From positions 62,001 through 126,000 of the forward strand of contig PXYT01000002.1 of NCBI GenBank assembly GCA_003023725.1: 64,000 bases of DNA. The letters run 5' to 3'. The notes under the pieces are model-generated. The model was not told the origin of the DNA and did not search any database. It saw nothing but the letters and a program-made list of their open reading frames with translations. The DNA comes from Sulfobacillus benefaciens. GTDB lineage: Bacteria; Bacillota; Sulfobacillia; Sulfobacillales; Sulfobacillaceae. Below, in pieces: positions 1 to 64,000 of the stretch; positions within the stretch are counted from its first letter, which is position 1; every line of letters starts with the position of its first letter. Made by a program: the position numbers and the translations under genes.

Positions 1-2007
1 ACCGGGAATATTCTGGTCCATGTCTTTCAAAAACCGCATAAAAGATATGCTGTGTTCATATATATGACGGTTGTACGTTAGAGCTTCTTCCAACGAATTA
101 CTCACGAGTTGATGAATAACCAATTCCTGTTCGTCGGGGAATAAATGGCGCAACGAATTGGTATGGCCTTGGAAAAATTGGTCCAACAAGCGAATGACCT
201 CAGGGAATTCCGCCGCGTGAAACGCACGGGAAAGCTGTTCCAACATAGTCTGATAGAGCTCAGGGCCACGATAAGTCCTCACCCCTGCAATCACATTATG
301 GTCACCCAAATGCAGTACGGCATAATTAAACGTCCCTCGATCGAGTGTCGTCTCGGAGATAACCTGCACTTGTCCCACAGCCATTTTGACTGGCCCCGAC
401 CGCCATAACACCTCTTCCCCGGCATAAACGTCATAGCAATAAATAGTGGTCGTGCTGCCGCGATCATAAGGCATCAACAGGTGCATCATACTATAATGTA
501 ACGCGACTCGGGGCAGACTGACCATATGTTCTGTGACGGCATTATCGAAAATAGTGCGACCATCCTGATTTCCCTCATTGCTTCGAGCCTGCTCGAGAAT
601 CTCCCTAAAAGACGCCTCCATCGGCACGTCAAAGAGTCTCTCTCCTAGTTGAATAGCCCGCGCCGCGTACTTCATCACTTGAATCGCTTCTAACCCGCCG
701 ATATCGTCAAAAAACCAACCGCAACTCGTGTACATAAGCAAGATGTGACGGTACAACTCCATTAACTGGAAGACGCGGATCGTATCCTCCAAATCCAAAG
801 ACTGCGCCTGATGTTGAAGAATAAAGGCATTGAGCGTGTTTTGCTCCCGGTTCAAAATGACGTCAATATAATCCTGGAATGCCTGAGCAGGGTCCTTGAG
901 CCATCGGGGGGCCAGGGCATCAAACAGCGGGGTTACCGTATCCCGAACATAGTCCATGGCTTGCCTTAAAGGAGTGCGCCATTTTTGCGTCCAGGCCGGA
1001 TGGAGCCCGCTCTGGCATCCGCAGTCGCTACGCCATCTTTCAATCCCGTGCGCACAACTCCATGATGTATTTTCGATAATTTCGGCCTTCCACACCGGAG
1101 GATTCAAGGCCAGATACTCACCATAATTGGTCAAACGCACGTCATCACGCCCGGATATGACATCCAATGCATAGGCCAGGGCCATTTCACCAAACCGGTG
1201 GTGATGACCGTAAGTCTCCCCATCAGTAGCAATATGAACAAGTTGATTGCCCGTCTCACTGGGATCGAATCCTTCCATGAGCCGACTGGCAAAATATGGA
1301 CCGTCATTGAGTAGTCCTTCGAATGCCACAGCCCGGGAAAGGGCGGCATGATAGAAGAACACGGCGATGGTTTGCCTATCGGGCAATTCTACGAGATAGG
1401 GGCGGCTCGTAGAAATTTTACCGCCTTCAACATTGATGCATTCGCCTCTCGGATCCCGTATGCGTAAGGCTTGGTCAGGACTCAAGATCGTAAATTTAAT
1501 GCCATGTTTCGCCAAAAGCCACAGAGTTTCATAATCGACAGCCGTTTCGGCCAGCCACATGCCTTCAGGATAACGCTGAAAACGGTGAACGAAGTCCCTT
1601 ATACCCCATATAATTTCAACTTCCTTGTCTCGTGAAGTGGCCAGAGGCATGATGATATGGTTATAGACTTGGGCTAATGCCGAGCCATGGGAACCAAAGC
1701 GTTTTTGACTCCACTGGTCCCCCTCCAATATCGCAAGATAGGTCTCTGGTTCATGGCGTTGAAGCCATGCTAGCAAGGTAGGTCCAAAATTGAAGCTGAT
1801 ATTCGAATAATTATTGGAGACGCCACAAAGGCGCCCATTCCCGTCCAAGATCCGAGCATGAGAATTCGGAGCGTAGCACTCTTCGGTGATGCGTTGATTC
1901 CAGTCATGGTAGGGTCTCGCCGACTCTTCCTGTTCCACACTGTCTAGCCACGGATTTTCGCGCGGTGGCTGATAAAAATGGCCGTGAATGGTAATATAAC
2001 GGTTTAT
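1..2007 (-). CDS. GH57-type glycoside hydrolase with DUF3536 region (3' end outside window)
   Basis: The frame is open from 2013 to the left window edge with no internal stop, giving 669 codons; the C-terminus is missing. Counting from 2007, HGHFYQPPRENPW lies at residues 8-20 (the N-terminal GH57 signature), WLAET at 151-155 with probable nucleophile Glu154, and TDGETYGHHH at 261-270 with probable acid Asp262. The Cys/Trp-rich part beyond residue 300 resembles DUF3536. The family is presumed to act on alpha-glucans; the substrate cannot be told from sequence. There is no ATG, GTG or TTG at the N-terminus: TGA at 2016-2014 closes the frame, GAGGTG (2020-2015) is a good SD, and 7 nt later the codon is ATA (2007-2005), giving MNRYITIHGHF as in relatives. 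The first GTG (1938) would delete the HGHFYQPP motif. Confidence 0.88.
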   Translation of the reverse strand, partial: MNRYITIHGHFYQPPRENPWLDSVEQEESARPYHDWNQRITEECYAPNSHARILDGNGRLCGVSNNYSNISFNFGPTLLAWLQRHEPETYLAILEGDQWSQKRFGSHGSALAQVYNHIIMPLATSRDKEVEIIWGIRDFVHRFQRYPEGMWLAETAVDYETLWLLAKHGIKFTILSPDQALRIRDPRGECINVEGGKISTSRPYLVELPDRQTIAVFFYHAALSRAVAFEGLLNDGPYFASRLMEGFDPSETGNQLVHIATDGETYGHHHRFGEMALAYALDVISGRDDVRLTNYGEYLALNPPVWKAEIIENTSWSCAHGIERWRSDCGCQSGLHPAWTQKWRTPLRQAMDYVRDTVTPLFDALAPRWLKDPAQAFQDYIDVILNREQNTLNAFILQHQAQSLDLEDTIRVFQLMELYRHILLMYTSCGWFFDDIGGLEAIQVMKYAARAIQLGERLFDVPMEASFREILEQARSNEGNQDGRTIFDNAVTEHMVSLPRVALHYSMMHLLMPYDRGSTTTIYCYDVYAGEEVLWRSGPVKMAVGQVQVISETTLDRGTFNYAVLHLGDHNVIAGVRTYRGPELYQTMLEQLSRAFHAAEFPEVIRLLDQFFQGHTNSLRHLFPDEQELVIHQLVSNSLEEALTYNRHIYEHSISFMRFLKDMDQNIPG

Positions 2008-2092
2008 TCCTGTTCACCTCGTTTTGAATTATGGCCGAGGGTATACGCATAACACCTCGAAAACGGCGCAAGCCAAAATATTTCTCATTTCA

Positions 2093-3448
2093 TCATAATT
2101 GCAGCCAGTGCCGTACCGCTGACACGTTGGATGGGAAATACAAGTGCGCATACCCGGCTAAGACGTTTAGTTCCGCATAACCACCGAAGGATTCGCCGCG
2201 GCTCCCCTTAAGCCGATATGCTCTCGAAGCCTCCGCCCCCGCAAATTGAAGCTGAGAATAATGAAATTCGTGACCTCTAAATACGGACCCTGCCGGAAAG
2301 ACAATGCCGGATATCATGATGACGGTTCGGTAACCCACTGCCTGCACATGATTATGCATCACCACAGTGTGAGGAACAATACCTACCATCGAATAATGTT
2401 GTCCTTGGGTATTCACCAGTTCTTTCGCTAAGAACATGTACCCTCCGCATTCGGCCAAAGTTGGAAGTCCACCCGCAATCCGGTCGTAATAGGTTTGCAG
2501 CAACTCCCGGTGCTGGCTCAAGAAGGCGGCAAACTCTTCCGGAAAACCGCCTCCAAGATACAACGCGGTGGCATCCCGAGGAATATTCTCTTGTGCTAGA
2601 GGGCTGAAATAAACCAATCTTGCCCCTAATTCTTCCAATAACTCCAGGTTTTGGGCGTAGTAGAAATTGAAGGCTTTATCCGCAGCGATCGCAACGACGG
2701 GATGAGCATTTGAAATGCGGGGCACCTCCGGTTTTTTGGGAATATTCAAGGTAGGAGCATCCATAATCATTTTAATAATGCCGTCCAGATCGAGTTGAGA
2801 TGACAATTCGCTTCCCAGCTTCTCCACCATCCCCACGCTTTGATCATTCTCATCAGCGGGAAGAATACCCAGCTGCCGGTGTCCGACCGCTAAATCTTGG
2901 TGATAGGGTATGAATCCGTAACACGGGAGACCACATTCAGTCTCAATAACTGTTTTCAGAAGCTGGTAATGGCGTTCGGATTGGATCTTCGTGATGATTA
3001 CGCCTGTTAAGAGGTCCGGCGTGCTAAAATGACGAAATCCCAAAACTACGGCGGCAAGACTTCTTGCGCTGTGCTGCCCGTCGACTACTAAGAGAACGGG
3101 GGATCGCAACACTTGGGCGATGTGATATGTACTGGATTCATTGGATAAGGGATTGTGACCGTCGAAATATCCCATAACGCCTTCGATGATGGCAAGATCC
3201 GCTCCTATCATTCCTCTCGCAAACGTCCACAGGGTTTCGTTGCTGCTCCCCTGCATCCAGATGTCCAGATTTCGCCCAACTCGGCCCGTGGCGAGGCGGT
3301 AATAGCCGGGATCAATGTAATCCGGGCCGACCTTGAACCCCTGAACCTGATAACCACGTTGCCGAAAGGCGGCCATAATTCCCACGGAGGCGATAGTTTT
3401 GCCTTCGTCGCTCGCGGGTGCTGTAATCACTACTCGTGGAAACCGCAA
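2093..3448 (-). CDS. cbiA: Cobyrinate a,c-diamide synthase family amidotransferase (CbiA/CobB type)
   Basis: 451 aa, the usual family length. The enzyme class uses ATP and glutamine to amidate the a and c carboxylates of cobyrinate. The N-terminal P-loop-like ATP site ASDEGKT is at residues 12-18, followed by FKVGPDYIDPGYY (38-50). The C-terminal class I glutamine amidotransferase domain has LAECGG with nucleophile Cys334 and YAHLYFPS with catalytic His435. The start is TTG, 8 nt after AAGGAG. It lies 37 nt downstream of an SDR gene, so the two are probably co-transcribed. No other cobalamin genes and no recognisable B12 riboswitch are in the window, so the physiological substrate (cobyrinate, or a related corrinoid or tetrapyrrole) is inferred from the family only. 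Confidence 0.85.
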   Translation of the reverse strand: MRFPRVVITAPASDEGKTIASVGIMAAFRQRGYQVQGFKVGPDYIDPGYYRLATGRVGRNLDIWMQGSSNETLWTFARGMIGADLAIIEGVMGYFDGHNPLSNESSTYHIAQVLRSPVLLVVDGQHSARSLAAVVLGFRHFSTPDLLTGVIITKIQSERHYQLLKTVIETECGLPCYGFIPYHQDLAVGHRQLGILPADENDQSVGMVEKLGSELSSQLDLDGIIKMIMDAPTLNIPKKPEVPRISNAHPVVAIAADKAFNFYYAQNLELLEELGARLVYFSPLAQENIPRDATALYLGGGFPEEFAAFLSQHRELLQTYYDRIAGGLPTLAECGGYMFLAKELVNTQGQHYSMVGIVPHTVVMHNHVQAVGYRTVIMISGIVFPAGSVFRGHEFHYSQLQFAGAEASRAYRLKGSRGESFGGYAELNVLAGYAHLYFPSNVSAVRHWLQL

Positions 3449-3485
3449 ACCGAAATCTCCTTCTCACTCATCTCGTGGCTACTCT

Positions 3486-4181
3486 CTACTTCACCTGCAT
3501 TATAAATCCCGACGGGGGTCTCTCTTGGATTAACTGCCAGGCAGCGTCCGCTACTTCAGCCGGGTCAATCCACCTCTTTCCCGCACTCCGGCGGATTAAA
3601 CGGGTCTGTTGTTCCTCATTCAATGAATGGGCCCACCTGGTGGCCACCCATCCAGGCGACAGGACATAAATTCGCACACCAACCAGAGATTTTGCCAGAC
3701 TGGCGCTATAACCAATGATAGCCGCCTTGGCTGTGCCATACAGCGACGCCGAGTCCCCGGAGGCTCCCGTTAAAGCCTCATCCCATGCCACGTTAACAAT
3801 TATGCCATGATTTCGGACTAATGGAAGCACAGCCCGGCAACACTTGATTGCACCCGCCACATCAACTTCCCACAATTTCTGAAGTCTTGTCATGTATGGC
3901 AACGTGCGGGTTATGGGACTCAAAACATCTGCTCCGGCCAAATTCATCCACACATCATAATCCTCGGTGGATGCATCTCGGATTCTCCGCGCCATTTCTT
4001 GCTCATCCATACGCATGTCCAAAAGATTCTGTCCAGGTCCGGGATGCCTGGCAAATCCTATAACATCCGCTCCCTGAGCCGTGAAGAAGCTCAACACGGC
4101 TTGTCCGATGCCGCCATTCACGCCACTCACGCCGACACGCATGTCACTAAACATTCCTTTCGAATCGAAAAAATTAGACAC
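3486..4181 (-). CDS. Short-chain dehydrogenase/reductase (SDR), atypical active site
   Basis: Rossmann-fold SDR of about 231 aa. Numbered from the longer frame beginning at ATG 4208, the cofactor motif GVNGGIGQ is near residue 30, NLAGAD near 90, and the YxxxK pair is Tyr157/Lys161 in SLYGTAKAA. The usual catalytic Ser about 13 residues before Tyr is absent: the segment reads NVAWDEALTGAS. The substrate is unknown. I chose the GTG at 4181 because AAGGTG precedes it by 8 nt; the ATG at 4208 has only a weak SD. It lies directly upstream of cbiA on the same strand, suggesting a shared transcript and perhaps a related pathway. The long structured stretch upstream (4209-4769) may hold its leader. 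Confidence 0.75.
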   Translation of the reverse strand: MSNFFDSKGMFSDMRVGVSGVNGGIGQAVLSFFTAQGADVIGFARHPGPGQNLLDMRMDEQEMARRIRDASTEDYDVWMNLAGADVLSPITRTLPYMTRLQKLWEVDVAGAIKCCRAVLPLVRNHGIIVNVAWDEALTGASGDSASLYGTAKAAIIGYSASLAKSLVGVRIYVLSPGWVATRWAHSLNEEQQTRLIRRSAGKRWIDPAEVADAAWQLIQERPPSGFIMQVK

Positions 4182-4571
4182 ATGACGTTCACCTTCATTG
4201 TCCCTCATAAACTCAATAAATGGACTGGAACGGGCTTTCGCTGCTTCAAAAGAATAGGTCTTTGAAAATCATATCATGGAAGCCACCTCTTCGTCCGGGA
4301 AGAGGGATTGGGGCGCCGACCAGCTAAACAGACGCCAGGCGACGCACACAGGCAGCGTGGGAGCGCTTACAGCCACAGAGCACACTCGGTGTTATTCGAT
4401 AAGTCGGATTTACTGGCCTTTGGTGGCCGTTTTAAAACGGAGAAGGTCCTTGGTGAATCACCACGCAACGTTCCGTTAACGATAACGGCATTAAGGACGT
4501 CCGGTGCGAAAACCGGGCACCGAGACTGTCGGGTTGCCATCACAATGTCTTATGAGAGCCACACCGGCTTC

Positions 4572-4600
4572 TTGACAACAATTCAGACAAATGTTATTCT
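4572..4600 (+). promoter_or_regulatory. Sigma-A-type promoter for a candidate small RNA
   Basis: TTGACA at 4572-4577 is a perfect -35 box and, after exactly 17 nt, TATTCT at 4595-4600 is a 4/6 -10 box. The expected transcription start is near 4607. No good start codon follows an SD on this strand before the terminator at 4730-4760. Confidence 0.5.
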
Positions 4601-4606
4601 CATATT

Positions 4607-4758
4607 TGAGGGACGCACCATTAGGATTGAGGAGGTGCCGGAGAATCGGCTGAGGGATCGGATTCTCAATAGATATGGCTTCATGTCGTGAAGCCATATT
4701 AGTTTGATTATAAACTATAGGCATAACTAAGGACGGAGTACTGCCGCCCTTTTTATTT
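4607..4758 (+). ncRNA. Candidate small RNA of about 150 nt
   Basis: Defined by a TTGACA-17-TATTCT promoter upstream and a terminator at its end. Inside are a 7-bp hairpin (4641-4667), a perfect 11-bp hairpin with a 5-nt loop (4673-4699) and a small AGTTT/AAACT hairpin just before the terminator. A strong SD-like AGGAGG lies at 4630-4635 but no usable start codon follows. The family is unknown and expression is inference. Confidence 0.35.
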
Positions 4759-4760
4759 TT
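4730..4760 (+). terminator. Rho-independent terminator
   Basis: Stem 4730-4736/4744-4750 with one A-C mismatch, followed on the + strand by TTTATTTTT. It ends the candidate small RNA. In the - direction it lies just beyond the stop of the small zinc-ribbon gene, but the T-tract there is poor. Confidence 0.55.
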
Positions 4761-4769
4761 ACGTTATTT

Positions 4770-4943
4770 CTACAATTGATTCGGTGCTAAGGGATGCCGA
4801 AACCGTGCCAGCATATTTGACACGTCGTCCCAGGACGCCGCATCAAAACGACATTTTGGATAGTTGGAGCACCCGATATGGATTTGGCCCCTGTCATCCT
4901 CCCATTCGTGCAAGGAGCCGTCTTGGCACAAAGGACACCGCAT
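4770..4943 (-). CDS. Small zinc-ribbon protein (57 aa)
   Basis: A 57-residue ORF starting at ATG 4943, preceded by a strong SD (GGAGGAG). It opens MRCPLCQDG, followed by GCSNYPKCRF (residues 24-33), giving a CxxC...CxxxxxC pattern like a single topoisomerase I type zinc finger (compare the CSGYPDCDF fingers of TopA in this window). Role unknown: it could bind nucleic acid or be a leftover finger module. It is followed by a long gene-free region and preceded by the AI-2E permease gene on the same strand. Confidence 0.65.
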   Translation of the reverse strand: MRCPLCQDGSLHEWEDDRGQIHIGCSNYPKCRFDAASWDDVSNMLARFRHPLAPNQL

Positions 4944-5062
4944 CACCCTTCACTCCTCCCAAACCTAACATCATTCATTGTTATTTCTTCCTAAATTATA
5001 GCGAGAAATATCCCAAGACACTATCAAAAAGCCAACATTTCTCTCGGAAATGGGATATGCTT

Positions 5063-6169
5063 CTATTCTACCGGAGGTGTGGGCTGAGACGGCAATACCA
5101 CTCTTTCTCGCCATACACGTACGCCAGCCACCCATGCCGCCACAATGATCCCGGCAATAGGCACTGCAAAGAGAGCGCCCAAAATTCCCCGCAGAGAAGC
5201 CCCTATCATTAGCGCAATAACGGAGATAACAGGATGCACTCCGACCTGACTTCGGATAATTTTCGGGCCCAGAATTTGGGATTCAAGCAAATGTGCGGCC
5301 GCCAGCAGGACCAATACTTCGGGAACTTGAACAAGAGGGTGGTTAAATAACGCTAAGACAATGGGTAAAATGGCGCCCAACACCGGACCCAGTAACGGAA
5401 TCAGTTCCATTATAGCGGCAAAAACTCCGATAACCAGTGGAAAGGGCAGTCCGATTAACCAAGTTCCAAAACCAAAAGCCGTGCCCACGATCAGGGAGAG
5501 CATGATCTGCCCTCGGACATAACCGCCGATAACCCGGGAAAGCGTATGCTCTACCGCCAGCAATCCCTCTCGGTGCTGGTGAGGAATCAGTCGCAGCATC
5601 GCCCCTTGAATGCGGTTGGCATCCAATAAAAGATAGACAGTGATAAATATGGTAATAGCCCCATCAACGACGCTGTCGATAAGATGAGTGACGAGGGTGA
5701 CCGTCTGTTTTACAAGAAAAGTGGACACTTGGCCAAGACTGCTGAATAAGCGGTTTTCCAGCTCCAAAATATTCACTTGAATACCCAAGTGCTTCAGCCA
5801 ATGCATAAGCCCCGGAGTACTTTGTGTGAAGGTATGAATATTATGGGGAAATTTGGCTACCAAAACCGCCAATTGCCCCGCGATGACCGTGAATAAAAAG
5901 CCGCCGCCGACCACAAAAATCACAACGGCCCCTAACACCACCACCAATACGGCCCAGGGCCGCTTCCAGTATAAAGCCAGCCGCTCTACCAAAGGGCTCA
6001 GCGTAATTTCGAACATAGCAGCCATCATCAGAACAACGACAACGTTTCCCAGCCGGCTCAAAGCCCACCACAATGCGATCAAAACCACACCCGTGCCAAG
6101 AATGACAACGACGGCATCCCGTCCCATTGCCAGCCTGCTTGCCCATTTTGGCGATTCGTTTCCGTCCAT
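5063..6169 (-). CDS. AI-2E family transporter / PerM-YtvI type permease
   Basis: 368 aa integral membrane protein of the typical AI-2E exporter family length. Paired hydrophobic segments lie at the N-terminus (about residues 20-85), followed by a hydrophilic region of about 90 residues and then 4-5 further membrane segments with LPFPLVIGVFAAIMELIPLLGP, the conserved P-rich loop of the family. Members export diverse small molecules or Na+/H+; the substrate cannot be predicted. ATG start at 6169 with AGGAG 5 nt upstream. Probably monocistronic, or read with the small zinc-ribbon gene 119 nt downstream. Confidence 0.8.
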   Translation of the reverse strand: MDGNESPKWASRLAMGRDAVVVILGTGVVLIALWWALSRLGNVVVVLMMAAMFEITLSPLVERLALYWKRPWAVLVVVLGAVVIFVVGGGFLFTVIAGQLAVLVAKFPHNIHTFTQSTPGLMHWLKHLGIQVNILELENRLFSSLGQVSTFLVKQTVTLVTHLIDSVVDGAITIFITVYLLLDANRIQGAMLRLIPHQHREGLLAVEHTLSRVIGGYVRGQIMLSLIVGTAFGFGTWLIGLPFPLVIGVFAAIMELIPLLGPVLGAILPIVLALFNHPLVQVPEVLVLLAAAHLLESQILGPKIIRSQVGVHPVISVIALMIGASLRGILGALFAVPIAGIIVAAWVAGVRVWRERVVLPSQPTPPVE

Positions 6170-6306
6170 AAATACTCCTCATTTCCACGGGCCTACGGTC
6201 TTAATCTCCCACTATTATTTATTATAGGCTACCCATACCGCGCGTCTACTAACCCTCCGCCCGAATAGAATTCTGCCACCGTAACGCTAGTTCACCGGGT
6301 TGTTGG

Positions 6307-6312
6307 TATACT
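6307..6312 (+). promoter_or_regulatory. Extended -10 element upstream of murJ
   Basis: TATACT at 6307-6312 is preceded by TGG, giving the extended TGn-10 form; the -35 is weak. The expected start near 6319 leaves only about 15 nt before the TTG at 6334 but about 93 nt before the SD-supported ATC at 6412. Confidence 0.4.
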
Positions 6313-6333
6313 AAAATAGAGTTTCGGACAGCA

Positions 6334-7959
6334 TTGTCCCTGATCTGGAAGGCGGGATGGCACCTGAATAATCGTCGTTCTCAACACGCTTCGTCACCAG
6401 GAGGCCGAAGCATCGGAATTTCAGCCGGCATTATCTTTGCTGCCACCCTAATTAGCCGGTTCACCGGATTTTTCCGTGAAGTGGTCATGGCCGCCTACTT
6501 CAGCACCTCGGCACTTACTGACGCCTGGCTTATGGCTTCCGTACTGCCTAACCTCCTGTTCAGTACTATCAACGGCGCCATTTCGGTTACCGTTATCCCG
6601 CTGATGACGCAAGCCGATAGAGAGTTATCCAAACGATCGGTCCAAAATTTCATCAATGAACTGTTTACGGCCATTGTGCTCTTGTCGATTGTTCTTATCG
6701 CCTTCGGAGAAATTTTTGCGCCGTTGCTCATGCGTCTGATAGCTCCAGGTTTTCACCACCAAAAATTGGCCTTAACGATTGCCATGACTCGCATCATGAT
6801 CCCCACGATTTTATTTTGGGGTCTTTCTGGATTGGTTGTGGGAATTCTTCAGGAACGAGAAGAATTTCTTTATCCCGCCTTGTCCCCTGTGGCCATCAAT
6901 GTTGTCCGCATCACTAGCATCATTGTCCTGGGACACTTCTTTAGCATCAAGGGTGTAGCGATGGGCTTTCTTCTCTCCGTGCTGGCGCAGTTATTCGTGA
7001 CATTGCCGGTACTCAAACGCACCGGTTTGCACTTGCACTTCCGTTGGCACTTTAGCCACCCTTTTCTCGGCAAGATGGTCCGTATGGCGGGACCTTTCTT
7101 TCTAACGACTTCGGTTGGCACCGTTGGCATCATTGTGGACCGCATCTTAGCTTCCTCGCTGGTGACTGGAAGTATCTCCGCGCTAAACTATTCTTACGTC
7201 CTGGTACAAATTCCAGTGGGGTTGGTCATTTCCTCTTTAACAACCCCTATTTACACGCGGCTATCCCAGCATCAGAGCCGGCACGACGTTGCAACGTACA
7301 AACAGCTGGCCATGAAAGGGTTCCGCTTAGTGGTTCTCATCATTGTCCCCATCACTCTATGGTTTATGATTCTCGCCATTCCCATCATGCGCCTGATATA
7401 TCAGCATGGCGCCTTTTCCAATTATTCCACCCACATTACGGCCAGTACGCTGCTGTTTTGGTCAATTGGTCTTCCCGGATTTGGGCTTTCATTTTACCTG
7501 CAAAAATTGTTTTTTGCGACCCAGGACACGAAAAGTCCGGCCCGTTTCAGTATTATCACAATAACAGTTAACATCATTGGCGATTTGATTTTAGTACACC
7601 TTTTGAAAGCGGATGGACTGGCCCTGGCCACGGCTATGGCGGCATGGGTCAACACTGCCTTGTTATCCATCAAGGCGCTTCGTCCCCGCCACAACAAAGA
7701 TCTGGTGCTGCGCCCCTTTGTGATTAAGATAGCCATCACTGCCGGCGTCACAGCCATTGTCGTTTACGCGCTCCGGGAATGGTTTTCACTCGATTACATT
7801 CACGGCTTCCTGCCGCTGGCTTTTGCCCTCGTATCGACCGTGGTTTTGTCGGCTCTGGTTTACGCAGCCTTGCTGACAATATTCCGGTTCCCGGAAATCC
7901 GTGACTTGTTGCGGCGGCTGATAAAAAATCGTCACAACTTCCAATCCTCCGAAACTTGA
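6334..7959 (+). CDS. murJ: MurJ/MviN-family lipid II flippase
   Basis: Polytopic MOP-superfamily protein. The N-terminal signature ISRFTGFFREVVMAAYF is typical of MurJ, which moves lipid-linked peptidoglycan precursors across the membrane. Hydrophobic segments run throughout, about 13-14 in 541 aa. The conventional start is TTG at 6334, which has no SD. A perfect AGGAGG at 6399-6404 stands 7 nt before an in-frame ATC at 6412; starting there gives MGISAGIIFAATLISRF, a more usual N-terminus (515 aa). It is followed 73 nt later by the otsA start. A broader MOP-family role, such as exopolysaccharide export, cannot be excluded. Confidence 0.85.
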   Translation: MSLIWKAGWHLNNRRSQHASSPGGRSIGISAGIIFAATLISRFTGFFREVVMAAYFSTSALTDAWLMASVLPNLLFSTINGAISVTVIPLMTQADRELSKRSVQNFINELFTAIVLLSIVLIAFGEIFAPLLMRLIAPGFHHQKLALTIAMTRIMIPTILFWGLSGLVVGILQEREEFLYPALSPVAINVVRITSIIVLGHFFSIKGVAMGFLLSVLAQLFVTLPVLKRTGLHLHFRWHFSHPFLGKMVRMAGPFFLTTSVGTVGIIVDRILASSLVTGSISALNYSYVLVQIPVGLVISSLTTPIYTRLSQHQSRHDVATYKQLAMKGFRLVVLIIVPITLWFMILAIPIMRLIYQHGAFSNYSTHITASTLLFWSIGLPGFGLSFYLQKLFFATQDTKSPARFSIITITVNIIGDLILVHLLKADGLALATAMAAWVNTALLSIKALRPRHNKDLVLRPFVIKIAITAGVTAIVVYALREWFSLDYIHGFLPLAFALVSTVVLSALVYAALLTIFRFPEIRDLLRRLIKNRHNFQSSET

Positions 7960-8003
7960 TCCGTCAAACTTCTTGCGGATGCTTATGATACAACGAGTTA
8001 TGG

Positions 8004-8009
8004 TACAAT
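8004..8009 (+). promoter_or_regulatory. Extended -10 element upstream of otsA
   Basis: TACAAT preceded by TGG (TGn extended -10), 23 nt before the otsA start codon; the -35 is poor. The SD GAGAGGTGA follows. It may drive otsAB separately from murJ. Confidence 0.4.
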
Positions 8010-8032
8010 ATTACACAAGAGAGGTGACGATC

Positions 8033-9481
8033 ATGCCTATTGAGAAACTGATCGAGGCTCCTCTTGTTGTGGTTACGAATCGGGAGCCATACATCGATGA
8101 GCGTTCCGATCATGGAATTCGAACCGTGCAAAAAGCCGGCGGAGTCGTGTCAGCTTTGGACCCGCTTTTGCAGGAGATTGGGGGGCACTGGATCGCGTGG
8201 GGAAGCGGGAGCGCTGACGTTGAGGTTTCTCCCGGTGGAAAGCGCCAGGTGCCGCCAGAAAATCCTCGATACACGTTACACCGTATTATCTTGAATCAGG
8301 AAGAAATTCAGGGCTACTATGCCAAATATTCCAATCAAGGGCTATGGCCGCTGAGTCATATGTTAATTGAGCGTGCCCAGTTTTCGCGGCGTGCGTGGCA
8401 AGTTTACCGCAATGTCAATCAAAAATTTGCTAAACGCACCAGTTCCGTCAGTCCAGAAGGCGCGTGGATTTTTTCGCACGACTATCAGCTCGCCTTGCTT
8501 CCTTCTTTCGTACGCAAGTCCCGGCCCGACGTGGCCATCGCGCACTTCTGGCATATTCCCTGGCCCCCCTCGGCCATCTTCCATTTGTGCCCGCAACACC
8601 AGGAAATATTGCGAGGACTATTGGGAGCAGATGTTTTGGGATTTCAAAGCGATGTAGACGTGGATAACTTTATCAATACGGCAGAACGTACCCTGAAAGT
8701 CTCCGTCAACCGAGACAATCTAACCATTAATTGGCAGGGTCGAATAGTACACGTGAAATCTTTTCCTATTTCCGTTGATTTTGAGGCGATTCAAGAAATA
8801 GTTCAAAATCCCCGAATATCCCGGTGGGTGCGGGGAATAAGACGTCATATTGAAAGGCACGATCAAATACTGGGAATTTCAGTTGATCGCGCGGATTACA
8901 CCAAGGGCTTACTGCCCCGCCTTGAAGCCATAAAAGAATTTTACACATTATACCCTCAGTACCGAGAGCGTGTCACATACATACAGGTTGTCGTCCCGTC
9001 ACGAACGGAGGTTGCAGAATACCGGCGCCTCTATGAAAGAATTGCCAAAAAGACCCAAGAAATAAACAAGCAATTTCAGAAACCAAGGTGGATCCCTATT
9101 ATCACATTGCGTCACAGCATTGACCGGCCCAGGCTTATGGGTTTATTCCGCGCTGCAGACTTCGCCGTGGTCAGTTCTCTGGTAGACGGGATGAATCTAG
9201 TTTCCAAAGAATTCGTAGCGGCCCAAGTCGACAAACGGGGTGTGTTGTTGTTGAGCGAAACCACCGGCGCAGCACACGAACTGGAAAATGAAGCGTTCCC
9301 CATCAATCCGCTCGACCCGGAAGGATTCGCAAACACTTTGCATGAAGCCCTCTCCACGTCGGCCGACGAACGTGCTCTTCGTATTACACGCATGCGAGAG
9401 CATCTGCAAAAGCACACTATATATGACTGGATGGCGGATATCTTTGCTACATTAAAGGCGGCTGCTCAATCATATGTCTGA
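8033..9481 (+). CDS. otsA: Trehalose-6-phosphate synthase (GT20)
   Basis: 482 aa from ATG 8033, preceded by GAGAGGTGA; the longer frame from 7973 overlaps the promoter. GT20 enzymes transfer glucose from UDP- or ADP-glucose to glucose-6-phosphate. Motifs: KAGGVVSALDP near residues 34-44, SHDYQLALLP (148-157), HIPWPP (174-179), VDRADYTKG (284-292) and DGMNLVSKEF (385-394). The adjacent otsB overlaps its 3' end by 8 nt, supporting the trehalose assignment over the related glucosylglycerol-phosphate synthases. The product is a cytoplasmic compatible solute and stress protectant. Confidence 0.9.
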   Translation: MPIEKLIEAPLVVVTNREPYIDERSDHGIRTVQKAGGVVSALDPLLQEIGGHWIAWGSGSADVEVSPGGKRQVPPENPRYTLHRIILNQEEIQGYYAKYSNQGLWPLSHMLIERAQFSRRAWQVYRNVNQKFAKRTSSVSPEGAWIFSHDYQLALLPSFVRKSRPDVAIAHFWHIPWPPSAIFHLCPQHQEILRGLLGADVLGFQSDVDVDNFINTAERTLKVSVNRDNLTINWQGRIVHVKSFPISVDFEAIQEIVQNPRISRWVRGIRRHIERHDQILGISVDRADYTKGLLPRLEAIKEFYTLYPQYRERVTYIQVVVPSRTEVAEYRRLYERIAKKTQEINKQFQKPRWIPIITLRHSIDRPRLMGLFRAADFAVVSSLVDGMNLVSKEFVAAQVDKRGVLLLSETTGAAHELENEAFPINPLDPEGFANTLHEALSTSADERALRITRMREHLQKHTIYDWMADIFATLKAAAQSYV

Positions 9482-10298
9482 ACAGTTTCTCACATTGGCT
9501 ACCCTGGGTGCCTTGTCGCAACAGGTTCGTGCCCAAAGCTGGCTTTGGTTTTTAGATATAGACGGCACATTGCTTGATATTGCGCCCTCTCCGTCCGCGG
9601 TAGAAGTTCCCGATGACTTGTCGGTGTCACTAGATCGGTTAGCCGACAATCCGTGCCACCACGTCGCTTTGATCAGCGGACGCTCACTGGCTGACATTAG
9701 CCGTCTATTCCCCAGTCCCCTTTTAAGCAAAAGCGGAAACCATGGGGCAGAGTACTTTTGGAACCAGAAATCATGGTTGCACTCCTCGTCCCAGCGGTTT
9801 CTTGCTATCCGTCCTCAACTTTTGGAAGCCGTAGCTCCCCTCACTCAGCAGTTTCCCGGACTATTTATAGAGGACAAACGCTATTCAATCAGTGTGCATT
9901 ATCGCCATGTCAGTCCTTCACTGCACCCAACACTCGGCAACAGGATAAACACACTCTTGTCTTCCCTGAACGATGTCGTGATTTACCCGGCAAAATTGTG
10001 CTGGGAAATCCGCCCCAATCCGGGACCAACTAAGGGAGACGCGGTGCGAACCTTGTATGCTAAAATCTCGCCACAGCTTTTGTCCCCCATCTTTCCCATC
10101 ATTATCGGTGACGACCGTACTGACGAAGACGCGTTTGGAGCCATCAGTCCTGCTCTCACCATCCATGTAGGGGACGGCACGACCCAAGCCCGTTATCGAC
10201 TCAGTTCACCTCGTCATGTGCGGGAACTTGTGGCTGCAGTCAGTCGCGATCCTCATCTCGCTGGGAATGCGGATCATGCCCACGGAGATACTGTATGA
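9474..10298 (+). CDS. otsB: Trehalose-6-phosphate phosphatase
   Basis: 274 aa HAD-superfamily phosphatase. Motif I WFLDIDGTLLD has nucleophile Asp28 and Asp30; LISGRSLADI is motif II-like; GDDRTDEDAF is the C-terminal metal-binding motif. It dephosphorylates trehalose-6-phosphate made by OtsA, with which it overlaps by 8 nt (translational coupling likely). Its last 59 nt overlap the 3' end of the convergent methyltransferase/MTHFR gene, an unusual tail-to-tail overlap with no space for a separate terminator. Confidence 0.9.
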   Translation: MSEQFLTLATLGALSQQVRAQSWLWFLDIDGTLLDIAPSPSAVEVPDDLSVSLDRLADNPCHHVALISGRSLADISRLFPSPLLSKSGNHGAEYFWNQKSWLHSSSQRFLAIRPQLLEAVAPLTQQFPGLFIEDKRYSISVHYRHVSPSLHPTLGNRINTLLSSLNDVVIYPAKLCWEIRPNPGPTKGDAVRTLYAKISPQLLSPIFPIIIGDDRTDEDAFGAISPALTIHVGDGTTQARYRLSSPRHVRELVAAVSRDPHLAGNADHAHGDTV

Positions 10299-12132
10299 TC
10301 GGCAAAAGAGGTTCAACGCGATTAAAGGAGGGAACCAAATATACCCCTTGAATATACACCATGAGTTGCTCCACCAGCTGCAGAGCAAGGTCAATACCTA
10401 AGGCCGTTCCGTCTTGAATATTTTCAAACTGCCGAAGAATCTTTTGGCCAATAACGATACCGGGCACTTCGTTGTGCAAGTACATGGCCTGGCGATAGGA
10501 TACCAAAGGCATAACCCCAAGCAACAAAGGGACGGGAAGGGATCCTGCTTCCTCCAAAAACTGTTCTAACTGTTCGGCCTGATATACCGGTTGTGACATT
10601 ACAAAATGAGCTCCGGCATCGAGCTTTTGGCGCAGACGCCCCACTTCCTGAGTCCGGTCGGGAGCATTAGGACTCACCCCCACACCAATGTCAAAATTCG
10701 TATGGCCGCCGATTTTTTGGCCCAAAGCATCCTCGCCCCTGTTGAATGCCTGAAGCACTTTGACCAATCCTATCGAATTGATGTCGTACACAGCCGATGC
10801 ATGAGCATAGTCACCCAATCCCGGAGGGTCTCCGGTGAGAGCCAGCACGTTGCGAATGCCTAAAGCATGAGCCCCCAGCAAATCACTTTGCAAACCCATG
10901 AGGTTGCGATCCCGGGTCGTAAAGTGCAATATGGTCTGAATCGGCACCCGTTCCGAAGTGAGGCGTGCCGTCGCCAGCGCACTGAGTCTTACCCTGGCCA
11001 TGGGGCTGTCACCAATATTGATGGCATCCGCTCCGGCATCGGCCACCGTCTGCGCTGCTTCCAACAAGCGGTGAGGATTGACACCCCTAGGTGGATCGAG
11101 CTCCACGCTGACAATAAACCTGTTATGAAAGAATTGAGAGATACCCTGTTCCTGTGTCTCGCCGTGCCCACCATCCCCAGCCCCCCCTGAATCCGACATT
11201 TCATTCAATAGCGGTACTGACAGAAGAGAGAGATTGTGATGTAAGGCGGCATCGAGAGCCTGAATATGCTCCCAGTTCGTGCCACAGCATCCTCCGATAA
11301 CCTGGCATCCGGCAGCGCGCAAGGCGGGAGCAATCGTAGCCACATAACGAGGAGTTGCCGGATAGTGTACATGCCCGGCAACAAAACCAGGCTGTCCGGC
11401 ATTAGGATAGGCAGATAAGGGAATTGCCAACTCTTTTGCTTTGGGGGCCATGCGAATGATGGCGTCCAAGAGCGGAGCCGGGCCACTGCCACAATTGGCT
11501 CCAACCACGTCAGGGGGTCCACCCGGCAACGAGGCCATTGCTTCTATGGCCTGTTCGGGCGTGACTCCGTATAAGGTTGCCCCTTGCGGGGAAAAAGCAA
11601 AGGACACAAAAACAGGCAGATTGCTTTCCTCACGGATGGCTTGCACCGCGGCCTTCACTGTGCCCAGATCGGACATTGTTTCCACTATAAATCCATCAAC
11701 GCCTCCAGCCAGTAACCCTGCTACTGCCGTGCGAAAATAGTCGAGCGCTCTCTCATAGCCTACGGAAGGCACAACCCGTGAATCCACCGGTTGTGCAAGA
11801 GGACCAATGACTCCAATGATCCAGGCATCCTGACCAAAAATATCACGGGCATGCCGAGCGATTTGTGCGGCCCGGCGATTTAATTCCACCACATCCGCTT
11901 CAATTCCCAAAGAAGAAAGTTTGTGTCCGTTTGCGGAAAATGTGTGGGTTTCAATCAACCGGGCACCCGCTTCGAGATATTTCAGATGCAGATTCATTAA
12001 CACATCTGGCTGACGCAAGGGAACCAGGGGCAGAGCCACGGACTCCACCCCTTCATCCATTAAGGCAGTGCCGACCGCACCGTCTCCCAGAATCCATCCC
12101 TCTTCGTGCAATATCTCGCTTAAGCTTTTCAC
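10240..12132 (-). CDS. Bifunctional homocysteine S-methyltransferase / methylenetetrahydrofolate reductase
   Basis: 630 aa fusion. Residues 1-300 are a Zn-dependent homocysteine methyltransferase domain with ligands Cys214 (GANCGSG) and Cys282-Cys283 (GGCCGT). Residues about 335-610 are a MetF-type flavin TIM barrel (SVELDPPRG at 342-350, LALTGDPPG near 430-440) that makes methyl-THF. The two halves resemble Bacillus YitJ. No cobalamin domain is present, so the N-terminal half may use another methyl donor or pass methyl groups to the partner MetE-like proteins. The ATG overlaps the stop of the upstream core-MetE gene by 4 nt (ATGA), so it belongs to the SAM-riboswitch operon. Confidence 0.88.
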   Translation of the reverse strand: MKSLSEILHEEGWILGDGAVGTALMDEGVESVALPLVPLRQPDVLMNLHLKYLEAGARLIETHTFSANGHKLSSLGIEADVVELNRRAAQIARHARDIFGQDAWIIGVIGPLAQPVDSRVVPSVGYERALDYFRTAVAGLLAGGVDGFIVETMSDLGTVKAAVQAIREESNLPVFVSFAFSPQGATLYGVTPEQAIEAMASLPGGPPDVVGANCGSGPAPLLDAIIRMAPKAKELAIPLSAYPNAGQPGFVAGHVHYPATPRYVATIAPALRAAGCQVIGGCCGTNWEHIQALDAALHHNLSLLSVPLLNEMSDSGGAGDGGHGETQEQGISQFFHNRFIVSVELDPPRGVNPHRLLEAAQTVADAGADAINIGDSPMARVRLSALATARLTSERVPIQTILHFTTRDRNLMGLQSDLLGAHALGIRNVLALTGDPPGLGDYAHASAVYDINSIGLVKVLQAFNRGEDALGQKIGGHTNFDIGVGVSPNAPDRTQEVGRLRQKLDAGAHFVMSQPVYQAEQLEQFLEEAGSLPVPLLLGVMPLVSYRQAMYLHNEVPGIVIGQKILRQFENIQDGTALGIDLALQLVEQLMVYIQGVYLVPSFNRVEPLLPIIQYLRGHDPHSQRDEDRD

Positions 12133-13115
12133 TGCAAACCGTCCTCGTCGCGAATTTCTTCAACCGCCGTCATCATGACCCGTAGTTTTTGCTCGGCTTC
12201 GTCCCATGTTCGGGTCTTTAAACCGCAATCCGGGTCGATTAACAACTGATCTAGTGGAATAATTTCCAATGCCCGTCGAATTCCGGCTTTTACCTCGTCA
12301 ACCGACTCAATCCGGTGTGAATGAACATCCACAACCCCTAAAGCCAGTTCTTTTGACTTCGGCCAAGGATAGCGCGCTAGCAAATCCAATAACGCAAAAT
12401 GTTGATTGGCTGCTTCCAGATCCAGCTGGTCAACCGGCAGATCATATAGACCGGGCAATATCGTCTCAAAATCTCCATAACAAATATGGCTAATGGTTTT
12501 AGCCTGGAGACCTTGAGTTACTATGGCCATGGCCTCGATGGCCAGATCCAGTTCATCGGGCCGAGTTGAAATTGCCGGTTCATCAATTTGAATATACTTC
12601 GCACCGGCTTTTTCCAAGGCCACAGCTTCTTCATGGACCAATTGCGCCAAATCCATCACAAGAGAGCGCCGATCCGGATAATACGCATTAAAAGACCAGT
12701 CACAAATTGTGTAGGGACCAGTGAGCATACCCTTTACCGGATGAGACGTCAACCGCGAAGCTTTTTCCCAGGAAACCACAGTTAATCCCACTGAATCTCC
12801 CAGCGATACGACATTTTCCACTATGGGCTTCTTATAGTAACGGTTGCCATAAGAACGAACCGGCAACGATTCTGAGAACCCTTGCCAGTGCTCAGCGAAA
12901 TAAGCGACCATGTCGCCGCGTTCCATTTCGCCGTGAACAAAAATGTCAAGATTCAATGCTTCCTGCAAATTAATAACCTGGCGCGTCGCGTCTTCTTCGG
13001 ATTCGCGCAATTGTTCTGCCGATATTTGGCCGCGACGAAATTGCGTGCGCGCCGTGAGCAGTTTATTGGGTTTCGGGAAACTTCCCACACTGGTGGTTAA
13101 TAAATGTTTGGCCAT
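12129..13115 (-). CDS. Core-MetE-type methionine synthase (C-terminal catalytic domain only)
   Basis: 328 aa, matching only the catalytic half of cobalamin-independent methionine synthase (full MetE is about 750 aa). The zinc site looks complete: His210 and Cys212 in SHICYGDF, Glu234 in LDLEAAN and Cys297 in DPDCGLKTR. Opening GSFPKP and DIFVHGEMERGDM are typical of the family. It makes methionine from homocysteine; core forms lack the folate-binding N-terminal domain, so the methyl donor is uncertain. AAAGGGCGG precedes the ATG. It sits between the MetE-like paralogue and the MTHFR fusion in the SAM-riboswitch operon. Confidence 0.87.
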   Translation of the reverse strand: MAKHLLTTSVGSFPKPNKLLTARTQFRRGQISAEQLRESEEDATRQVINLQEALNLDIFVHGEMERGDMVAYFAEHWQGFSESLPVRSYGNRYYKKPIVENVVSLGDSVGLTVVSWEKASRLTSHPVKGMLTGPYTICDWSFNAYYPDRRSLVMDLAQLVHEEAVALEKAGAKYIQIDEPAISTRPDELDLAIEAMAIVTQGLQAKTISHICYGDFETILPGLYDLPVDQLDLEAANQHFALLDLLARYPWPKSKELALGVVDVHSHRIESVDEVKAGIRRALEIIPLDQLLIDPDCGLKTRTWDEAEQKLRVMMTAVEEIRDEDGLQ

Positions 13116-13137
13116 TACAGTCCGCCCTTTCTCTACC

Positions 13138-14106
13138 TTATGCGTTAATCAAAAACTTGGTGTCCCGGAGTAAACGGACCTTTTGCTCAGCCCGGTCAGG
13201 CGGCAAAAACTCCAGTCCACAACTCGGATGAATCCATGTTCTCTCATGACCTTGCCTGCGAAGGATTGGCTGCAAAAGTCGAGCCAAATGTTCGGGAGTT
13301 TCCATCCGAACGTTTCGGGCATCAATAACCCCCAGGCCCACGGCAATATCCAATTTGTCTGTAGCCAAAACATCCAGCACATGGGGATCGCTCACGGCAT
13401 CGCACGATATTCGTGAAAATGGCAGCTGCGACAGCGTGTCGAGCCACGGTGAAGATTCACCCCAGTAGAGCGCGATAGATTGCTCTATTTCCAAATCGGG
13501 GTCAATCAAAGCCTCATACGCTTGTCGAACCTGGGTACGTGACCAAGAGGACGATCGAACCAGGGAAGGCTCATCCCACTGCACTTCCACCACTCCAGTT
13601 CCCACCAAATGCCGGACGGTGAGCCGCATGACGTCGATCAAGTCTGCTATCAGAGCATCGGTGTCCCCGTAACTTGTGTCTTCCTGGAGGTCGAGAAAGG
13701 TAAAGAGTCCTGGTAAGGCCACCTTTATCGGCACTTGTGAACGGGATACAGCTTCTCGGCACCAGGCTGCCAAAGTTCCTCCCTGATACTGCAAGCGCCC
13801 CGTTATCACGGGATGCCTGACATAAAAATTATTGTCGAACAAACGAATCAGACCCGCACTGTGAACATTGTCGAGGTCGCGAACGATCGGGTCAAACAAA
13901 TCATACCACCGAATTTGACCGTCAGTGGTTCGGTCCAATTGCGTGTCATTCGCCAGCTCCAAAACGCGGTCTATCACCTGGCTATAAGTTTCAAAAAGCT
14001 GGCTTGGTGTCAGCAATCCCTTTTCAAAGCGCTGGATTGCCGACCGCACACTAGGCCCTGGGCCAGCCGGGATTTTCGGATATGATCCCATGACAGTCGT
14101 CTTCAT
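13138..14106 (-). CDS. MetE-like paralogue with altered zinc ligands
   Basis: 322 aa from ATG 14106; the longer frame to 14259 runs into the riboswitch and is not real. It aligns with the core-MetE downstream (opening VMGSYPK, then VEVQWDEPSLV and HPSCGLEF), but the HxC pair is Ile211/Leu213 and the Glu ligand is Cys235. Only Cys296 of the zinc set remains. It may be a divergent methyltransferase, a partner subunit of the adjacent core-MetE, or an enzyme with another metal site. First gene of the operon, directly downstream of the SAM-I riboswitch, so a sulfur/methionine role is likely. Confidence 0.8.
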   Translation of the reverse strand: MKTTVMGSYPKIPAGPGPSVRSAIQRFEKGLLTPSQLFETYSQVIDRVLELANDTQLDRTTDGQIRWYDLFDPIVRDLDNVHSAGLIRLFDNNFYVRHPVITGRLQYQGGTLAAWCREAVSRSQVPIKVALPGLFTFLDLQEDTSYGDTDALIADLIDVMRLTVRHLVGTGVVEVQWDEPSLVRSSSWSRTQVRQAYEALIDPDLEIEQSIALYWGESSPWLDTLSQLPFSRISCDAVSDPHVLDVLATDKLDIAVGLGVIDARNVRMETPEHLARLLQPILRRQGHERTWIHPSCGLEFLPPDRAEQKVRLLRDTKFLINA

Positions 14107-14217
14107 TTTTCCCGTATCTCTCCTGTCTTGCATGATTTCGGTTCCGCTGCACGCGGGTATCACGCTACTTTGCCTTCGTTTTAGGACCGGACATGGCGCA
14201 CGAAGCCCCGCAACCAT

Positions 14218-14357
14218 AAAAAAACGCCTACTGCGAGAAGAGGCGCATGCTCTTCTCATCTTAAAGAATACTCGAGTATTCTTCCGGAATTGGCACCCGC
14301 CTTGCAGGGGTTGCCGGGCTTCATCGGGCCAGTCCCTCTGCCACTCTGGATAAGAAG
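14218..14357 (-). promoter_or_regulatory. SAM-I (S-box) riboswitch with terminator
   Basis: Reading on the - strand, P1 is formed by 14357-14349 and 14260-14252 (9 bp with one G-U). The core AGAGGGACTGG...GATGAAGCCCGGCAACC is the S-box signature, and P4 is the palindromic helix at 14264-14283. A competing GAGAAGAG/CTCTTCTC helix and a terminator stem (14225-14229/14241-14245) followed by T7 (14224-14218) form the expression platform. SAM binding should terminate transcription of the methionine operon. Confidence 0.93.
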
Positions 14358-14379
14358 TGTTCCTATCGAATTGATTAGC

Positions 14380-14408
14380 AAAATATCATGGCTTGCCAAT
14401 ATGGTCAA
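14380..14408 (-). promoter_or_regulatory. Promoter of the methionine operon
   Basis: On the - strand TTGACC (14408-14403), 17-nt spacer, TATTTT (14385-14380) preceded by TGA (extended -10). The expected start near 14373 is about 16 nt before the riboswitch P1. Confidence 0.65.
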
Positions 14409-14430
14409 GAGGACGACACAAAAAATATAA

Positions 14431-14459
14431 TTGCCATTTATTTCCATCCATGGTAGACT
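14431..14459 (+). promoter_or_regulatory. Putative promoter of the 96-aa membrane protein gene
   Basis: TTGCCA (14431-14436), 17-nt spacer, TAGACT (14454-14459). The expected start (about 14466) falls inside the 5' arm of the perfect inverted repeat that overlaps the SD. Confidence 0.4.
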
Positions 14460-14461
14460 GG

Positions 14462-14498
14462 GGGCCAGGAGGTGTTAACCCATGTATTCTCCTGGCCC
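14462..14498 (+). repeat. Perfect 10-bp inverted repeat enclosing SD and start codon
   Basis: GGGCCAGGAG (14462-14471) and CTCCTGGCCC (14489-14498) are exact complements with a 17-nt loop holding the ATG (14482-14484). The 5' arm contains the AGGAG of the SD. In RNA the helix would hide the ribosome-binding site; as DNA it is a dyad across the predicted transcription start. Confidence 0.7.
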
Positions 14499-14772
14499 GT
14501 CGGCGTCGCATGATCGGCATCCCGACAGCCCTATTAAAAAATCCAAGAAATCCCGAAGCCGAATATTTTTTCGTCGCTTGGTACTATTTCTCGGGGTTTT
14601 GGCAGTTTTGGTTCTCTGGCAACTCCGTTTTGTCATCACAGAACTGGGGAATCTTCAACATGAATTGGAAACCTGGAAAACGGCTCGCACAGTCCTCGCC
14701 ACACTTCTCTCTTATATCGTTGCCCACATCATCCAATTCGGGCACCACTTATGGATAAACATTTTTCGTTGA
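14482..14772 (+). CDS. Small single-pass membrane protein (96 aa), unknown function
   Basis: Not recognised. A basic, Ser/His/Pro-rich N-terminus (residues 1-30, ending KKSKKSRSRIFFRR) precedes a hydrophobic segment at about 32-50 (LVLFLGVLAVLVLW); a charged stretch (ELGNLQHELETW) and a second moderately hydrophobic segment (LATLLSYIVAHIIQFG) follow. A strong SD (AGGAGGTG) lies 6-7 nt before ATG 14482. That SD is embedded in a perfect inverted repeat, suggesting controlled translation. It runs convergently towards the Bax-inhibitor-like gene. Confidence 0.65.
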   Translation: MYSPGPSASHDRHPDSPIKKSKKSRSRIFFRRLVLFLGVLAVLVLWQLRFVITELGNLQHELETWKTARTVLATLLSYIVAHIIQFGHHLWINIFR

Positions 14773-14805
14773 ATTTCCTTGTGTCTCTCCAAATCAGTGA
14801 CAGGC

Positions 14806-14844
14806 GGCACAAGGGATACACGAAATGTTTGGGACCCTTGTGCC
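14806..14844. terminator. Inverted repeat between convergent genes, possible terminator
   Basis: GGCACAAGGG (14806-14815) and CCCTTGTGCC (14835-14844) form a perfect 10-bp stem with a 19-nt loop between two converging genes. Neither side has a T-tract, so termination is only suggested by position. Confidence 0.35.
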
Positions 14845-14851
14845 ATCCATC

Positions 14852-15514
14852 TCACCGGCGTCCCAGCCGCAAAAGGAACAAGAAGAGGTTGATAATATCT
14901 ACCAGTAACGACACAGCCAAGACAACGGCAGCCCCGTTGCCGGGTAAAATGCGCCCACGGTAGCGCATGATGGAGAAGTCGACCATCATATACCCTGTAA
15001 AAATTAGCACCCCGATGAGGTTATACGCGCGCGAAGCCACGATTCCGAACATGCCCGGCAAAAAGAATGACAGCAAGCTGGTAATAATCAGCATCAAAAG
15101 GCCCAAAAACAAAATCGGGCCGAGTTTCGAAAAGTCCCAGGGCACCCACGATACCACGGCCGCCGAAAGCAGCATGGCGATCAAAATGCCGCCCACGGTC
15201 GTCAGGAAAAGATGATTTTGGTGTAAAATGGCGTACCATAATACTGGGCCGACGGCAATACCCAGTCCTATGGCCACGATAATCCCCCAAAACAGTGCCA
15301 TGCCGGCGTTAGCTTGATTGCGGCCCACAAATATGGTGCCCACCATGGCCGCAATAAAACCGATCCAAAACGCACCCGGTCCCAGACCGACTCCGAACAC
15401 ACTCGCCGCCATGAGAATCACCAATAATAAAACCAGGAAGCCCAAGGTCCGGGCCATTAAGGAACCATGAACTCCATCGGCCACTCGATAGGTGTACGGT
15501 GTACGGTTATTCAT
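14852..15514 (-). CDS. Bax inhibitor-1 / YbhL-YccA family membrane protein
   Basis: 220 aa, with seven hydrophobic segments from about residue 25 to the C-terminus, the fold of the BI-1 (TMBIM) family of Ca2+/H+-leak-type membrane proteins. Family-like features are the conserved charged residues near the end (MMVDFSIMRY) and the closing segment AVSLLVDIINLFLFLLRL. Precise bacterial function is unknown. I chose the ATG at 15514, 8 nt after GGGAGG; the GTG at 15523 overlaps the SD. It appears monocistronic. Confidence 0.85.
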   Translation of the reverse strand: MNNRTPYTYRVADGVHGSLMARTLGFLVLLLVILMAASVFGVGLGPGAFWIGFIAAMVGTIFVGRNQANAGMALFWGIIVAIGLGIAVGPVLWYAILHQNHLFLTTVGGILIAMLLSAAVVSWVPWDFSKLGPILFLGLLMLIITSLLSFFLPGMFGIVASRAYNLIGVLIFTGYMMVDFSIMRYRGRILPGNGAAVVLAVSLLVDIINLFLFLLRLGRR

Positions 15515-15738
15515 TGCCATCACCTCCCTCTTTTGTGATACAACAAATGTCAGAACCTATTCAATAGGGAAATTGTGCTTTGAGCTGTCAAGAGCTTGCA
15601 GTTAGAGCCATCTTTCGGGACAATAGATGTGATAACGGACGTAGAGGCCTTGTTGCAATGAGGCTGTTACGTTCAACCGGACGCATTTGCATTCGTACGG
15701 CAAGACGATGGGTTTCGCAAAGAAAGAAGGCGTGATAA

Positions 15739-16128
15739 ATGGCAGAAAGTGAAGGCATGTCATTTGAAATTCTTGCGGCTGGCATACGAGACATACGCCA
15801 TGATGTTCCGCTTCTTTTGTCGGTCTTGGCCAAAAAACTGGAAACGGGACTCCCGGACAGAGTACGTGTCGCCCGCCATTCAGGCCTGTTCTCCCGGGAC
15901 AATTCAATAAACTCCATCACAGTCGATTTTGAGAATGTTCGCTATGTGATCAAGCATAAGGCCGGACGGCTGGAGACCTTAAGGCAGAAAGTGGTGCATG
16001 ACGTCGTGCTAAAAACCGATGCCATAAATTTCGACGATTGGATTGAGGAGGTGCTGCGCCACTTAATGCAGGAGAGCGACCAAAACGAAAACGTGCGCAA
16101 CATGCTCGATCGGTTTCTCACTTCATAA
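15739..16128 (+). CDS. Hypothetical protein (129 aa)
   Basis: Not recognised. A soluble, mixed-charge protein with helical character (LLLSVLAKKLETGL; FDDWIEEVLRHLMQESDQNENVRNML) and a central beta-like stretch (ITVDFENVRYVIKH). No signal peptide, membrane segment or cysteine motif. ATG at 15739 with a weak AAGAAGG upstream. It lies 52 nt before the first PLP enzyme gene on the same strand and may be co-transcribed with it. No function can be inferred. Confidence 0.6.
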   Translation: MAESEGMSFEILAAGIRDIRHDVPLLLSVLAKKLETGLPDRVRVARHSGLFSRDNSINSITVDFENVRYVIKHKAGRLETLRQKVVHDVVLKTDAINFDDWIEEVLRHLMQESDQNENVRNMLDRFLTS

Positions 16129-16180
16129 AGCAATTTTAGACTATCATATTGCTATTCAGAGCATGGAAAGGGCGATATAA

Positions 16181-17338
16181 GTGTCCGCACACGAATTTCC
16201 CAACTGGCATCTGGAAAGTCTCACAGCGCACTCCGGGGTCGGCTACGATCCTGTTTATGGAGCTGTCAGCACACCCGTCTATCAAACCGTGACTTATCAA
16301 CATCCCGGCTCAGAATTAGGGCCTTACGATTACAGCCGAACGGAAAATCCAACGCGCCATGCCACCCAAGAAGCCATCAACCGTCTGGAAAAGGGGGCGG
16401 GAACCCTGCTATACAGCAGCGGCATGGCGGCTCTCACGGTTTTGGTCCAAACCCTGCAACAAGGCGATCACGTGTTGATTACGGAAGACGCGTATGGCGG
16501 CACTTACCGAATCATGGTCGATTTGTTTTCCAAATTCGGAGTCTCGTCAAGCATGGTAAACACGCGTGATCTCAATCAGGTCGAGGACCATCTAGGGCCG
16601 AGAACACGCCTGGTAATCGTGGAAACTCCCAGTAATCCTTTGTTGCGCATCAGTCCCTTGGCGGAACTGGCGGAACTGGTTCATGCCCACCACGCAGAAT
16701 TAGCGGTTGATAACACATTCATGACCGCCGTTCGTCAGCGCCCGTTGGAAATGGGAGCGGATTATTCCGTTTATAGCGCAACCAAATACCTGGCCGGCCA
16801 TAACGATGTGCTTGCCGGCGCCATTGTCTGTAAGGCACCGGAGCAATACCGCCGTTTAAATGACTTGACGAATGCCACCGGAAGTGTGCCGGGCCCATGG
16901 GATGCATGGCTTCTTCTTCGCGGACTGAAAACCCTGGCTATCCGAATGGATCGACAGGAAAATAATGCCCGTGCCCTGGCCCAGTTCCTTTCTACCCATG
17001 ACCGTGTCCGCTCGGTTTACTATCCCGAATTGGCCGAACCCAGCGTGAAGGCGGTTCATATGGAGCAGGCGTCGGGATATGGTGCCATGCTGTCATTTTT
17101 GCTAAAGGATCCTGACACTCATATTGCCCTGATGGATAGGCTAAAAGTGATCTTGCCCGCCGTCAGCCTAGGAGGGGTGGAATCGTTAATTACCCATCCC
17201 TACAATGAAACTCATAGGGAACTTCCGGAGCCGATGCGGCGCAAACTAGGAATCATTCCCGGACTTATGCGTTTGTCCGTGGGAATCGAACACATTGACG
17301 ATCTACTCAACGATTTGTCTGACGGGCTGCGTGACTAA
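16181..17338 (+). CDS. Cys/Met metabolism PLP-dependent enzyme (cystathionine synthase/lyase type)
   Basis: 385 aa, fold-type I PLP enzyme of the transsulfuration family. Motifs: YSRTENPTR (residues 51-59), SSGMAALTVL (79-88), VETPSNPLL (147-155) and SATKYLAGHND with the PLP lysine Lys202. GTG start at 16181 after GGAAAGGGCG. Cystathionine gamma-synthase, beta-lyase, gamma-lyase and O-acetylhomoserine sulfhydrylase cannot be told apart reliably by eye. A second family member follows 65 nt downstream, so the pair probably does successive transsulfuration steps. Confidence 0.87.
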   Translation: MSAHEFPNWHLESLTAHSGVGYDPVYGAVSTPVYQTVTYQHPGSELGPYDYSRTENPTRHATQEAINRLEKGAGTLLYSSGMAALTVLVQTLQQGDHVLITEDAYGGTYRIMVDLFSKFGVSSSMVNTRDLNQVEDHLGPRTRLVIVETPSNPLLRISPLAELAELVHAHHAELAVDNTFMTAVRQRPLEMGADYSVYSATKYLAGHNDVLAGAIVCKAPEQYRRLNDLTNATGSVPGPWDAWLLLRGLKTLAIRMDRQENNARALAQFLSTHDRVRSVYYPELAEPSVKAVHMEQASGYGAMLSFLLKDPDTHIALMDRLKVILPAVSLGGVESLITHPYNETHRELPEPMRRKLGIIPGLMRLSVGIEHIDDLLNDLSDGLRD

Positions 17339-17403
17339 GGGCCTCGGTGACCGACACAATGCCGACACAATATGGAGTAAATTCATTCAAGGAGTGACCC
17401 ACA

Positions 17404-18552
17404 ATTACCGAAAAACGCACACAATTTGTGCATACCGGTTATGAAATGGATGGGGAAACCCACGCCATAACACCGCCGATTTTCCGTGCAACCACATATC
17501 ATCAGGCTAATCCCTGGGATCCGCCCGCGTATGATTATGCACGTTCGGGAAACCCTACCCGCCATGCCTTTGAAGCCGCCATGGCGGAATTGGAACACGG
17601 AGCCATGGGGTTGGCCTTTGCGTCCGGTATGGCGGCCCTGACCGCAGCGTTCATGTTGTTATCGCAAGGTGACCACCTTATCGTCACCCGCGATTGCCAG
17701 GGAGGTACGCAGAGAGTCTTACGGGGCATTTTTAGCCGCTTTGGCATCCAGGTTAGCTATGTCGACACGGAAGACATGGAGGCTTTAGAGCGCGCCCTGA
17801 CCCCACACACGCGCGCCATCCTTATCGAAAACTTCAGTAACCCCTTTTTACATGTCACGGACATCCCGAAAGTGAGTCAGTGGGCCCATGCACACCATTT
17901 ATGGGTCATGGTGGACAACACCTTCATTACCCCCTATTTACAAAACCCCCTAACACAGGGGGCTGACCTCGTTATTCATTCCGCCACCAAAATGATTGGA
18001 GGCCATTCCGACATCACGGCCGGGATCGCCGTGGCCAAGGAAGCCGAGCTTGGCCAGCGTTTATATTTCATCCAAAATGCTTGCGGAGCCGTACTGTCAC
18101 CGGATGAGTCCTATATGAGCCTGCGTGGCCTCCATACTTTACCAATCCGTATGGACCGGGCCCAGCAAACAGCTGCAAATCTTGCCGAGGTACTACAACA
18201 GCATCCCCGCGTGGAACAGGTATACTATCCGGGGATTCCCACGCACCCCGGACACGATATTGCTCAAAGGACCATGCGAGGTTTTGGACAAATGCTAACC
18301 ATTCGTCTCAAAGAAGCATTATGGGTACCAGATGTGGCGCGCCATCTCCATTTCGCACGAGTTGGCGCAGGCTTTGGCGGAACCGAAACCATCATTTCGT
18401 TGCCTGAACTCCACTGCCACGCAGCTCTGACCATGGAGGAGCGGTTTGAGCGAAATATTACTCCGGACGTCATCCGCATTTCAGTGGGGTTGGAATCAGC
18501 AACCGATCTTATTGGCGACATCGTCCAAGCTCTCGATCAGGCCGGATTGTAG
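17404..18552 (+). CDS. Cys/Met metabolism PLP-dependent enzyme (second paralogue), ATT start
   Basis: 382 aa counting from ATT at 17404. The N-terminus ITEKRTQFVHTGYEMD matches the family opening (TxxVHxG). TGA at 17395-17397 closes the frame upstream, AAGGAG (17389-17394) lies 9 nt before the ATT, and there is no ATG, GTG or TTG until GTG 17428, which lacks an SD and would cut the VHTG motif. Catalytic features: YARSGNPTRH, ASGMAALTA, ENFSNPF and SATKMIGGHSD with PLP lysine Lys196. Likely a cystathionine lyase or sulfhydrylase, partner of the enzyme just upstream. Its stop codon lies inside the terminator stem. Confidence 0.85.
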   Translation: MTEKRTQFVHTGYEMDGETHAITPPIFRATTYHQANPWDPPAYDYARSGNPTRHAFEAAMAELEHGAMGLAFASGMAALTAAFMLLSQGDHLIVTRDCQGGTQRVLRGIFSRFGIQVSYVDTEDMEALERALTPHTRAILIENFSNPFLHVTDIPKVSQWAHAHHLWVMVDNTFITPYLQNPLTQGADLVIHSATKMIGGHSDITAGIAVAKEAELGQRLYFIQNACGAVLSPDESYMSLRGLHTLPIRMDRAQQTAANLAEVLQQHPRVEQVYYPGIPTHPGHDIAQRTMRGFGQMLTIRLKEALWVPDVARHLHFARVGAGFGGTETIISLPELHCHAALTMEERFERNITPDVIRISVGLESATDLIGDIVQALDQAGL

Positions 18553-18590
18553 AACGGAAAATTTCCGCTGTACAATCCGGGGTTTTATTT
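18542..18590 (+). terminator. Rho-independent terminator after the PLP enzyme pair
   Basis: CCGGATTGTA (18542-18551) pairs with TACAATCCGG (18571-18580), with an inner CGGAAA/TTTCCG helix, followed by GGTTTTATTT. The stop codon TAG of the upstream gene is within the stem. The converging acyl-CoA synthetase gene ends at 18585. Confidence 0.8.
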
Positions 18591-20135
18591 CGAGGCACCT
18601 TCCGGGTCTTGTCCGTCAGACCCGGATCTTTGGATCCACTGGTCTCTGGCTAATCGCCGTACCACCTTCCCGGACGCGCCGAGAGGAAGTGAATCGACAA
18701 CTTCTATGATGTAAGGCCGTTTGTAATCGGCCAGTGACGACTTGGCCAGCGCGTGGAGGCTTTGCACATCCACCTGCCGTCCCGCCCGCGGCACCACCAA
18801 AGCTACAACTCGCTCACCCCGTCTAGGATCAGCGACACCGAATACCGTAGCCTGACCAACATCCGGGCTACGTAAGAGGACAGATTCCACTTCCACCGGA
18901 TAGACGTTCTCCCCGGCCATGATGATCATGTCCTGTTTACGATCCACCAAGTACAACAAACCGTCAGCCGTAACATAGCCCATATCGCCGACACTGAGAT
19001 ATCCGTCTTCCGTGAACCCTTCTTGGGAGGCGGTAGGATTATTGAAATACTCCGTCATCAAGGTGGGGCCTTTGACAAACACTTCGCCAATCTCTCCCGT
19101 GGGAACATCCTGACGCTCTTCATTCAAAATCCTGACATTTTGCCCCACGATAGGGTATCCGACTGACCCCAGGGGTCCGCCAGGACGATGACGAATCACC
19201 GTGCACGCCCCATACTCCGTAGCCCCATAAATATCATAGAGCCGGGCTTGGGGAAATCCGTTAAGAATACGGTCACGCAAAGTACTGTCCAAGGGTGCCG
19301 ATGCCGTGAGAATCACCTTCAAGGTTTTGGCATCCATCTTTCCCGCCTCTACCGCGTCCGCCAAAAAACTCAACAGAGCGGGAACGAACATGCTGTAGGT
19401 TACCCGATGTTGATTCATTTCATCGACGATGTGCTGAGGATGAATGCTGCGATGCGGATATATAACACAAGTCGCACCGATTATGACCGACAATGTCACG
19501 ACCCACAGTGAATTTACATGGAACATAGGCAGTAAGGCCAGCCCGGTATCATCGGAGGAAATACCCAGTTCCGCTACCAAAGTCAGAGCAATCATTAAAT
19601 TGCTGACATGACTCCTAACGGCCCCCTTAGGCTTTCCGGTAGTTCCGGATGTATAAACAATCACCCAGGGATCCTCTTCGGTTACTGTCAGCGCAAGTGG
19701 AGAATCGTCCACCGGGGCTACGATGTCATCCCAATTGTGAGCGCCACTTTCGTTGAGATGCGTGTAAAAAACGGGGAGAAGATTTTCGACCGATGCCAAG
19801 GCCGGCCGCAAATCCTTTTCGGCCACGATCATGCTGATTTGACTGTCCATCAGTGCATAACGGATCTCTTCCTCCGACCAACGCAAATTGATTGGGACAC
19901 CAATCAAACCTGCTTTAGCCAACCCAAAATAGGCTTCTGCCATGTCGAGTCCATTAGGTAATAAAAGTCCTACTCGTTGACCTTTTTTTAGTCCCTGAGC
20001 CAGCAAAGCGCGCGCAATCCGGTTTGTACGTTTGTCAAGTTCCTGAAAGGTCCATGACTGATCGCCAAAGATTAAGGCCTGTTTGTCCCGGTACCGTAAT
20101 GCCGCACCATGCAGTGCGTCTCCAACAGTTAACAC
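18585..20135 (-). CDS. AMP-dependent acyl-CoA synthetase/ligase
   Basis: 516 aa ANL-superfamily enzyme that activates a carboxylic acid as acyl-AMP and then acyl-CoA. The P-loop YTSGTTGKPKGA lies near residue 170, YGATEYG is motif A5-like, and the C-terminal GASGKVVRR carries the catalytic lysine. Medium/long-chain fatty acid ligase is the closest general class; chain preference is unknown. I chose the GTG at 20135, 8 nt after GGGAG; the ATG at 20198 would overlap the upstream flippase gene by 37 nt. Probably co-transcribed with that gene (26-nt gap). Confidence 0.85.
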   Translation of the reverse strand: MLTVGDALHGAALRYRDKQALIFGDQSWTFQELDKRTNRIARALLAQGLKKGQRVGLLLPNGLDMAEAYFGLAKAGLIGVPINLRWSEEEIRYALMDSQISMIVAEKDLRPALASVENLLPVFYTHLNESGAHNWDDIVAPVDDSPLALTVTEEDPWVIVYTSGTTGKPKGAVRSHVSNLMIALTLVAELGISSDDTGLALLPMFHVNSLWVVTLSVIIGATCVIYPHRSIHPQHIVDEMNQHRVTYSMFVPALLSFLADAVEAGKMDAKTLKVILTASAPLDSTLRDRILNGFPQARLYDIYGATEYGACTVIRHRPGGPLGSVGYPIVGQNVRILNEERQDVPTGEIGEVFVKGPTLMTEYFNNPTASQEGFTEDGYLSVGDMGYVTADGLLYLVDRKQDMIIMAGENVYPVEVESVLLRSPDVGQATVFGVADPRRGERVVALVVPRAGRQVDVQSLHALAKSSLADYKRPYIIEVVDSLPLGASGKVVRRLARDQWIQRSGSDGQDPEGASK

Positions 20136-20161
20136 AATGTCATCTCCCGCCCATGGAATAC

Positions 20162-21367
20162 TTATGTTTGCGTGCGCACTTTGCGTTGCGCAATCCACAG
20201 CTGCCTAGCAGCCAGAGTCGCTACTGTTATACACATAATACCGAACATGATGTGCGTCGTCGATATCGCAAATTGCCCCAGCGAATGATCATGAACAAGG
20301 GCCCACACCCAGTACAGTAAACCCGCTCCAGTCGTGACAACAACTTCCCATCGTCCTCGGGCCACCGAATATAACATGGCAATATTGAGCGAACCCAAAC
20401 ATATCATTCCCCAGCCATACAGGCCGAGCCAGGGGACAATACCGAGAAAGCCTTTCCCCAAAATCGTCAGAACCAACACCTTGGCGTGGGCCAGGAACAA
20501 CCACTCACCAATGGCCGCCAGAACACTATAGACAGCCAAGGTCATTCCCGCAAAGCGATAGCGATATTGCGGATCCGACAAGATAGCTGTCAACATCACA
20601 GTTCCCAAACTGCCAGAAACGAACTGCAAACTGTGTCCAATCGTAGCCAGACCGGTGTATTCTCCCGCAACAAAAGGCGACAAAGCATATTTAGCCGCAA
20701 GACCGTCAACCAAGGCAAATAAAACATTGACAATTCCGACCATAGCTGTGCCCACGACCACTCCGGAAGACGTTTCTTCTCCCTTCAACGCTACCCGTGT
20801 CACCATGACGCGGCTGATGGACCATGTCACCCACGCCGCTATCGCCTCCAAAATTCCTACGGCCAGAAGACGGTAATTGCTCCAAAGAGCTCCCGCAGCC
20901 GCCACGACACGAAACCCGGTGTTCAAAACTCCCAGCAGACCAACCCAGAGGTACCAGCGGCTGCGTTGCAGCATACCGACATTGGCAGACAAGGCCAGAC
21001 TGGGCACCACTTCTGCGGTATAGATGACCATCAGAGCGTCGTCAACATGGAAAAGCCTTGAGAGGCTTTTCCCCAACAACCACACACTCAGCCACAATCC
21101 TATGCCACCAGCCCACAACACCACAGATTGCGCATAAGCATTTTGTCTCCTGTATTTTCCGACACGTGTGTAGATGAGTGTGACCACGGATGCCGGTATC
21201 ACCAGGAAACTGGTCACGTTTAAAAATGTCGCAAGGTCGCCATACTGCCGGGGGCCCAAAACATGCGCCAACACCACGTGATACAAATAATTAAAAACTC
21301 CGGCCAACAGCGTAGCCAATCCAAAGATCAGATTATCTTCCCAAAATGCCTTGAATTTGGCCATCAT
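20162..21367 (-). CDS. Polysaccharide-biosynthesis/flippase-like membrane protein (MOP superfamily)
   Basis: About 401 aa with roughly 12 hydrophobic segments, beginning FGLATLLAGVFNYLYHVVLAHVLGPRQYGDLATF, which matches the N-terminal pattern of Wzx/RfbX-type flippases. It probably moves a lipid-linked saccharide; the substrate is unknown. Start uncertain: a TTG at 21397 has little SD support, while the ATG pair at 21367/21364 follows GGGAGGG closely. It lies downstream of a - strand hairpin with T-tract that may attenuate it. Confidence 0.75.
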   Translation of the reverse strand: MMAKFKAFWEDNLIFGLATLLAGVFNYLYHVVLAHVLGPRQYGDLATFLNVTSFLVIPASVVTLIYTRVGKYRRQNAYAQSVVLWAGGIGLWLSVWLLGKSLSRLFHVDDALMVIYTAEVVPSLALSANVGMLQRSRWYLWVGLLGVLNTGFRVVAAAGALWSNYRLLAVGILEAIAAWVTWSISRVMVTRVALKGEETSSGVVVGTAMVGIVNVLFALVDGLAAKYALSPFVAGEYTGLATIGHSLQFVSGSLGTVMLTAILSDPQYRYRFAGMTLAVYSVLAAIGEWLFLAHAKVLVLTILGKGFLGIVPWLGLYGWGMICLGSLNIAMLYSVARGRWEVVVTTGAGLLYWVWALVHDHSLGQFAISTTHIMFGIMCITVATLAARQLWIAQRKVRTQT

Positions 21368-21433
21368 ACCCTCCCAGATCGGCTCTGCTGAAAGCAAGGA
21401 ATTATATCTTCTACCATTCTGACTTGTTTGGGG

Positions 21434-21529
21434 AAAAAATATAGCCCAGGTTACGGGAAAACCTGGGCTTTCACGGAAAATATGACGTAGTTCATTATCA
21501 TGCCAGTTCCCGAAAGAACTGCTATTATA
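21434..21529 (-). promoter_or_regulatory. -10 element plus terminator hairpin: attenuator or small RNA
   Basis: On the - strand a consensus TATAAT (21529-21524), with a weak -35, is followed after about 75 nt by a perfect 10-bp hairpin (21443-21452/21460-21469) and then ATATTTTTT. It ends about 65 nt before the flippase start. Either a short RNA of about 80 nt or a leader whose terminator limits the flippase operon. Confidence 0.45.
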
Positions 21530-21577
21530 CTAACCTTATTTCGACATCTCTAGCAAAAATCCTACTAACAGTAACGA

Positions 21578-21606
21578 ATTTCTTAGTCGTTTGACGACTA
21601 AGAAAT
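21578..21606. repeat. Perfect 13-bp inverted repeat with 3-nt spacer
   Basis: ATTTCTTAGTCGT (21578-21590) and ACGACTAAGAAAT (21594-21606) are exact complements around TTG. No T-tract on either side, so an operator for a dimeric regulator or a stable RNA hairpin is more likely than a terminator. It lies in the 470-nt gap between divergent units. Confidence 0.6.
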
Positions 21607-21841
21607 CTCTGCCGCGTCCAATTATGGTCCATCGTTCCAGCCACCTTGCCGGTCGATGATAACGTTTTTCACCTTCTCTCGAGGTCGCGCCATCCTAACC
21701 GAACGGACTGTACAGGACGATTGAACATTGAAAAAATATCTTGACAAATCTCTCATAAACCTCTCATTCATAAGATCCATACTGACTACACAATAAAATA
21801 CAGACCGCAGAGATCATGTATCGTGTGGAGGAGGGATGGTC

Positions 21842-22597
21842 ATGGTTCCTGAAAAGCCTCTCGATGAAACATCGTCGCAACGAACCCACCGGCAACATTT
21901 CAAACGCAGTGCTGCCAAGTGGGCTCTTGCCGCAGGAGTTTCCGGGCTCATCGGCCTGAGCGCATTTTATGCATCCAATTGGCGGGCTCTCGAACACCTC
22001 CCCCAGCTCGCGAGGGCGCACACCGCCCATGAACGTGTTAAGTGGACCCGTCTGACTCAGGTTTCCCCCTGGTTCCCTAAAGCTCTAATTGCCACCGAAG
22101 ACCGTAGTTTCTACACCAACTGGGGGATTTCTTTTCAAGGGATAGCCAGAGCTGCCTTGGTAGACTTACAAACCGGCCAGTTTACTCAGGGCGGTAGCAC
22201 GATTACCCAGGAACTCGTTCGAGACTTGATGCTCTCTTCGGCGAAAACGATTCCCCGTAAAGTGTCAGGCATTTTGCTATCCTTGATGACCACTGCTCTC
22301 TACTCAAAGCAGCAAATCCTCACGATGTTTATCAACGAAGTCTATCTGGGTGACAATGCTTATGGTGTAGGGCAAGCGGCACAATCCTATTTTGGCATTA
22401 CAGCCAAGCATCTCAACTTGCCGGAATCCGCTCTCCTGGCGGGATTGCCGCAACTCCCGTCAGTCTACGACCCTCTGGTCAACTACAAACTGGCAAAGTT
22501 GCGGCAGTTGCAGGTGCTAAATGGCATGGTCCGAGATCACATGATAACCCACCAGCAGGCAATGCGCGCTTACCGGGCCCCTTTACCGCTAAAATGA
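21842..22597 (+). CDS. Peptidoglycan glycosyltransferase (GT51), transpeptidase-less
   Basis: 251 aa. A short cytoplasmic N-terminus, one membrane segment (about residues 28-48) and a GT51 domain: ATEDRSFYTNWG with catalytic Glu (near 90), GGSTITQELVRDL, YSKQQILTMFINEVYLGD and SALLAGLPQLPSVYDPL. It polymerises lipid II. The sequence stops at AYRAPLPLK, the point where the class A PBP at 44472-47084 continues into its linker and transpeptidase domain, so it looks like a class A PBP cut to its glycosyltransferase half. The ATG at 21842 is 7 nt after AGGAGG; the ATG at 21836 is too close. Confidence 0.85.
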   Translation: MVPEKPLDETSSQRTHRQHFKRSAAKWALAAGVSGLIGLSAFYASNWRALEHLPQLARAHTAHERVKWTRLTQVSPWFPKALIATEDRSFYTNWGISFQGIARAALVDLQTGQFTQGGSTITQELVRDLMLSSAKTIPRKVSGILLSLMTTALYSKQQILTMFINEVYLGDNAYGVGQAAQSYFGITAKHLNLPESALLAGLPQLPSVYDPLVNYKLAKLRQLQVLNGMVRDHMITHQQAMRAYRAPLPLK

Positions 22598-22638
22598 GAA
22601 ACCCATCAACTTTGCGTTCTCACCCAAAACCTTGCGAC

Positions 22639-22680
22639 AAAAAAAAAAACACCCTCGGTATGCACAGCGTGCCGGGGGTG
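22639..22680 (-). terminator. Rho-independent terminator of codY
   Basis: A 9-bp GC-rich stem (22650-22658/22672-22680, one G-U) followed on the - strand by eleven T (22649-22639). It lies 17 nt beyond the codY stop. Confidence 0.93.
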
Positions 22681-22696
22681 TGATGTGCATCCGCCA

Positions 22697-23479
22697 TTAT
22701 CGGCGAAGCTTTTTCAACTCGCCAAGAAGACGGTCATTCAGAACACGAATATGCGTGCCCTTCATTCCCAGCGACCGGGATTCAATCACACCGGCCGACT
22801 CAAATTTGCGCAGAGCGTTAACAATAACCGATCGGGTAATTCCAACCCGGTCCGCAATTTTTGAGGCAACCAGCAATCCCTCGTCGCCGCCCAGCTCATC
22901 AAAAATGTGTTGGACAGCTTCCAGCTCGGAATAAGACAGGGTGTCGATGGCCACCTTCACTGCTGCCTTCTTGCGGGCCTCAATTTCCAATTCATCCGAT
23001 TTAGAACGCAAAATTTCCATGGCAACAACCGTAGCACCGTACTCCGCCAGCACCAGGTCCTCGTCATTAAATTCCCTTCCAAATCGCGAAATAACCAAAG
23101 TCCCCAATCGATCTCCACCGCCGTTAACCGGCACTACCGTGGTGATTTTGTTTTCGTACAAACACGGCTTGTCACGGAAAAACACACATTTGCGCGACTC
23201 CTGCGAAACGTTAGGATAGGTCTCATCCACCTTTAATAGCCCACTGTTGTAAGTTGCGGGAAAGGTTTCTTCTTTGAGAACCTCTCCAATCATAATGTCA
23301 CACTCAAATCCATCCAGCAGGCTATACCCTAACACTTTTCCGCGTCGGCTGACCACATAGACGTTGGCTTGAATAAGCTCACTCAGAATCTTAGCCATTT
23401 CTTCGAAGTTTACCGGATGGCCTGCCGTTCGTTGCAAAAGCCGATTGATCCGTCGTGTCTTTTCCAGCAATTCTTCCAC
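22697..23479 (-). CDS. codY: Global transcriptional regulator CodY
   Basis: About 260 aa, full family length. The N-terminal GAF domain ([29 protein letters not shown]) binds branched-chain amino acids; the C-terminal winged helix ([44 protein letters not shown]) is highly conserved. With GTP it represses nutrient-stress genes. GTG 23479 is 8 nt after GGGAGG and gives [16 protein letters not shown], close to the Bacillus start; GTG 23488 is part of the SD. Downstream of hslU with its own extended -10 promoter and a strong terminator. Confidence 0.95.
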
Positions 23480-23534
23480 GACATGCACCTCCCTAATACG
23501 ACAAACATCCCTGTCGTCACAATTTTCACGATTA

Positions 23535-23540
23535 AGTATA
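23535..23540 (-). promoter_or_regulatory. codY promoter (extended -10)
   Basis: TATACT on the - strand preceded by TGG (TGn form); weak -35. AATTTTCA at 23521-23528, a half of the CodY-box consensus, lies at the expected transcription start, hinting at autoregulation. Confidence 0.45.
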
Positions 23541-23579
23541 CCACAGATAATGTTCTAATGTGGTAACGAAAAAAAAGAT

Positions 23580-24989
23580 TCAGAGTATATACCGATTGAT
23601 GTCAATATTCTCCGCGATCTTTTCCAGTCGTTGCCGAACGTACGCTGCGGTGATAGGAATAGTTTGCCCCACCAGATCAGGGGCCGAAAAGTTTAATTCT
23701 TCGAGAACCTTTTCTAAAATCGTCGCCAGACGCCGAGCTCCGATATTTTCGCTATCCCGATTGACTTGAAATGCGAAACGTGCCATTTCCCATAACGCTC
23801 CGTCATCAAACTCAACCGTCACCCCTTCTGCGCCCAGTAACGCCTTATACTGTTTGATCAACGAATGACGCGGTTCAGTCAAAATCTTGTAAAAATCCTC
23901 TTCATTAAGTGCATTAAACTCGACCCGTAGTGGAAAGCGCCCCTGCAACTCCGGGATCAGATCACTCGGCTTGGAGACATGAAATGCTCCTGCCGCGATA
24001 AACAGAATATGATCTGTCTTGACGGGACCGTATTTCGTATTGACCGTCGATCCTTCTACAATGGGCAAGATGTCGCGCTGAACGCCTTCACGGGACACAT
24101 CCGGCCCCCGACCTTCATTGCTACTCGATGCAATTTTGTCAAACTCATCGATGAAGATGATCCCTTGCTGTTCTGCGCGCCATAAGGCATCCGCATGAGC
24201 TGCATCCGTATCAATCAATTTCTGCGCTTCTTCCTGGGTTAGGACCTTGCGTGCCTCGGCCACGGTCATCTTCCGCCGCTTAGTCCGCTTCGGCAACAAG
24301 CCTGAAAACATCTCGCCTAGATTCATTTGATTTTCTTCACTCCCAGGCAGATTCCCCATAAATGGCAAGGGAGGCCCCTGGTCCTCCACCTCCACCTCCA
24401 CAACCTCGTTCTCCATGGCTTTCATGCGCAGCTTCTCGCGCACCTTTCTTCGTTCTTCCTCAATGCGGTGCCGTTCCTCGATACTGATGCTTGAATTCGG
24501 TTTATTTTGCCGCGTCCCGCCACCAAACAGCGCTTCAAACGGGTTTACGGTCGTAGAGGCTTCTTCCGGAAAAGGCACGAGGGCGTCCACCAATCGATCC
24601 TCGGCAATGCGTTCTGCCCGATCCTGAACAGCGTGACTCCGCTCTTCCTTGACCATCCGCACGCTGGTTTCAACAAGATCGCGCACCATGGCGTCCACAT
24701 CGCGGCCTACGTACCCCACCTCGGTGAACTTGGTTGCTTCAACCTTAATAAAAGGCACACGCAAAAGCCGCGCCAAACGGCGTGCCACCTCTGTCTTGCC
24801 TACCCCAGTGGGCCCAATCATCAAAATGTTTTTAGGCGTAATATCCTCCTGTAACTCAGGATCCAATTGGCTCCGTCGCCATCTGTGTCTCAGAGCAACA
24901 GCCACCGCACGCTTGGCATCGTCCTGGCCCACAATATACCGGTCAAGTTCTTGCACAATTTTTTTCGGCGTCATCAATGCGTCGTCCAT
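23580..24989 (-). CDS. hslU: ATP-dependent protease ATPase subunit HslU (ClpY)
   Basis: 469 aa AAA+ unfoldase of the HslUV protease. Walker [10 protein letters not shown] is near residues 54-62, the pore motif GYVGRDVD near 90, Walker [11 protein letters not shown] near 255, and the C-terminus ends IDINRYIL, the tail that docks into HslV. The intermediate domain between is long and charged. ATG 24989 follows AGGAGGAGG. Directly downstream of hslV with a 25-nt gap, in the conserved Bacillota order topA-trmFO-xerC-hslV-hslU-codY. Confidence 0.96.
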
Positions 24990-25014
24990 GAAAAAGCCTC
25001 CTCCTGACCCAGTG

Positions 25015-25572
25015 TTAGCCTAGTGTTTCAATAGTTAAGTGATGATTTGTGTAGATACAGATGTCTGCGGCAATATCCAGCGACCGCTTGACTACCTCCT
25101 GTATGGGCATACTTTGGTCCTCCAGCGAGGAGAAAGCCCGCGCTGCGGCCAGAGCATAGCTGCCCCCGGAACCAATGGCCGCAATATAGTCGTCAGGTTC
25201 GATGACTTCACCGGTTCCCGAAACAATAAATAAATGTTCAGTATCCGCTACCAGCAATAAGGCTTCCAGTTTTCCCAGCATCCGGTCTGTACGCCATTGA
25301 CGCGACAGGGCCACTGCCGCACGTTGTAAATTGCCGTGATGTTCTTCCAGTTTTCCCTCAAACAATTCAAATAGTGTCAAAGCATCAGCCACTGAACCAG
25401 CAAACCCCGCCAGGACTTGGCTATGATACAATCGCCTAACCTTTATCGCGGTGTGCTTCATAACCGTGTTCTGTCCGAATGTCACCTGCCCGTCACCGCC
25501 AATCACGGCTTGACCATTGCGGACGATACCCAGAACTGTCGTGCCGTGAAATTCTATTCGTTCCAAAACCAT
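25015..25572 (-). CDS. hslV: ATP-dependent protease peptidase subunit HslV (ClpQ)
   Basis: 185 aa proteasome-type peptidase. The nucleophile Thr-Thr pair (HGTTVLGI) is at residues 11-12, behind a 10-residue N-terminal stretch longer than the one-residue leader of the Escherichia enzyme; TTG at codon 3 is an alternative start 8 nt after [31 protein letters not shown] and [13 protein letters not shown] are conserved family segments. It forms the double-ring peptidase chamber with HslU. Confidence 0.95.
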
Positions 25573-25628
25573 CGCTCCTTTAGTCTAGCTACCCCCATCA
25601 TATCGAATTTTCCATGATTTGTTGCCGA

Positions 25629-26510
25629 TCAAGCCCGGGGATGCGAATTTTGGTAAACTTGCGCTATGTGCTCCTGAGATATCAATGTGTAAAGTTGCGT
25701 TGTCCGCAGCAAACTGTGCCCCAACAACTCCTGAATAACTCGCAGATCCGCGCCATTCATCAGCATATGCGTGGCAAAAGAGTGCCTGAGCCAATGAGGG
25801 CTCACGTTACGCTGCAAGGCCGCACGAACCAAAACGATTTTGACGATGCGTCTTACGCTTCTGGTGGTGAGCCTTGTACCACGGTAATTGACAAATAAGG
25901 CGTTAGTACGGCTGCGCACAAGGTTCGGCCGAAGATTGAGCATATAGTTGTCCAAGGCCTCTCGGGCCTTGCGCCCAAACGGCACGACGCGCTCTTTACC
26001 GCCCTTTCCCTGAACTCGCACAAAACAGGTTGTCATATCAACATCCCCGAGATTCAAGGAGACAGCCTCCTGGCTCCTCAGCCCTGCACCGTAAAGCATC
26101 TCCAGCAACGCCCAATTTCTCAATCCCAGGCGTCCCGAGGTCTGTTGAGCACTTTCCACCAAATCATGGGCTTCGTCCATCGTTAACGTGCGTGGTAGCA
26201 GAGGCCGAAATCTCGGCGCCAACAAACGACCAGCCGGATTATCGGAACGCCACCCCTGACGTTGTGCAAAACGATAAAATGAACGGACTACAGCGAGTTT
26301 TCTCGCCACTGTGCGCGGCGATAGACCCTGTCTCATCAGTGATGCCGACCACTCCCGGATCTCCTTGGAGGTGATGGCATCGAATGATCCCGCGAACGCC
26401 TGCAGCTGCTTCAAGTCCTGAGCGTAAGCCCGTGTCGTGTTAACCGACGCCTGTTCCACGTTAAGCAAAGTGTTGATGAAATACTCTGCCCATTCGTTAG
26501 CCGGCTTCAT
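25629..26510 (-). CDS. xerC: Tyrosine recombinase XerC/CodV type
   Basis: 293 aa from ATG 26510. The N-terminal SAM-like core-binding domain (about 1-90) precedes the catalytic domain with Arg145 (GAGLRSQE), Lys in GKGGKER, His239/Arg242 (HWLRH), His265 (LGHSLLRT) and nucleophile Tyr274. With a XerD partner it resolves chromosome dimers at dif. It overlaps the 3' end of trmFO by 14 nt. The hslUV neighbourhood matches the Bacillus codV-clpQY-codY operon. Confidence 0.94.
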   Translation of the reverse strand: MKPANEWAEYFINTLLNVEQASVNTTRAYAQDLKQLQAFAGSFDAITSKEIREWSASLMRQGLSPRTVARKLAVVRSFYRFAQRQGWRSDNPAGRLLAPRFRPLLPRTLTMDEAHDLVESAQQTSGRLGLRNWALLEMLYGAGLRSQEAVSLNLGDVDMTTCFVRVQGKGGKERVVPFGRKAREALDNYMLNLRPNLVRSRTNALFVNYRGTRLTTRSVRRIVKIVLVRAALQRNVSPHWLRHSFATHMLMNGADLRVIQELLGHSLLRTTQLYTLISQEHIAQVYQNSHPRA

Positions 26511-27843
26511 GACTGACCTCGCTAGGAAGCCGTCCAACATAGTTCTTTAGGGATTCCAAGGCACGGTTTCTCAGCCACTGTCGGCGCACTTTCTTATCGT
26601 GAATTCTATTTATATCCTCAGGCAAGCTCAAGAGCCCAAAATTGGCGTTCATGGGCTGAAAGTTCTTGGGATCCGTATGGGTAATGTAATGGGCCAATGC
26701 TCCCATCATGGTTTCGGCGGGAAATACCTCAATTCGTTGCCGGCGCAGCCTCTGCACAATATATTGCGCAACCATGATACCGGTCGCGGCGGATTCCACA
26801 TATCCCTCCACGCCCGTCATCTGGCCCGCAAACCATAAATCCTCCCGAACCATTGTATTGAGAGTTGGTCTCAGTACCGCAGGGGATTTCAAATAAGTAT
26901 TCCGGTGCATGACGCCATACCGCACAAATTCTGCCTCACGCAACGCCGGAATTAACCCGAATACCCGCTTTTGTTCTCCCCATCGTAAATTCGTCTGAAA
27001 TCCTACCAAGCTTAACAACGAACCCGCAGCATTGTCTTGTCGCAATTGAACTACAGCATAAGGTCTTCGTCCGTTTTCAAATGGGTTTTCCAAGCCGATG
27101 GGTTTCATCGGACCGAATAGCGGGGTTTTAAACCCACGTCTTCCCAGTTCCTCAATCGGCAGGCACCCTTCAAAAAATGTGGAGGACTCAAAATCGTGCC
27201 CCATATGCTGTTCCGCATGAATTAAAGCCTCATAAAATGCTTGATACTCTTCTCGGGTCAAAGGACAATTTAAATAATCTTGATTCCCTTCACGGGATCC
27301 CCAAAAAGCATGATTCATATCTACGGTTTCTCTCAATACGATTGGTGCCGCTGCGTCAAAAAATGATAGCATTTTGTCCCCAACCAGGTTCTGAATAGCC
27401 TCAGTCAACGATTCATGTGTTAACGGGCCCGTAGCTATCACAGCAGGACCCTGAGGAATTTCCGAAACCACCTCCACGTGAATGGCAATCAAGGGATGTT
27501 CAGCCAAAGATCTGGTGATTTCGTCGCTAAATATTTCTCGGTCCACGGCCAACGCCGATCCTGCGGGAACCCTGGCTAATTCGCCAGCCTTAAGAATGAG
27601 CGAATCAAAGAATCGCATTTCATCCTTCAGAAGAGTGGCCGGGGCCAAGCCTAAGGTTGAGCCCAAAGAGTTAGAACAAACCAGCTCACCGAATTTTCCG
27701 CTGATGTGAGCGGGCGTTGAAGTTTTGGGTCGCATTTCATACAAGTCGACTGAGAGACCCATTTGAGCCAGTTGCCACGCTGCTTCTGAACCGGCTAGTC
27801 CCCCTCCGACAACAGTGACATCACTGGGCTTGTTCTTCTTCAT
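26497..27843 (-). CDS. trmFO: Folate-dependent tRNA m5U54 methyltransferase TrmFO
   Basis: 448 aa flavoprotein. The N-terminal FAD-binding motif VVGGGLAGSEAAWQLA is at residues 10-25; EMRPKTSTPAH, CSNSLGS, FFDAAAPIV and NANFGLLSLPE are family signatures. It uses methylene-THF and FADH2 to make ribothymidine in the T-loop of tRNA. ATG 27843 is 8 nt after GGGAGGG. Overlaps the end of topA by 23 nt and the start of xerC. Confidence 0.95.
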   Translation of the reverse strand: MKKNKPSDVTVVGGGLAGSEAAWQLAQMGLSVDLYEMRPKTSTPAHISGKFGELVCSNSLGSTLGLAPATLLKDEMRFFDSLILKAGELARVPAGSALAVDREIFSDEITRSLAEHPLIAIHVEVVSEIPQGPAVIATGPLTHESLTEAIQNLVGDKMLSFFDAAAPIVLRETVDMNHAFWGSREGNQDYLNCPLTREEYQAFYEALIHAEQHMGHDFESSTFFEGCLPIEELGRRGFKTPLFGPMKPIGLENPFENGRRPYAVVQLRQDNAAGSLLSLVGFQTNLRWGEQKRVFGLIPALREAEFVRYGVMHRNTYLKSPAVLRPTLNTMVREDLWFAGQMTGVEGYVESAATGIMVAQYIVQRLRRQRIEVFPAETMMGALAHYITHTDPKNFQPMNANFGLLSLPEDINRIHDKKVRRQWLRNRALESLKNYVGRLPSEVSHEAG

Positions 27844-29932
27844 AACCGCATCCCTCCCGCAAGCACATCACGCTTTCATGATTACCGCGACGTTTAAAGG
27901 CCATAGAAGATCCACAACGCGGGCACTGCTTGTCACTCGGCCTGTTCCACGTCACAAAATCACAGTCGGGATAGCCCTGACAGCCATAAAATATCCGGCC
28001 TTTGCGACTCCGGCGCACAACGAGATCTTTTCCACATTTCGGACACAAAGCTCCTGTTTTTTCCACGTAAGGTTTGGTAAAATCACAATCTGGATACCCC
28101 GAACAAGCAAGAAACTTGCCAAAACGCCCATATTTGACGACCATAGGACGCCCGCACTTGTCACAAACTTCGTCAGTTGTCTCCTGGGGCAACTCGACCT
28201 TCTCGATAGCTTCGTCAGCCTGATGTAATTCCTCCGCAAACCGACCATAAAAACCAAAAAGAATGTCTTGCCACGGCAAATCATTAGCAGCCACTTGATC
28301 CAATTGTGTTTCAACATCCGCGGTAAATCGGGTATCCACGATTTCGGGGAAATATTGATTTAGAAGAGCTACGACCACCTGTCCTAATTCCGTGGGTACA
28401 AGTCTTTTTTGTTCACGATGCACATAGTCCCGCTGAATGAGGGTTTCCACAATAGGTGCATAAGTCGAAGGACGACCGATACCTAATTCCTCCAGTGTTT
28501 TGACGAGGCTTGCCTCGGTGAACCGTGGCGGTGGTTCCGTAAAATGTTCCACTGATTGTACATCCTGAGTCGCAACCGTTAAACCTGGCGAAACCTGAGG
28601 CAAAGGACGTGACTCACTTTCGTCGTTTCCGTGGGGGTCGGCATCATCAAAAGATTCCTTATATACGATGGTAAACCCCGGAAATTTGACCCGCGAACCC
28701 GTCGCCCGGAACAATGCATCTTGGCCTTCCACCTCAAGATCTATCGTTGTCGAATCGTAAATCAAGGGAGCCATTTGGCTCGCAACGAAGCGCTCCCATA
28801 TCAGACGGTATAGACGAAGCTGATCCCGGTTCAAACTCCCCTTCAAGCTCTCGGGCATCCTCGCGACACGAGTTGGTCGAATCGCTTCATGAGCGTCTTG
28901 CACCCCAGGTTTGGCCTTGGCCCGACGCTTAGGATCATCGCCGGGAAGATAGTCCTGGCCATACCGTTCGGCCACAAACTGCCGCGCATCGTCCCGCGCG
29001 CTCTCCGCAATACGAGTCGAATCTGTACGGATGTAGGTAATAAGGCCGACGGTCCCCTCAGAGGGCACTTCTAGCCCTTCGTAGAGTTGCTGAGCAAGGC
29101 TCATGGTGCGTTTCACAGAAAATCCCAATTTCCGCGAAGCCTCTTGCTGCAGGGTCGAGGTGGTAAACGGAGGAGCCGCGAACCGCCTTTTCTCCCGGAC
29201 TTTAACGTCACGAACCACGGCTGCCAGCCCCGGCCGCACCGCAGCCAAAATTTGCTCTGCCTCCTCTTTCGATACACGACCCTTTTGGCCGAGGGGAGCG
29301 ATATAATGCGAAACAAATTCCTGTTCTCCGGTTCGAACCGTCATGTCAACGGTAAAATACTGTTCAGGCACGAACCTCTGGAATTCGTCTTCCCGATCCA
29401 CCAATAATTTGAGAGCAGCACTCTGCACTCGCCCAGCGGACAATCCCGGCCTGACTTTTCTCCACAAAAGCGGAGATAATTGGTAGCCGACAACCCGGTC
29501 TAATACGCGCCGTGCCTGCTGCGCATTGACCAAAGCCATGTTAATCGGACGAGCCGACTTGATGGCTCGGCTCACGGCTTCTTTGGTGATTTCATGAAAC
29601 TCGATTCGTCTCACGTCCGACGGCGCAATATTCAGAGCCTCGGCGAGATGCCAGGAAATCGCTTCTCCTTCACGATCAGGGTCGGTCGCCAAATAAATAC
29701 GATCAGACTTCTTGGCAGCTTCCTTGAGCTCCTTGAGGAGAGGACCTTTTCCCCGAATCGTAATATAACGTGGCTCAAATCCGCGTGCCACATCTACGCC
29801 GAACTGACTTTTGGGCAGGTCGCGAACGTGACCCATGGACGCTTTCACCTGAAAGCGGGCCCCCAGAAACCGGCTAATTGTTTTCGCCTTGGCTGGCGAT
29901 TCGACAATAATCAGAGGTTTAGCTCTAGCCAT
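27821..29932 (-). CDS. topA: DNA topoisomerase I
   Basis: 703 aa type IA topoisomerase. A toprim domain opens the protein (LIIVESPAKAKTISRFLG; DPDREGEAISWHL), the catalytic Tyr lies in YIRTDSTRI (near residue 305), and the C-terminus carries three zinc fingers: CDKCG...CSGYPDCDF, CPKCG...CQGYPDCDF and CPRCG...CLREGCGYEE. It relaxes negative supercoils. Strong SD (GGGAGG) before ATG 29932 and an extended -10 promoter about 30 nt upstream. Confidence 0.96.
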   Translation of the reverse strand: MARAKPLIIVESPAKAKTISRFLGARFQVKASMGHVRDLPKSQFGVDVARGFEPRYITIRGKGPLLKELKEAAKKSDRIYLATDPDREGEAISWHLAEALNIAPSDVRRIEFHEITKEAVSRAIKSARPINMALVNAQQARRVLDRVVGYQLSPLLWRKVRPGLSAGRVQSAALKLLVDREDEFQRFVPEQYFTVDMTVRTGEQEFVSHYIAPLGQKGRVSKEEAEQILAAVRPGLAAVVRDVKVREKRRFAAPPFTTSTLQQEASRKLGFSVKRTMSLAQQLYEGLEVPSEGTVGLITYIRTDSTRIAESARDDARQFVAERYGQDYLPGDDPKRRAKAKPGVQDAHEAIRPTRVARMPESLKGSLNRDQLRLYRLIWERFVASQMAPLIYDSTTIDLEVEGQDALFRATGSRVKFPGFTIVYKESFDDADPHGNDESESRPLPQVSPGLTVATQDVQSVEHFTEPPPRFTEASLVKTLEELGIGRPSTYAPIVETLIQRDYVHREQKRLVPTELGQVVVALLNQYFPEIVDTRFTADVETQLDQVAANDLPWQDILFGFYGRFAEELHQADEAIEKVELPQETTDEVCDKCGRPMVVKYGRFGKFLACSGYPDCDFTKPYVEKTGALCPKCGKDLVVRRSRKGRIFYGCQGYPDCDFVTWNRPSDKQCPRCGSSMAFKRRGNHESVMCLREGCGYEEEQAQ

Positions 29933-29961
29933 GACAACCTCCCGCGTACAAACATTTTTCC

Positions 29962-29967
29962 ATTATA
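29962..29967 (-). promoter_or_regulatory. topA promoter (extended -10)
   Basis: Perfect TATAAT on the - strand preceded by TGA; -35 weak. The start would be about 25 nt before the topA ATG. Confidence 0.55.
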
Positions 29968-30087
29968 TCAAAATATGCCGCATCGCCATGATCTTTCGAC
30001 CGAGAGGTTTTTCCGCCTTCTGCCTTTCAGGGCATATCGAAACATATTAGCATGACTGTAGCAGGGAACTGCCCATGATGCAAATTA

Positions 30088-30747
30088 CTAAAATATTCCC
30101 ATGACATCATGGTTGGCCCGCGGCAAAATTTTTCCGAGAAATGTCCGGCGATGTGCCGCACAGGGACCATATTTGACAATCATTGCCCGATGATATGGTG
30201 TCGGATATCCTTTATGCCGCTCAAAGCCGTAAGCTGGATACTGGCGCGCAAGCACGGTCATATAACGGTCCCGAACTACTTTAGCAATAATCGACGCTGC
30301 TCCGATACTCGCCGATATCTGATCCCCATGAATAAGGGGATACTCGTCCCACGGACCGCCTATAGCCATAGCATCCGTTAATACAACGCGAGGAACCCCG
30401 TTGAGATAAGACAACGCTCGGATCATGGCCATTCGGCTTGCTTCCAGGATGTTAATTTTTTCAATCGTTCTGGGCCCGACTACGCCGACCCCAATTGCCC
30501 AGGCTTGACGACATATCTCTTCATAAAGATGTTCACGCGTCGAAACGCTTAGCCGTTTGGAATCGTCGACTCCCAGGATTTGCCGTTGAGGATTGAGTAC
30601 AACCGCAGCCGCAACAACGGGTCCTGCTAAAGGTCCCCGGCCCGCCTCATCCGTACCCGCCACGCTCCACCCTTTGTCCCAGAACTCCTTCTCCCAATGG
30701 GTTTTCTCAATCCAACATTGCAGTTGACTGATATGACTATTTGGCAT
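30088..30747 (-). CDS. rnhB: Ribonuclease HII
   Basis: 219 aa. AGTDEAGRGPLAGPVV (about residues 30-45) holds the DEAGRG metal-binding motif; DDSKRLS, GAASIIAKVVRDR and KGYPTPYHR are the other conserved blocks. It removes ribonucleotides from RNA-DNA hybrids. ATG 30747 directly abuts the stop of rbgA, with AGAGGA overlapping that gene's end, so the two are co-translated in one operon. Confidence 0.96.
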   Translation of the reverse strand: MPNSHISQLQCWIEKTHWEKEFWDKGWSVAGTDEAGRGPLAGPVVAAAVVLNPQRQILGVDDSKRLSVSTREHLYEEICRQAWAIGVGVVGPRTIEKINILEASRMAMIRALSYLNGVPRVVLTDAMAIGGPWDEYPLIHGDQISASIGAASIIAKVVRDRYMTVLARQYPAYGFERHKGYPTPYHRAMIVKYGPCAAHRRTFLGKILPRANHDVMGIF

Positions 30748-31512
30748 TCAACAATCCTCTGGTGATTCTATGCTCACCCGTCCAAATTTTCCATTTTGAA
30801 ACCCTGTGACAATGGCGTCGGCAGTACGCTGCTCGTCAACCACTCCCCCAGTCTTGAGAAATCCCCGTTTCCGTCCCCACTCTATCCAGTCGGAGGGAAG
30901 ACCGGCATTCACAAAGACCAAGGGCCAAATTTGTTCTACCAAGGTGGAGCGTTCGTCTGCAGGACAAGGCACAATGCCCAGAGCCTTCAAACGCCAATCC
31001 CCGGAATGCCGCGGAGTCACAACCCCCGGCAGGTCCAGCCATTCCCATCCGCCTGGCAACCTAATCCACTGAGGTCCGCGGGTCACGCCGGGTTTGGCTC
31101 CCGTGGCCACCCGGTTTGCACCCACCATCCGGTTGAGAAGAGTGGACTTCCCGACGTTCGGAACACCAACGACGGCTAAACGGTAAGGCGGCTTCAAAAG
31201 AACCCGAATTGCGTGTTCCAGTCGTTTCTTGGTATCGGTATTCGCCGCCGTCATTGCCAGAACTGCCGTTCCCTCTCGTTCGAAACATCTCAGCCACTGT
31301 TCCGTCGCATGGCGATCAGCCAGATCCGCTTTATTCAACACGACAATTCGACGAGTCCGTCCCACCCATTGTTGAAGAGGTTGATGGCGGGTGATGCGCG
31401 GAGCGCGTGCGTCAACCACCTCGATAAACGCTGACAAGTAGGCGGCTAGCTCGCGGATCGTGCGCTGCGTCGCCACCATGTGACCCGGATACCACGACTG
31501 CGTTTTACTCAT
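30748..31512 (-). CDS. rbgA: Ribosome biogenesis GTPase RbgA (YlqF)
   Basis: 254 aa circularly permuted GTPase. The motif order is G4 (NKADL near residue 58), then G1 (GVPNVGKSTLLNRM near 116-129), G2 (GVTRGPQ) and G3 (DLPGVVTPR). It opens SKTQSWYPGHMV, typical for the family, which assists late 50S assembly. GAGAGGAAA precedes ATG 31512. Its place between rnhB and lepB/rplS matches Bacillus ylqF. Confidence 0.94.
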   Translation of the reverse strand: MSKTQSWYPGHMVATQRTIRELAAYLSAFIEVVDARAPRITRHQPLQQWVGRTRRIVVLNKADLADRHATEQWLRCFEREGTAVLAMTAANTDTKKRLEHAIRVLLKPPYRLAVVGVPNVGKSTLLNRMVGANRVATGAKPGVTRGPQWIRLPGGWEWLDLPGVVTPRHSGDWRLKALGIVPCPADERSTLVEQIWPLVFVNAGLPSDWIEWGRKRGFLKTGGVVDEQRTADAIVTGFQNGKFGRVSIESPEDC

Positions 31513-31570
31513 TCAATTTCCTCTCAAATTCTGCCTCATCCATCCTCATCCCGAAAGATATCCGGCCTTC

Positions 31571-32086
31571 TTAGTTCAGTAGGTGAAAATCAGACAGCGG
31601 CCACCACACGACAAAAGCCTCGCCTTTTACATTCTTCATTGGCAACAAGCCAAAATAGCGGCTGTCGAAACTTTTAGGGCGGTTGTCACCTTCAACCCAC
31701 AAATATCCCGCAGGAACTTTAGTTGGCGGGATGTTCATGGAGCCACGATATTTTAAAAATGGCTCATGATATCTTTTGCCGTTGATATACACAACGTTAT
31801 GTCTCACGCTTATTGTGTCCCCGGGCACACCAATGACACGCTTTATCCAGTCTTGGCTCTTTATAACAGGCGAGCGAAACACGATGATTTGACCGGTTTT
31901 CGGCGATTCAAAGTCATAGATTAACTTGTTGACAAGGACTCTCTCCCCCGTATGCAGTGTTGGCAGCATCGAAATGCCCTCGACTTGGTACGACTCAAAT
32001 ACAAACATACGAATGAGAAACGCCAAGACCACGGCCAATACAATGGTCTCGATAAATTCCCAGTATCCCTTACGCCGTTTGGGCAT
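31571..32086 (-). CDS. lepB: Signal peptidase I
   Basis: 171 aa from ATG 32086, 7-8 nt after GAGGAGG. One N-terminal membrane anchor (residues 11-30), then catalytic Ser39 in GISMLPT and Lys82 in IKRVIGVPGD, with GDNRPKSFDSRYFG as conserved box E. It cleaves signal peptides at the outer face of the membrane. Lies 72 nt after rplS in the ribosomal/SRP cluster. Confidence 0.94.
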   Translation of the reverse strand: MPKRRKGYWEFIETIVLAVVLAFLIRMFVFESYQVEGISMLPTLHTGERVLVNKLIYDFESPKTGQIIVFRSPVIKSQDWIKRVIGVPGDTISVRHNVVYINGKRYHEPFLKYRGSMNIPPTKVPAGYLWVEGDNRPKSFDSRYFGLLPMKNVKGEAFVVWWPLSDFHLLN

Positions 32087-32158
32087 AATGGCAGCCTCCT
32101 CAAACACATAAACATAGCGAAGACACTACATTACAACGAGTGCCTTCGCTAGCTAAAA

Positions 32159-32500
32159 TCAATGCCGTTCCTTGATTCGGGCTGCCTTACCGCGGAGATT
32201 TCTTAAGTAATAAAGCTTCGCTCTCCGCACCTTTCCCCGTCTAAGAACATGGATTGCTTCAAGACGCGGCGAATGCAGAAGGAAAATCCGTTCGACACCC
32301 ACTCCGTAAGAAACTCGCCGTACTGTGAACGTTTTAGAGAGGCCGGTGCCTTTAATGCGAATGACTACGCCCTCAAAGTTCTGAACACGCTCCCGGTTCC
32401 CTTCACGGATTTTTACAGCCACGCGCACAGTATCGCCCGGGCGAAATGGCGGAATATCGTTTCGCATTTGATCTTCTTCTAATAGTCGAATAAAATCCAC
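32159..32500 (-). CDS. rplS: 50S ribosomal protein L19
   Basis: 113 aa, typical L19: [31 protein letters not shown], then [15 protein letters not shown] and [21 protein letters not shown] start at 32500, 7 nt after a GGGGGG SD. Last ribosomal gene of the ylxM-ffh-rpsP-rimM-trmD-rplS series, 63 nt after trmD. Confidence 0.97.
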
Positions 32501-32563
32501 AAAATTTCCCCCCTTTTCGGGCCAGTTGAAATTATAGCACCGTCATATACCCGTCGCAAATTG

Positions 32564-33250
32564 TCAATCATGGAGCAAGTCCGGCCGGCGATGTCGAGTC
32601 CGTTCCCGCGCTTGTTCTTGTTGCCATTTCCTGATTCTGGCGTGGTCACCGGATAACAGAACAGAAGGCACCTCGAGACCGCGGTAGACCCGGGGGCGGG
32701 TGTATTGGGGCCCCTCCAAACCTCCACCTCTTCCAAAGGATTCCTGAAAGGCCCCCTCCTCGGCCCCCAGGACTCCTGGCAGTACTCTTGTTACTGCATC
32801 AACAATGACCATGGCCGCCAGTTCTCCTCCTGTAAGAATCACGTCACCCACCGAAATTTCCATAGGACTCAGCAAAGACATCACACGCTCGTCCATACCC
32901 TCGTAATGACCGGCCACGATAATCAGATGGTCCGATTGGCTGAGTTGTTCGACCAGTCTCTGATCAAAAGACCTTCCTTGCGGAGACGTGACCACTATCT
33001 GTGCCGGCAACGAGTGATGAGCCTGTGCCCATTCCACCGCGGGAACGACGACATCCGGACGGAGTAACATTCCCAGGCCGCCCCCAAAGGGATAATCGTC
33101 CGTCATTTTATGCGGGCCCAGGCCAAAGTCCCTCAAGGGAATCAGACGAATATCAACCAATCCTCGAGAGCGGGCCCGCTTGATCATGCTGGCTGAAAAT
33201 GGTCCTGCAAACATTTCCGGAAACAGCGTAACGATCTGTATGACCATCAT
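32564..33250 (-). CDS. trmD: tRNA (guanine37-N1)-methyltransferase TrmD
   Basis: 228 aa SPOUT-class enzyme using SAM. The N-terminus [11 protein letters not shown], the knot-forming segment [12 protein letters not shown] and [12 protein letters not shown] (near residues 128-150), and [24 protein letters not shown] are diagnostic. It methylates G37 beside the anticodon and prevents frameshifting. The ATG overlaps the rimM stop by 4 nt. Confidence 0.97.
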
Positions 33251-33777
33251 GGTGAATCGTCCAGGCCTTCCGGCAGTTTTACAGTCATGATCCCCTCTTC
33301 AAGACTCACCCTTGTCACCACTGATTTGAGCGCCGGTATCAGTAATGGAGCTTTCTCCGGACGCACAACTTCAAACACATCTTGATTGGCACCCGTCCGA
33401 ATCATTTTGCTCACGGTGCCAATGATCTCTTTCGTGTCGTCATTCAGCACGTGCAACCCCTGCAGCTGAAACCAGTAGTACTCTTGAGGTCCCAACGGAG
33501 GAAGAGAATTTATAGGAACATAGACAATTTCTCCCCGCAGCGTTTCAGCCTCTTCTCTGGTGGTAATACCCTCGAGTTGCAGGATGACAACGGGAGGGTG
33601 AAATTTCGCCATGCGTATTGTCTGGGGTCCAGACAAGGAAGCCACCCAGATTGTTTTCCTTTTGAGAAGGCGATCGGGAAAATCGGTGGTTGGAAATACT
33701 CGAAAAGCCCCATTCAGTCCGTGAGGAGTCGTGATTTCGCCTACCGCCACAAATTCGGACCAGTCTGAATTACGCAT
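33247..33777 (-). CDS. rimM: Ribosome maturation factor RimM
   Basis: 176 aa. The N-terminal RimM domain ([27 protein letters not shown]) and C-terminal PRC barrel ([33 protein letters not shown]) are both present. It binds S19 during 30S assembly. Overlaps rpsP by 8 nt and trmD by 4 nt. No KH-domain (khpA/ylqC) gene lies between rpsP and rimM, as is common in other Bacillota. Confidence 0.95.
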
Positions 33778-34060
33778 TTTGCTCCGATTTCTTGTTGAGT
33801 TGTTTAAGCTCGTGAACTTTCCTTAAAATTCCGGTCCGACGAAGCAATGATCTTGCTGTGTCCGTAGGCTGGGCTCCGTTTTGAATCCATCGCACGGCCT
33901 TTTCTTCGTCGATTTTTACCACGGCCGGGTTTTTCGTGGGATCATAATATCCAATTTCCTCCAAGAACTTCCCGTCCCGCGGAGACCTGGCGTCAGCCAC
34001 CACAACTCTGTAAAACGGGTGTTTCTTGGCTCCCATGCGCCGCAAGCGAATTTTTACCAT
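33770..34060 (-). CDS. rpsP: 30S ribosomal protein S16
   Basis: 96 aa: [45 protein letters not shown] is highly conserved S16. I chose ATG 34060, 11 nt after GGGGGG; a TTG two codons earlier is possible. The 3' end overlaps rimM by 8 nt. 42 nt downstream of ffh. Confidence 0.97.
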
Positions 34061-34102
34061 TGACAAATTTCCCCCCTTTCACTCCCACAATAGCCTTCCC
34101 AT

Positions 34103-35464
34103 TTATTTGAGATCGGGAAAATCCTTCAAATCTTTAAAAGGCAATTTGGGAAACTTCTTCTTTCGCCCGCTACCCTTCATCTGTTTCATGAGCTTGCGCA
34201 TCTCATAGAATTGTTTAACCAGCCGGTTAATTTCTTGTACCGAGGTGCCGCTTCCTCTGGCTATTCGGCGTCGTCGGCTTCCATCAATGATTTCAGGTTT
34301 TCGGCGCTCGACCACCGTCATGGAGTTTATGATGGCTTCAACACGCTCAAGGCCCTTGTCATCCACCTGATCCTTGTACTTGTTGAGATTAAGGGGACCC
34401 ATCCCTCCCGGCAGAAGTTCCATCACCTTGGACAAAGGCCCTAATTTTTTGACTTGCCTCAACATGGCCTGAAAGTCTTCGAAATTGAAGTCTTTGGTAC
34501 CAATGCGTTTGGCATGCGTCTCGATCTCCTCTTTGTCCAGAGACTCTTCCGCTTTCTCAATAAGTGTCAACACATCGCCCATTCCCAGAATACGCGATGC
34601 CATACGATCCGGTTGGAAAGGTTCCAATGCCTCAACCTTTTCACCCGTGGCAATTAACTTTACGGGAAGGCCGGTTACAGCTCGAATCGACAGAGCGGCG
34701 CCCCCTCGGGCATCACCGTCCAACTTGGTCAGAATAACGCCCGTTACCGGAAGAAGATCCTTGAACGCAGCAGCCACTCGGACCGCATCCTGGCCCGTCA
34801 TGGCGTCCACAACCAGAAGGGTTTCGTGCGCTGCAACTTCTTGTTGCATTTGCACCAGTTCATCCATAAGAGCACGATCAATGTGCAGGCGCCCGGCCGT
34901 ATCCACCAGAAGCACATCTCTGGCCATCTGGCGACTACGCTGCCATCCTTCCCGCACCAGTTGCACAGGAGAGAGCCCTTCTTCATAAATGACAGGTACC
35001 TGGATTTGTGTCCCTAGAGCCTGGAGTTGATCTACCGCAGCGGGTCGGTAGATATCCGCCGCCACCATGAGAGGCTGCCGCCCTTGTTGCTTCAACATCC
35101 TGGCAAGCTTCGCTGCGGAAGTGGTTTTGCCAGAGCCCTGAAGACCAACCAGATAAATAACAGTGGGAGGGTTCGATGCCATCTTAATCCGTTCAACCTG
35201 TTGACCCATTAACTCAGTCAGGTGGTCCCGCACTATGCGAACCACGCCTTGAGCCGGGGTCAAGCTTTCCAGGATGTCTTGGCCAATGGCTTCTTCTTCG
35301 ACTCGGCGCAAGAAATCTCTGACGACCTTGAAGTTGACATCCGCCTCCAGCAGCGCCATTCGGACATCTCGAAGCCCTTCCCGCACGTCGTCTTCGGTTA
35401 ACCGCCCTTTGCTGCGCATCCGCTTAAAGGTGCTTTGCAACTTCTCAGTCAGATTATCAAACAT
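34103..35464 (-). CDS. ffh: Signal recognition particle protein Ffh
   Basis: 453 aa from MFDNLTEKLQ (35464); the longer frame to 35539 lies inside ylxM. N domain, then GTPase G domain with GLQGSGKTTSAAK (near residue 106), DTAGRLH and TKLDGDARGG, then a Met-rich M domain with the RGSG loop (RIARGSGTSVQEI) and a Lys-rich tail. With 4.5S RNA it targets nascent membrane proteins to FtsY, which is encoded nearby at 38629-39543. Overlaps ylxM by 8 nt. Confidence 0.96.
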   Translation of the reverse strand: MFDNLTEKLQSTFKRMRSKGRLTEDDVREGLRDVRMALLEADVNFKVVRDFLRRVEEEAIGQDILESLTPAQGVVRIVRDHLTELMGQQVERIKMASNPPTVIYLVGLQGSGKTTSAAKLARMLKQQGRQPLMVAADIYRPAAVDQLQALGTQIQVPVIYEEGLSPVQLVREGWQRSRQMARDVLLVDTAGRLHIDRALMDELVQMQQEVAAHETLLVVDAMTGQDAVRVAAAFKDLLPVTGVILTKLDGDARGGAALSIRAVTGLPVKLIATGEKVEALEPFQPDRMASRILGMGDVLTLIEKAEESLDKEEIETHAKRIGTKDFNFEDFQAMLRQVKKLGPLSKVMELLPGGMGPLNLNKYKDQVDDKGLERVEAIINSMTVVERRKPEIIDGSRRRRIARGSGTSVQEINRLVKQFYEMRKLMKQMKGSGRKKKFPKLPFKDLKDFPDLK

Positions 35465-35813
35465 CCGCGATCCCCTCCTCTCCTGCCAGATCCGCGATGA
35501 TCTTCTCGGCTTGTATTTGCCACGGCCCCTCAGGGGCACTAAGAATAAGAGACCAAAGGGCTCTGAGTTGTTTCTGGCGATGCTTCATTTGTACGATCAA
35601 GGATAGCTCACTTTCCCACTCTTCCAGAATTTTCTGGGTTCGGTCCAACACATCATGAATAGCAGCCCGACTGACATGTTTCGCCTCAGCGATTTCCATT
35701 AACGACCAGTCCTCCACGTAATAAAGGCGCCAGACATCCCGCTGGTGTTCCGTGAGCATACCCCCGTAGATATCGTACAAAATATTGGCTCGTTCACGAT
35801 TCAACCGTTCCAC
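35457..35813 (-). CDS. ylxM: YlxM-family (UPF0122) SRP-associated HTH protein
   Basis: 118 aa from GTG 35813, which closely follows GGGAGG and gives MERLNRERANILYDIYGG; a TTG at 35855 lies at the predicted transcription start and is unlikely. A sigma-70 region 4-like HTH is visible: LTEHQRDVWRLYYVEDWSLMEIAEAKHVSRAAIHDVLDRT. YlxM is encoded with ffh in Bacillota and is linked to SRP function. First gene of the cluster, with its own strong promoter. Confidence 0.9.
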   Translation of the reverse strand: MERLNRERANILYDIYGGMLTEHQRDVWRLYYVEDWSLMEIAEAKHVSRAAIHDVLDRTQKILEEWESELSLIVQMKHRQKQLRALWSLILSAPEGPWQIQAEKIIADLAGEEGIADV

Positions 35814-35827
35814 GCTTCCTCCCGGCC

Positions 35828-35851
35828 CTGTTAAGTAAAAATGCTTAACAG
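35828..35851. repeat. 8-bp inverted repeat at the ylxM transcription start
   Basis: CTGTTAAG (35828-35835) and CTTAACAG (35844-35851) flank an A/T-rich 8-nt loop, 3 nt downstream of the expected start and just before the ylxM SD. Operator or leader hairpin. Confidence 0.45.
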
Positions 35852-35855
35852 ACAA

Positions 35856-35882
35856 AAACCATCATATCTGAAGGAATGATGG
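35856..35882 (-). terminator. Weak hairpin terminator overlapping the ylxM promoter
   Basis: CCATCAT and ATGATGG (35859-35865/35876-35882) form a 7-bp stem followed on the - strand by TTTTT. It may stop readthrough from the sucrose operon and TnpB remnant. It also spans the -10 box of the ylxM promoter. Confidence 0.4.
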
Positions 35883-35890
35883 TCTGTCAA
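35861..35890 (-). promoter_or_regulatory. Promoter of the ylxM-ffh-rpsP-rimM-trmD-rplS cluster
   Basis: Consensus TTGACA (35890-35885), 18-nt spacer, TATGAT (35866-35861). Expected start near 35854. Confidence 0.7.
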
Positions 35891-35908
35891 ATACCTATGG
35901 CCGAGATA

Positions 35909-36470
35909 CTAAGGGCACTCTTCGGTTAAGCGCATCTTGAAGTAATCCAGCCGCCATGATCTCCTCATGGACGACGTGTCACTAACCGCTCTGAAAATCC
36001 TTGGCCAATATATGCACGCGGATTTTCGTTCATTGTTCGCTCTCTGCCGTGGGGCCTGCTCGTCCATGGCCCGGCGCCACCGGCGTCCCCCCCGTAGCAC
36101 TAGAGTCCTGCCGGGAGCGATGTGCCCATCAGGGTCTTCTTCCGACGACGGAACCTCGCTTCCAGAATGGTCCCGGACACGCTCTTTGGGTGTCCAAAGG
36201 TGAATTTCGGGATCATCCAGTCTCGGCAGCAGGTCCATGGCGGCAACAACGTCTCTATCTCCATCCCACCCGCATTCGATGCAGTGAAACCGCTCCCCAT
36301 GCCGATGGTTCTGGTCGCGATATCCGTATGTCGGGTAGGGACAAGTTTGACTGGTATACGCGGCATTAACCCCGACCCAACACAATATCCTGACATTGCA
36401 CGGGTTTTAGACCGAGTCCACGAGCGATTTACTAACCGGCATCCGGATCCGCCCGGCGCGAGAGCAAACA
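35909..36470 (-). pseudogene. TnpB (IS200/IS605-type) C-terminal remnant
   Basis: The frame ending at 35909 carries the TnpB hallmark AYTSQTCPYPTYGYRDQNHR...FHCIECGWDGDRDVVAAMDLL: the zinc ribbon plus the last RuvC motif with its Asp. The second Cys of the first zinc pair is replaced (CPYPTYG). Upstream, a segment in another frame (MPVSKSLVDSV followed by a stop) resembles the preceding TnpB region, so the gene is frameshifted and 5'-truncated. The tail ends LDYFKMRLTEECP, as TnpBs often do. No TnpA or complete element ends were seen. Inserted between the sucrose operon and the ylxM cluster. Confidence 0.75.
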
Positions 36471-36484
36471 GGGGACTGGACAAG

Positions 36485-37204
36485 TTACTGACTTTGGCCT
36501 AACCATTGCTGTAAGCCGTCCAGTACCCCTAATGCACCAGGGTAGTTTGAACGCATAATCCACTCCGGCAAACAGTTTCTGACCGATGCATCACCGTTGG
36601 CAACGAGAACCCCCGGATAATGACTCGACAACATGTCTCCGTCATTTTCAGCGTTTCCGGCCACGAAGCAGTTCTGCGTTTTGACTCCGACCCGGCGCAG
36701 AATATATTGCAACGCCCGGCTCTTTAACGCGGTGCACGGAAGAATATCCAGCCGTCCTTCATTCGGGTACCATAAGACGCGCGCCGACAAATGATTGCGG
36801 GCAAGGTAAGATTTGACCACAGACACCAAAGCGGGATCGTCAAGTTCAAAAGCCACACGCCAGTGCGAACTCCTGCCGCGGTAAACGACTCCGGGAACAT
36901 TGCTCAAGGCCGTGCGAAGACGTCTAGGAGACCAATAACGCCGCTGTTCAAAGGCCCAGAATTCGTCGGCCTCCAAATTCGGCCCCCAAAAAATATCGGC
37001 TCCGACATCTGTCGCAATGGCGAGAGGACCAGGAAATCCATAACGGCTAATTAATGAGCAGGCATTGTTCAGCGTCCGCCCCGTAAGATAAATCACTCCC
37101 AGTTCGGGGCGCGCCACCAAATAGTCACGCACTTCCTGTTCTCCTCCGTGACCGATTAAGGTTCCATCTATATCAGTAGCCAACACCCGCCTGATGGCGG
37201 CCAC
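36485..37204 (-). CDS. Sucrose-6-phosphate phosphatase-like HAD hydrolase
   Basis: 239 aa from GTG 37204, 9 nt after GAGGAGG. HAD-IIB motifs: ATDIDGTLIGHGG (nucleophile Asp and Asp+2), YLTGRTL (motif II Thr), a cap with SSHWRVAFEL and LDILPCTALKSRALQYIL (Lys), and AGNAENDGDML (metal motif). This pattern fits sucrose-phosphate phosphatase (S6PP). It overlaps the preceding sucrose-phosphate synthase-like gene by 32 nt, supporting the second step of sucrose synthesis. Another sugar phosphate is possible. Confidence 0.78.
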   Translation of the reverse strand: MAAIRRVLATDIDGTLIGHGGEQEVRDYLVARPELGVIYLTGRTLNNACSLISRYGFPGPLAIATDVGADIFWGPNLEADEFWAFEQRRYWSPRRLRTALSNVPGVVYRGRSSHWRVAFELDDPALVSVVKSYLARNHLSARVLWYPNEGRLDILPCTALKSRALQYILRRVGVKTQNCFVAGNAENDGDMLSSHYPGVLVANGDASVRNCLPEWIMRSNYPGALGVLDGLQQWLGQSQ

Positions 37205-38399
37205 TGGACGCCACCTCCTCATACACTGCATGTAAGCGTTGTGCCATATGATTCACCGTGTGATGCCGTTGAATCATCTCTTGTCCATTTATTCCCATCT
37301 GTCTGCTACGATTGGAAGTTTGCCACAACTCTAACGCGTTTTGCCACACTTGGTCAATACGTGTATGATCAATCACAATACCGGTAAAATTCGGCTTAAT
37401 CCAATCCTCAACACCCGGAACATTTGTTCCGACAACGGCGCATCCTGAGGCCATCGCCTCCACCACCGCCATACCCAACGTGGGTCCCTGGTTTGGAGCT
37501 ACCAACACGGCTGCGGAGCCCATATACATGGCTACTGCATGATGCGGCATCGGGCCCAGAAACCGTACGTGAGACCCCAGCTCGTTGGCCCAAGCCCGTA
37601 ATGCAGGGTCCCTCGGCATTCCCTCCGATACCTCACCCGAACTTCCCCCGATAATGACAAGAACCAGATCCGGGGGCAATTGAGAACGACTCATAACTTG
37701 CAGAAGTTCTTGAATACCCCGGCCCCGGTTAAGACGACCCACGTAAAGAATGGGCGGTTTACTTAAATTCAATCCCCGCATCAAGGGTCCCGCGTCACGA
37801 ACAAAGAAGTTGGTAATATCAACCCCCGGGGGAACGACATAAATGGGTACTTCGGATGCGATTTGGTGGATCATTTCGCTTTCTTTCAGATAAGGGACAA
37901 TCACACCATGGGCTTGTTCCAATAATCGGCTTTCCGTTTCAAGGCGGATGGGAGACACCTCTTCTCCAGGTCTCACAACCCACTGTCCCATTTTATAAGG
38001 AGAGTGTATCCAAGGAATTTGCAATTCCTGAGCGATACGAGACGCGATCATCCCGGAAATCCAGAAGTGGCTGTGAATGACATAATATTCCCGTTCTTGG
38101 TCACGAATCCAGTTTAAGGCCTGTTCGGTAATCTCTTCCTGATTGGCATACCAGTCCTCGTCGGACACAATTCGACCTTCCCATCCGCTCAGACGGATAA
38201 CCTGTCCCAAATGACCAAACGAATATCTTTCGGGTAAATGAGATTGCTGCCGCAATGTAATAACATCAACGGCGTAACCCAAGTGCTGCAGGTTACGGCC
38301 CATTTGCCGCACAACGACCTGTTGCCCCCCAGTTTCCCCTCCATCCAGAGGGCTGAGCGGATCGGCTCTTAAAGAAATTTGCAGCACGCGTTTCATCAT
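37173..38399 (-). CDS. Sucrose-phosphate synthase-like glycosyltransferase (GT4)
   Basis: 408 aa. It opens ISLRADPLSPLDGGETGGQQVVVRQMGRNL, with the Gly-Gly-Gln N-terminal donor-site motif of sucrose(-phosphate) synthases; HSHFWISG, PYKMGQW, LYVGRLNRGRGIQELL and the EX7E region GPTLGMAVVEAMASGCAVVGTNVPG follow. Likely makes sucrose-6-phosphate from a nucleotide glucose and fructose-6-phosphate; other GT4 activities are possible. GGAGGGCGG precedes the double ATG at 38399. Directly downstream of a c-di-AMP riboswitch and followed by the matching phosphatase gene. Confidence 0.8.
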   Translation of the reverse strand: MMKRVLQISLRADPLSPLDGGETGGQQVVVRQMGRNLQHLGYAVDVITLRQQSHLPERYSFGHLGQVIRLSGWEGRIVSDEDWYANQEEITEQALNWIRDQEREYYVIHSHFWISGMIASRIAQELQIPWIHSPYKMGQWVVRPGEEVSPIRLETESRLLEQAHGVIVPYLKESEMIHQIASEVPIYVVPPGVDITNFFVRDAGPLMRGLNLSKPPILYVGRLNRGRGIQELLQVMSRSQLPPDLVLVIIGGSSGEVSEGMPRDPALRAWANELGSHVRFLGPMPHHAVAMYMGSAAVLVAPNQGPTLGMAVVEAMASGCAVVGTNVPGVEDWIKPNFTGIVIDHTRIDQVWQNALELWQTSNRSRQMGINGQEMIQRHHTVNHMAQRLHAVYEEVASSGRHQAGVGY

Positions 38400-38424
38400 G
38401 ATAAACCGCCCTCCACTGACCAGG

Positions 38425-38587
38425 AAAAAACCCGGATTTCCCGGGGGAAGGAATCAATTTAGCAATAAACCTTGAGCCCCCTTACGCCTACGAAGTTAGC
38501 TGACGGGTTCGGGCTGCGAGCGTGCCCGTTGCAAAGCAATTCACCCCAAAATCTGTGGGTCCTCCGCTTCCTTAAGAATTCGGCGTT
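38425..38587 (-). promoter_or_regulatory. c-di-AMP (ydaO/yuaA) riboswitch with terminator
   Basis: Reading on the - strand, P1 is formed by AACGCCG (38587-38581) and GGCGT (38488-38484). Between them are the class signatures: GAATTCTTAAGGAAGCGG, GGACCCACAGATTTTGGGGTG, and CAGCCCGAACCCGTCAGCTA. After about 40 nt a CCCGG/CCGGG terminator hairpin (38445-38431) with T6 (38430-38425) follows. This is an off-switch architecture: c-di-AMP stops transcription of the sucrose genes. Confidence 0.92.
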
Positions 38588-38602
38588 ATCAAGGATACTT
38601 TA

Positions 38603-38632
38603 AGTATACGAAGAATCAGAAAACCTCGTCAA
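38603..38632 (-). promoter_or_regulatory. Promoter of the riboswitch-sucrose operon
   Basis: TTGACG (38632-38627), 18-nt spacer, TATACT (38608-38603) on the - strand; start near 38596, just before the aptamer. The -35 overlaps the last codons of ftsY. Confidence 0.65.
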
Positions 38633-39543
38633 TCTCCCAAAATCGCCCGCACATAACTTTCCGCATCAAACGGCATTAAATCGTCGACCTTTTCCCCGAC
38701 GCCGATAAACCGGATGGGCAACCCCAGGTGCCTTTTAATAGACAAAGCAATGCCGCCCTTAGCGGTCCCATCCAACTTAGTCAGAACAATCCCTGTAACG
38801 CGAACAACCTTTAAGAACACCTCCGCTTGCGCGAGGCCGTTCTGCCCCGTCGTAGCGTCGATCACCAGCCATACCTGATGAGGAGCGTCGACCCGTTCCC
38901 GCTGAATGACCCGAACAACTTTTTCCAATTCTCTCATGAGATTGGATTTGTTGTGTAAACGTCCTGCTGTGTCGATGATCGCCAAGTCGCGGTTTCGCGC
39001 AATAGCCGCCTGCACCGTATCATAAGCAACCGCGGCGGAGTCTGCCCCCGTTCCCTGGCTCACTACTTCGGCACCTGCCCGTTGCCCCCACAGCTGCAAC
39101 TGTTCAACCGCCGCGGCACGAAAGGTGTCGGCGGCTCCTAAAATGACCTCGTAGCCTTGCTGCTTCATTAGATAGGCAAATTTTCCCGCCGTGGTGGTTT
39201 TGCCGGTTCCATTTACTCCAACCATGAGCCATATGCTAGGTCTTTGTGGGTCAAGCAACGTGGGGTCCGATGACGGTTCGAAGAGACTCACCATAATTTT
39301 CCGCAACAAATTCATAACCTCTTCGCCCTGTTGAGGGTGGGAAACCCGAACTTCCTCACGTAACTCGTCCAGCAAATAATCCACCGTGTCAAAACCCAAA
39401 TCCGCCTCATATAAGATTTCCTCAAGTTGATCCCACAACGAGTCATCCCACTGGCGCCCCTGAACCAGGGTTCTAATCTTTCCGCCAAGGTTGTCACGGG
39501 TGCGGGTCATGCCTTCTTTGAGGCGGTTCCAAAAACCGGCCAT
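38629..39543 (-). CDS. ftsY: Signal recognition particle receptor FtsY
   Basis: 304 aa from ATG 39543 with AGGTG 6 nt upstream; a GTG three codons earlier abuts the smc stop. A short N domain without a long acidic region, then the SRP GTPase with GVNGTGKTTTAGKFA (near residue 112), LGAADTFRAAAVEQL, DTAGRLHNKSNLM and TKLDGTAKGG. It docks the Ffh-ribosome complex at the membrane. Follows smc by 9 nt. Confidence 0.96.
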   Translation of the reverse strand: MAGFWNRLKEGMTRTRDNLGGKIRTLVQGRQWDDSLWDQLEEILYEADLGFDTVDYLLDELREEVRVSHPQQGEEVMNLLRKIMVSLFEPSSDPTLLDPQRPSIWLMVGVNGTGKTTTAGKFAYLMKQQGYEVILGAADTFRAAAVEQLQLWGQRAGAEVVSQGTGADSAAVAYDTVQAAIARNRDLAIIDTAGRLHNKSNLMRELEKVVRVIQRERVDAPHQVWLVIDATTGQNGLAQAEVFLKVVRVTGIVLTKLDGTAKGGIALSIKRHLGLPIRFIGVGEKVDDLMPFDAESYVRAILGD

Positions 39544-39552
39544 GCTCTTCAC

Positions 39553-42500
39553 CTATCCTTCTTCAACAACTGGTATTTGTTCAATCCGAACGGAAACCAG
39601 GCGGCTTCGCCCTCTTCCATCGCCAGCAACACCCCATAGAGCATCGGCGATACTCATGGTCGACTTGTGGTGCGTGACAATAACATACTGCGTATGGCCA
39701 TGATGCCTACGTATGTAATTGGCGACCTTTTGGGCATTGGCCTCATCCAAAGCCGCCTCCACCTCGTCAAGCACGACAAAAGGAGAAGGCCTCACGCTTA
39801 ATAAGGCAAAGAGCCATGAAATACCGCCCAGAGCCTTTTCTCCTCCCGACAAGAGGGTCATAATTCCTGGTTTCTTGCCTGGTAGTCTTACCCATAGATC
39901 CACACCCCGTTCCTCGTCCTGGATCCATCGAAATCCCCCTTCTCCGCCCAATAAGGAGAAACAGGCGTCTGCAAAGGCTTTTTCAACTTGTTGAGCCGTT
40001 TCCGTGATTCGAACGTCAACCTCCTGATCGATTTGCCGTAAAGTTTCCCGTAATTCGTTGGTCGACAACTCAACGTCATGCTTTTCGTCTTCCAGATACT
40101 CGAGCCGTTCCTCCAGTTGTCTATACAAGGCATAGACGCCCGGCCGAACTGGACCCAGAGTGTCCAATATGTGTTGCCATTCGTCTAGCCTTTTTCTTGC
40201 TTCCGGCAGTTCCTGTTTCGCGAGGGGATCGCCTTCCGGCGGTTCGTAACCCTCCCATTTTGTTGCGGTTTTTAGCAGTTGCTGTTCCAAATAATTGATC
40301 CTTCCCGCCATCTGGCGATCTTCGGTATCGATAGCCCGGATCCGAACCCCCTTTTCTTTTAGAGCGGCTTCAATCTGGCTTAATCTCAGTTGGGTCTCCC
40401 GAATCTCATCTGCCTCTTCTTCAATTTGTTGCGTCAGGTGCGCCCTTTCCTGACGCCTTAGCGCCAATTGCCCCAATACCTTACCCTCGGCCTGTTTCAA
40501 TTGTTCCAAGCGTTCTCCTATTTCCTGTTTTTGGAGCGTTAACCGCCGCGTCTCTTCCTTATAGTACGCCAACAATTCCAGACGATGGGTATGAACTTGC
40601 TCAGAACGCAAATACTCCTGGTGGCGTAATTGATATGCCTCCTTAAGTGATTCCACTTCCTTTTCGCTGTTCTGAACGGCAATCGCTATCGTGTTCAAAG
40701 CCTGCATTTCCTGTTGCATACGACTTTCCACTGATTCGAGCGCGGATATCATCTCCACAATCGACCGAGTCTTGCCCACACCTCCTTCCAAAATCCGCTG
40801 CAGCTGACTCAGCCGCTCTTGACAGCGGGCGAGATCCTGTCGTGACTCGCGTTCGCTCTTCTCCAGGGCCTCCAACTCGCCTTCCAAGAGCCGTTGACGT
40901 TCTTGCCTTTCATCGACAAATCCCTTCAGCTGGTTAATTCGCTCGGAAATCTCCGCAATTTTGTCCCCATTGCCCTTTGAGTGGGCACGCCCACTCCCCC
41001 CGGATATCGCTCCTCCGGCCAGAATGACCTGACCGTCCAAACTCACCATCCGGTATCGAAATTGGTGGAGACGTCCAATCGCATGACCCACTTGCAAAGA
41101 TTCGATTAACAGCACGCGTCCCAAAACATAACTCACGGCGGATCGCAATCGCGGATCAAACGAAATCTGATCGAGCGCCCACCCAACCGCTCCGGGATGA
41201 TTACCCAAGTTCCGGTCACGCTCGGGGATGTGGGCCGGACGAATTTGGTCAAGAGGCAGAAGGGTGACGCGTCCGGCCCGCTTGTTTTTGAGCCAATCGA
41301 CGATATGTCGGGCATGGACTTCCGTGTCTGTTACCACATAATGGCGCTGCCCTCCCAATGCAACATCAATGGCCAGCCGAAATTGGGCAGGAATGATGAT
41401 AAGAGAACCCAAAGTCCCCAACACACCCTCAACCTGCCCCTTTTTGCCAACATCCAAAACCGCCCGCACGCTCGAAGGCATGTCATCACTCGTTGATTCC
41501 ACGGATCTTATGGCCTTGAGTTGAGCCTCATTACGCCACAAATCCTGTTGAGCCGCATTCATTTCTTTGATGACCAAGGCCGTTGTCTGTTTCACCGCGT
41601 TGTATTTTTGTCTCACTTCCTCATAAGCTGCCTTCATCAAAACCTGTTGATTCAGTAATTCTTGTTCCTCGGCTTCCAAATCTGCCACGTGCGCAAGCAG
41701 ATCCTCTCCGCTCTCCAGTTGCAGCGCCCCTTCTACCCGGGCCCGGATCTTTTCTTGCCGTTGTTTTTCCTCTGCCAAGTTACGAACGAGTTTCTCTTGT
41801 TGCTGCCGTTCCCGATTTTTTTGGTCCAACGCCCGCATCTTGTTGCGGATGGCTTCATTTAACGATTTCAGTTCACTGTCATCGATTTTGTCCACACTTT
41901 CCGGACGATTCTCGTTGTCTTCAGCCCCGGTAAATTCGGGGAATTTCTCTGCGATTTCAGTCAACTGAACGGACACTTGCCTACCCTGTTCCTCGAGACT
42001 TTTTGTCTCGCGTTGCAAACCCTCCCGTTCCGCTTCCAACCGGGCAATATGGGTGTCAATGACGGCTAATGCCAATCTATTCGATTCACGTTTGCCCTTG
42101 GCTGAGTCCAAGCGGGCAGTCATCTGTTCTTGAACCAAAACTTCCTGGTCGCGTTCACGTTGCAGGGCTTGTAATTCCGTCTCTAAATCGGCGCGCTCGA
42201 GGCGAATTTTTTGCAAAGTTTCCTGCCATTGGATCTGTTCCTCCATGGCTAGCCGGTAGAGGGTCAATTGGTAACGAAGCTGCAGATCATGATGCTGGCG
42301 CTGTAAATCGAGGTATTCCTTTTCGGTTTGGGCCTCTTCCGCTATCTGTTCCCGCTGGTGGCGAACGTCGGCCACAAGATCACTTAAGCGTCCTAAATTG
42401 TGTTGTACGTCGGTTAGATGTTGTAACGTCTCCCGTCGTTTTACTTTATACCGGGAAACACCTGCCGCTTCCTCCAGCTGTTCCAAACGCTCTTTAGGTT

Positions 42501-42954
42501 TCATTAACAACGCGGCTTCAACTCGTCCCTGTCCAATAATGGCATAATTGAAGCGCCCAATCCCGCTGTCAAGGAATAAATCCACAATATCTTTCAAGCG
42601 TGCTGTTCGGCCATTCAATAGATATTCCGAATCGCCAGACAGGTAGTAGCGGCGTGTCACTTGCAGCGATTCGGGCCAATTAGCCATTTCGCCGTCGTGA
42701 TTGTCAAATAGCAGACTGACCTCGGCCATTTTAGCCTGACGGTTCTTCGTGTCGGTATGCAGTAAGTCTTCCCACCGTTCAGCCCGCAACTCCTTGACCC
42801 GTTGTTCCCCTAGCGCCCATCGAATGGCGTCAATCACGTTACTCTTTCCGCCACCATTAGGTCCCACAATCACGCTGATACCCGGTTCCAAGACGATACG
42901 GGTATCCTGAGCAAAAGATTTAAATCCGTAGAGCGTAACACTCTTTAAGAACAT
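39553..42954 (-). CDS. smc: Chromosome segregation protein SMC
   Basis: 1133 aa from ATG 42954 (MFLKSVTLYGFKSFA); a GTG three codons earlier is possible. The N-terminal Walker A is GPNGGGKSNVIDAIRWALGEQ. Two long coiled coils flank a hinge at about residues 500-660 (VRAVLDVGKKGQVEGVLGTLGS; ILAGGAISGGSGRAHSKG). The C-terminal head has the signature LSGGEKALGGISWLFAL and Walker B PFVVLDEVEAALDEANA. It compacts and segregates chromosomes with ScpAB. The coiled coils are rich in Gln, Glu and Arg. Upstream of ftsY as in Bacillus. Confidence 0.97.
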   Translation of the reverse strand: MFLKSVTLYGFKSFAQDTRIVLEPGISVIVGPNGGGKSNVIDAIRWALGEQRVKELRAERWEDLLHTDTKNRQAKMAEVSLLFDNHDGEMANWPESLQVTRRYYLSGDSEYLLNGRTARLKDIVDLFLDSGIGRFNYAIIGQGRVEAALLMKPKERLEQLEEAAGVSRYKVKRRETLQHLTDVQHNLGRLSDLVADVRHQREQIAEEAQTEKEYLDLQRQHHDLQLRYQLTLYRLAMEEQIQWQETLQKIRLERADLETELQALQRERDQEVLVQEQMTARLDSAKGKRESNRLALAVIDTHIARLEAEREGLQRETKSLEEQGRQVSVQLTEIAEKFPEFTGAEDNENRPESVDKIDDSELKSLNEAIRNKMRALDQKNRERQQQEKLVRNLAEEKQRQEKIRARVEGALQLESGEDLLAHVADLEAEEQELLNQQVLMKAAYEEVRQKYNAVKQTTALVIKEMNAAQQDLWRNEAQLKAIRSVESTSDDMPSSVRAVLDVGKKGQVEGVLGTLGSLIIIPAQFRLAIDVALGGQRHYVVTDTEVHARHIVDWLKNKRAGRVTLLPLDQIRPAHIPERDRNLGNHPGAVGWALDQISFDPRLRSAVSYVLGRVLLIESLQVGHAIGRLHQFRYRMVSLDGQVILAGGAISGGSGRAHSKGNGDKIAEISERINQLKGFVDERQERQRLLEGELEALEKSERESRQDLARCQERLSQLQRILEGGVGKTRSIVEMISALESVESRMQQEMQALNTIAIAVQNSEKEVESLKEAYQLRHQEYLRSEQVHTHRLELLAYYKEETRRLTLQKQEIGERLEQLKQAEGKVLGQLALRRQERAHLTQQIEEEADEIRETQLRLSQIEAALKEKGVRIRAIDTEDRQMAGRINYLEQQLLKTATKWEGYEPPEGDPLAKQELPEARKRLDEWQHILDTLGPVRPGVYALYRQLEERLEYLEDEKHDVELSTNELRETLRQIDQEVDVRITETAQQVEKAFADACFSLLGGEGGFRWIQDEERGVDLWVRLPGKKPGIMTLLSGGEKALGGISWLFALLSVRPSPFVVLDEVEAALDEANAQKVANYIRRHHGHTQYVIVTHHKSTMSIADALWGVAGDGRGRSRLVSVRIEQIPVVEEG

Positions 42955-43257
42955 TCGACCCACCCACGCACAGATTACACACTCTCGACTTGTGCTGACA
43001 TTGTATCATAATGCCTGTTTTCCTTGGTTTTAATCAATCGTGATCCTCTTTGACACACACTATGTACCTCCATCCAAAAATGATTCCTGAAATTTCCACC
43101 ACGATTTTTTGCACCAAGTGGCGACGATTTCCTGTATATTAAAGACGTTATCGGGTATACGTCGACTGTAGGGGTTAGACTCGGCAGAACGCGCATTGTT
43201 GTCCCGTAACCCACAATAAATTACTTTACAACGTTGCCAGGAGGAGAATGTTTGCAC
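42955..43257. other. Divergent intergenic region between smc and a (+) regulator gene
   Basis: About 300 bases. An extended -10 (TGA then TACAAT) on the - strand at 43005-43000 is a likely smc promoter. On the + strand TATATT near 43137 could serve the regulator but has no good -35. I see no RNA element or gene here. Confidence 0.4.
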
Positions 43258-43818
43258 ATGGACGTGTTGAATCGCATGGCTTATCTCATACTTGAAGATC
43301 CATTCATTACCGCAGCGGAGTTATCCCACAAATTGGGTTACTCGGAAGAAAAAACGATTTATTACTGGCTGGCAAAAGCCCATTACCAGGGATTACAGGC
43401 ATTCAAACGGGCCGTTGTCGGAGGGCGTTTTCGGGTGCCCGCCCAGGCAGCCCAAGAAAGTACGGCGCATTACGGACGTTTGCCTGTTGTTGACGGATTT
43501 GCCCAGGACGGAAAACCCATTATCACCAAGGAATCTCTGTCCGGAAGTCTAGCAGCCAATGTTCTGGGGCGTATGGCATGGCGTTATCATGGGCCAATGC
43601 AAGGTCCCGTACAAAGCGGAGATTTGCTCCTTCTGAGTCCGTTACAGGACAACGATCCCGCAAAGTGGGTTTTAGTCGGATCTCCAAAATTGCCCACTGT
43701 TCTCCTGCGTGTGGCGACAGACTCCGACACATGCTACATCCATCCCGATACTTATGAACCCGTTAGTGTCGGCCCCGAAAAATACCGCATCGTTCAGATT
43801 CTTCGGAATCTGTTTTAA
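43258..43818 (+). CDS. HTH protein with LexA/S24-like C-terminal region
   Basis: 186 aa. Residues 1-50 (RMAYLILEDPFITAAELSHKLGYSEEKTIYYWL) look like a helix-turn-helix. The C-terminal half (LPVVDGFAQDGKP; GPVQSGDLLLLSPLQD; KYRIVQILRNLF) follows the beta-rich plan of S24/LexA-type repressor domains, but I cannot place a Ser-Lys catalytic pair. Target unknown. SD AGGAGGAG lies 11 nt before ATG 43258 and 5 nt before a TTG two codons earlier, so either start is possible. Divergent from smc. Confidence 0.65.
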   Translation: MDVLNRMAYLILEDPFITAAELSHKLGYSEEKTIYYWLAKAHYQGLQAFKRAVVGGRFRVPAQAAQESTAHYGRLPVVDGFAQDGKPIITKESLSGSLAANVLGRMAWRYHGPMQGPVQSGDLLLLSPLQDNDPAKWVLVGSPKLPTVLLRVATDSDTCYIHPDTYEPVSVGPEKYRIVQILRNLF

Positions 43819-43974
43819 AGAAACAAAATAACCCAGAAAATTGCCACGTCCCCCCACCTTCTCCAATCACCTCCGCGGCCAACTAGCCAGCATTGTGTTA
43901 CAATGGTCTGCAAGCTCGTGCGGCCGAGTGAGTTCCTGGGGCTGCCTAAATTCCTTTCAACGCAACACACATGT

Positions 43975-43980
43975 TATAGT
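43975..43980 (+). promoter_or_regulatory. Extended -10 promoter for the zinc-ribbon/PBP pair
   Basis: TATAGT preceded by TGT (TGn form), 35 nt before the zinc-ribbon gene; weak -35. Confidence 0.4.
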
Positions 43981-44015
43981 AGCGTTGATAGAGGACAATC
44001 AAGGCGGGGGATGAG

Positions 44016-44456
44016 ATGGTGTATTGCCGTCATTGTGGCGATCAAATTCCGGTTGACAGCGTATTTTGTCCGAGTTGCGGTCATAACTTGCTACCTAGTG
44101 GGTCCAGTTCGACCGACCCGATTGCGGAGGGACCTGTTTTGACAAATTCCACGCTGGACAAGTCAACGGAACAGCCGAATTGGATTGAAAAAATGAAGAC
44201 ATCGGGGGCCCGGCGTTACCTCAAGTCGACTCTTAGCGTTATACGTTTCGACTGGGTTGGACACCGGACTTCCCGATTGTCCACCTCTTTGGTATTGCTT
44301 AGCGGAAGTTTCGCCTTTTCCCTTGTAGGATTTCTCTGGAGCCTCTTCGGACATCAAGGCGGTGTCTCATGGATTGCTTTCGGGATTGTTCTTGGCCTTG
44401 GCGCAGTATACACCAAAGAACCGCCCAACGGCGGTCCCCCGAAAATAACGGGGTAA
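44016..44456 (+). CDS. Zinc-ribbon membrane protein (146 aa)
   Basis: The N-terminal zinc ribbon VYCRHCGDQIPVDSVFCPSCGHNL has the CxxC...CxxC pattern. A polar linker (residues 27-85) and two hydrophobic segments (about 92-110 and 117-132) follow, then a short tail. Function unknown. It lies 15 nt before the class A PBP gene, whose protein also begins with a zinc ribbon, so the two probably share an operon and perhaps a cytoplasmic partner. The start is ATG or the adjacent GTG; a G-rich SD precedes both. Confidence 0.7.
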   Translation: MVYCRHCGDQIPVDSVFCPSCGHNLLPSGSSSTDPIAEGPVLTNSTLDKSTEQPNWIEKMKTSGARRYLKSTLSVIRFDWVGHRTSRLSTSLVLLSGSFAFSLVGFLWSLFGHQGGVSWIAFGIVLGLGAVYTKEPPNGGPPKITG

Positions 44457-44471
44457 GTTGCAACAAAGGAG

Positions 44472-47084
44472 ATGACAAATAGCGTGCGTTGCCCAAAATG
44501 TGGACAGGAGAATACCGCCGGTTCGGCATTTTGTCGATTTTGCGGACGCAAATTGCCTGATTCCGCTAAAAAGCGCCGCAAGTTTGCGATCCCACGTAAG
44601 ACAACCTCATCCAGCCAATCGCAGGCTGCGAGTGGTAACGACAAGAAAAAAACAGCCAAAGGAACCCGGCGGAAAATACGCTGGGGGCGGGTCATTCTTC
44701 TAGGTGTAACCGGCCTTCTGGTCAGCGGCTTTGGGTACAGCGGCTATGTCGCCTATAAGGCTTTTAGATCACTACCGCCTATCCAGTCCATCGTGTCGTC
44801 CCAGTCACGCGGCCAGGATTCGGTAATTTATGATCGGTTTGGTCAACCCGTGGCTAGACTTCACGGGGCCACTAATCGTGTCGACGTTCCCCTGTCACAG
44901 ATCTCGCCCAACATGCAGCATGCCATCGTGGCCATTGAAGACCACAGCTTCTATACCAATCCTGGGTTTGATCTCACAGCCATTATCCGAGCCGCTCTGG
45001 TGGACATTGTTCACCTTGCCCCGGTCCAGGGAGCCAGTACAATAACCGAGCAACTCGCCAAAGACATGTATTTAAGCGAGCAAAAGACCATGGTGCGCAA
45101 GGCACGGGAATTTCTCATCGGCTTGGAGCTGGCCCATACCTATTCCAAGCAGCAAATCCTGGATATGTACCTCAATCAAGTCTATTTAGGAGATGGAGCC
45201 AGCGGTGTTTATGCAGCTGCCAAGGCCTACTTCGACGAAACGCCGTCACAGTTGACGCTGCCTCAAGCCGCTATGTTGGCGGGGTTGCCTCAAGCTCCTT
45301 CACTTTATGACCCTTTGGTAAACTTTAAGCTGGCGAAACAGCGTCAGTTGCTGGTTCTTGGAGCCATGGCCAAATACGGTTATATCACGAAAGCCCAGGC
45401 TCAGGCCGCATACAAGGCCCCCCTCCATCTTCATCCCGTGGCCGTTGATGCCGCCAACAGCCAGATGTACCCATATCCCTGGTATGTGGACCATGTGATT
45501 CGTGTGCTTTACCAAAAAGGATTTACGGGAACGCAAATTTTTGACGGCGGGCTGAAAATCTATACAGCCCTAGATCCCACGGTGTACAATATTGCCCAAA
45601 ATGCCGTGGACAGCAACATGAATTACAATTTCGGCGTCTCCCATTCGTCCAATCCAACCTACCAGGCCTCAGCCGTCGTAGAAGATCCTCATAACGGTTA
45701 CATTTTGGCGGTCATCGGCGGAAGAAAATTCAGCCAGCCATTCCAGGAAGACTTCGCCACCAATTCGAACGTGAAGCGGTCAACAGGCTCATCAATTAAG
45801 CCATTGTTGGAGTATACACCGGCCATCGCCAAGGGCTACACCCAAATGTCTGTTCTCCAGGATGTGCCAATTTTCAAGGTCAACGGCCACTGGTGGCCGC
45901 ACAACGACAATCATTTGTATCGCGGCTACATGGACCTGCGCGACGCCTTGGCAATTTCGGATAACGATGTCGCTGTCCATTTGCTGCACGACATTGGTCT
46001 GAACTATGGCTACAACTTCGCCAAAAACAAGTTCGGCTTGCCCCTCACTCAAGCGGATCTGCATGCCGGACTCGGAATAGCTATCGGCGGCCTTCCGCAA
46101 GGATTTAACGTATACCAGATGACGCAGGCGTATGCAACGTTTCCTAACAACGGTGTGCGTATGAAACCCATTTGGGTGACCAAGGTTGTTAACGGCAACG
46201 GTGCCGTAGTCTTTCAGGACACCCCCCATGGAACCACGGAATTTAGCCCCCAGGTGGCCTACATCATGGATAAGATGATGGAACGGGTCCTGGACCCGAA
46301 CCCCATTCCCTCGATTGGTCCGGGCTCCTATGCTACCGGTTACGATTTGGGCATCGGACGCCCCGCGGCCGGTAAGACCGGTACCAACAACGGCGAAGCC
46401 GACGCCTGGTTTATGGGCTACACACCGCAACTTATGGTCGGTGTCTGGGAAGGCAACCGTAAGGGCGAATATCCTCAGCCTTCAACACCCAATGGACCAG
46501 CTTACGGAGATGTCGCGGCGGGTCCTATTTGGAAGACCATTATGGAGCAGGTTAATAAAGCGGAGCACCTTCCCGTCGAACATTTTCCCAAGCCCAACAA
46601 TATGGTGTACGTGCCCAATGTCAGCATTACATCAGGAAAAATCGCCAGCCGCTATGCACCGTCTTCGGATGTCCAGGGAGCTTGGTTCATTAATGGGACT
46701 CAGCCGACAACTATTGGCAACTCCCATTATCCCGTAAAAGTCGTGGCCTCACATCCTAACGAGCGGTGGCAGCCAGGATGCGGTCCTTATGTCACATCCA
46801 CGTTCTTGCGCCGGGAATCGGATTGGCATTCCGGCGTGCCATTACCTTGGGATTCCAAGTTCTGGGCTCCCACGCAAATGTGCACTCCTAACCAACAACC
46901 GTCACCGTCGCCATCCTCTAGCTCCTCAACACCATCATCTTCCAGTCCGTCGTCGTCACCGTCCCACAGTCAGTCGTCGCCGTCCCACAGTCAGTCGTCA
47001 CCCTCATCGTCGACGTCCTCGTCCGTGCCCCCTTCTGCTCAGTCACCTTCCACGGCGCCTTCGGACACCACCAGCAAACCGTGA
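44472..47084 (+). CDS. Class A penicillin-binding protein with N-terminal zinc ribbon
   Basis: 870 aa bifunctional peptidoglycan synthase. Residues 1-30 form a zinc ribbon (VRCPKCGQENTAGSAFCRFCGRKL), then a basic linker and a membrane anchor (about 75-95). GT51 domain: AIEDHSFYTNPGFD (catalytic Glu), GASTITEQLAKDM, YSKQQILDMYLNQVYLG. Transpeptidase: STGSSIKPL (SxxK), SDND (SxN) and AGKTGTNN (KTG). The last 70 residues are Ser/Pro-rich with a 21-nt tandem repeat. GTG 44484 (MRCPKCGQ) is an alternative start, since AAAGGAG touches the ATG at 44472. The zinc ribbon at the cytoplasmic end is unusual. Confidence 0.92.
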   Translation: MTNSVRCPKCGQENTAGSAFCRFCGRKLPDSAKKRRKFAIPRKTTSSSQSQAASGNDKKKTAKGTRRKIRWGRVILLGVTGLLVSGFGYSGYVAYKAFRSLPPIQSIVSSQSRGQDSVIYDRFGQPVARLHGATNRVDVPLSQISPNMQHAIVAIEDHSFYTNPGFDLTAIIRAALVDIVHLAPVQGASTITEQLAKDMYLSEQKTMVRKAREFLIGLELAHTYSKQQILDMYLNQVYLGDGASGVYAAAKAYFDETPSQLTLPQAAMLAGLPQAPSLYDPLVNFKLAKQRQLLVLGAMAKYGYITKAQAQAAYKAPLHLHPVAVDAANSQMYPYPWYVDHVIRVLYQKGFTGTQIFDGGLKIYTALDPTVYNIAQNAVDSNMNYNFGVSHSSNPTYQASAVVEDPHNGYILAVIGGRKFSQPFQEDFATNSNVKRSTGSSIKPLLEYTPAIAKGYTQMSVLQDVPIFKVNGHWWPHNDNHLYRGYMDLRDALAISDNDVAVHLLHDIGLNYGYNFAKNKFGLPLTQADLHAGLGIAIGGLPQGFNVYQMTQAYATFPNNGVRMKPIWVTKVVNGNGAVVFQDTPHGTTEFSPQVAYIMDKMMERVLDPNPIPSIGPGSYATGYDLGIGRPAAGKTGTNNGEADAWFMGYTPQLMVGVWEGNRKGEYPQPSTPNGPAYGDVAAGPIWKTIMEQVNKAEHLPVEHFPKPNNMVYVPNVSITSGKIASRYAPSSDVQGAWFINGTQPTTIGNSHYPVKVVASHPNERWQPGCGPYVTSTFLRRESDWHSGVPLPWDSKFWAPTQMCTPNQQPSPSPSSSSSTPSSSSPSSSPSHSQSSPSHSQSSPSSSTSSSVPPSAQSPSTAPSDTTSKP

Positions 47085-47163
47085 TCTCGGAACGCGCATG
47101 ATAGATAATGCTGCGCAGTGGTTTCAACCCCCATGCATGATAAACCCGACAAAAGGACAGAAA

Positions 47164-47190
47164 GGCGACGGAAACAATTTTTCCGTCGCC
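47164..47190. terminator. Bidirectional terminator between PBP and rnc
   Basis: GGCGACGGAAA (47164-47174) pairs with TTTCCGTCGCC (47180-47190). The - strand side is followed by TTTCTG, the + side by CTTCTCTATT. It lies between convergent genes. Confidence 0.65.
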
Positions 47191-47217
47191 CTTCTCTATT
47201 CCCGCGTGCGTCTGGGC

Positions 47218-47940
47218 TTAGTCTTGAGAAACCGGAGGCGATGAAGCAGAAGAGGATTGCCCCTGTTCCATTTGTTCCATGAAGTGTTTGAGCGCAATTC
47301 GAGCACTTTGCTGTTCCGCTTCCTTTTTGCTGTGACCAATGGCTCGGCTCACCGGAACACCGCCCACTGAGACCTCGACCTCAAAACTCTTCGCATGGTC
47401 GGGCCCATAAGAACCCACAACCTCATAGGTTGCTTCTTCTCCGCGGCGTCGTAACCATTCGTTTAAGGCAGTCTTGTGGTCCCGGCCGGTTTCACGCTGC
47501 TCCACACTACTCAGGGCAAAGCTCAACACCTCCAAGATAAAACGGCGGGCTTGGTCGAGGCCACTGTCCAGGTACATTGCGCCGATAATGGCTTCCATGG
47601 CATCGGCTAGCAACGAGTGTTTAGAACGCCCGCCACTACGTTCTTCTCCCCGTCCTAGTCTCAGCAATTCTCCTACGTGAAGATTGAGGGCGGCCTCAGC
47701 CAAAGTGGCCTCACAGACGATGGCCGCCCTTCCCTGACTTAATTGACCCTCTGTCCACTGACTGTTGTGGTCGTAAAGCCATTCAGTTACCACGAGCTGC
47801 AATACGGAGTCGCCTAGAAATTCCAGTCGTTCATTATGAGCTTCTTTGCGAAATCCTTCGTTGGCATATGACGAATGTGTCAGAGCCTGTTTGAGAAGAT
47901 TCTGATCTTTTATCCACTGCTCCAAGTTGCTGCCATTCAT
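47218..47940 (-). CDS. rnc: Ribonuclease III
   Basis: 240 aa. Nuclease domain with NERLEFLGDSVLQL (residues 38-51) and the second metal site DAMEAIIGAMYLDSG; the C-terminal dsRNA-binding domain (DHKTALNEWLRRRGEEATYEV...KKEAEQQSARIAL) is complete. It processes rRNA precursors and dsRNA. The ATG overlaps the fabF stop by 4 nt. A short Ser/Gln-rich tail follows. Confidence 0.96.
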   Translation of the reverse strand: MNGSNLEQWIKDQNLLKQALTHSSYANEGFRKEAHNERLEFLGDSVLQLVVTEWLYDHNSQWTEGQLSQGRAAIVCEATLAEAALNLHVGELLRLGRGEERSGGRSKHSLLADAMEAIIGAMYLDSGLDQARRFILEVLSFALSSVEQRETGRDHKTALNEWLRRRGEEATYEVVGSYGPDHAKSFEVEVSVGGVPVSRAIGHSKKEAEQQSARIALKHFMEQMEQGQSSSASSPPVSQD

Positions 47941-49175
47941 GGAACATACTCCCGCAAAATAAGTGACGCATTCTGTCCGCCAAATCCAAATGCATTAGAC
48001 ATCACCACGCGCACTCTGCGGTCTTGGGGACGATTAGGCACGTAATTCAAATCGCAATCTGGACTTGCATGGTCCAGATTCACTGTCGGAGGCACTTGTT
48101 GATGCATAATGGCCATAATCGAGGCAATCATTTCGACTGCCCCGGCCGCGCCTAATAAATGACCCGTTGAGGATTTTGTGGAGGACACCGCCAACTGATA
48201 GGCGTGTTCGCCGAACACACTTTTTATGGCCAGGGTTTCCGCCAAATCCCCCTTCATGGTCGAAGTGCCATGAGCATTAATGTAGTCCACATCTTCAGGA
48301 TCTATACCGGCGTCATAAATCGCCCGGCGCATCGATTGCGCCGCGCCTCGCCCTTCGGGATGGGGTTCGACCACGTGATACGCATCCGCCGACCGGCCAT
48401 AGCCCAAGAGTTCGGCGTAGATGCGCGCTCCCCGGCTTCTCGCGGAGCTCAGTGACTCCAACACAAGAAATCCGGCACCCTCACCCATCACAAACCCGTC
48501 ACGTTCCTGATCAAAGGGCCTGCTTGCGTGTTCCGGATCTTCATTGCGCGTGGACATGGCCTTCATAGCGCAGAATCCGGCGAAAGCTATAGGCAACAAT
48601 ACTGCTTCAGCTCCCCCGGCCAGCATCACATCCACTTCACCAAACTGAATGGCTCGGAAAGCATCGCCCAAAGCGCTACCCGACGATGCACATGCCGTAA
48701 CCAGGGTGACATTCGGACCTTGAAAATTAAATCGTATAGCCAGTTGTCCCCCGGCAATATTCGCAATCATTTTGGGAATGAAAAACGGACTGACACGGTT
48801 AGGCCCCCTCGCGAGCAAGGTTTCGTGTTGTTCCGTTAATGTTTCCATACCCCCAATACCCGTACCCACGGCAACCCCCGCACGAGCCGGATCTACGTCC
48901 GACAAAAGGGCGTCATTATAGGCGTCCTGCGCAGCTCCTATGGCTAATTGCACGAAACGATCCATGTGCCGAACTTCTTTTTTTTCAAGATACTTCAGTG
49001 GATCAAAATCGTGCACCTCAGCCGCAATGCGCGTTGAAAACTGTGACACATCAAATCGGGTTACAGGTCCGACACCACTGTGTCCACTGGTTAGTCCGTC
49101 CCAGAAAGCAGGAAGGCCGGACCCAACCGGGGAGATCACTCCCATCCCCGTAACCACCACACGTTCGCGCTCCAT
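47937..49175 (-). CDS. fabF: 3-oxoacyl-ACP synthase II (FabF)
   Basis: 412 aa thiolase-fold condensing enzyme. Catalytic Cys in VTACASSGSALGDA (near residue 162), His in NAHGTSTMKGD and His in STKSSTGHLLGAAG. It elongates acyl-ACP with malonyl-ACP. GGGAGG precedes ATG 49175. 56 nt downstream of acpP in the fatty-acid cluster. Confidence 0.97.
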   Translation of the reverse strand: MERERVVVTGMGVISPVGSGLPAFWDGLTSGHSGVGPVTRFDVSQFSTRIAAEVHDFDPLKYLEKKEVRHMDRFVQLAIGAAQDAYNDALLSDVDPARAGVAVGTGIGGMETLTEQHETLLARGPNRVSPFFIPKMIANIAGGQLAIRFNFQGPNVTLVTACASSGSALGDAFRAIQFGEVDVMLAGGAEAVLLPIAFAGFCAMKAMSTRNEDPEHASRPFDQERDGFVMGEGAGFLVLESLSSARSRGARIYAELLGYGRSADAYHVVEPHPEGRGAAQSMRRAIYDAGIDPEDVDYINAHGTSTMKGDLAETLAIKSVFGEHAYQLAVSSTKSSTGHLLGAAGAVEMIASIMAIMHQQVPPTVNLDHASPDCDLNYVPNRPQDRRVRVVMSNAFGFGGQNASLILREYVP

Positions 49176-49231
49176 TCCTTGCTCCCTCCCCTAGTACCCA
49201 GGAATCCGCTCCCCAGAACCAGGGCCGTAAA

Positions 49232-49474
49232 TTAGGCGTTTTCCCGAATATATTCGACGGCATCGTGAACCGTGCTGATTTTCTCGGCTTCATCATCCGG
49301 TATTTCCAAGCCGAATTCCTCTTCCAGTGCCATGATAAGTTCGACGATATCCAGAGAATCCGCTCCCAAATCATCGATGAAAGAGGCTTCCGATGTAACT
49401 TCTTCTTCGTCTACACCTAGCTGGTCCACAATAATTTCCTTAACCTTGTCGAATACCTGTTCTTTGTTTGCCAC
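49232..49474 (-). CDS. acpP: Acyl carrier protein
   Basis: 80 aa acidic protein with the phosphopantetheine site Ser40 in [16 protein letters not shown] start at 49474 behind GGAGGTG. Carries acyl chains for the adjacent Fab enzymes. Confidence 0.97.
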
Positions 49475-49493
49475 GATTTACACACCTCCAAAA

Positions 49494-50234
49494 TTAGTCC
49501 ATTACAAGGCCGCCATCCACAATCAGCGTCTGACCTGTAATGTAATCCGCCTGAACAAGAAACCACACTGCATCCGCCACATCTTCCGGCCGCCCGGCAC
49601 GTCCTAACGGGACCTGACGCACTAATTCTTCATAAGCATCCGGCTTCATCCGTTGAGACAGCTCAGTCTCGATAATCCCGGGGGCCACCACATTTGCGGT
49701 AATCTGCCGCGATGCCACCTCCCGTGCAACCGAGCGGGTAAACCCTATGACTCCCGCCTTAGCCGCCGCGTAATTCGCCTGGCCCGCATTGCCGAGAATA
49801 CCCGCAACCGACGAAATTGTCACAATGCGTCCAAATTTTTGCTTCAGCATTGGACGCAAGGCAGCTCGGGTGCAAGCAAAAACCCCGGTAAGATTGGTGG
49901 CAATGACCTGTTCCCAATCATCGTTCCGCATGCGCAGCAACAATGTATCCCGGGTTATGCCGGCATTATTCACTAATATATCCAAATGACCCCATTCTTG
50001 CACCACTGAGTTAACAAGGTTTTGGGCGTCGTCAACATTCGAAATATCAGCAGGATAAAGTGCACAGTGCCCACCCTGTGACCGGATGATATCTTGGGTC
50101 TCTTGGGCAGCCGCATTATTGCCACGGTAGTTCACGGCCACTGTCACACCTTGCTGGGCTAATTTTAGGGCGATGGCGCGGCCAATGCCGCGGGAGGCTC
50201 CCGTCACCAGCGCTACTCTTTGATCCCAAGGCAC
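49494..50234 (-). CDS. fabG: 3-oxoacyl-ACP reductase (FabG)
   Basis: 246 aa classical SDR. NADPH motif TGASRGIGRA (residues 11-20), NNAGITRD (near 89), catalytic Ser in ISSVAGILGNAGQ, Tyr/Lys in NYAAAKAGV and the C-terminal GQTLIVDGGLVM. GTG start at 50234. Unlike the SDR at 3486-4181, it has the full Ser-Tyr-Lys set. 19 nt before acpP. Confidence 0.96.
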   Translation of the reverse strand: MPWDQRVALVTGASRGIGRAIALKLAQQGVTVAVNYRGNNAAAQETQDIIRSQGGHCALYPADISNVDDAQNLVNSVVQEWGHLDILVNNAGITRDTLLLRMRNDDWEQVIATNLTGVFACTRAALRPMLKQKFGRIVTISSVAGILGNAGQANYAAAKAGVIGFTRSVAREVASRQITANVVAPGIIETELSQRMKPDAYEELVRQVPLGRAGRPEDVADAVWFLVQADYITGQTLIVDGGLVMD

Positions 50235-50282
50235 CCGCAGATCCTCTCCCTATCAATACATATAGCTTCCAGGCAATAATTC

Positions 50283-51236
50283 TTAGCTATTATAGCCTGG
50301 GGCCTGGATGAGTTCAAGAGCTTTGTTTAAGCTGCTCTCATCTTCTACATTAAAGACTTTTTGCTTGCGATCAATCTTTTTTATCAAACTTGTGAGACTG
50401 CGTCCCGGTCCAAATTCGATAAACCCTTGAACCCCCATCGCTTTGGCCCGTTCGACACTTTGTTGAAACTGCACAGGATGAGAAACCTGAGTAATCAGAC
50501 GAGGTATAATTTCCGACTCGTTAAAGCACAAAGCCGCATCAACGTTTGCCAGAACACCGAACGCCGCTTGGCCTAACCGAATGTCGCCTAAGGCTTTAGA
50601 CAAGACAGCACCGGCAGGAATGAGGAGTCGTGAATGAAAAGGAGCCGATACCGAGAGGCGCACAACTCGGGCCCCCATCGACCGAGCCCGTTCTTCCACC
50701 CTCGCTAAACCGGAAAGCAAACCCGACACCACAATTTGCCCTGGTGCATTGTAATTCGCAGGTTGAACCCATCCGACAACAGACGCCTCTTCGCACAAGT
50801 TCTCCACTTCATGACTTTTCAACCCCAATATGGCCGACATTCCCCCTAGTCCCTTCGGGACCGCCTCCTGCATGGCTCGTCCGCGAATACGGGTTAAACG
50901 AACTGCATCCGCAAGGGTAAACACCCCGGCGGCCACATAGGCGGAATACTCCCCAAGAGACAAACCGAGCCCCACCGCAATGGGTAGGTCGGGACGGAGG
51001 CTTTGAAAAGCTCTCCATGCAGCTACACTCACCACCAATATAGCCGGCTGCTGCACTTCGGTATCTCGCAGGCGTTCCTCGGGCCCTTCGAAAATAATCT
51101 GTGACAACTTATAGCCTAACGCGTCATCGGCCTCATCAAAAACGATTCGAGCCTCCGGATACCGCTCAAACAGTTGCAACCCCATTCCCACATACTGAGA
51201 TCCTTGACCGGGGAACATAATGGCCCATCGTGACAC
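50283..51236 (-). CDS. fabD: Malonyl-CoA:ACP transacylase (FabD)
   Basis: 317 aa from GTG 51236 (MSRWAIMFPGQGSQYVGMG) behind AGAGGGGG. Catalytic Ser in GLSLGEYSAYVAAG (GxSxG) and His in SAPFHSRLL. It loads malonyl groups onto ACP. Lies between fabH and fabG. Confidence 0.96.
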   Translation of the reverse strand: MSRWAIMFPGQGSQYVGMGLQLFERYPEARIVFDEADDALGYKLSQIIFEGPEERLRDTEVQQPAILVVSVAAWRAFQSLRPDLPIAVGLGLSLGEYSAYVAAGVFTLADAVRLTRIRGRAMQEAVPKGLGGMSAILGLKSHEVENLCEEASVVGWVQPANYNAPGQIVVSGLLSGLARVEERARSMGARVVRLSVSAPFHSRLLIPAGAVLSKALGDIRLGQAAFGVLANVDAALCFNESEIIPRLITQVSHPVQFQQSVERAKAMGVQGFIEFGPGRSLTSLIKKIDRKQKVFNVEDESSLNKALELIQAPGYNS

Positions 51237-51278
51237 AATCTTTCCCCCTCTTCTCCGCAATTACCGGCCTAGTCGCCC

Positions 51279-52271
51279 TTACCGGCCCCATCGAATGACA
51301 TTGGATCCCCACGTGAGTCCGGCACCAAAAGCACATAACACGACAACGTCACCATCATGCAGACGCCCCTCCATGCGGGCTTCCTGAAGAGCCAGCGGAA
51401 TAGTCGCAACTGAAGTATTTCCATAGCGATCAATATTGATCACTACTCTCTCGGGGCTCAGTTCAAAACGTCTGACAGCAGCATCGATAATACGCAAATT
51501 CGCCTGATGGGGAACGAGCAGGTCCATATCGCCAACCTCTAATCCGGCGCGTTTCAAGCCTTCTTCCACCGCTTCCGGCAGTGCCTTGACGGCAAAACGG
51601 AAGGTTTCGTTCCCATTCATTTTCAAATAATGCTGACGAGTTTCAACACTTTCCTTGCTCGCCGGCATCAAAGAGCCTCCCCCGGGCTGGATAAGTAAAT
51701 CACCGCCCCGGCCGTCTGCCTGCAAATACGAACTCAAGATGCCGAACTCCGTGTTGTCGTTAGCCTGAAGAACAAACGCGCCGGCGGCATCCCCAAATAA
51801 CACCGCCGTCGTCCTGTCTTCATAATCCGTAATACTGGTCAGTTTATCCGCTCCAATCACCAAAATGTTACGATATTTCCCACTTTTAATCAAAGCCGAA
51901 GCCGTTTCCATACCATAAATCAACCCCGTGCACCCAGCCTGGAGGTCGAAGCCTGGAATCGGTTTCTCCGTCAATTGATGTTGAACTCTGGCGGCCGTGG
52001 AGGGAAATATTGTATCGGGCGTATTGGTGGCACAAACTATAAAATCAAGATCCTCAGCCGTAATTTTTGCGTCTCTCAGGGCACGGCGCGACGCCTCAGT
52101 TGCCATGGATGACGTAGTCTCGTCGTTGCCGGCAATGTGGCGCTCGCGGATCCCCGTTCTGGTCACAATCCACTCGTCCGAAGTTTCCACTATTTTCTCC
52201 AAGTCCTGATTTGTTAAGACGGCCTCCGGGACATACGTCCCCAGCCCTGCCACGACGGCACGTGTAATCAT
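51279..52271 (-). CDS. fabH: 3-oxoacyl-ACP synthase III (FabH)
   Basis: 330 aa. Cys in DLQAGCTGLIYGM (near residue 112), His in LLVPHQANLRIID and Asn in GNTSVATIPLAL make the Cys-His-Asn triad. It starts fatty-acid synthesis from acyl-CoA and malonyl-ACP. The ATG overlaps the plsX stop by 4 nt. Confidence 0.96.
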   Translation of the reverse strand: MITRAVVAGLGTYVPEAVLTNQDLEKIVETSDEWIVTRTGIRERHIAGNDETTSSMATEASRRALRDAKITAEDLDFIVCATNTPDTIFPSTAARVQHQLTEKPIPGFDLQAGCTGLIYGMETASALIKSGKYRNILVIGADKLTSITDYEDRTTAVLFGDAAGAFVLQANDNTEFGILSSYLQADGRGGDLLIQPGGGSLMPASKESVETRQHYLKMNGNETFRFAVKALPEAVEEGLKRAGLEVGDMDLLVPHQANLRIIDAAVRRFELSPERVVINIDRYGNTSVATIPLALQEARMEGRLHDGDVVVLCAFGAGLTWGSNVIRWGR

Positions 52272-53272
52272 GGGTGCGCCTCTTCCTCCCTTACCCGTTC
52301 CCGCAATCGATTTTGGGTGTTTTTATGGCAATAATTGTAAGCCACTTCCACTGCGCTGTAAAAGGCTTTGCTCTGACTGGCTCCATGCACTTTGTACACA
52401 ATTTGGTCGAGTCCCAGTAATGGAGCTCCACCATATTCCTGATAGTCCATCCTCTTTTTCAATGCCATGAGTCCGTCTTTCAGAAAATACGCTGCGAGTT
52501 TCGTCTTAAAGTTTCGCATGAGAAGCGCCTTAAATTCGCCCATTAAGTCACGGGCTAAACCTTCCGTCAGCTTGAGAGCAATATTTCCGCTGAACCCATC
52601 CGCCACCACAACATCGGCACGCCCCTGTAAAAGCTCGCGAGCCTCAATGTTTCCCACAAAATTCAGTCCCGATGTCTGAAGTCGCTCATACGTTTCCCGT
52701 ACCAAGGGTGTGCCTTTGCGTGGTTCCTCGCCAACATTCAAAAGGCCTACTCTGGGATTTTCAATGCCATAAACCTCTTGGCAATAATAGGCACCCATTA
52801 TCCCATATTGAACAAGCTGGGAAGGCTTAGGATCCAAATTGGCGCCCACGTCCAGTAAGAGCAATCCCCATCCCTTCATCACCGGCAACAAGGCCGATAG
52901 TGCAGGCCTCTCAATACCAGTCATACGGCCAACGACAAACAACCCCGCCGTCATCAAAGCTCCGGTGTTGCCCGCAGAAATCACTGCGTCGGCCTTGCCG
53001 GATTGAACCAGCCGCATAGCCTGAACCATTGAGGAATCTGGTTTCCGGCGCACCGCCTGGACGGGAGCCTCTCCCATCCCAATGACCTCCGGGGCATGAT
53101 GAATATGCAACCGGGTATGCCGCGGCCTGTTTTTCAAAAGGGGCATGATTTGTTCATGGGCGCCCACAAGGATGACTTCCAAATCCCCAATACGCTCAAT
53201 CGCCTGCAACGATCCCTCGACCGGAGCGGATGGCGCGTGATCTCCACCCATCGCGTCAACCGCGATTTTCAA
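52268..53272 (-). CDS. plsX: Phosphate acyltransferase PlsX
   Basis: 334 aa; opens MKIAVDAMGGDHAPSAPVEG, the family signature, with SAGNTGALM and DGFSGNIALKLTEG further on. It makes acyl-phosphate from acyl-ACP for phospholipid synthesis. TTG start at 53272, 7 nt after GGAGG; overlaps fapR by 4 nt. Confidence 0.96.
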   Translation of the reverse strand: MKIAVDAMGGDHAPSAPVEGSLQAIERIGDLEVILVGAHEQIMPLLKNRPRHTRLHIHHAPEVIGMGEAPVQAVRRKPDSSMVQAMRLVQSGKADAVISAGNTGALMTAGLFVVGRMTGIERPALSALLPVMKGWGLLLLDVGANLDPKPSQLVQYGIMGAYYCQEVYGIENPRVGLLNVGEEPRKGTPLVRETYERLQTSGLNFVGNIEARELLQGRADVVVADGFSGNIALKLTEGLARDLMGEFKALLMRNFKTKLAAYFLKDGLMALKKRMDYQEYGGAPLLGLDQIVYKVHGASQSKAFYSAVEVAYNYCHKNTQNRLRERVREEEAHP

Positions 53273-53877
53273 GGTAAGGCCTCCTCCTTACGATCCTTCT
53301 TGGCTTCCAGTTTGTGACCGTGAAAAGGATCGGTCAGAACCACAAATTTCCCCCGGAAAACCGTGTTGTCGCCCACTCGGCTAATTACTAAAACAACCCA
53401 CCGATTGCTCCGGCGGCGAATAACCTCGGCCCCTGCCACGATTTGCTGTCCCGCTTCCACTACATGCTTGAACTTCGCGTTCGCGAGTCCGGTCACAGCG
53501 CTCTCTCCATCCACTACCGCCAAAGCCAGAGAGTCGGCTTGGGCATAAATAAAATGGGACTGGATAATTCCTGATCCGGCGAAGGCCATAGATTCATCAG
53601 TGGTCAGCAAAGACCGTCCGCTTTGTCCAATCACCAAGTCGACCAAATCACCAACCATATCCGGGCGTTTAAGAGTGCGGGTATGCACCACGCTCAAGCG
53701 CGCCAGACCTTCCGAGCGAAGGCGCAGTTCGGGAATGCCAAGATGGAGTCGGTCGAGCCGAATCGTTGGGACACTCACCCCAAAGTGTTGGGCCAGATCT
53801 TCGTCCGTTTGCAAAGGATTCTCCCGAAGAGCTTCAGCTAATTTCCGTTGCCGCTCGACACGGTTTAAGCGAGCCAT
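53269..53877 (-). CDS. fapR: Fatty-acid/phospholipid regulator FapR
   Basis: 202 aa from ATG 53877 behind GGAGGTG. The N-terminal HTH (RQRKLAEALRENPLQTDEDLAQHFGVSVPTIRLDRLHLGIPELRLR) and C-terminal hotdog domain (SHFIYAQADSLALAVVDGESAVTGLANAKFKHVVEAG) match FapR, which represses fab and plsX genes until malonyl-CoA binds. The longer frame to 53949 runs through its own promoter. A dyad between -35 and -10 of that promoter suggests autoregulation. Confidence 0.94.
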   Translation of the reverse strand: MARLNRVERQRKLAEALRENPLQTDEDLAQHFGVSVPTIRLDRLHLGIPELRLRSEGLARLSVVHTRTLKRPDMVGDLVDLVIGQSGRSLLTTDESMAFAGSGIIQSHFIYAQADSLALAVVDGESAVTGLANAKFKHVVEAGQQIVAGAEVIRRRSNRWVVLVISRVGDNTVFRGKFVVLTDPFHGHKLEAKKDRKEEALP

Positions 53878-53900
53878 ACGGCACCTCCACTTATGAACAA

Positions 53901-53929
53901 ATAATATGACTATGTCATAAAAATAACAA
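53901..53929 (-). promoter_or_regulatory. fapR promoter with embedded operator dyad
   Basis: TTGTTA (53929-53924), 17-nt spacer, TATTAT (53906-53901) on the - strand. The perfect dyad TATGACATAGTCATA (53919-53905) fills the spacer and touches the -10. Its layout resembles FapR operators, but the sequence differs from the Bacillus consensus. Confidence 0.6.
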
Positions 53930-53930
53930 T

Positions 53931-53962
53931 AAAAAGATTCCATGACCAAAAGCCATGGAATC
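53931..53962 (-). terminator. Rho-independent terminator after rpmF
   Basis: GATTCCATG and CATGGAATC (53936-53944/53954-53962) form a perfect 9-bp stem followed on the - strand by TTTTTATTG. It lies 5 nt beyond the rpmF stop; its T-tract leads into the fapR promoter. Confidence 0.85.
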
Positions 53963-53967
53963 CTCTC

Positions 53968-54147
53968 TTACGCATCGTGTTGAACAACGATACGTCCGTT
54001 GTAATACCCACAATGCGGACACACATGATGAGGCAAGCGGTCTTCGTGGCAATGAGGACATTCGACCCACTGGGGCGGGGTCAACTTCCACATAGACCGC
54101 CTCTTGTGCGTCCGTGATCGAGACAGCTTTTTCTTTGGAACAGCCAT
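53968..54147 (-). CDS. rpmF: 50S ribosomal protein L32
   Basis: 59 aa: MAVPKKKLSRSRTHKRRSMWKL then Zn ribbon ECPHCHE (Cys30, Cys33) and CPHCGYYNGR (Cys43, Cys46), the zinc-binding C+ form. ATG 54147 follows GAGGAGG. Lies 33 nt after the DUF177 gene, as in the widespread yceD-rpmF pair. Confidence 0.96.
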   Translation of the reverse strand: MAVPKKKLSRSRTHKRRSMWKLTPPQWVECPHCHEDRLPHHVCPHCGYYNGRIVVQHDA

Positions 54148-54180
54148 TTTCTTCCTCCTCTAAACTCTTCGACACTTGTG

Positions 54181-54699
54181 CTACGATGAGGATGGGTCGT
54201 CCGGAAACTCCAGCTGACTCAAGACAGTCCAGCGATTATCTGTCGAAGTTTCACAATGGCACGTCTCCGCATTCAGATTTTTTCCACATACCGGACACAA
54301 TCCCTGACACTCATCGCCACAAACCGGAGCATAAGGAATTGATGCCCCGAAAACATCCGCCACGACTTCGTCGAGAAAAACTTTGTCTCCTTGAAAACGA
54401 AAAAAATCCTCATTTGGATCGCTCGCGCCAGGTTCTTCACGAAATTCTTCCGCCGCCGAAAACGGTACGACCAAATCAAACGTTTCAAGGCACCGTGAAC
54501 ACACAGCTTCAACATGCCCTAAACCTTCTAGTTCCACAATCAAGGCTCGGCCGACATTTCGCACTGTTACATCCATTTCCGCTGCTCCCCGCATGGGATA
54601 AGGAGAGCGTTCTTGCACCAGCTCCGGCCACTCTTCACAAAAATGCTTCGCTTCTTGGCGACCCACCCATTTCTTTACGTCGGAAACCCGGATATGCAT
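54181..54699 (-). CDS. DUF177/YceD family protein
   Basis: 172 aa from ATG 54699, which follows GAGGTGGG. Typical features are EAVCSRCLETFDLVVPFSAAEEF and YAPVCGDECQGLCPVCGKNLNAETCHC, paired CxxC motifs near the C-terminus. The family is encoded with rpmF and is linked to 23S rRNA metabolism. The frame beyond 54699 runs into the promoter. Confidence 0.88.
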   Translation of the reverse strand: MHIRVSDVKKWVGRQEAKHFCEEWPELVQERSPYPMRGAAEMDVTVRNVGRALIVELEGLGHVEAVCSRCLETFDLVVPFSAAEEFREEPGASDPNEDFFRFQGDKVFLDEVVADVFGASIPYAPVCGDECQGLCPVCGKNLNAETCHCETSTDNRWTVLSQLEFPDDPSSS

Positions 54700-54726
54700 G
54701 CAACCCACCTCGCAAAACTCCAATGA

Positions 54727-54756
54727 ATTATAGCCATTACCCACATTGTCTGTCAA
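54727..54756 (-). promoter_or_regulatory. Consensus promoter for DUF177-rpmF
   Basis: Perfect TTGACA (54756-54751), 18-nt spacer, perfect TATAAT (54732-54727) on the - strand; start near 54720, about 20 nt before the gene. Confidence 0.8.
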
Positions 54757-54807
54757 CTTTTGCGTTCCCCGACTCCACCCCCTTTGTCCACTCTATTGTA
54801 TCATGTT

Positions 54808-56466
54808 TCATAGATGCTTCTTGGTCACCGCCTCCACGAATACCCAGAGGACCAGTGACACCACCAAGAAAAAACCGACGTCCCCCACGGGAATGTCAGC
54901 TATCCGCCGAATGTGGTCCTCATACACCACGAATGCCGTTCCGAGCATGATGGCTCCGAGCAACAAACTAAAAGCGAGTCGATTCACGAGTTTTTCCCAG
55001 TGGACCAAAATTTTCTCGATGTGCCTGTCCTCCACGACAACACGGAATTCCCCCCGCCCCAGCGTACTTAATGCACTCGTGATGTCGCTGGGCCATTGTG
55101 AAACCAATTTGGGCCAATCCTTGACGGCATCCATTACCTGTTCACCCCACTCCGCCGGATTGACACGAGCCCATATAAGACGAGGGGCCAGTTTGCGTCC
55201 AATCTCCGCCAAAGACAGATGACTGTCCAACTGACGCACAACCCCGTCCGCGATAATGGCAGTACGAGCTAATAAGGTGTACTCGCCGGGAAGGCGGATG
55301 CGATATTTTTGGGCAACGTGAAGAAGATCAACAATAGCCTGACCCACATGGAAGTCTTGGAAGTCTCTATCATAATACCGGCGCCGCAACAGCTCCACAT
55401 CATAGTAAAACCTTTCCGTATCCACGTAAGGCGGGGCCACGCCCATTGCCAGCAAAGCCCCGGCCACCTTGTCGGACCGGCCGTCGATGAGAGCGATAAT
55501 TAAATCCAGTGACCGTTTTCGCATAGAAGGCGAAAACATGCCGACCAACCCCCAGTCCAAAAAGACAAGATCTCCATTGGCCATGACATGAACATTGCCC
55601 GGATGTGGGTCCGCATGAAACAAGCCCGCCATAAAGATTTGTCCATAAATCGCCAAAATATAACGCTCGGCAATTTTCTTTGCGTCCAAGTTCATTGCCT
55701 GCAGCCGTCCGGTATCGGATATCTTTACGCCAACGAGTTCTTCCAGAACAAGAACATTCGGATGCGTCCACTCTGAAATGGGCAAAGGGACCCGGAAACT
55801 GGCTTCTGGTAAAGTTTTATGGGCGAGGGCTGTATAATGGGCTTCTGTCGTAAAGTCCAGCTCGTTGCGAAGTGCATCGATTAGTTCATCCACCACATGC
55901 TTTAAATCATACTGCCTGGCCCATTCGGTGCGTCTTACCGCTACATCCGCCAGACTTCTCAAAATGGCGAAATCGGCTTCACTGCGCCCCACAATTCCCG
56001 GTCTCCGGACTTTCACCACCACCCTGCGCCCTCCTTTGAGGGCGCCCCGGTGTACCTGTCCAATTGAGGCAGCCGCCAACGGCTCGGGGTCCAAGTCGTC
56101 CAGTACTTCCATAATGGGGCTGCGCCACGCATTTACCAGGATGTTTCGCACCTCCTCAAAGCTAAAAGGCGGGATATTGTCTTGGAGATGCGACAAAGCC
56201 TGGATCAAGGGCTTGGGAAGAAGGTCTGGGCGCGTTGACGCCAACTGCCCTAGTTTGATATACGTTGGACCCAAATCGGCAAGGACCAGCACAAGACGTT
56301 GCGGCCAGCTTGCCCTTTTATCCGGCTGAAATTTCCCCAACAAGCGCGCGGACCAAGGGAGGTAGCGAGAAAGGCCTAAGCGGTCCAAGACCATAACGAA
56401 ACCATGGCGGGCCAAAACGTCCGCGATTTCCCAGGTCCGGCGCAAGTGGTTCGGTCTAATGTTCAT
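54808..56466 (-). CDS. ABC1/UbiB (AarF) family kinase-like protein
   Basis: 552 aa. ADOR/UbiB kinase fold: KLGQLASTRPDLLP (the KxGQ motif), AAASIGQVHRG (Ala-rich loop), VVVKVRRPG (Lys), HADPHPGNVHVM and VFLDWGLVG (metal Asp). Two C-terminal membrane segments (LAFSLLLGAIMLGTAFVVY; VGFFLVVSLVLWVFVEAV). The family acts on isoprenoid lipid metabolism or transport; no quinone genes are here. ATG 56466 overlaps the upstream small ORF by 11 nt. Confidence 0.9.
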   Translation of the reverse strand: MNIRPNHLRRTWEIADVLARHGFVMVLDRLGLSRYLPWSARLLGKFQPDKRASWPQRLVLVLADLGPTYIKLGQLASTRPDLLPKPLIQALSHLQDNIPPFSFEEVRNILVNAWRSPIMEVLDDLDPEPLAAASIGQVHRGALKGGRRVVVKVRRPGIVGRSEADFAILRSLADVAVRRTEWARQYDLKHVVDELIDALRNELDFTTEAHYTALAHKTLPEASFRVPLPISEWTHPNVLVLEELVGVKISDTGRLQAMNLDAKKIAERYILAIYGQIFMAGLFHADPHPGNVHVMANGDLVFLDWGLVGMFSPSMRKRSLDLIIALIDGRSDKVAGALLAMGVAPPYVDTERFYYDVELLRRRYYDRDFQDFHVGQAIVDLLHVAQKYRIRLPGEYTLLARTAIIADGVVRQLDSHLSLAEIGRKLAPRLIWARVNPAEWGEQVMDAVKDWPKLVSQWPSDITSALSTLGRGEFRVVVEDRHIEKILVHWEKLVNRLAFSLLLGAIMLGTAFVVYEDHIRRIADIPVGDVGFFLVVSLVLWVFVEAVTKKHL

Positions 56467-56653
56467 GGGCCTTCTCTTGCATCATAATTCCCCGCGTCCC
56501 TGCGAGCCTTTTCACTACCTGGTCAAGCACCACCGCATGGTCCTGCATCGCAACTATTTCGCCAGCATTCATCGTCTCGCGCGCAGACAACAAATGGTCC
56601 CAATCCGCATGGAAGCGTCCTTCATCACTTGTTGCCGCTCCCTTTATTTCCAT
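56456..56653 (-). CDS. Small hypothetical protein (about 65 aa)
   Basis: Not recognised. From ATG 56653 it gives MEIKGAATSDEGRFHADWDH...VVKRLAGTRGIMMQEKAHEH. It overlaps the preceding Ser-rich gene by 29 nt and the UbiB gene by 11 nt, a packing typical of translationally coupled operon genes. The ATG lacks an SD, which weakens the call. Hydrophilic, no cysteines, no membrane segment. Confidence 0.45.
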   Translation of the reverse strand: MEIKGAATSDEGRFHADWDHLLSARETMNAGEIVAMQDHAVVLDQVVKRLAGTRGIMMQEKAHEH

Positions 56654-57227
56654 GGCCCAACACAAGCTCGATTTTTTTTGCGATTTCCTGACTCTGCCGA
56701 ATAACACTGCGCAATTTGCGGAGATTAGTCTCCAATTCCTGACTCAATTCATATTGAGCCTGTGTCAGGACTTGAGCGACAGTTTGTTCCGTGCTCCCAG
56801 ACACTTTGGGTTGTACGGTCGCCCGTTTGGACTTGCGGCTCTCACCCACCTGAGAACTGCTGGAAGCATGGGACGAACCCGAAGACGAACGGGAATTTCC
56901 CTGGGAACCAGACGACTTGGTGGTGTCTTTGGATTTTGCTTGCCCGGCTTCGCGGGATGAGGACTGGGCACCGGATTTTTCACCCTCGCTCCCGTTTCGG
57001 TTTCCTTGCACATCCAAAAGTTCTTGGTGAATAATTTTACGCAATGCTTTAAGGCCCTTGGCACCATCCCTTGGGGATGACGATTGGTGATCGGATTTTT
57101 GGCCTGATGAGGCGAACTTCCCGTCTTGCGCCGAATTCTCACTGATCGTAATACGATTAAGTTCTTGCCGGACCATTTCACGCAAAGACTGTTCATTATG
57201 GCCCGGCCCGGGGTCTTGTGTGCCCAT
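56625..57227 (-). CDS. Ser-rich protein with C-terminal coiled coil (200 aa)
   Basis: Not recognised. The N-terminal part has two related segments (LREMVRQELNRITI and LKALRKIIHQELLDV), each an amphipathic helix, separated by low-complexity Ser/Gln/Lys stretches (SSGSSHASSSSQ). The last 60 residues (AQVLTQAQYELSQELETNLRKLRSVIRQSQEIAKKIELVL) predict a coiled coil. Good SD (GGGAGGG) before ATG 57227. Co-oriented with the UbiB gene. Confidence 0.7.
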   Translation of the reverse strand: MGTQDPGPGHNEQSLREMVRQELNRITISENSAQDGKFASSGQKSDHQSSSPRDGAKGLKALRKIIHQELLDVQGNRNGSEGEKSGAQSSSREAGQAKSKDTTKSSGSQGNSRSSSGSSHASSSSQVGESRKSKRATVQPKVSGSTEQTVAQVLTQAQYELSQELETNLRKLRSVIRQSQEIAKKIELVLGHGNKGSGNK

Positions 57228-57288
57228 AGCTACCCTCCCAGAGTCTGTGTCGCTAGTAGTATGGGATAAATGCGGCGGACCTATGCCC

Positions 57289-58302
57289 TTAGGTGGCAGA
57301 GCCTTGAAGATCGTGCAGAGCCTGAGTGAGATTGGTTACGGGGTAAATTTTCATCCCGTACCCTTTCCGTTTATTCATCGCTTCGGCTTTGGCGTAATTT
57401 GCCTTCGGACAAAGAAATATCGTAGCTCCGGCACGGTGAACCGTAATCACCTTCTGTGCAACTCCTCCGATTTCCACGACCTTCCCCGACGGGGTAATTT
57501 CGCCAGTCCCGGCAATATTTCGCCCTTTAGCCAGATTGGTTCCGGTAATTTGGGAATAGACTTCCAAAGCAAACATCATTCCAGCGCTGGGACCGCCAAT
57601 TTTACCGCTGTTAATACTCACCGGACGAGGAATAACCGGTTTCTGCAAAGCCGTGATTACCACCCCAATGGCCGGCGCCGTATCCTGGGGGATGTGCATG
57701 GTGCGGATAGGCACCACCTTCGTTTGGTTATGGTATTTGACGGTAAACGGAACAACTTCCCCAAATTTAAAGTCCTTTTGCATAATGCCATGCACCTGAG
57801 TAGGGCTGGTGATGGGATAGGGTCCGATCTTGGTAATAAGATCCCCAGGCTTCAGTTTCCCCTTGGCATTGCCATTTTTCATAACCGATACCACAAGCGC
57901 TCCGGGCACCGTTTTAACATAAGCGTGAAGTCCAGCCAGCCGCTCCCCTGCAACTTCAGCCGACAACTGGCTGTTTGTCATCAGGTTCACATTGTACTGG
58001 ATATACTGTTTCATGCTTAAGCCGCCCATGGCATAACTAGCCTTCAGCAGTTCCACATTGGGGTCAAGACGGGATCCTAAATACGTGAGTTCATTGACAG
58101 GAGCAATGCCAACCGCCACCATGTACAAATTCCCCTTATTGTTCTGTTTTCCGCCTTTGACCTTGACCATTTGCGCCAGATTGCCGGTCACACCAGGATA
58201 AACCACAATATACGGGGTAGGAATGAACCATAATACAATGGCCGCCACAATTAATACAACAAAACTCCAGATGATCCATTTCAGGGATTTTCGTTTGGTC
58301 AT
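57289..58302 (-). CDS. YlbL-type PDZ/Lon-like serine protease
   Basis: 337 aa. N-terminal membrane anchor (residues 9-28), a PDZ domain (about 125-200; VSVMKNGNAKGKLKPGDLITKIG) and a C-terminal Lon (S16) protease domain with catalytic Ser in GKIGGPSAGMMFAL and Lys in EIGGVAQKV. Members degrade membrane-associated proteins on the outer face. AGGAGG before ATG 58302. Next to the patatin gene, as ylbL and ylbK are in Bacillus. Confidence 0.9.
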   Translation of the reverse strand: MTKRKSLKWIIWSFVVLIVAAIVLWFIPTPYIVVYPGVTGNLAQMVKVKGGKQNNKGNLYMVAVGIAPVNELTYLGSRLDPNVELLKASYAMGGLSMKQYIQYNVNLMTNSQLSAEVAGERLAGLHAYVKTVPGALVVSVMKNGNAKGKLKPGDLITKIGPYPITSPTQVHGIMQKDFKFGEVVPFTVKYHNQTKVVPIRTMHIPQDTAPAIGVVITALQKPVIPRPVSINSGKIGGPSAGMMFALEVYSQITGTNLAKGRNIAGTGEITPSGKVVEIGGVAQKVITVHRAGATIFLCPKANYAKAEAMNKRKGYGMKIYPVTNLTQALHDLQGSAT

Positions 58303-59213
58303 TGTATGCCTCCTTGTTCGGTGTCCTTGTGGGATATGGCATCCGATTCACCGTAAAGCCTGTGTAAAATTAACGGAATAGCCCTCTCACCCGCTTCCTC
58401 TCCCGCCCGGATTAATTCTTCCACATGGCTGACATGGGCATCGCGGGTAAAACCCACACGCGGTTCGATCACGACATCGGCATCCACAGGCTGATAACGC
58501 CGTAGCTCTCGTACCATAATATCAAATGTCTGGAATAGGACATCAAACATCGAATTTACTTGTGGAGCCAAATCCACCCCAACGTCAACAGCGACCACCA
58601 GACTGTTCGGAATCGTCTTGGCCACGTTGACCGGCACCCGGTTAATCACACCACCGTCGACCAGTATCCGCCCGTCCATAACCACCGGACTGAAAATCCC
58701 CGGTATCGACGCGGTGGCGCGAATGGCTTGCGCTAAGGGGCCGGATTTCAATACGACCTCGGTTCCCTTTTCAATGTCCACAGCCACTACTAGCAAGGGA
58801 GGATGACAGTCCTCGAACGATTTTCCCTGGGTGAACAAATTTATGAGTCCCTCTAGTTTTTTTCCCGCCAGAAGCCCCATCCGGGACACAGAAAAGTCTA
58901 TCCAGTGGCTCCGTCGTATCCCCTTGACAATATTTTCAATCATTTCGCCCGAATAGCCGCTTGCATAAAGCGCTCCGATTACTCCACCCATGCTTGACCC
59001 GGCTATTCCCGCAATAGGGATATGATGGCGCTCCAGGACTTTTAGCACCCCAATGTGGGCCAATCCCCGGGCTCCCCCCGACGACAGCGCCAATGCTATT
59101 CCCTGTGTTTTCATCGGGTTAGACGCCTGCACCTCCCGAAACAATACCCCAAAAAGTCGCCCGTAACGGGTATTTTGCCGTGCGATTGGGGGATGTTCTG
59201 TCAATTGAAACAC
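58299..59213 (-). CDS. Patatin-like phospholipase family protein
   Basis: 304 aa as drawn. Oxyanion hole SSGGARGLAHIG, nucleophile elbow GIAGSSMGGV (GxSxG) and DGG in LVDGGVINRVP give the Ser-Asp dyad of patatin/RssA-type lipid hydrolases. The start is uncertain: GTG 59213 has a weak SD, while ATG 59114 (MKTQGIALALSSGG) is the common family start with GGGAGG about 16 nt upstream. Overlaps the YlbL-type gene by 4 nt. Confidence 0.88.
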   Translation of the reverse strand: MFQLTEHPPIARQNTRYGRLFGVLFREVQASNPMKTQGIALALSSGGARGLAHIGVLKVLERHHIPIAGIAGSSMGGVIGALYASGYSGEMIENIVKGIRRSHWIDFSVSRMGLLAGKKLEGLINLFTQGKSFEDCHPPLLVVAVDIEKGTEVVLKSGPLAQAIRATASIPGIFSPVVMDGRILVDGGVINRVPVNVAKTIPNSLVVAVDVGVDLAPQVNSMFDVLFQTFDIMVRELRRYQPVDADVVIEPRVGFTRDAHVSHVEELIRAGEEAGERAIPLILHRLYGESDAISHKDTEQGGIQ

Positions 59214-59235
59214 TTATTCCCGTGAAGCGGGAAAC

Positions 59236-59899
59236 AAAGCGGGTAACACTGCTAGGCCAATACATTTAAAAAACTCGCCCAATCCGTCTTGGGCTATCAT
59301 CCCGCCGTTTTCCTCATCACTCTGGGAGTGTCGATTCCCTTGCACCATATCTGCAGCCCTGGTCGTCATTCGATCTTGTATTGGTGGGATATCATGGTTT
59401 AGCCTGACTTCCGCCGTTATTGCTGGTCTTGCGTCATTACCCGTCACACCGACCGGACGCTTCCCCGTTTTAGTGTGGTACTTAAGACTACCACTACTTT
59501 ACCCATTGTTCCCCTTTACATGGCTCAACAACAATACTCGGAAAAGAACAATTATTTCGCCCTACCCTCCCATCCGGCAATTTTGTGCAATCCCTTAATC
59601 TTTTCCCACGAACATCCTATTCTTGCCATGGATGCCGTGTCCCTCTTAACCGCCATATTCCTGGAACACTCTCAGCTGTTTTGCAGGCCATGAATCTGAC
59701 CTCGACCGGCTCCGGATTGCTGGCACCAGAGCAAACCTTGTCTATTCCGGCCACCCGTCTTATGATCGCGACGAAACCGGTTATTCCTGGTGTTTCCTAT
59801 TCCTGCCTCTGGCTTCAAGTGCCCGCATTGCTCATAAGCGACAGGGGTTTTCTTATTATCACCCTGGCCATTGCGCGAAAGATCGGACCCCGTTGTTGA
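59236..59899 (+). pseudogene. Decayed YlbJ/SpoVV-like membrane protein gene
   Basis: No intact gene fits this 740-nt gap, but the + strand shows membrane-protein fragments in successive frames: SAVIAGLASLPVTPTGRFPVL (about 59405-59470), HPAILCNPLIFSHEHPILAM (about 59570-59630) and ATKPVIPGVSYSCLWLQVPALLISDRGF (about 59770-59850). The order resembles YlbJ blocks (GxxSGxPxGA; NPLFIF; GLSVxxQVxSLL). The place between patatin (ylbK) and coaD (ylbI) is where ylbJ lies in Bacillus. At least two frameshifts are needed. Confidence 0.42.
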
Positions 59900-59950
59900 A
59901 AAATCTCTTCGTGGCACATCTCTGGCGCCGCAACGCGGCTGTTGTCGGCG

Positions 59951-60415
59951 CTACTCCTTGCGCAATTCCACCCGATTGGATTCGAGATTCTCACTAACTT
60001 GGTGTAATTCCGCCACCAACCTGGCCAGAATTTCATCCGCATAAGCCCGGGCCCCTTTGTGAATCTCGCGTGCTGTAATCCGCGCCTGTTCAACTATTTG
60101 GTCCGCCTTTCTCCTGGCTTCCTGCAGCACCTCTGATTCGTTGGACAACTTTTCAACCTGTCCTTGAGCTTGGATCACGAGGATATCGGCTTGTTCTCCC
60201 GCCTCACGCAGGATCCGGTCTCGCTCTTGAATGATCCACCGAGCCTGTTTAATTTCTTCGGGAAGAATATGTTGAATCTGTGTAATTAATGTGGTGAGTT
60301 GTGCCTCATCAATCAACACCCGGCCTGTCCACGGTAGATGCCGCGACTGGCGGATAAGATCGTGAAAGCGGTCCAAGAGAACGCCTAACTCCGATATCAT
60401 GGGTTCATTGGTCAT
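59951..60415 (-). CDS. Coiled-coil protein (154 aa), unknown
   Basis: Not assigned. Mostly helical and charged: residues 45-125 (LPEEIKQARWIIQERDRILREAGEQADILVIQAQGQVEKL...) resemble DivIVA or F0F1-b-like coiled coils. No membrane segment. ATG 60415 behind AGGATC, overlapping the coaD stop by 4 nt, so co-translated with coaD. A structural or cell-division scaffold role is possible but unproven. Confidence 0.75.
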   Translation of the reverse strand: MTNEPMISELGVLLDRFHDLIRQSRHLPWTGRVLIDEAQLTTLITQIQHILPEEIKQARWIIQERDRILREAGEQADILVIQAQGQVEKLSNESEVLQEARRKADQIVEQARITAREIHKGARAYADEILARLVAELHQVSENLESNRVELRKE

Positions 60416-60909
60416 ACTGATCCTCGGTTTCTGTTGAATTTTTGGACTAACTGGGACTCCACGTGGGGAGGAACCAGATTCTTTAACTCAGCGCCGTAGG
60501 AAGCGAGCTCCTTGATCAGCGTTGAGCTTAAATAAGAGTATTTCTCTCCCGTAAGAATAAATATCGTTTCCAGGTTTGGAGCCATTTTTTTGTTCATCAG
60601 CGCTATCTGAAACTCGTAATCAAAATCCAATACCGCACGCAATCCGCGCACAATCGCATCAACGCCCCGCTTTTGGGCGTAGCGCACCAGGAGATCCTCA
60701 CTGCGTTCTATAATAACATTGGGAATATGCTTCGTGGATTCACGCACCATCTGTAAACGTTCGGAGTCAGAAAACAAAGGGGTTTTGGCTGTATTTACAA
60801 AGACCGCCACAATCAGCGTATCAAACAGTTTGGCCGCCCGTTCGATAACATCGACATGGCCTAGATGAATGGGATCAAAAGAACCTGGATAGACTGCAAG
60901 CCTTTCCAT
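60412..60909 (-). CDS. coaD: Phosphopantetheine adenylyltransferase
   Basis: 165 aa. MERLAVYPGSFDPIHLGHVDVIERAAKLF has the nucleotidyltransferase (T/H)xGH motif; EYSYLSSTLIKELA-like KYSYLSSTLIKELASYG is the C-terminal ISSTxI block. It makes dephospho-CoA. ATG 60909 follows GGGAGGACAGTG. Downstream of rsmD, the widespread Bacillota order. Confidence 0.96.
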   Translation of the reverse strand: MERLAVYPGSFDPIHLGHVDVIERAAKLFDTLIVAVFVNTAKTPLFSDSERLQMVRESTKHIPNVIIERSEDLLVRYAQKRGVDAIVRGLRAVLDFDYEFQIALMNKKMAPNLETIFILTGEKYSYLSSTLIKELASYGAELKNLVPPHVESQLVQKFNRNRGSV

Positions 60910-60945
60910 CACTGTCCTCCCTTCGACGCCGCCTGTAATGAGAGC

Positions 60946-61497
60946 TCACGGCACTATCTCCCATGTCCAGTAACTCAACATCGTCCCGCCATATTTTCGC
61001 TGCCTCCGCAAAACAAGATTCTCGAACGGACCAAAGTCTCTTCCGGTGGGATGTTCAACCAACAAGGTTCCGCCATGGTCCAGCAGCGCCGACAAGCTCC
61101 GGCGGATCACCTCTGTCACTCCTTCACGCCACGGCGGGTCACAAACAATTAAATCAAAGATTCGGTTTTGTTCCAATAACTCCGTTACCGCCCGTTCAGC
61201 CGTAACGGGCCACAACTCCGCCCATTGCTGTACAGCGAGAATCGCAATATTGGTGCGGATTGAAGCTTGGGCCTGCCGATTGGGTTCAACAAACAGACAA
61301 TCTTGTGCCCCCCACGAAAGGCTCTCCAGTCCCATCGCTCCGCTTCCGGCATACAGATCAAGTACACGTGCTCCAGCCAGACGGTCCTTAAGGCTATTAA
61401 ACGCCGCCTCCCGTACCCGTTCTCCGGTTGGACGTGTAAAGTGCCCCCCGGGAGCCATGATTCGCCGTCCCGACAGCTCTCCTCCAACGATACGAAT
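60946..61497 (-). CDS. rsmD: 16S rRNA (guanine966-N2)-methyltransferase RsmD, ATT start
   Basis: 183 aa counting from ATT 61497: MRIVGGELSGRRIMAPGGHFTRPTGERVREAAF, the standard RsmD opening. The stop TAG at 61521-61519 closes the frame; AAAGGG lies 10 nt upstream; the first ATG (61458) would cut the conserved IVGGELSGRR strand. SAM site LDLYAGSGAMGLE and catalytic DPPW (VCDPPWREGV) are intact. It methylates G966 of 16S rRNA. Precedes coaD. Confidence 0.93.
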   Translation of the reverse strand: MRIVGGELSGRRIMAPGGHFTRPTGERVREAAFNSLKDRLAGARVLDLYAGSGAMGLESLSWGAQDCLFVEPNRQAQASIRTNIAILAVQQWAELWPVTAERAVTELLEQNRIFDLIVCDPPWREGVTEVIRRSLSALLDHGGTLLVEHPTGRDFGPFENLVLRRQRKYGGTMLSYWTWEIVP

Positions 61498-61569
61498 CCG
61501 TACAACGCCCTTTCTTCCCTAATACATTTAGGAACTGATTGCACTGCCAGTATACCATTGACCTGTCCC

Positions 61570-62316
61570 CTATTGCATCTTCATCAATTGCGAGACGGTA
61601 ACGAAGCGGTATCCGCGCAATCTCAGATCTTTGAGTATGATTGGCAACGCCTCAATCGTCTGCTGCCGGTTTGAACCCCCGTCATGGAACAGCACAATGT
61701 CCCCCGGCTGAATGTGGCTGAGAACCCGACTGACGATTGTTTGCACCCCGGGGTTGGACCAGTCCCGAGTATCTTCCGTCCATGACCACATGACCATATG
61801 CAAATGGGCCGACCGGGCAGCCTCAAGCACTGTGCGGTTGTATGTCCCGTATGGGGTGCGCAGCAAAGTTGGCGTGATACCTGTCGCTTCTTTTATCACA
61901 TGGTTCGCCTTGTTCAAGTCCGCCACGTCTTCACGCAGAGTGTGCCGGGCTAAATTGATATGGCTGTAGGTATGATTACCGACTTCCATCTTGTCCCGAA
62001 TTTCCTGGCGAACGATTTGGGGGTTGCGAACCACCTGTTGTCCAACGACGAAAAACGTGGCCACGGCATGATTTGACGTTAATATGTGAAGAATTTTGGG
62101 AGTGGACGACTTCCAGGGTCCATCGTCAAATGTCAGCGCCACCGCCTTTTGTGCGGTTTTCACATACCAGGTAATATGAGGATTGGTTCCCCCTCGCAGA
62201 GAAACTGCCTCGCTTCGATGCCATTGCACCATCCCCGAAAGCAAAAGCATAACAGCCAGAATGAGTTTCCAGTGGGGATAAAAACGCCGCAGTGATATGG
62301 TAAAGAACCCCGTCAT
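61570..62316 (-). CDS. Polysaccharide deacetylase (NodB domain)
   Basis: 248 aa from ATG 62316. N-terminal membrane anchor or signal (about residues 12-32), then ALTFDDGPW (metal Asp pair), VGNHTYSHINL (HxxxH), RTPYGTYN and GDIVLFHDGG. It probably deacetylates peptidoglycan or chitin-like sugars outside the membrane. The start overlaps the DUF2619 stop (ATGA), so the two are coupled. Confidence 0.9.
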   Translation of the reverse strand: MTGFFTISLRRFYPHWKLILAVMLLLSGMVQWHRSEAVSLRGGTNPHITWYVKTAQKAVALTFDDGPWKSSTPKILHILTSNHAVATFFVVGQQVVRNPQIVRQEIRDKMEVGNHTYSHINLARHTLREDVADLNKANHVIKEATGITPTLLRTPYGTYNRTVLEAARSAHLHMVMWSWTEDTRDWSNPGVQTIVSRVLSHIQPGDIVLFHDGGSNRQQTIEALPIILKDLRLRGYRFVTVSQLMKMQ

Positions 62317-62582
62317 CGCGTCGTGCCCCACAGAATCATGACCACTCCTGCCCCAATCCAAGCGATTTTGCTAAAGGAGATATTACTCGCAGTGAGTCCC
62401 GCGATGCCGAGAAGCATCGTCGAGGTCAAAACAATGGGACCGGCCAGGCCTAAAAAACCGTTAATTCTCACAGCCATATCGAGCCGTTGGTAGTGCCACA
62501 TGAAGAGTGCCCCAGTCAATTCGATACTCGCGGAAATTAATCGAATCAAGACCATCCCTTTCAAATACAAATCGCTCGACAT
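62313..62582 (-). CDS. DUF2619 (YqhV-like) membrane protein
   Basis: 89 aa from ATG 62582, 10 nt after AGGAGG. The segment LIRLISASIELTGALFMWHYQRLDMAVRINGFLGLAGPIV matches YqhV proteins of endospore formers; three hydrophobic segments. Function unknown. Coupled to the polysaccharide deacetylase. Confidence 0.8.
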   Translation of the reverse strand: MSSDLYLKGMVLIRLISASIELTGALFMWHYQRLDMAVRINGFLGLAGPIVLTSTMLLGIAGLTASNISFSKIAWIGAGVVMILWGTTR

Positions 62583-62622
62583 AACATTCATTCCTCCTGT
62601 CCGGTTTTCTTGGTCGGCCTTT

Positions 62623-63093
62623 TTACCGCATCAACCGGGTCATCCACTCAATCACTTGTAGCATTAAATACGTGGTCCCCGCGGCCATCAATGGCCCCAC
62701 CGGTATGCCCCCCCAAAATACAATTCCTAAAATCGAACCCACAATTAATCCAAACATTAAATGGCTATTGTCAGCCAACAGTTGAAGTCCTCGCCCGTTG
62801 AGATTTGTGGCCACGGCCCCCCCAATTACCGCCAAAATCCCGGGAACGGTTAGAAAGCCGTGGAAAACCTCTTTCATGTTGACTTTCCCCACGGCAAAAG
62901 GAACCAACATGCCCACCGTCAAAAACAGCAGTCCCATTTCCACCGCTCGGCGTTCCAGGACAGGGTACAAGAAGCTCATGCGCATAAATCGAATTCCTAA
63001 GAGGATGGTGGCCGATGCGGCCACCAAATGCGACCGGGCCCACATTCCCAAAATTAAAATAAAGAGAAGACCAACGGTTTCCGTGGTAAACAT
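62623..63093 (-). CDS. DUF441 (YeaL-type) membrane protein
   Basis: 156 aa with four to five hydrophobic segments; FHGFLTVPGILAVIGGAVATNLNGRGLQLL and LIVGSILGIVFWGGIPVGPLMAAG are typical DUF441 blocks. Function unknown. AAGGGGG precedes ATG 63093. It lies 40 nt before the DUF2619 gene. Confidence 0.88.
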   Translation of the reverse strand: MFTTETVGLLFILILGMWARSHLVAASATILLGIRFMRMSFLYPVLERRAVEMGLLFLTVGMLVPFAVGKVNMKEVFHGFLTVPGILAVIGGAVATNLNGRGLQLLADNSHLMFGLIVGSILGIVFWGGIPVGPLMAAGTTYLMLQVIEWMTRLMR

Positions 63094-63142
63094 AGCGGCC
63101 CCCTTATTCCTTGTCCCACGGCCAGTTTATGAACGGTAGGGC

Positions 63143-63174
63143 AAAAAAAGACCGGCCCCCTTATGGGGACCGGC
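63143..63174 (-). terminator. Rho-independent terminator after comB
   Basis: A 9-bp GC-rich stem with one mismatch (63152-63160/63165-63173) followed on the - strand by seven T (63149-63143). Lies 18 nt beyond comB. Confidence 0.9.
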
Positions 63175-63191
63175 TATATCGTCTTCTGGCG

Positions 63192-63896
63192 TCACAAGTA
63201 TGCAAACCATCCCGTGGATTGCCTGATGGGAACCCGGGAATAAATGTTTAGGGACGCGGCAAAATCGACGTCTTGTTCCAAGCCTTGGTCAATGAGTGTC
63301 TTAGCGTGCGAGGCTAAGCGAATTCCCTGGATCAGATCGTCTTGCCACCGGTTATAGAGAGCACAAGCTAAATGAGCGCTATCGGTCCGAAATTCTTGGG
63401 GCCAGTAACTGACGATAGCGCCTGCTGCCAACACATCCTCCAAAGCCAGTTGACCTTCCGTACCGGCACAAACCACTAATCCTTGATCACTCGCTCGCCG
63501 CTGAGCCTCGGCACAAGCCCTGGCGTTAACCAAGGATCCTAGAGCCACCCAGCGAGCACGCTCCACACGCTGCACCGCCTGGGTCCCGTTGGTGGTGCTC
63601 AGAACCACAAGACGATTCTGAACCATGGTTTCTGGATAGTCGAAAGGCGAATTGCCTGCATCAAATCCAGGAAGCGGGCGGTTTTGCCGTTCTCCGCCCA
63701 ACAAGAGCTCAGGGTTCTCAGCCCGCATTGAGAAGGCTTTTTCCACATCGGCAACGGGCAGCACACCTTTCGCACCCGCCTCCAATATCTTGGCCATCGT
63801 TGTGGTAGCACGCAGGGCGTCCACAACTACCACGGCACAATTGTCAAGAAGCGGCATGTCATCTTGCCACCGAAATATCACATCAACTGAGCGGAT
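63192..63896 (-). CDS. comB: 2-phosphosulfolactate phosphatase family protein (ComB), ATC start
   Basis: 234 aa counting from ATC 63896. ComB-type features: VVVVDALRATTTMAKILEAGA, GFDAGNSPFDYP, LSTTNGTQAV and GTEGQLALEDVLAAGAIV. The family dephosphorylates 2-phosphosulfolactate or similar compounds. Start: TGA at 63902-63900 closes the frame, AGAGGTG lies 6 nt before the ATC, and MRSVDVIFRW matches the family opening; the first GTG (63881) has no SD and removes the SVDV strand. Confidence 0.85.
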   Translation of the reverse strand: MRSVDVIFRWQDDMPLLDNCAVVVVDALRATTTMAKILEAGAKGVLPVADVEKAFSMRAENPELLLGGERQNRPLPGFDAGNSPFDYPETMVQNRLVVLSTTNGTQAVQRVERARWVALGSLVNARACAEAQRRASDQGLVVCAGTEGQLALEDVLAAGAIVSYWPQEFRTDSAHLACALYNRWQDDLIQGIRLASHAKTLIDQGLEQDVDFAASLNIYSRVPIRQSTGWFAYL

Positions 63897-64000
63897 GGTT
63901 CACACCTCTTTTTACGCTGCTCTTCACCGATGTCGGACCGAGGGCAGGCGTTTTAACTTGACATACAGTTAAATAATAATGGCGAAGGGTGTCTCCCCGC

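Follow-up and report, generated by a model that had tools for sequence, protein, structure and literature searches.

A MetE-type barrel protein with a dead zinc site in Sulfobacillus benefaciens, very probably the N-terminal-barrel subunit of a split cobalamin-independent methionine synthase

In most bacteria, the methionine-making enzyme MetE is one long protein. The window analysed here, which is the whole stretch of 64,000 nucleotides taken from a Sulfobacillus benefaciens contig, holds two adjacent genes for shorter MetE-type proteins, and the zinc site of the upstream product appears to be lost. What such a protein does beside an intact neighbour is the question raised by this locus. The original prediction regarded both products as core-MetE proteins under common control by SAM, and proposed that the upstream one could be a subunit, a methyl-donor adaptor or an enzyme with another chemistry. 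The features concerned are collected in Table 1.

Table 1. Features of the putative methionine operon, in window coordinates
Feature	Coordinates	Strand	Evidence
Predicted N-subunit of split MetE, non-catalytic barrel, zinc site dead	13138..14106	-	PF08267, zinc columns, tree, model
Predicted catalytic subunit of split MetE, zinc/homocysteine barrel	12129..13115	-	PF01717, NF003317, intact residues
Bifunctional homocysteine S-methyltransferase / methylenetetrahydrofolate reductase (MTHFR)	10240..12132	-	PF02574 + PF02219, NF006396
SAM riboswitch (S-box leader), upstream of operon	14253..14356	-	Rfam RF00162, 85.4 bits

The upstream reading frame is confirmed as that of a real MetE-barrel homologue of 322 aa, which starts with the ATG at 14106 and is the first gene after the riboswitch. 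Its product and that of the downstream neighbour (328 aa, MetE-type) are full-length homologues, with 24% identity over 318 alignment columns in a two-sequence BLASTP comparison (E 3e-19). The two frames are separated by 22 bp and the third, which encodes the fusion protein of 630 aa, overlaps the second by 4 bp, so that the three genes are likely to share one transcript. Around the operon, several other genes were named by eye. Trehalose-6-phosphate synthase-like and phosphatase-like ORFs (7973-10298, plus strand) converge on it, and two neighbouring ORFs resembling PLP enzymes of Cys/Met metabolism lie upstream on the other strand (16181-18552, plus strand). Further away, a c-di-AMP riboswitch (38470-38595, minus strand; 93.6 bits) precedes an apparent glycosyltransferase gene (37173-38399) and a HAD-type phosphatase-like ORF (36485-37231).

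The zinc positions were read from an alignment of 120 rows, in which the columns are anchored on H641, C643, E665 and C726 of E. coli MetE (L033). The downstream protein has the complete His-Cys-Glu-Cys set that had been attributed to it, as His210, Cys212, Glu234 and Cys297. At the same positions the upstream protein has Ala212, Tyr214, Asp236 and Cys296, in agreement with the BLASTP alignment to its neighbour; the His-Cys-Glu/Asp-Cys ligand set of core methionine synthases is absent from the N-subunit itself. The claim that three ligands have been lost holds in so far as the His and the first Cys are gone and Glu is replaced by Asp, with the last Cys retained here. The residues originally named for the first three positions (Ile, Leu and Cys) were nonetheless misread, as they immediately precede the true ones.

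This pattern is shared by related proteins. Among 45 split N-subunits, counted after leaving out L088 (not an N-subunit), the first three zinc columns contain Ala in 37, Tyr in 41 and Asp in all 45, and the fourth is occupied by Ser (19), Cys (9), Ala (7), Thr (5) or Gly (4), with one gap. The N-terminal barrels of 15 full-length MetEs have Gln (10), Ala (3) or Thr (1), followed by Tyr (14), Asp (14) and Cys (12). The catalytic rows retain His-Cys-Glu-Cys, save for one Ala and one gap among the 43 split subunits and one gapped row among the 15 MetEs. The same disabled site, with Phe230, Tyr232, Asp253 and a retained Cys309, was reported for the N-barrel of Thermotoga maritima MetE by Pejchal and Ludwig (2004; PMC539065), who explain it by a duplication of the gene after which this copy ceased to bind zinc and homocysteine. 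Since full-length MetE N-barrels present the same disabled pattern, the loss of the zinc site seems to be old and common to ordinary MetE.

With regard to the identity of the barrel, several comparisons point in the same direction. In a quick tree of 81 of the 120 rows, with SH-aLRT as its only support value, a branch with SH-aLRT 100 divides the rows into the 40 catalytic ones and the 41 N rows, which include the window protein but need not form a clade; the groups labelled archaeal in this tree (splitN_arch and splitC_arch) contain one Bacillota locus, L069. The profile of 26 Sulfobacillia N-subunits scores 422 against 16 archaeal N-subunits and 305 against the 43 split catalytic subunits, and 193 against MetE N-barrels versus 152 against MetE C-barrels. 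Three MetE rows with insertions or truncation (L102-L104) were left out of this comparison, of the pterin counts given below and of a test of 12 columns that separate the N-terminal from the catalytic barrels of MetE; the latter is a weak discriminator, as the window protein is N-type in four columns, C-type in two and neither in six. Of the 22 full-length MetE entries listed for the AlphaFold2 model of the N-subunit (mean pLDDT 93.0), 21 align with it along its length through their N-terminal barrel (Z 31.8-34.2) and one, 4qqu, through its C-barrel. As the single-barrel methionine synthase 3rpd reaches a Z of 33.5, against 34.2 for the best N-barrel, the modelled fold supports the N-barrel identity but does not decide between the two barrels.

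Current family models name the N-subunit poorly. Its Pfam scores differ by a narrow margin, 72.9 bits for PF08267 and 71.7 for PF01717, the latter giving 272 bits with the catalytic subunit. The best NCBIfam match of the N-subunit is NF003317 (methionine synthase; cut-off 406) with 122.2 bits, the catalytic subunit lying slightly under the cut-off with 389.1; NF006349 (PRK08575; cut-off 322) gives 108.5 bits, and none of the NCBIfam models listed reaches its cut-off on the N-subunit. In their description of split MetE, Price, Deutschbauer and Arkin (2021; PMC7857596) recognise the N-subunit by its size and Pfam scores. The window protein is shorter than their limit of 400 aa and scores higher with PF08267 than with PF01717, on a gathering cut-off of 27 for PF08267 where Price et al. 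applied the trusted cut-off of an older model. Their catalytic subunits score at least 200 bits by phmmer to Pyrococcus furiosus PF1269, for which the NF003317 score of the window protein serves here as a proxy only.

The two genes also travel together. The N-subunit has orthologues across the Sulfobacillia and the archaea, and out of 46 named loci 45 contain an N-subunit and 43 contain both genes, in every case with N before C; the three loci short of a partner are L067 (at a contig end), L070 (without C) and L088 (a different protein). A strong N match occurs in 32 of 61 genomes, a set made up of the window's own genome and 60 relatives; it adjoins a C match in 31 of the 32 and lies at a contig end in the remaining one. 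A sample of 149 genomes from the phylum gave a PF08267 match in 16. The best match is part of an open frame longer than 750 aa in 14 of these; the other two are the window's own genome and G145, with a 212-aa frame with stops. The N-subunit of Metallosphaera (L087) passes NF006349 with 437.6 bits, over the cut-off of 322.

Two side observations emerged from these loci. At L070 (4001-4993, an Armatimonadetes MAG), a homologue of the split-MetE-type N-subunit has no adjoining catalytic subunit and lies beside a gene that looks, by eye, like a transketolase. In one genus of the same class, L102, L103 and L104 (genomes G068, G154 and G115) contain MetE-type frames of up to 1048 aa in which PF08267 is matched in two separated pieces.

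The agreement of the tree, the profile comparison, the fold match and the N-then-C gene order identifies the pair as a split MetE. The reading of the upstream protein as a core-MetE paralogue is right as to its MetE-barrel homology but not as to its history, as the tree and the zinc columns place it with the MetE N-barrels instead of the catalytic ones. The downstream protein, in turn, is better named the catalytic subunit of a split MetE than a second core MetE. The upstream gene thus very probably encodes the N-terminal barrel of a cobalamin-independent methionine synthase made as two polypeptides, in which this barrel would be paired with the zinc subunit and a methyl pterin would be held in the cleft. 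The N-subunit would pair face to face with the catalytic subunit, which is expected to bind zinc and homocysteine. As in fused MetE, a methylated pterin would occupy the cleft that the two barrels form, and would hand its methyl group directly to homocysteine. In such a complex, the N-subunit would have no need for zinc and could serve to close the cleft and provide a few pterin contacts through Arg88 and Arg21. Of the roles originally proposed, that of a subunit or methyl-donor adaptor is essentially right, and that of an enzyme with another chemistry finds no support. Pejchal and Ludwig object to the term 'folate-binding domain' for the N-barrel of MetE, on the ground that it is the catalytic barrel that makes most of the contacts with folate (PMC539065), which makes 'non-catalytic barrel subunit' the safer name.

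The regulation and the metabolic context of the pair are consistent with this assignment. The SAM riboswitch, which exceeds the gathering score of 44.4 by a wide measure, supports the proposed co-regulation of the two genes by SAM, and would allow SAM to shut the operon off. A scan of 16 loci found it ahead of the orthologue in 14, the exceptions being L068 and L070; at L049 and L050 its distance from the split MetE genes is about 1.3 kb. At L050, from a Sulfobacillus acidophilus MAG, an ORF resembling, by eye, a PLP enzyme of Cys/Met metabolism (2763-3950) is found between the riboswitch and these genes. The two PF01717 matches of the genome are both in this operon, and so are its single PF02574 and PF02219 matches, both of which fall in the third gene (NF006396, 604.6 bits; cut-off 453). 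The methyl donor would most likely be 5-methyl-THF from the MTHFR half of this gene, and the homocysteine-methyltransferase half could methylate homocysteine from another donor, as a second route.

Searches for another methionine synthase in the genome, an assembly that is 98.38% complete, detected neither MetH nor fused MetE. PF02965 has no match in it; the domain is also absent from all 61 relatives, including those without split MetE, and hence shows no complementarity with it. By itself PF02965 is a weak test for MetH, as Thermotoga maritima gave no match either and presumably has a MetH without this domain. PF02607, the corrinoid cap domain, did match in Thermotoga maritima and has no match in this genome. 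The only PF00809 match lies in a 287-aa frame that we take to be, most likely, dihydropteroate synthase, in which case the cell probably makes folate; one B12-binding domain scores above the cut-off. MesX (PF08908) was not matched in the genome, an uninformative absence given that 0 of 14 control genomes matched. The possibility that methionine is really made by MetH, whole or split, was rejected on the lack of PF02965 and PF02607 matches and on the probable identity of the PF00809 frame. The split MetE pair is the only methionine synthase found by the PF01717, PF02965 and PF02607 searches and, given the lone MTHFR in its operon and the lack of any detected MetH or fused MetE, it is most likely the 5-methyl-THF:homocysteine methyltransferase of the cell.

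The residues of the pterin pocket add a further aspect. In fused MetE, Lys104, His111 and Glu583 are present in 12 of 12 rows. All 45 split N-subunits have Arg for Lys104 and Tyr for His111, and the split catalytic subunits have Thr (41 of 43), Val (1) or Ser (1) for Glu583, although these counts come from related sequences and do not represent independent events. The window proteins follow the split pattern, with Arg88 at the Lys104 position, Tyr95 at the His111 position and Thr184 of the catalytic subunit at the Glu583 position; Arg21 of the N-subunit is at the position of the conserved Lys20 of E. coli MetE. Other residues are preserved: Trp539, His672 and the homocysteine residues in 43 of 43 split catalytic subunits, and Asp467 as Asp in 37 and as Glu in 6. 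The equivalents of Trp539, Asp467 and Arg493 are retained in all 27 bacterial catalytic subunits, whereas Arg493, which contacts the folate glutamate tail, is found in none of the 16 archaeal ones.

Taken at the level of sequence, these differences suggest that split and fused MetE hold the pterin differently. In MetE, the pterin N3 is bound by Glu583, and His111 has been put forward as a possible proton donor, the donor being described as still unidentified in 2004 (PMC539065). As both residues are replaced, another route to the pterin is possible, and with Thr184 in place of Glu583 the binding of 5-methyl-THF by the window's pair cannot be assumed. A tentative proposal, which we consider somewhat less likely to be right than wrong, is that split MetE is not merely MetE cut in two but has a different, coupled cleft signature, by which the methyl pterin might be recognised and activated in another way, perhaps by a mechanism that fitted archaeal pterins and that bacteria later applied to folate; the latter part is suggested by the distribution of Arg493 between bacterial and archaeal catalytic subunits. 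Should the altered pocket be functional, the activation of methyl-folate by MetE could be studied with split MetE as its natural counterpart.

The replacement of Glu583 by Thr also bears on the alternative that survives best, although its probability is small: the downstream protein could be a stand-alone core methionine synthase of the MesA-D type, using a methyl-corrinoid or another donor, with the paralogue as an accessory or regulatory protein. The catalytic subunit does resemble core synthases, and a B12-binding domain is encoded in the genome. This proposal is opposed by the adjacency of the partner in 43 of 43 loci with both genes, by the basic residue at the pterin-contact position (Arg88, 45 of 45), by the Trp539, Asp467 and Arg493 equivalents of the bacterial catalytic subunits, by the lack of PF02607 in the genome and by the MTHFR encoded within the same operon. 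A stand-alone core MetE next to an unrelated accessory protein was also considered, and rejected in view of the conserved pairing and the tree.

Even less probable is a recruitment of the paralogue to sulfur metabolism as a methyltransferase that uses another acceptor or another metal. The N-subunit family does show strict conservation at many residues and has an invariant motif of its own around FDNNFY, as an independent enzyme might. This motif, however, aligns with the stretch of the MetE N-barrel that holds Lys104 and His111, no catalytic ligand set is left (Ala, Tyr and Asp are followed by a fourth residue that varies), and the protein is paired with the catalytic subunit wherever this could be checked, except at L070.

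Pseudogene-like substitution rates, which had been named as grounds for giving up a real role, are not what the comparisons yield. By the NG86 method, dN/dS of the N-subunit gene is 0.080, 0.072 and 0.076 against loci L043, L044 and L046, and that of the catalytic subunit gene is 0.047 and 0.050 against L043 and L044; with dS of 1.4-2.7, near saturation, these ratios are rough yet far from neutral, and the L045 comparison is saturated. A decaying duplicate of the downstream gene, for which the three altered zinc positions might speak, can be dismissed as a pseudogene on this purifying selection and on the orthologues across Sulfobacillia and archaea, in which the altered residues are themselves conserved and the frame is stop-free in all 32 strong matches in relatives.

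The apparent oddity of a zinc-less MetE paralogue beside an intact one is thus best read as a two-subunit methionine synthase, and not as new chemistry. The arrangement is already known: it is a further example of the split MetE that Price et al. describe mainly from archaea, with methyl-pterin donors predicted, and for which they give Sulfobacillus sp. hq2 as a bacterial case, the two parts being adjacent (PMC7857596). Literature searches on split MetE, Sulfobacillus methionine synthase and PF1268/PF1269, the only topics by which the pocket signature was covered, returned no further relevant paper. The split MetE of Pyrococcus furiosus (PF1268/PF1269), which forms a complex according to other work cited by Price et al., likewise consists of two adjacent genes for an N-barrel and a zinc subunit and is the sole methionine synthase (PMC7857596). 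The window's version differs in being bacterial, in its SAM riboswitch and adjoining MTHFR fusion gene and, relative to archaeal split MetE in general, in the Arg493 equivalent. To NCBIfam PRK08575 (NF006348-NF006350), the window N-subunit is a distant relative, far below the NF006349 cut-off. The core methionine synthases MesA-D resemble the window's catalytic subunit in their single barrel, similar length and zinc ligands, but are described as independent of an N-barrel partner (MesD acting with MesX) and of 5-methyl-THF (PMC7857596), whereas the window's protein has its partner next to it; in annotations, catalytic subunits of this kind ought not to be labelled stand-alone core MetE. With fused MetE, as seen in the T. 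maritima structure (PMC539065), the pair shares both barrels, the dead N-barrel zinc site with its Tyr, Asp and Cys, and the intact zinc and homocysteine residues of the catalytic barrel, from which it departs in being made of two polypeptides and in having Arg, Tyr and Thr where fused MetE has Lys104, His111 and Glu583.
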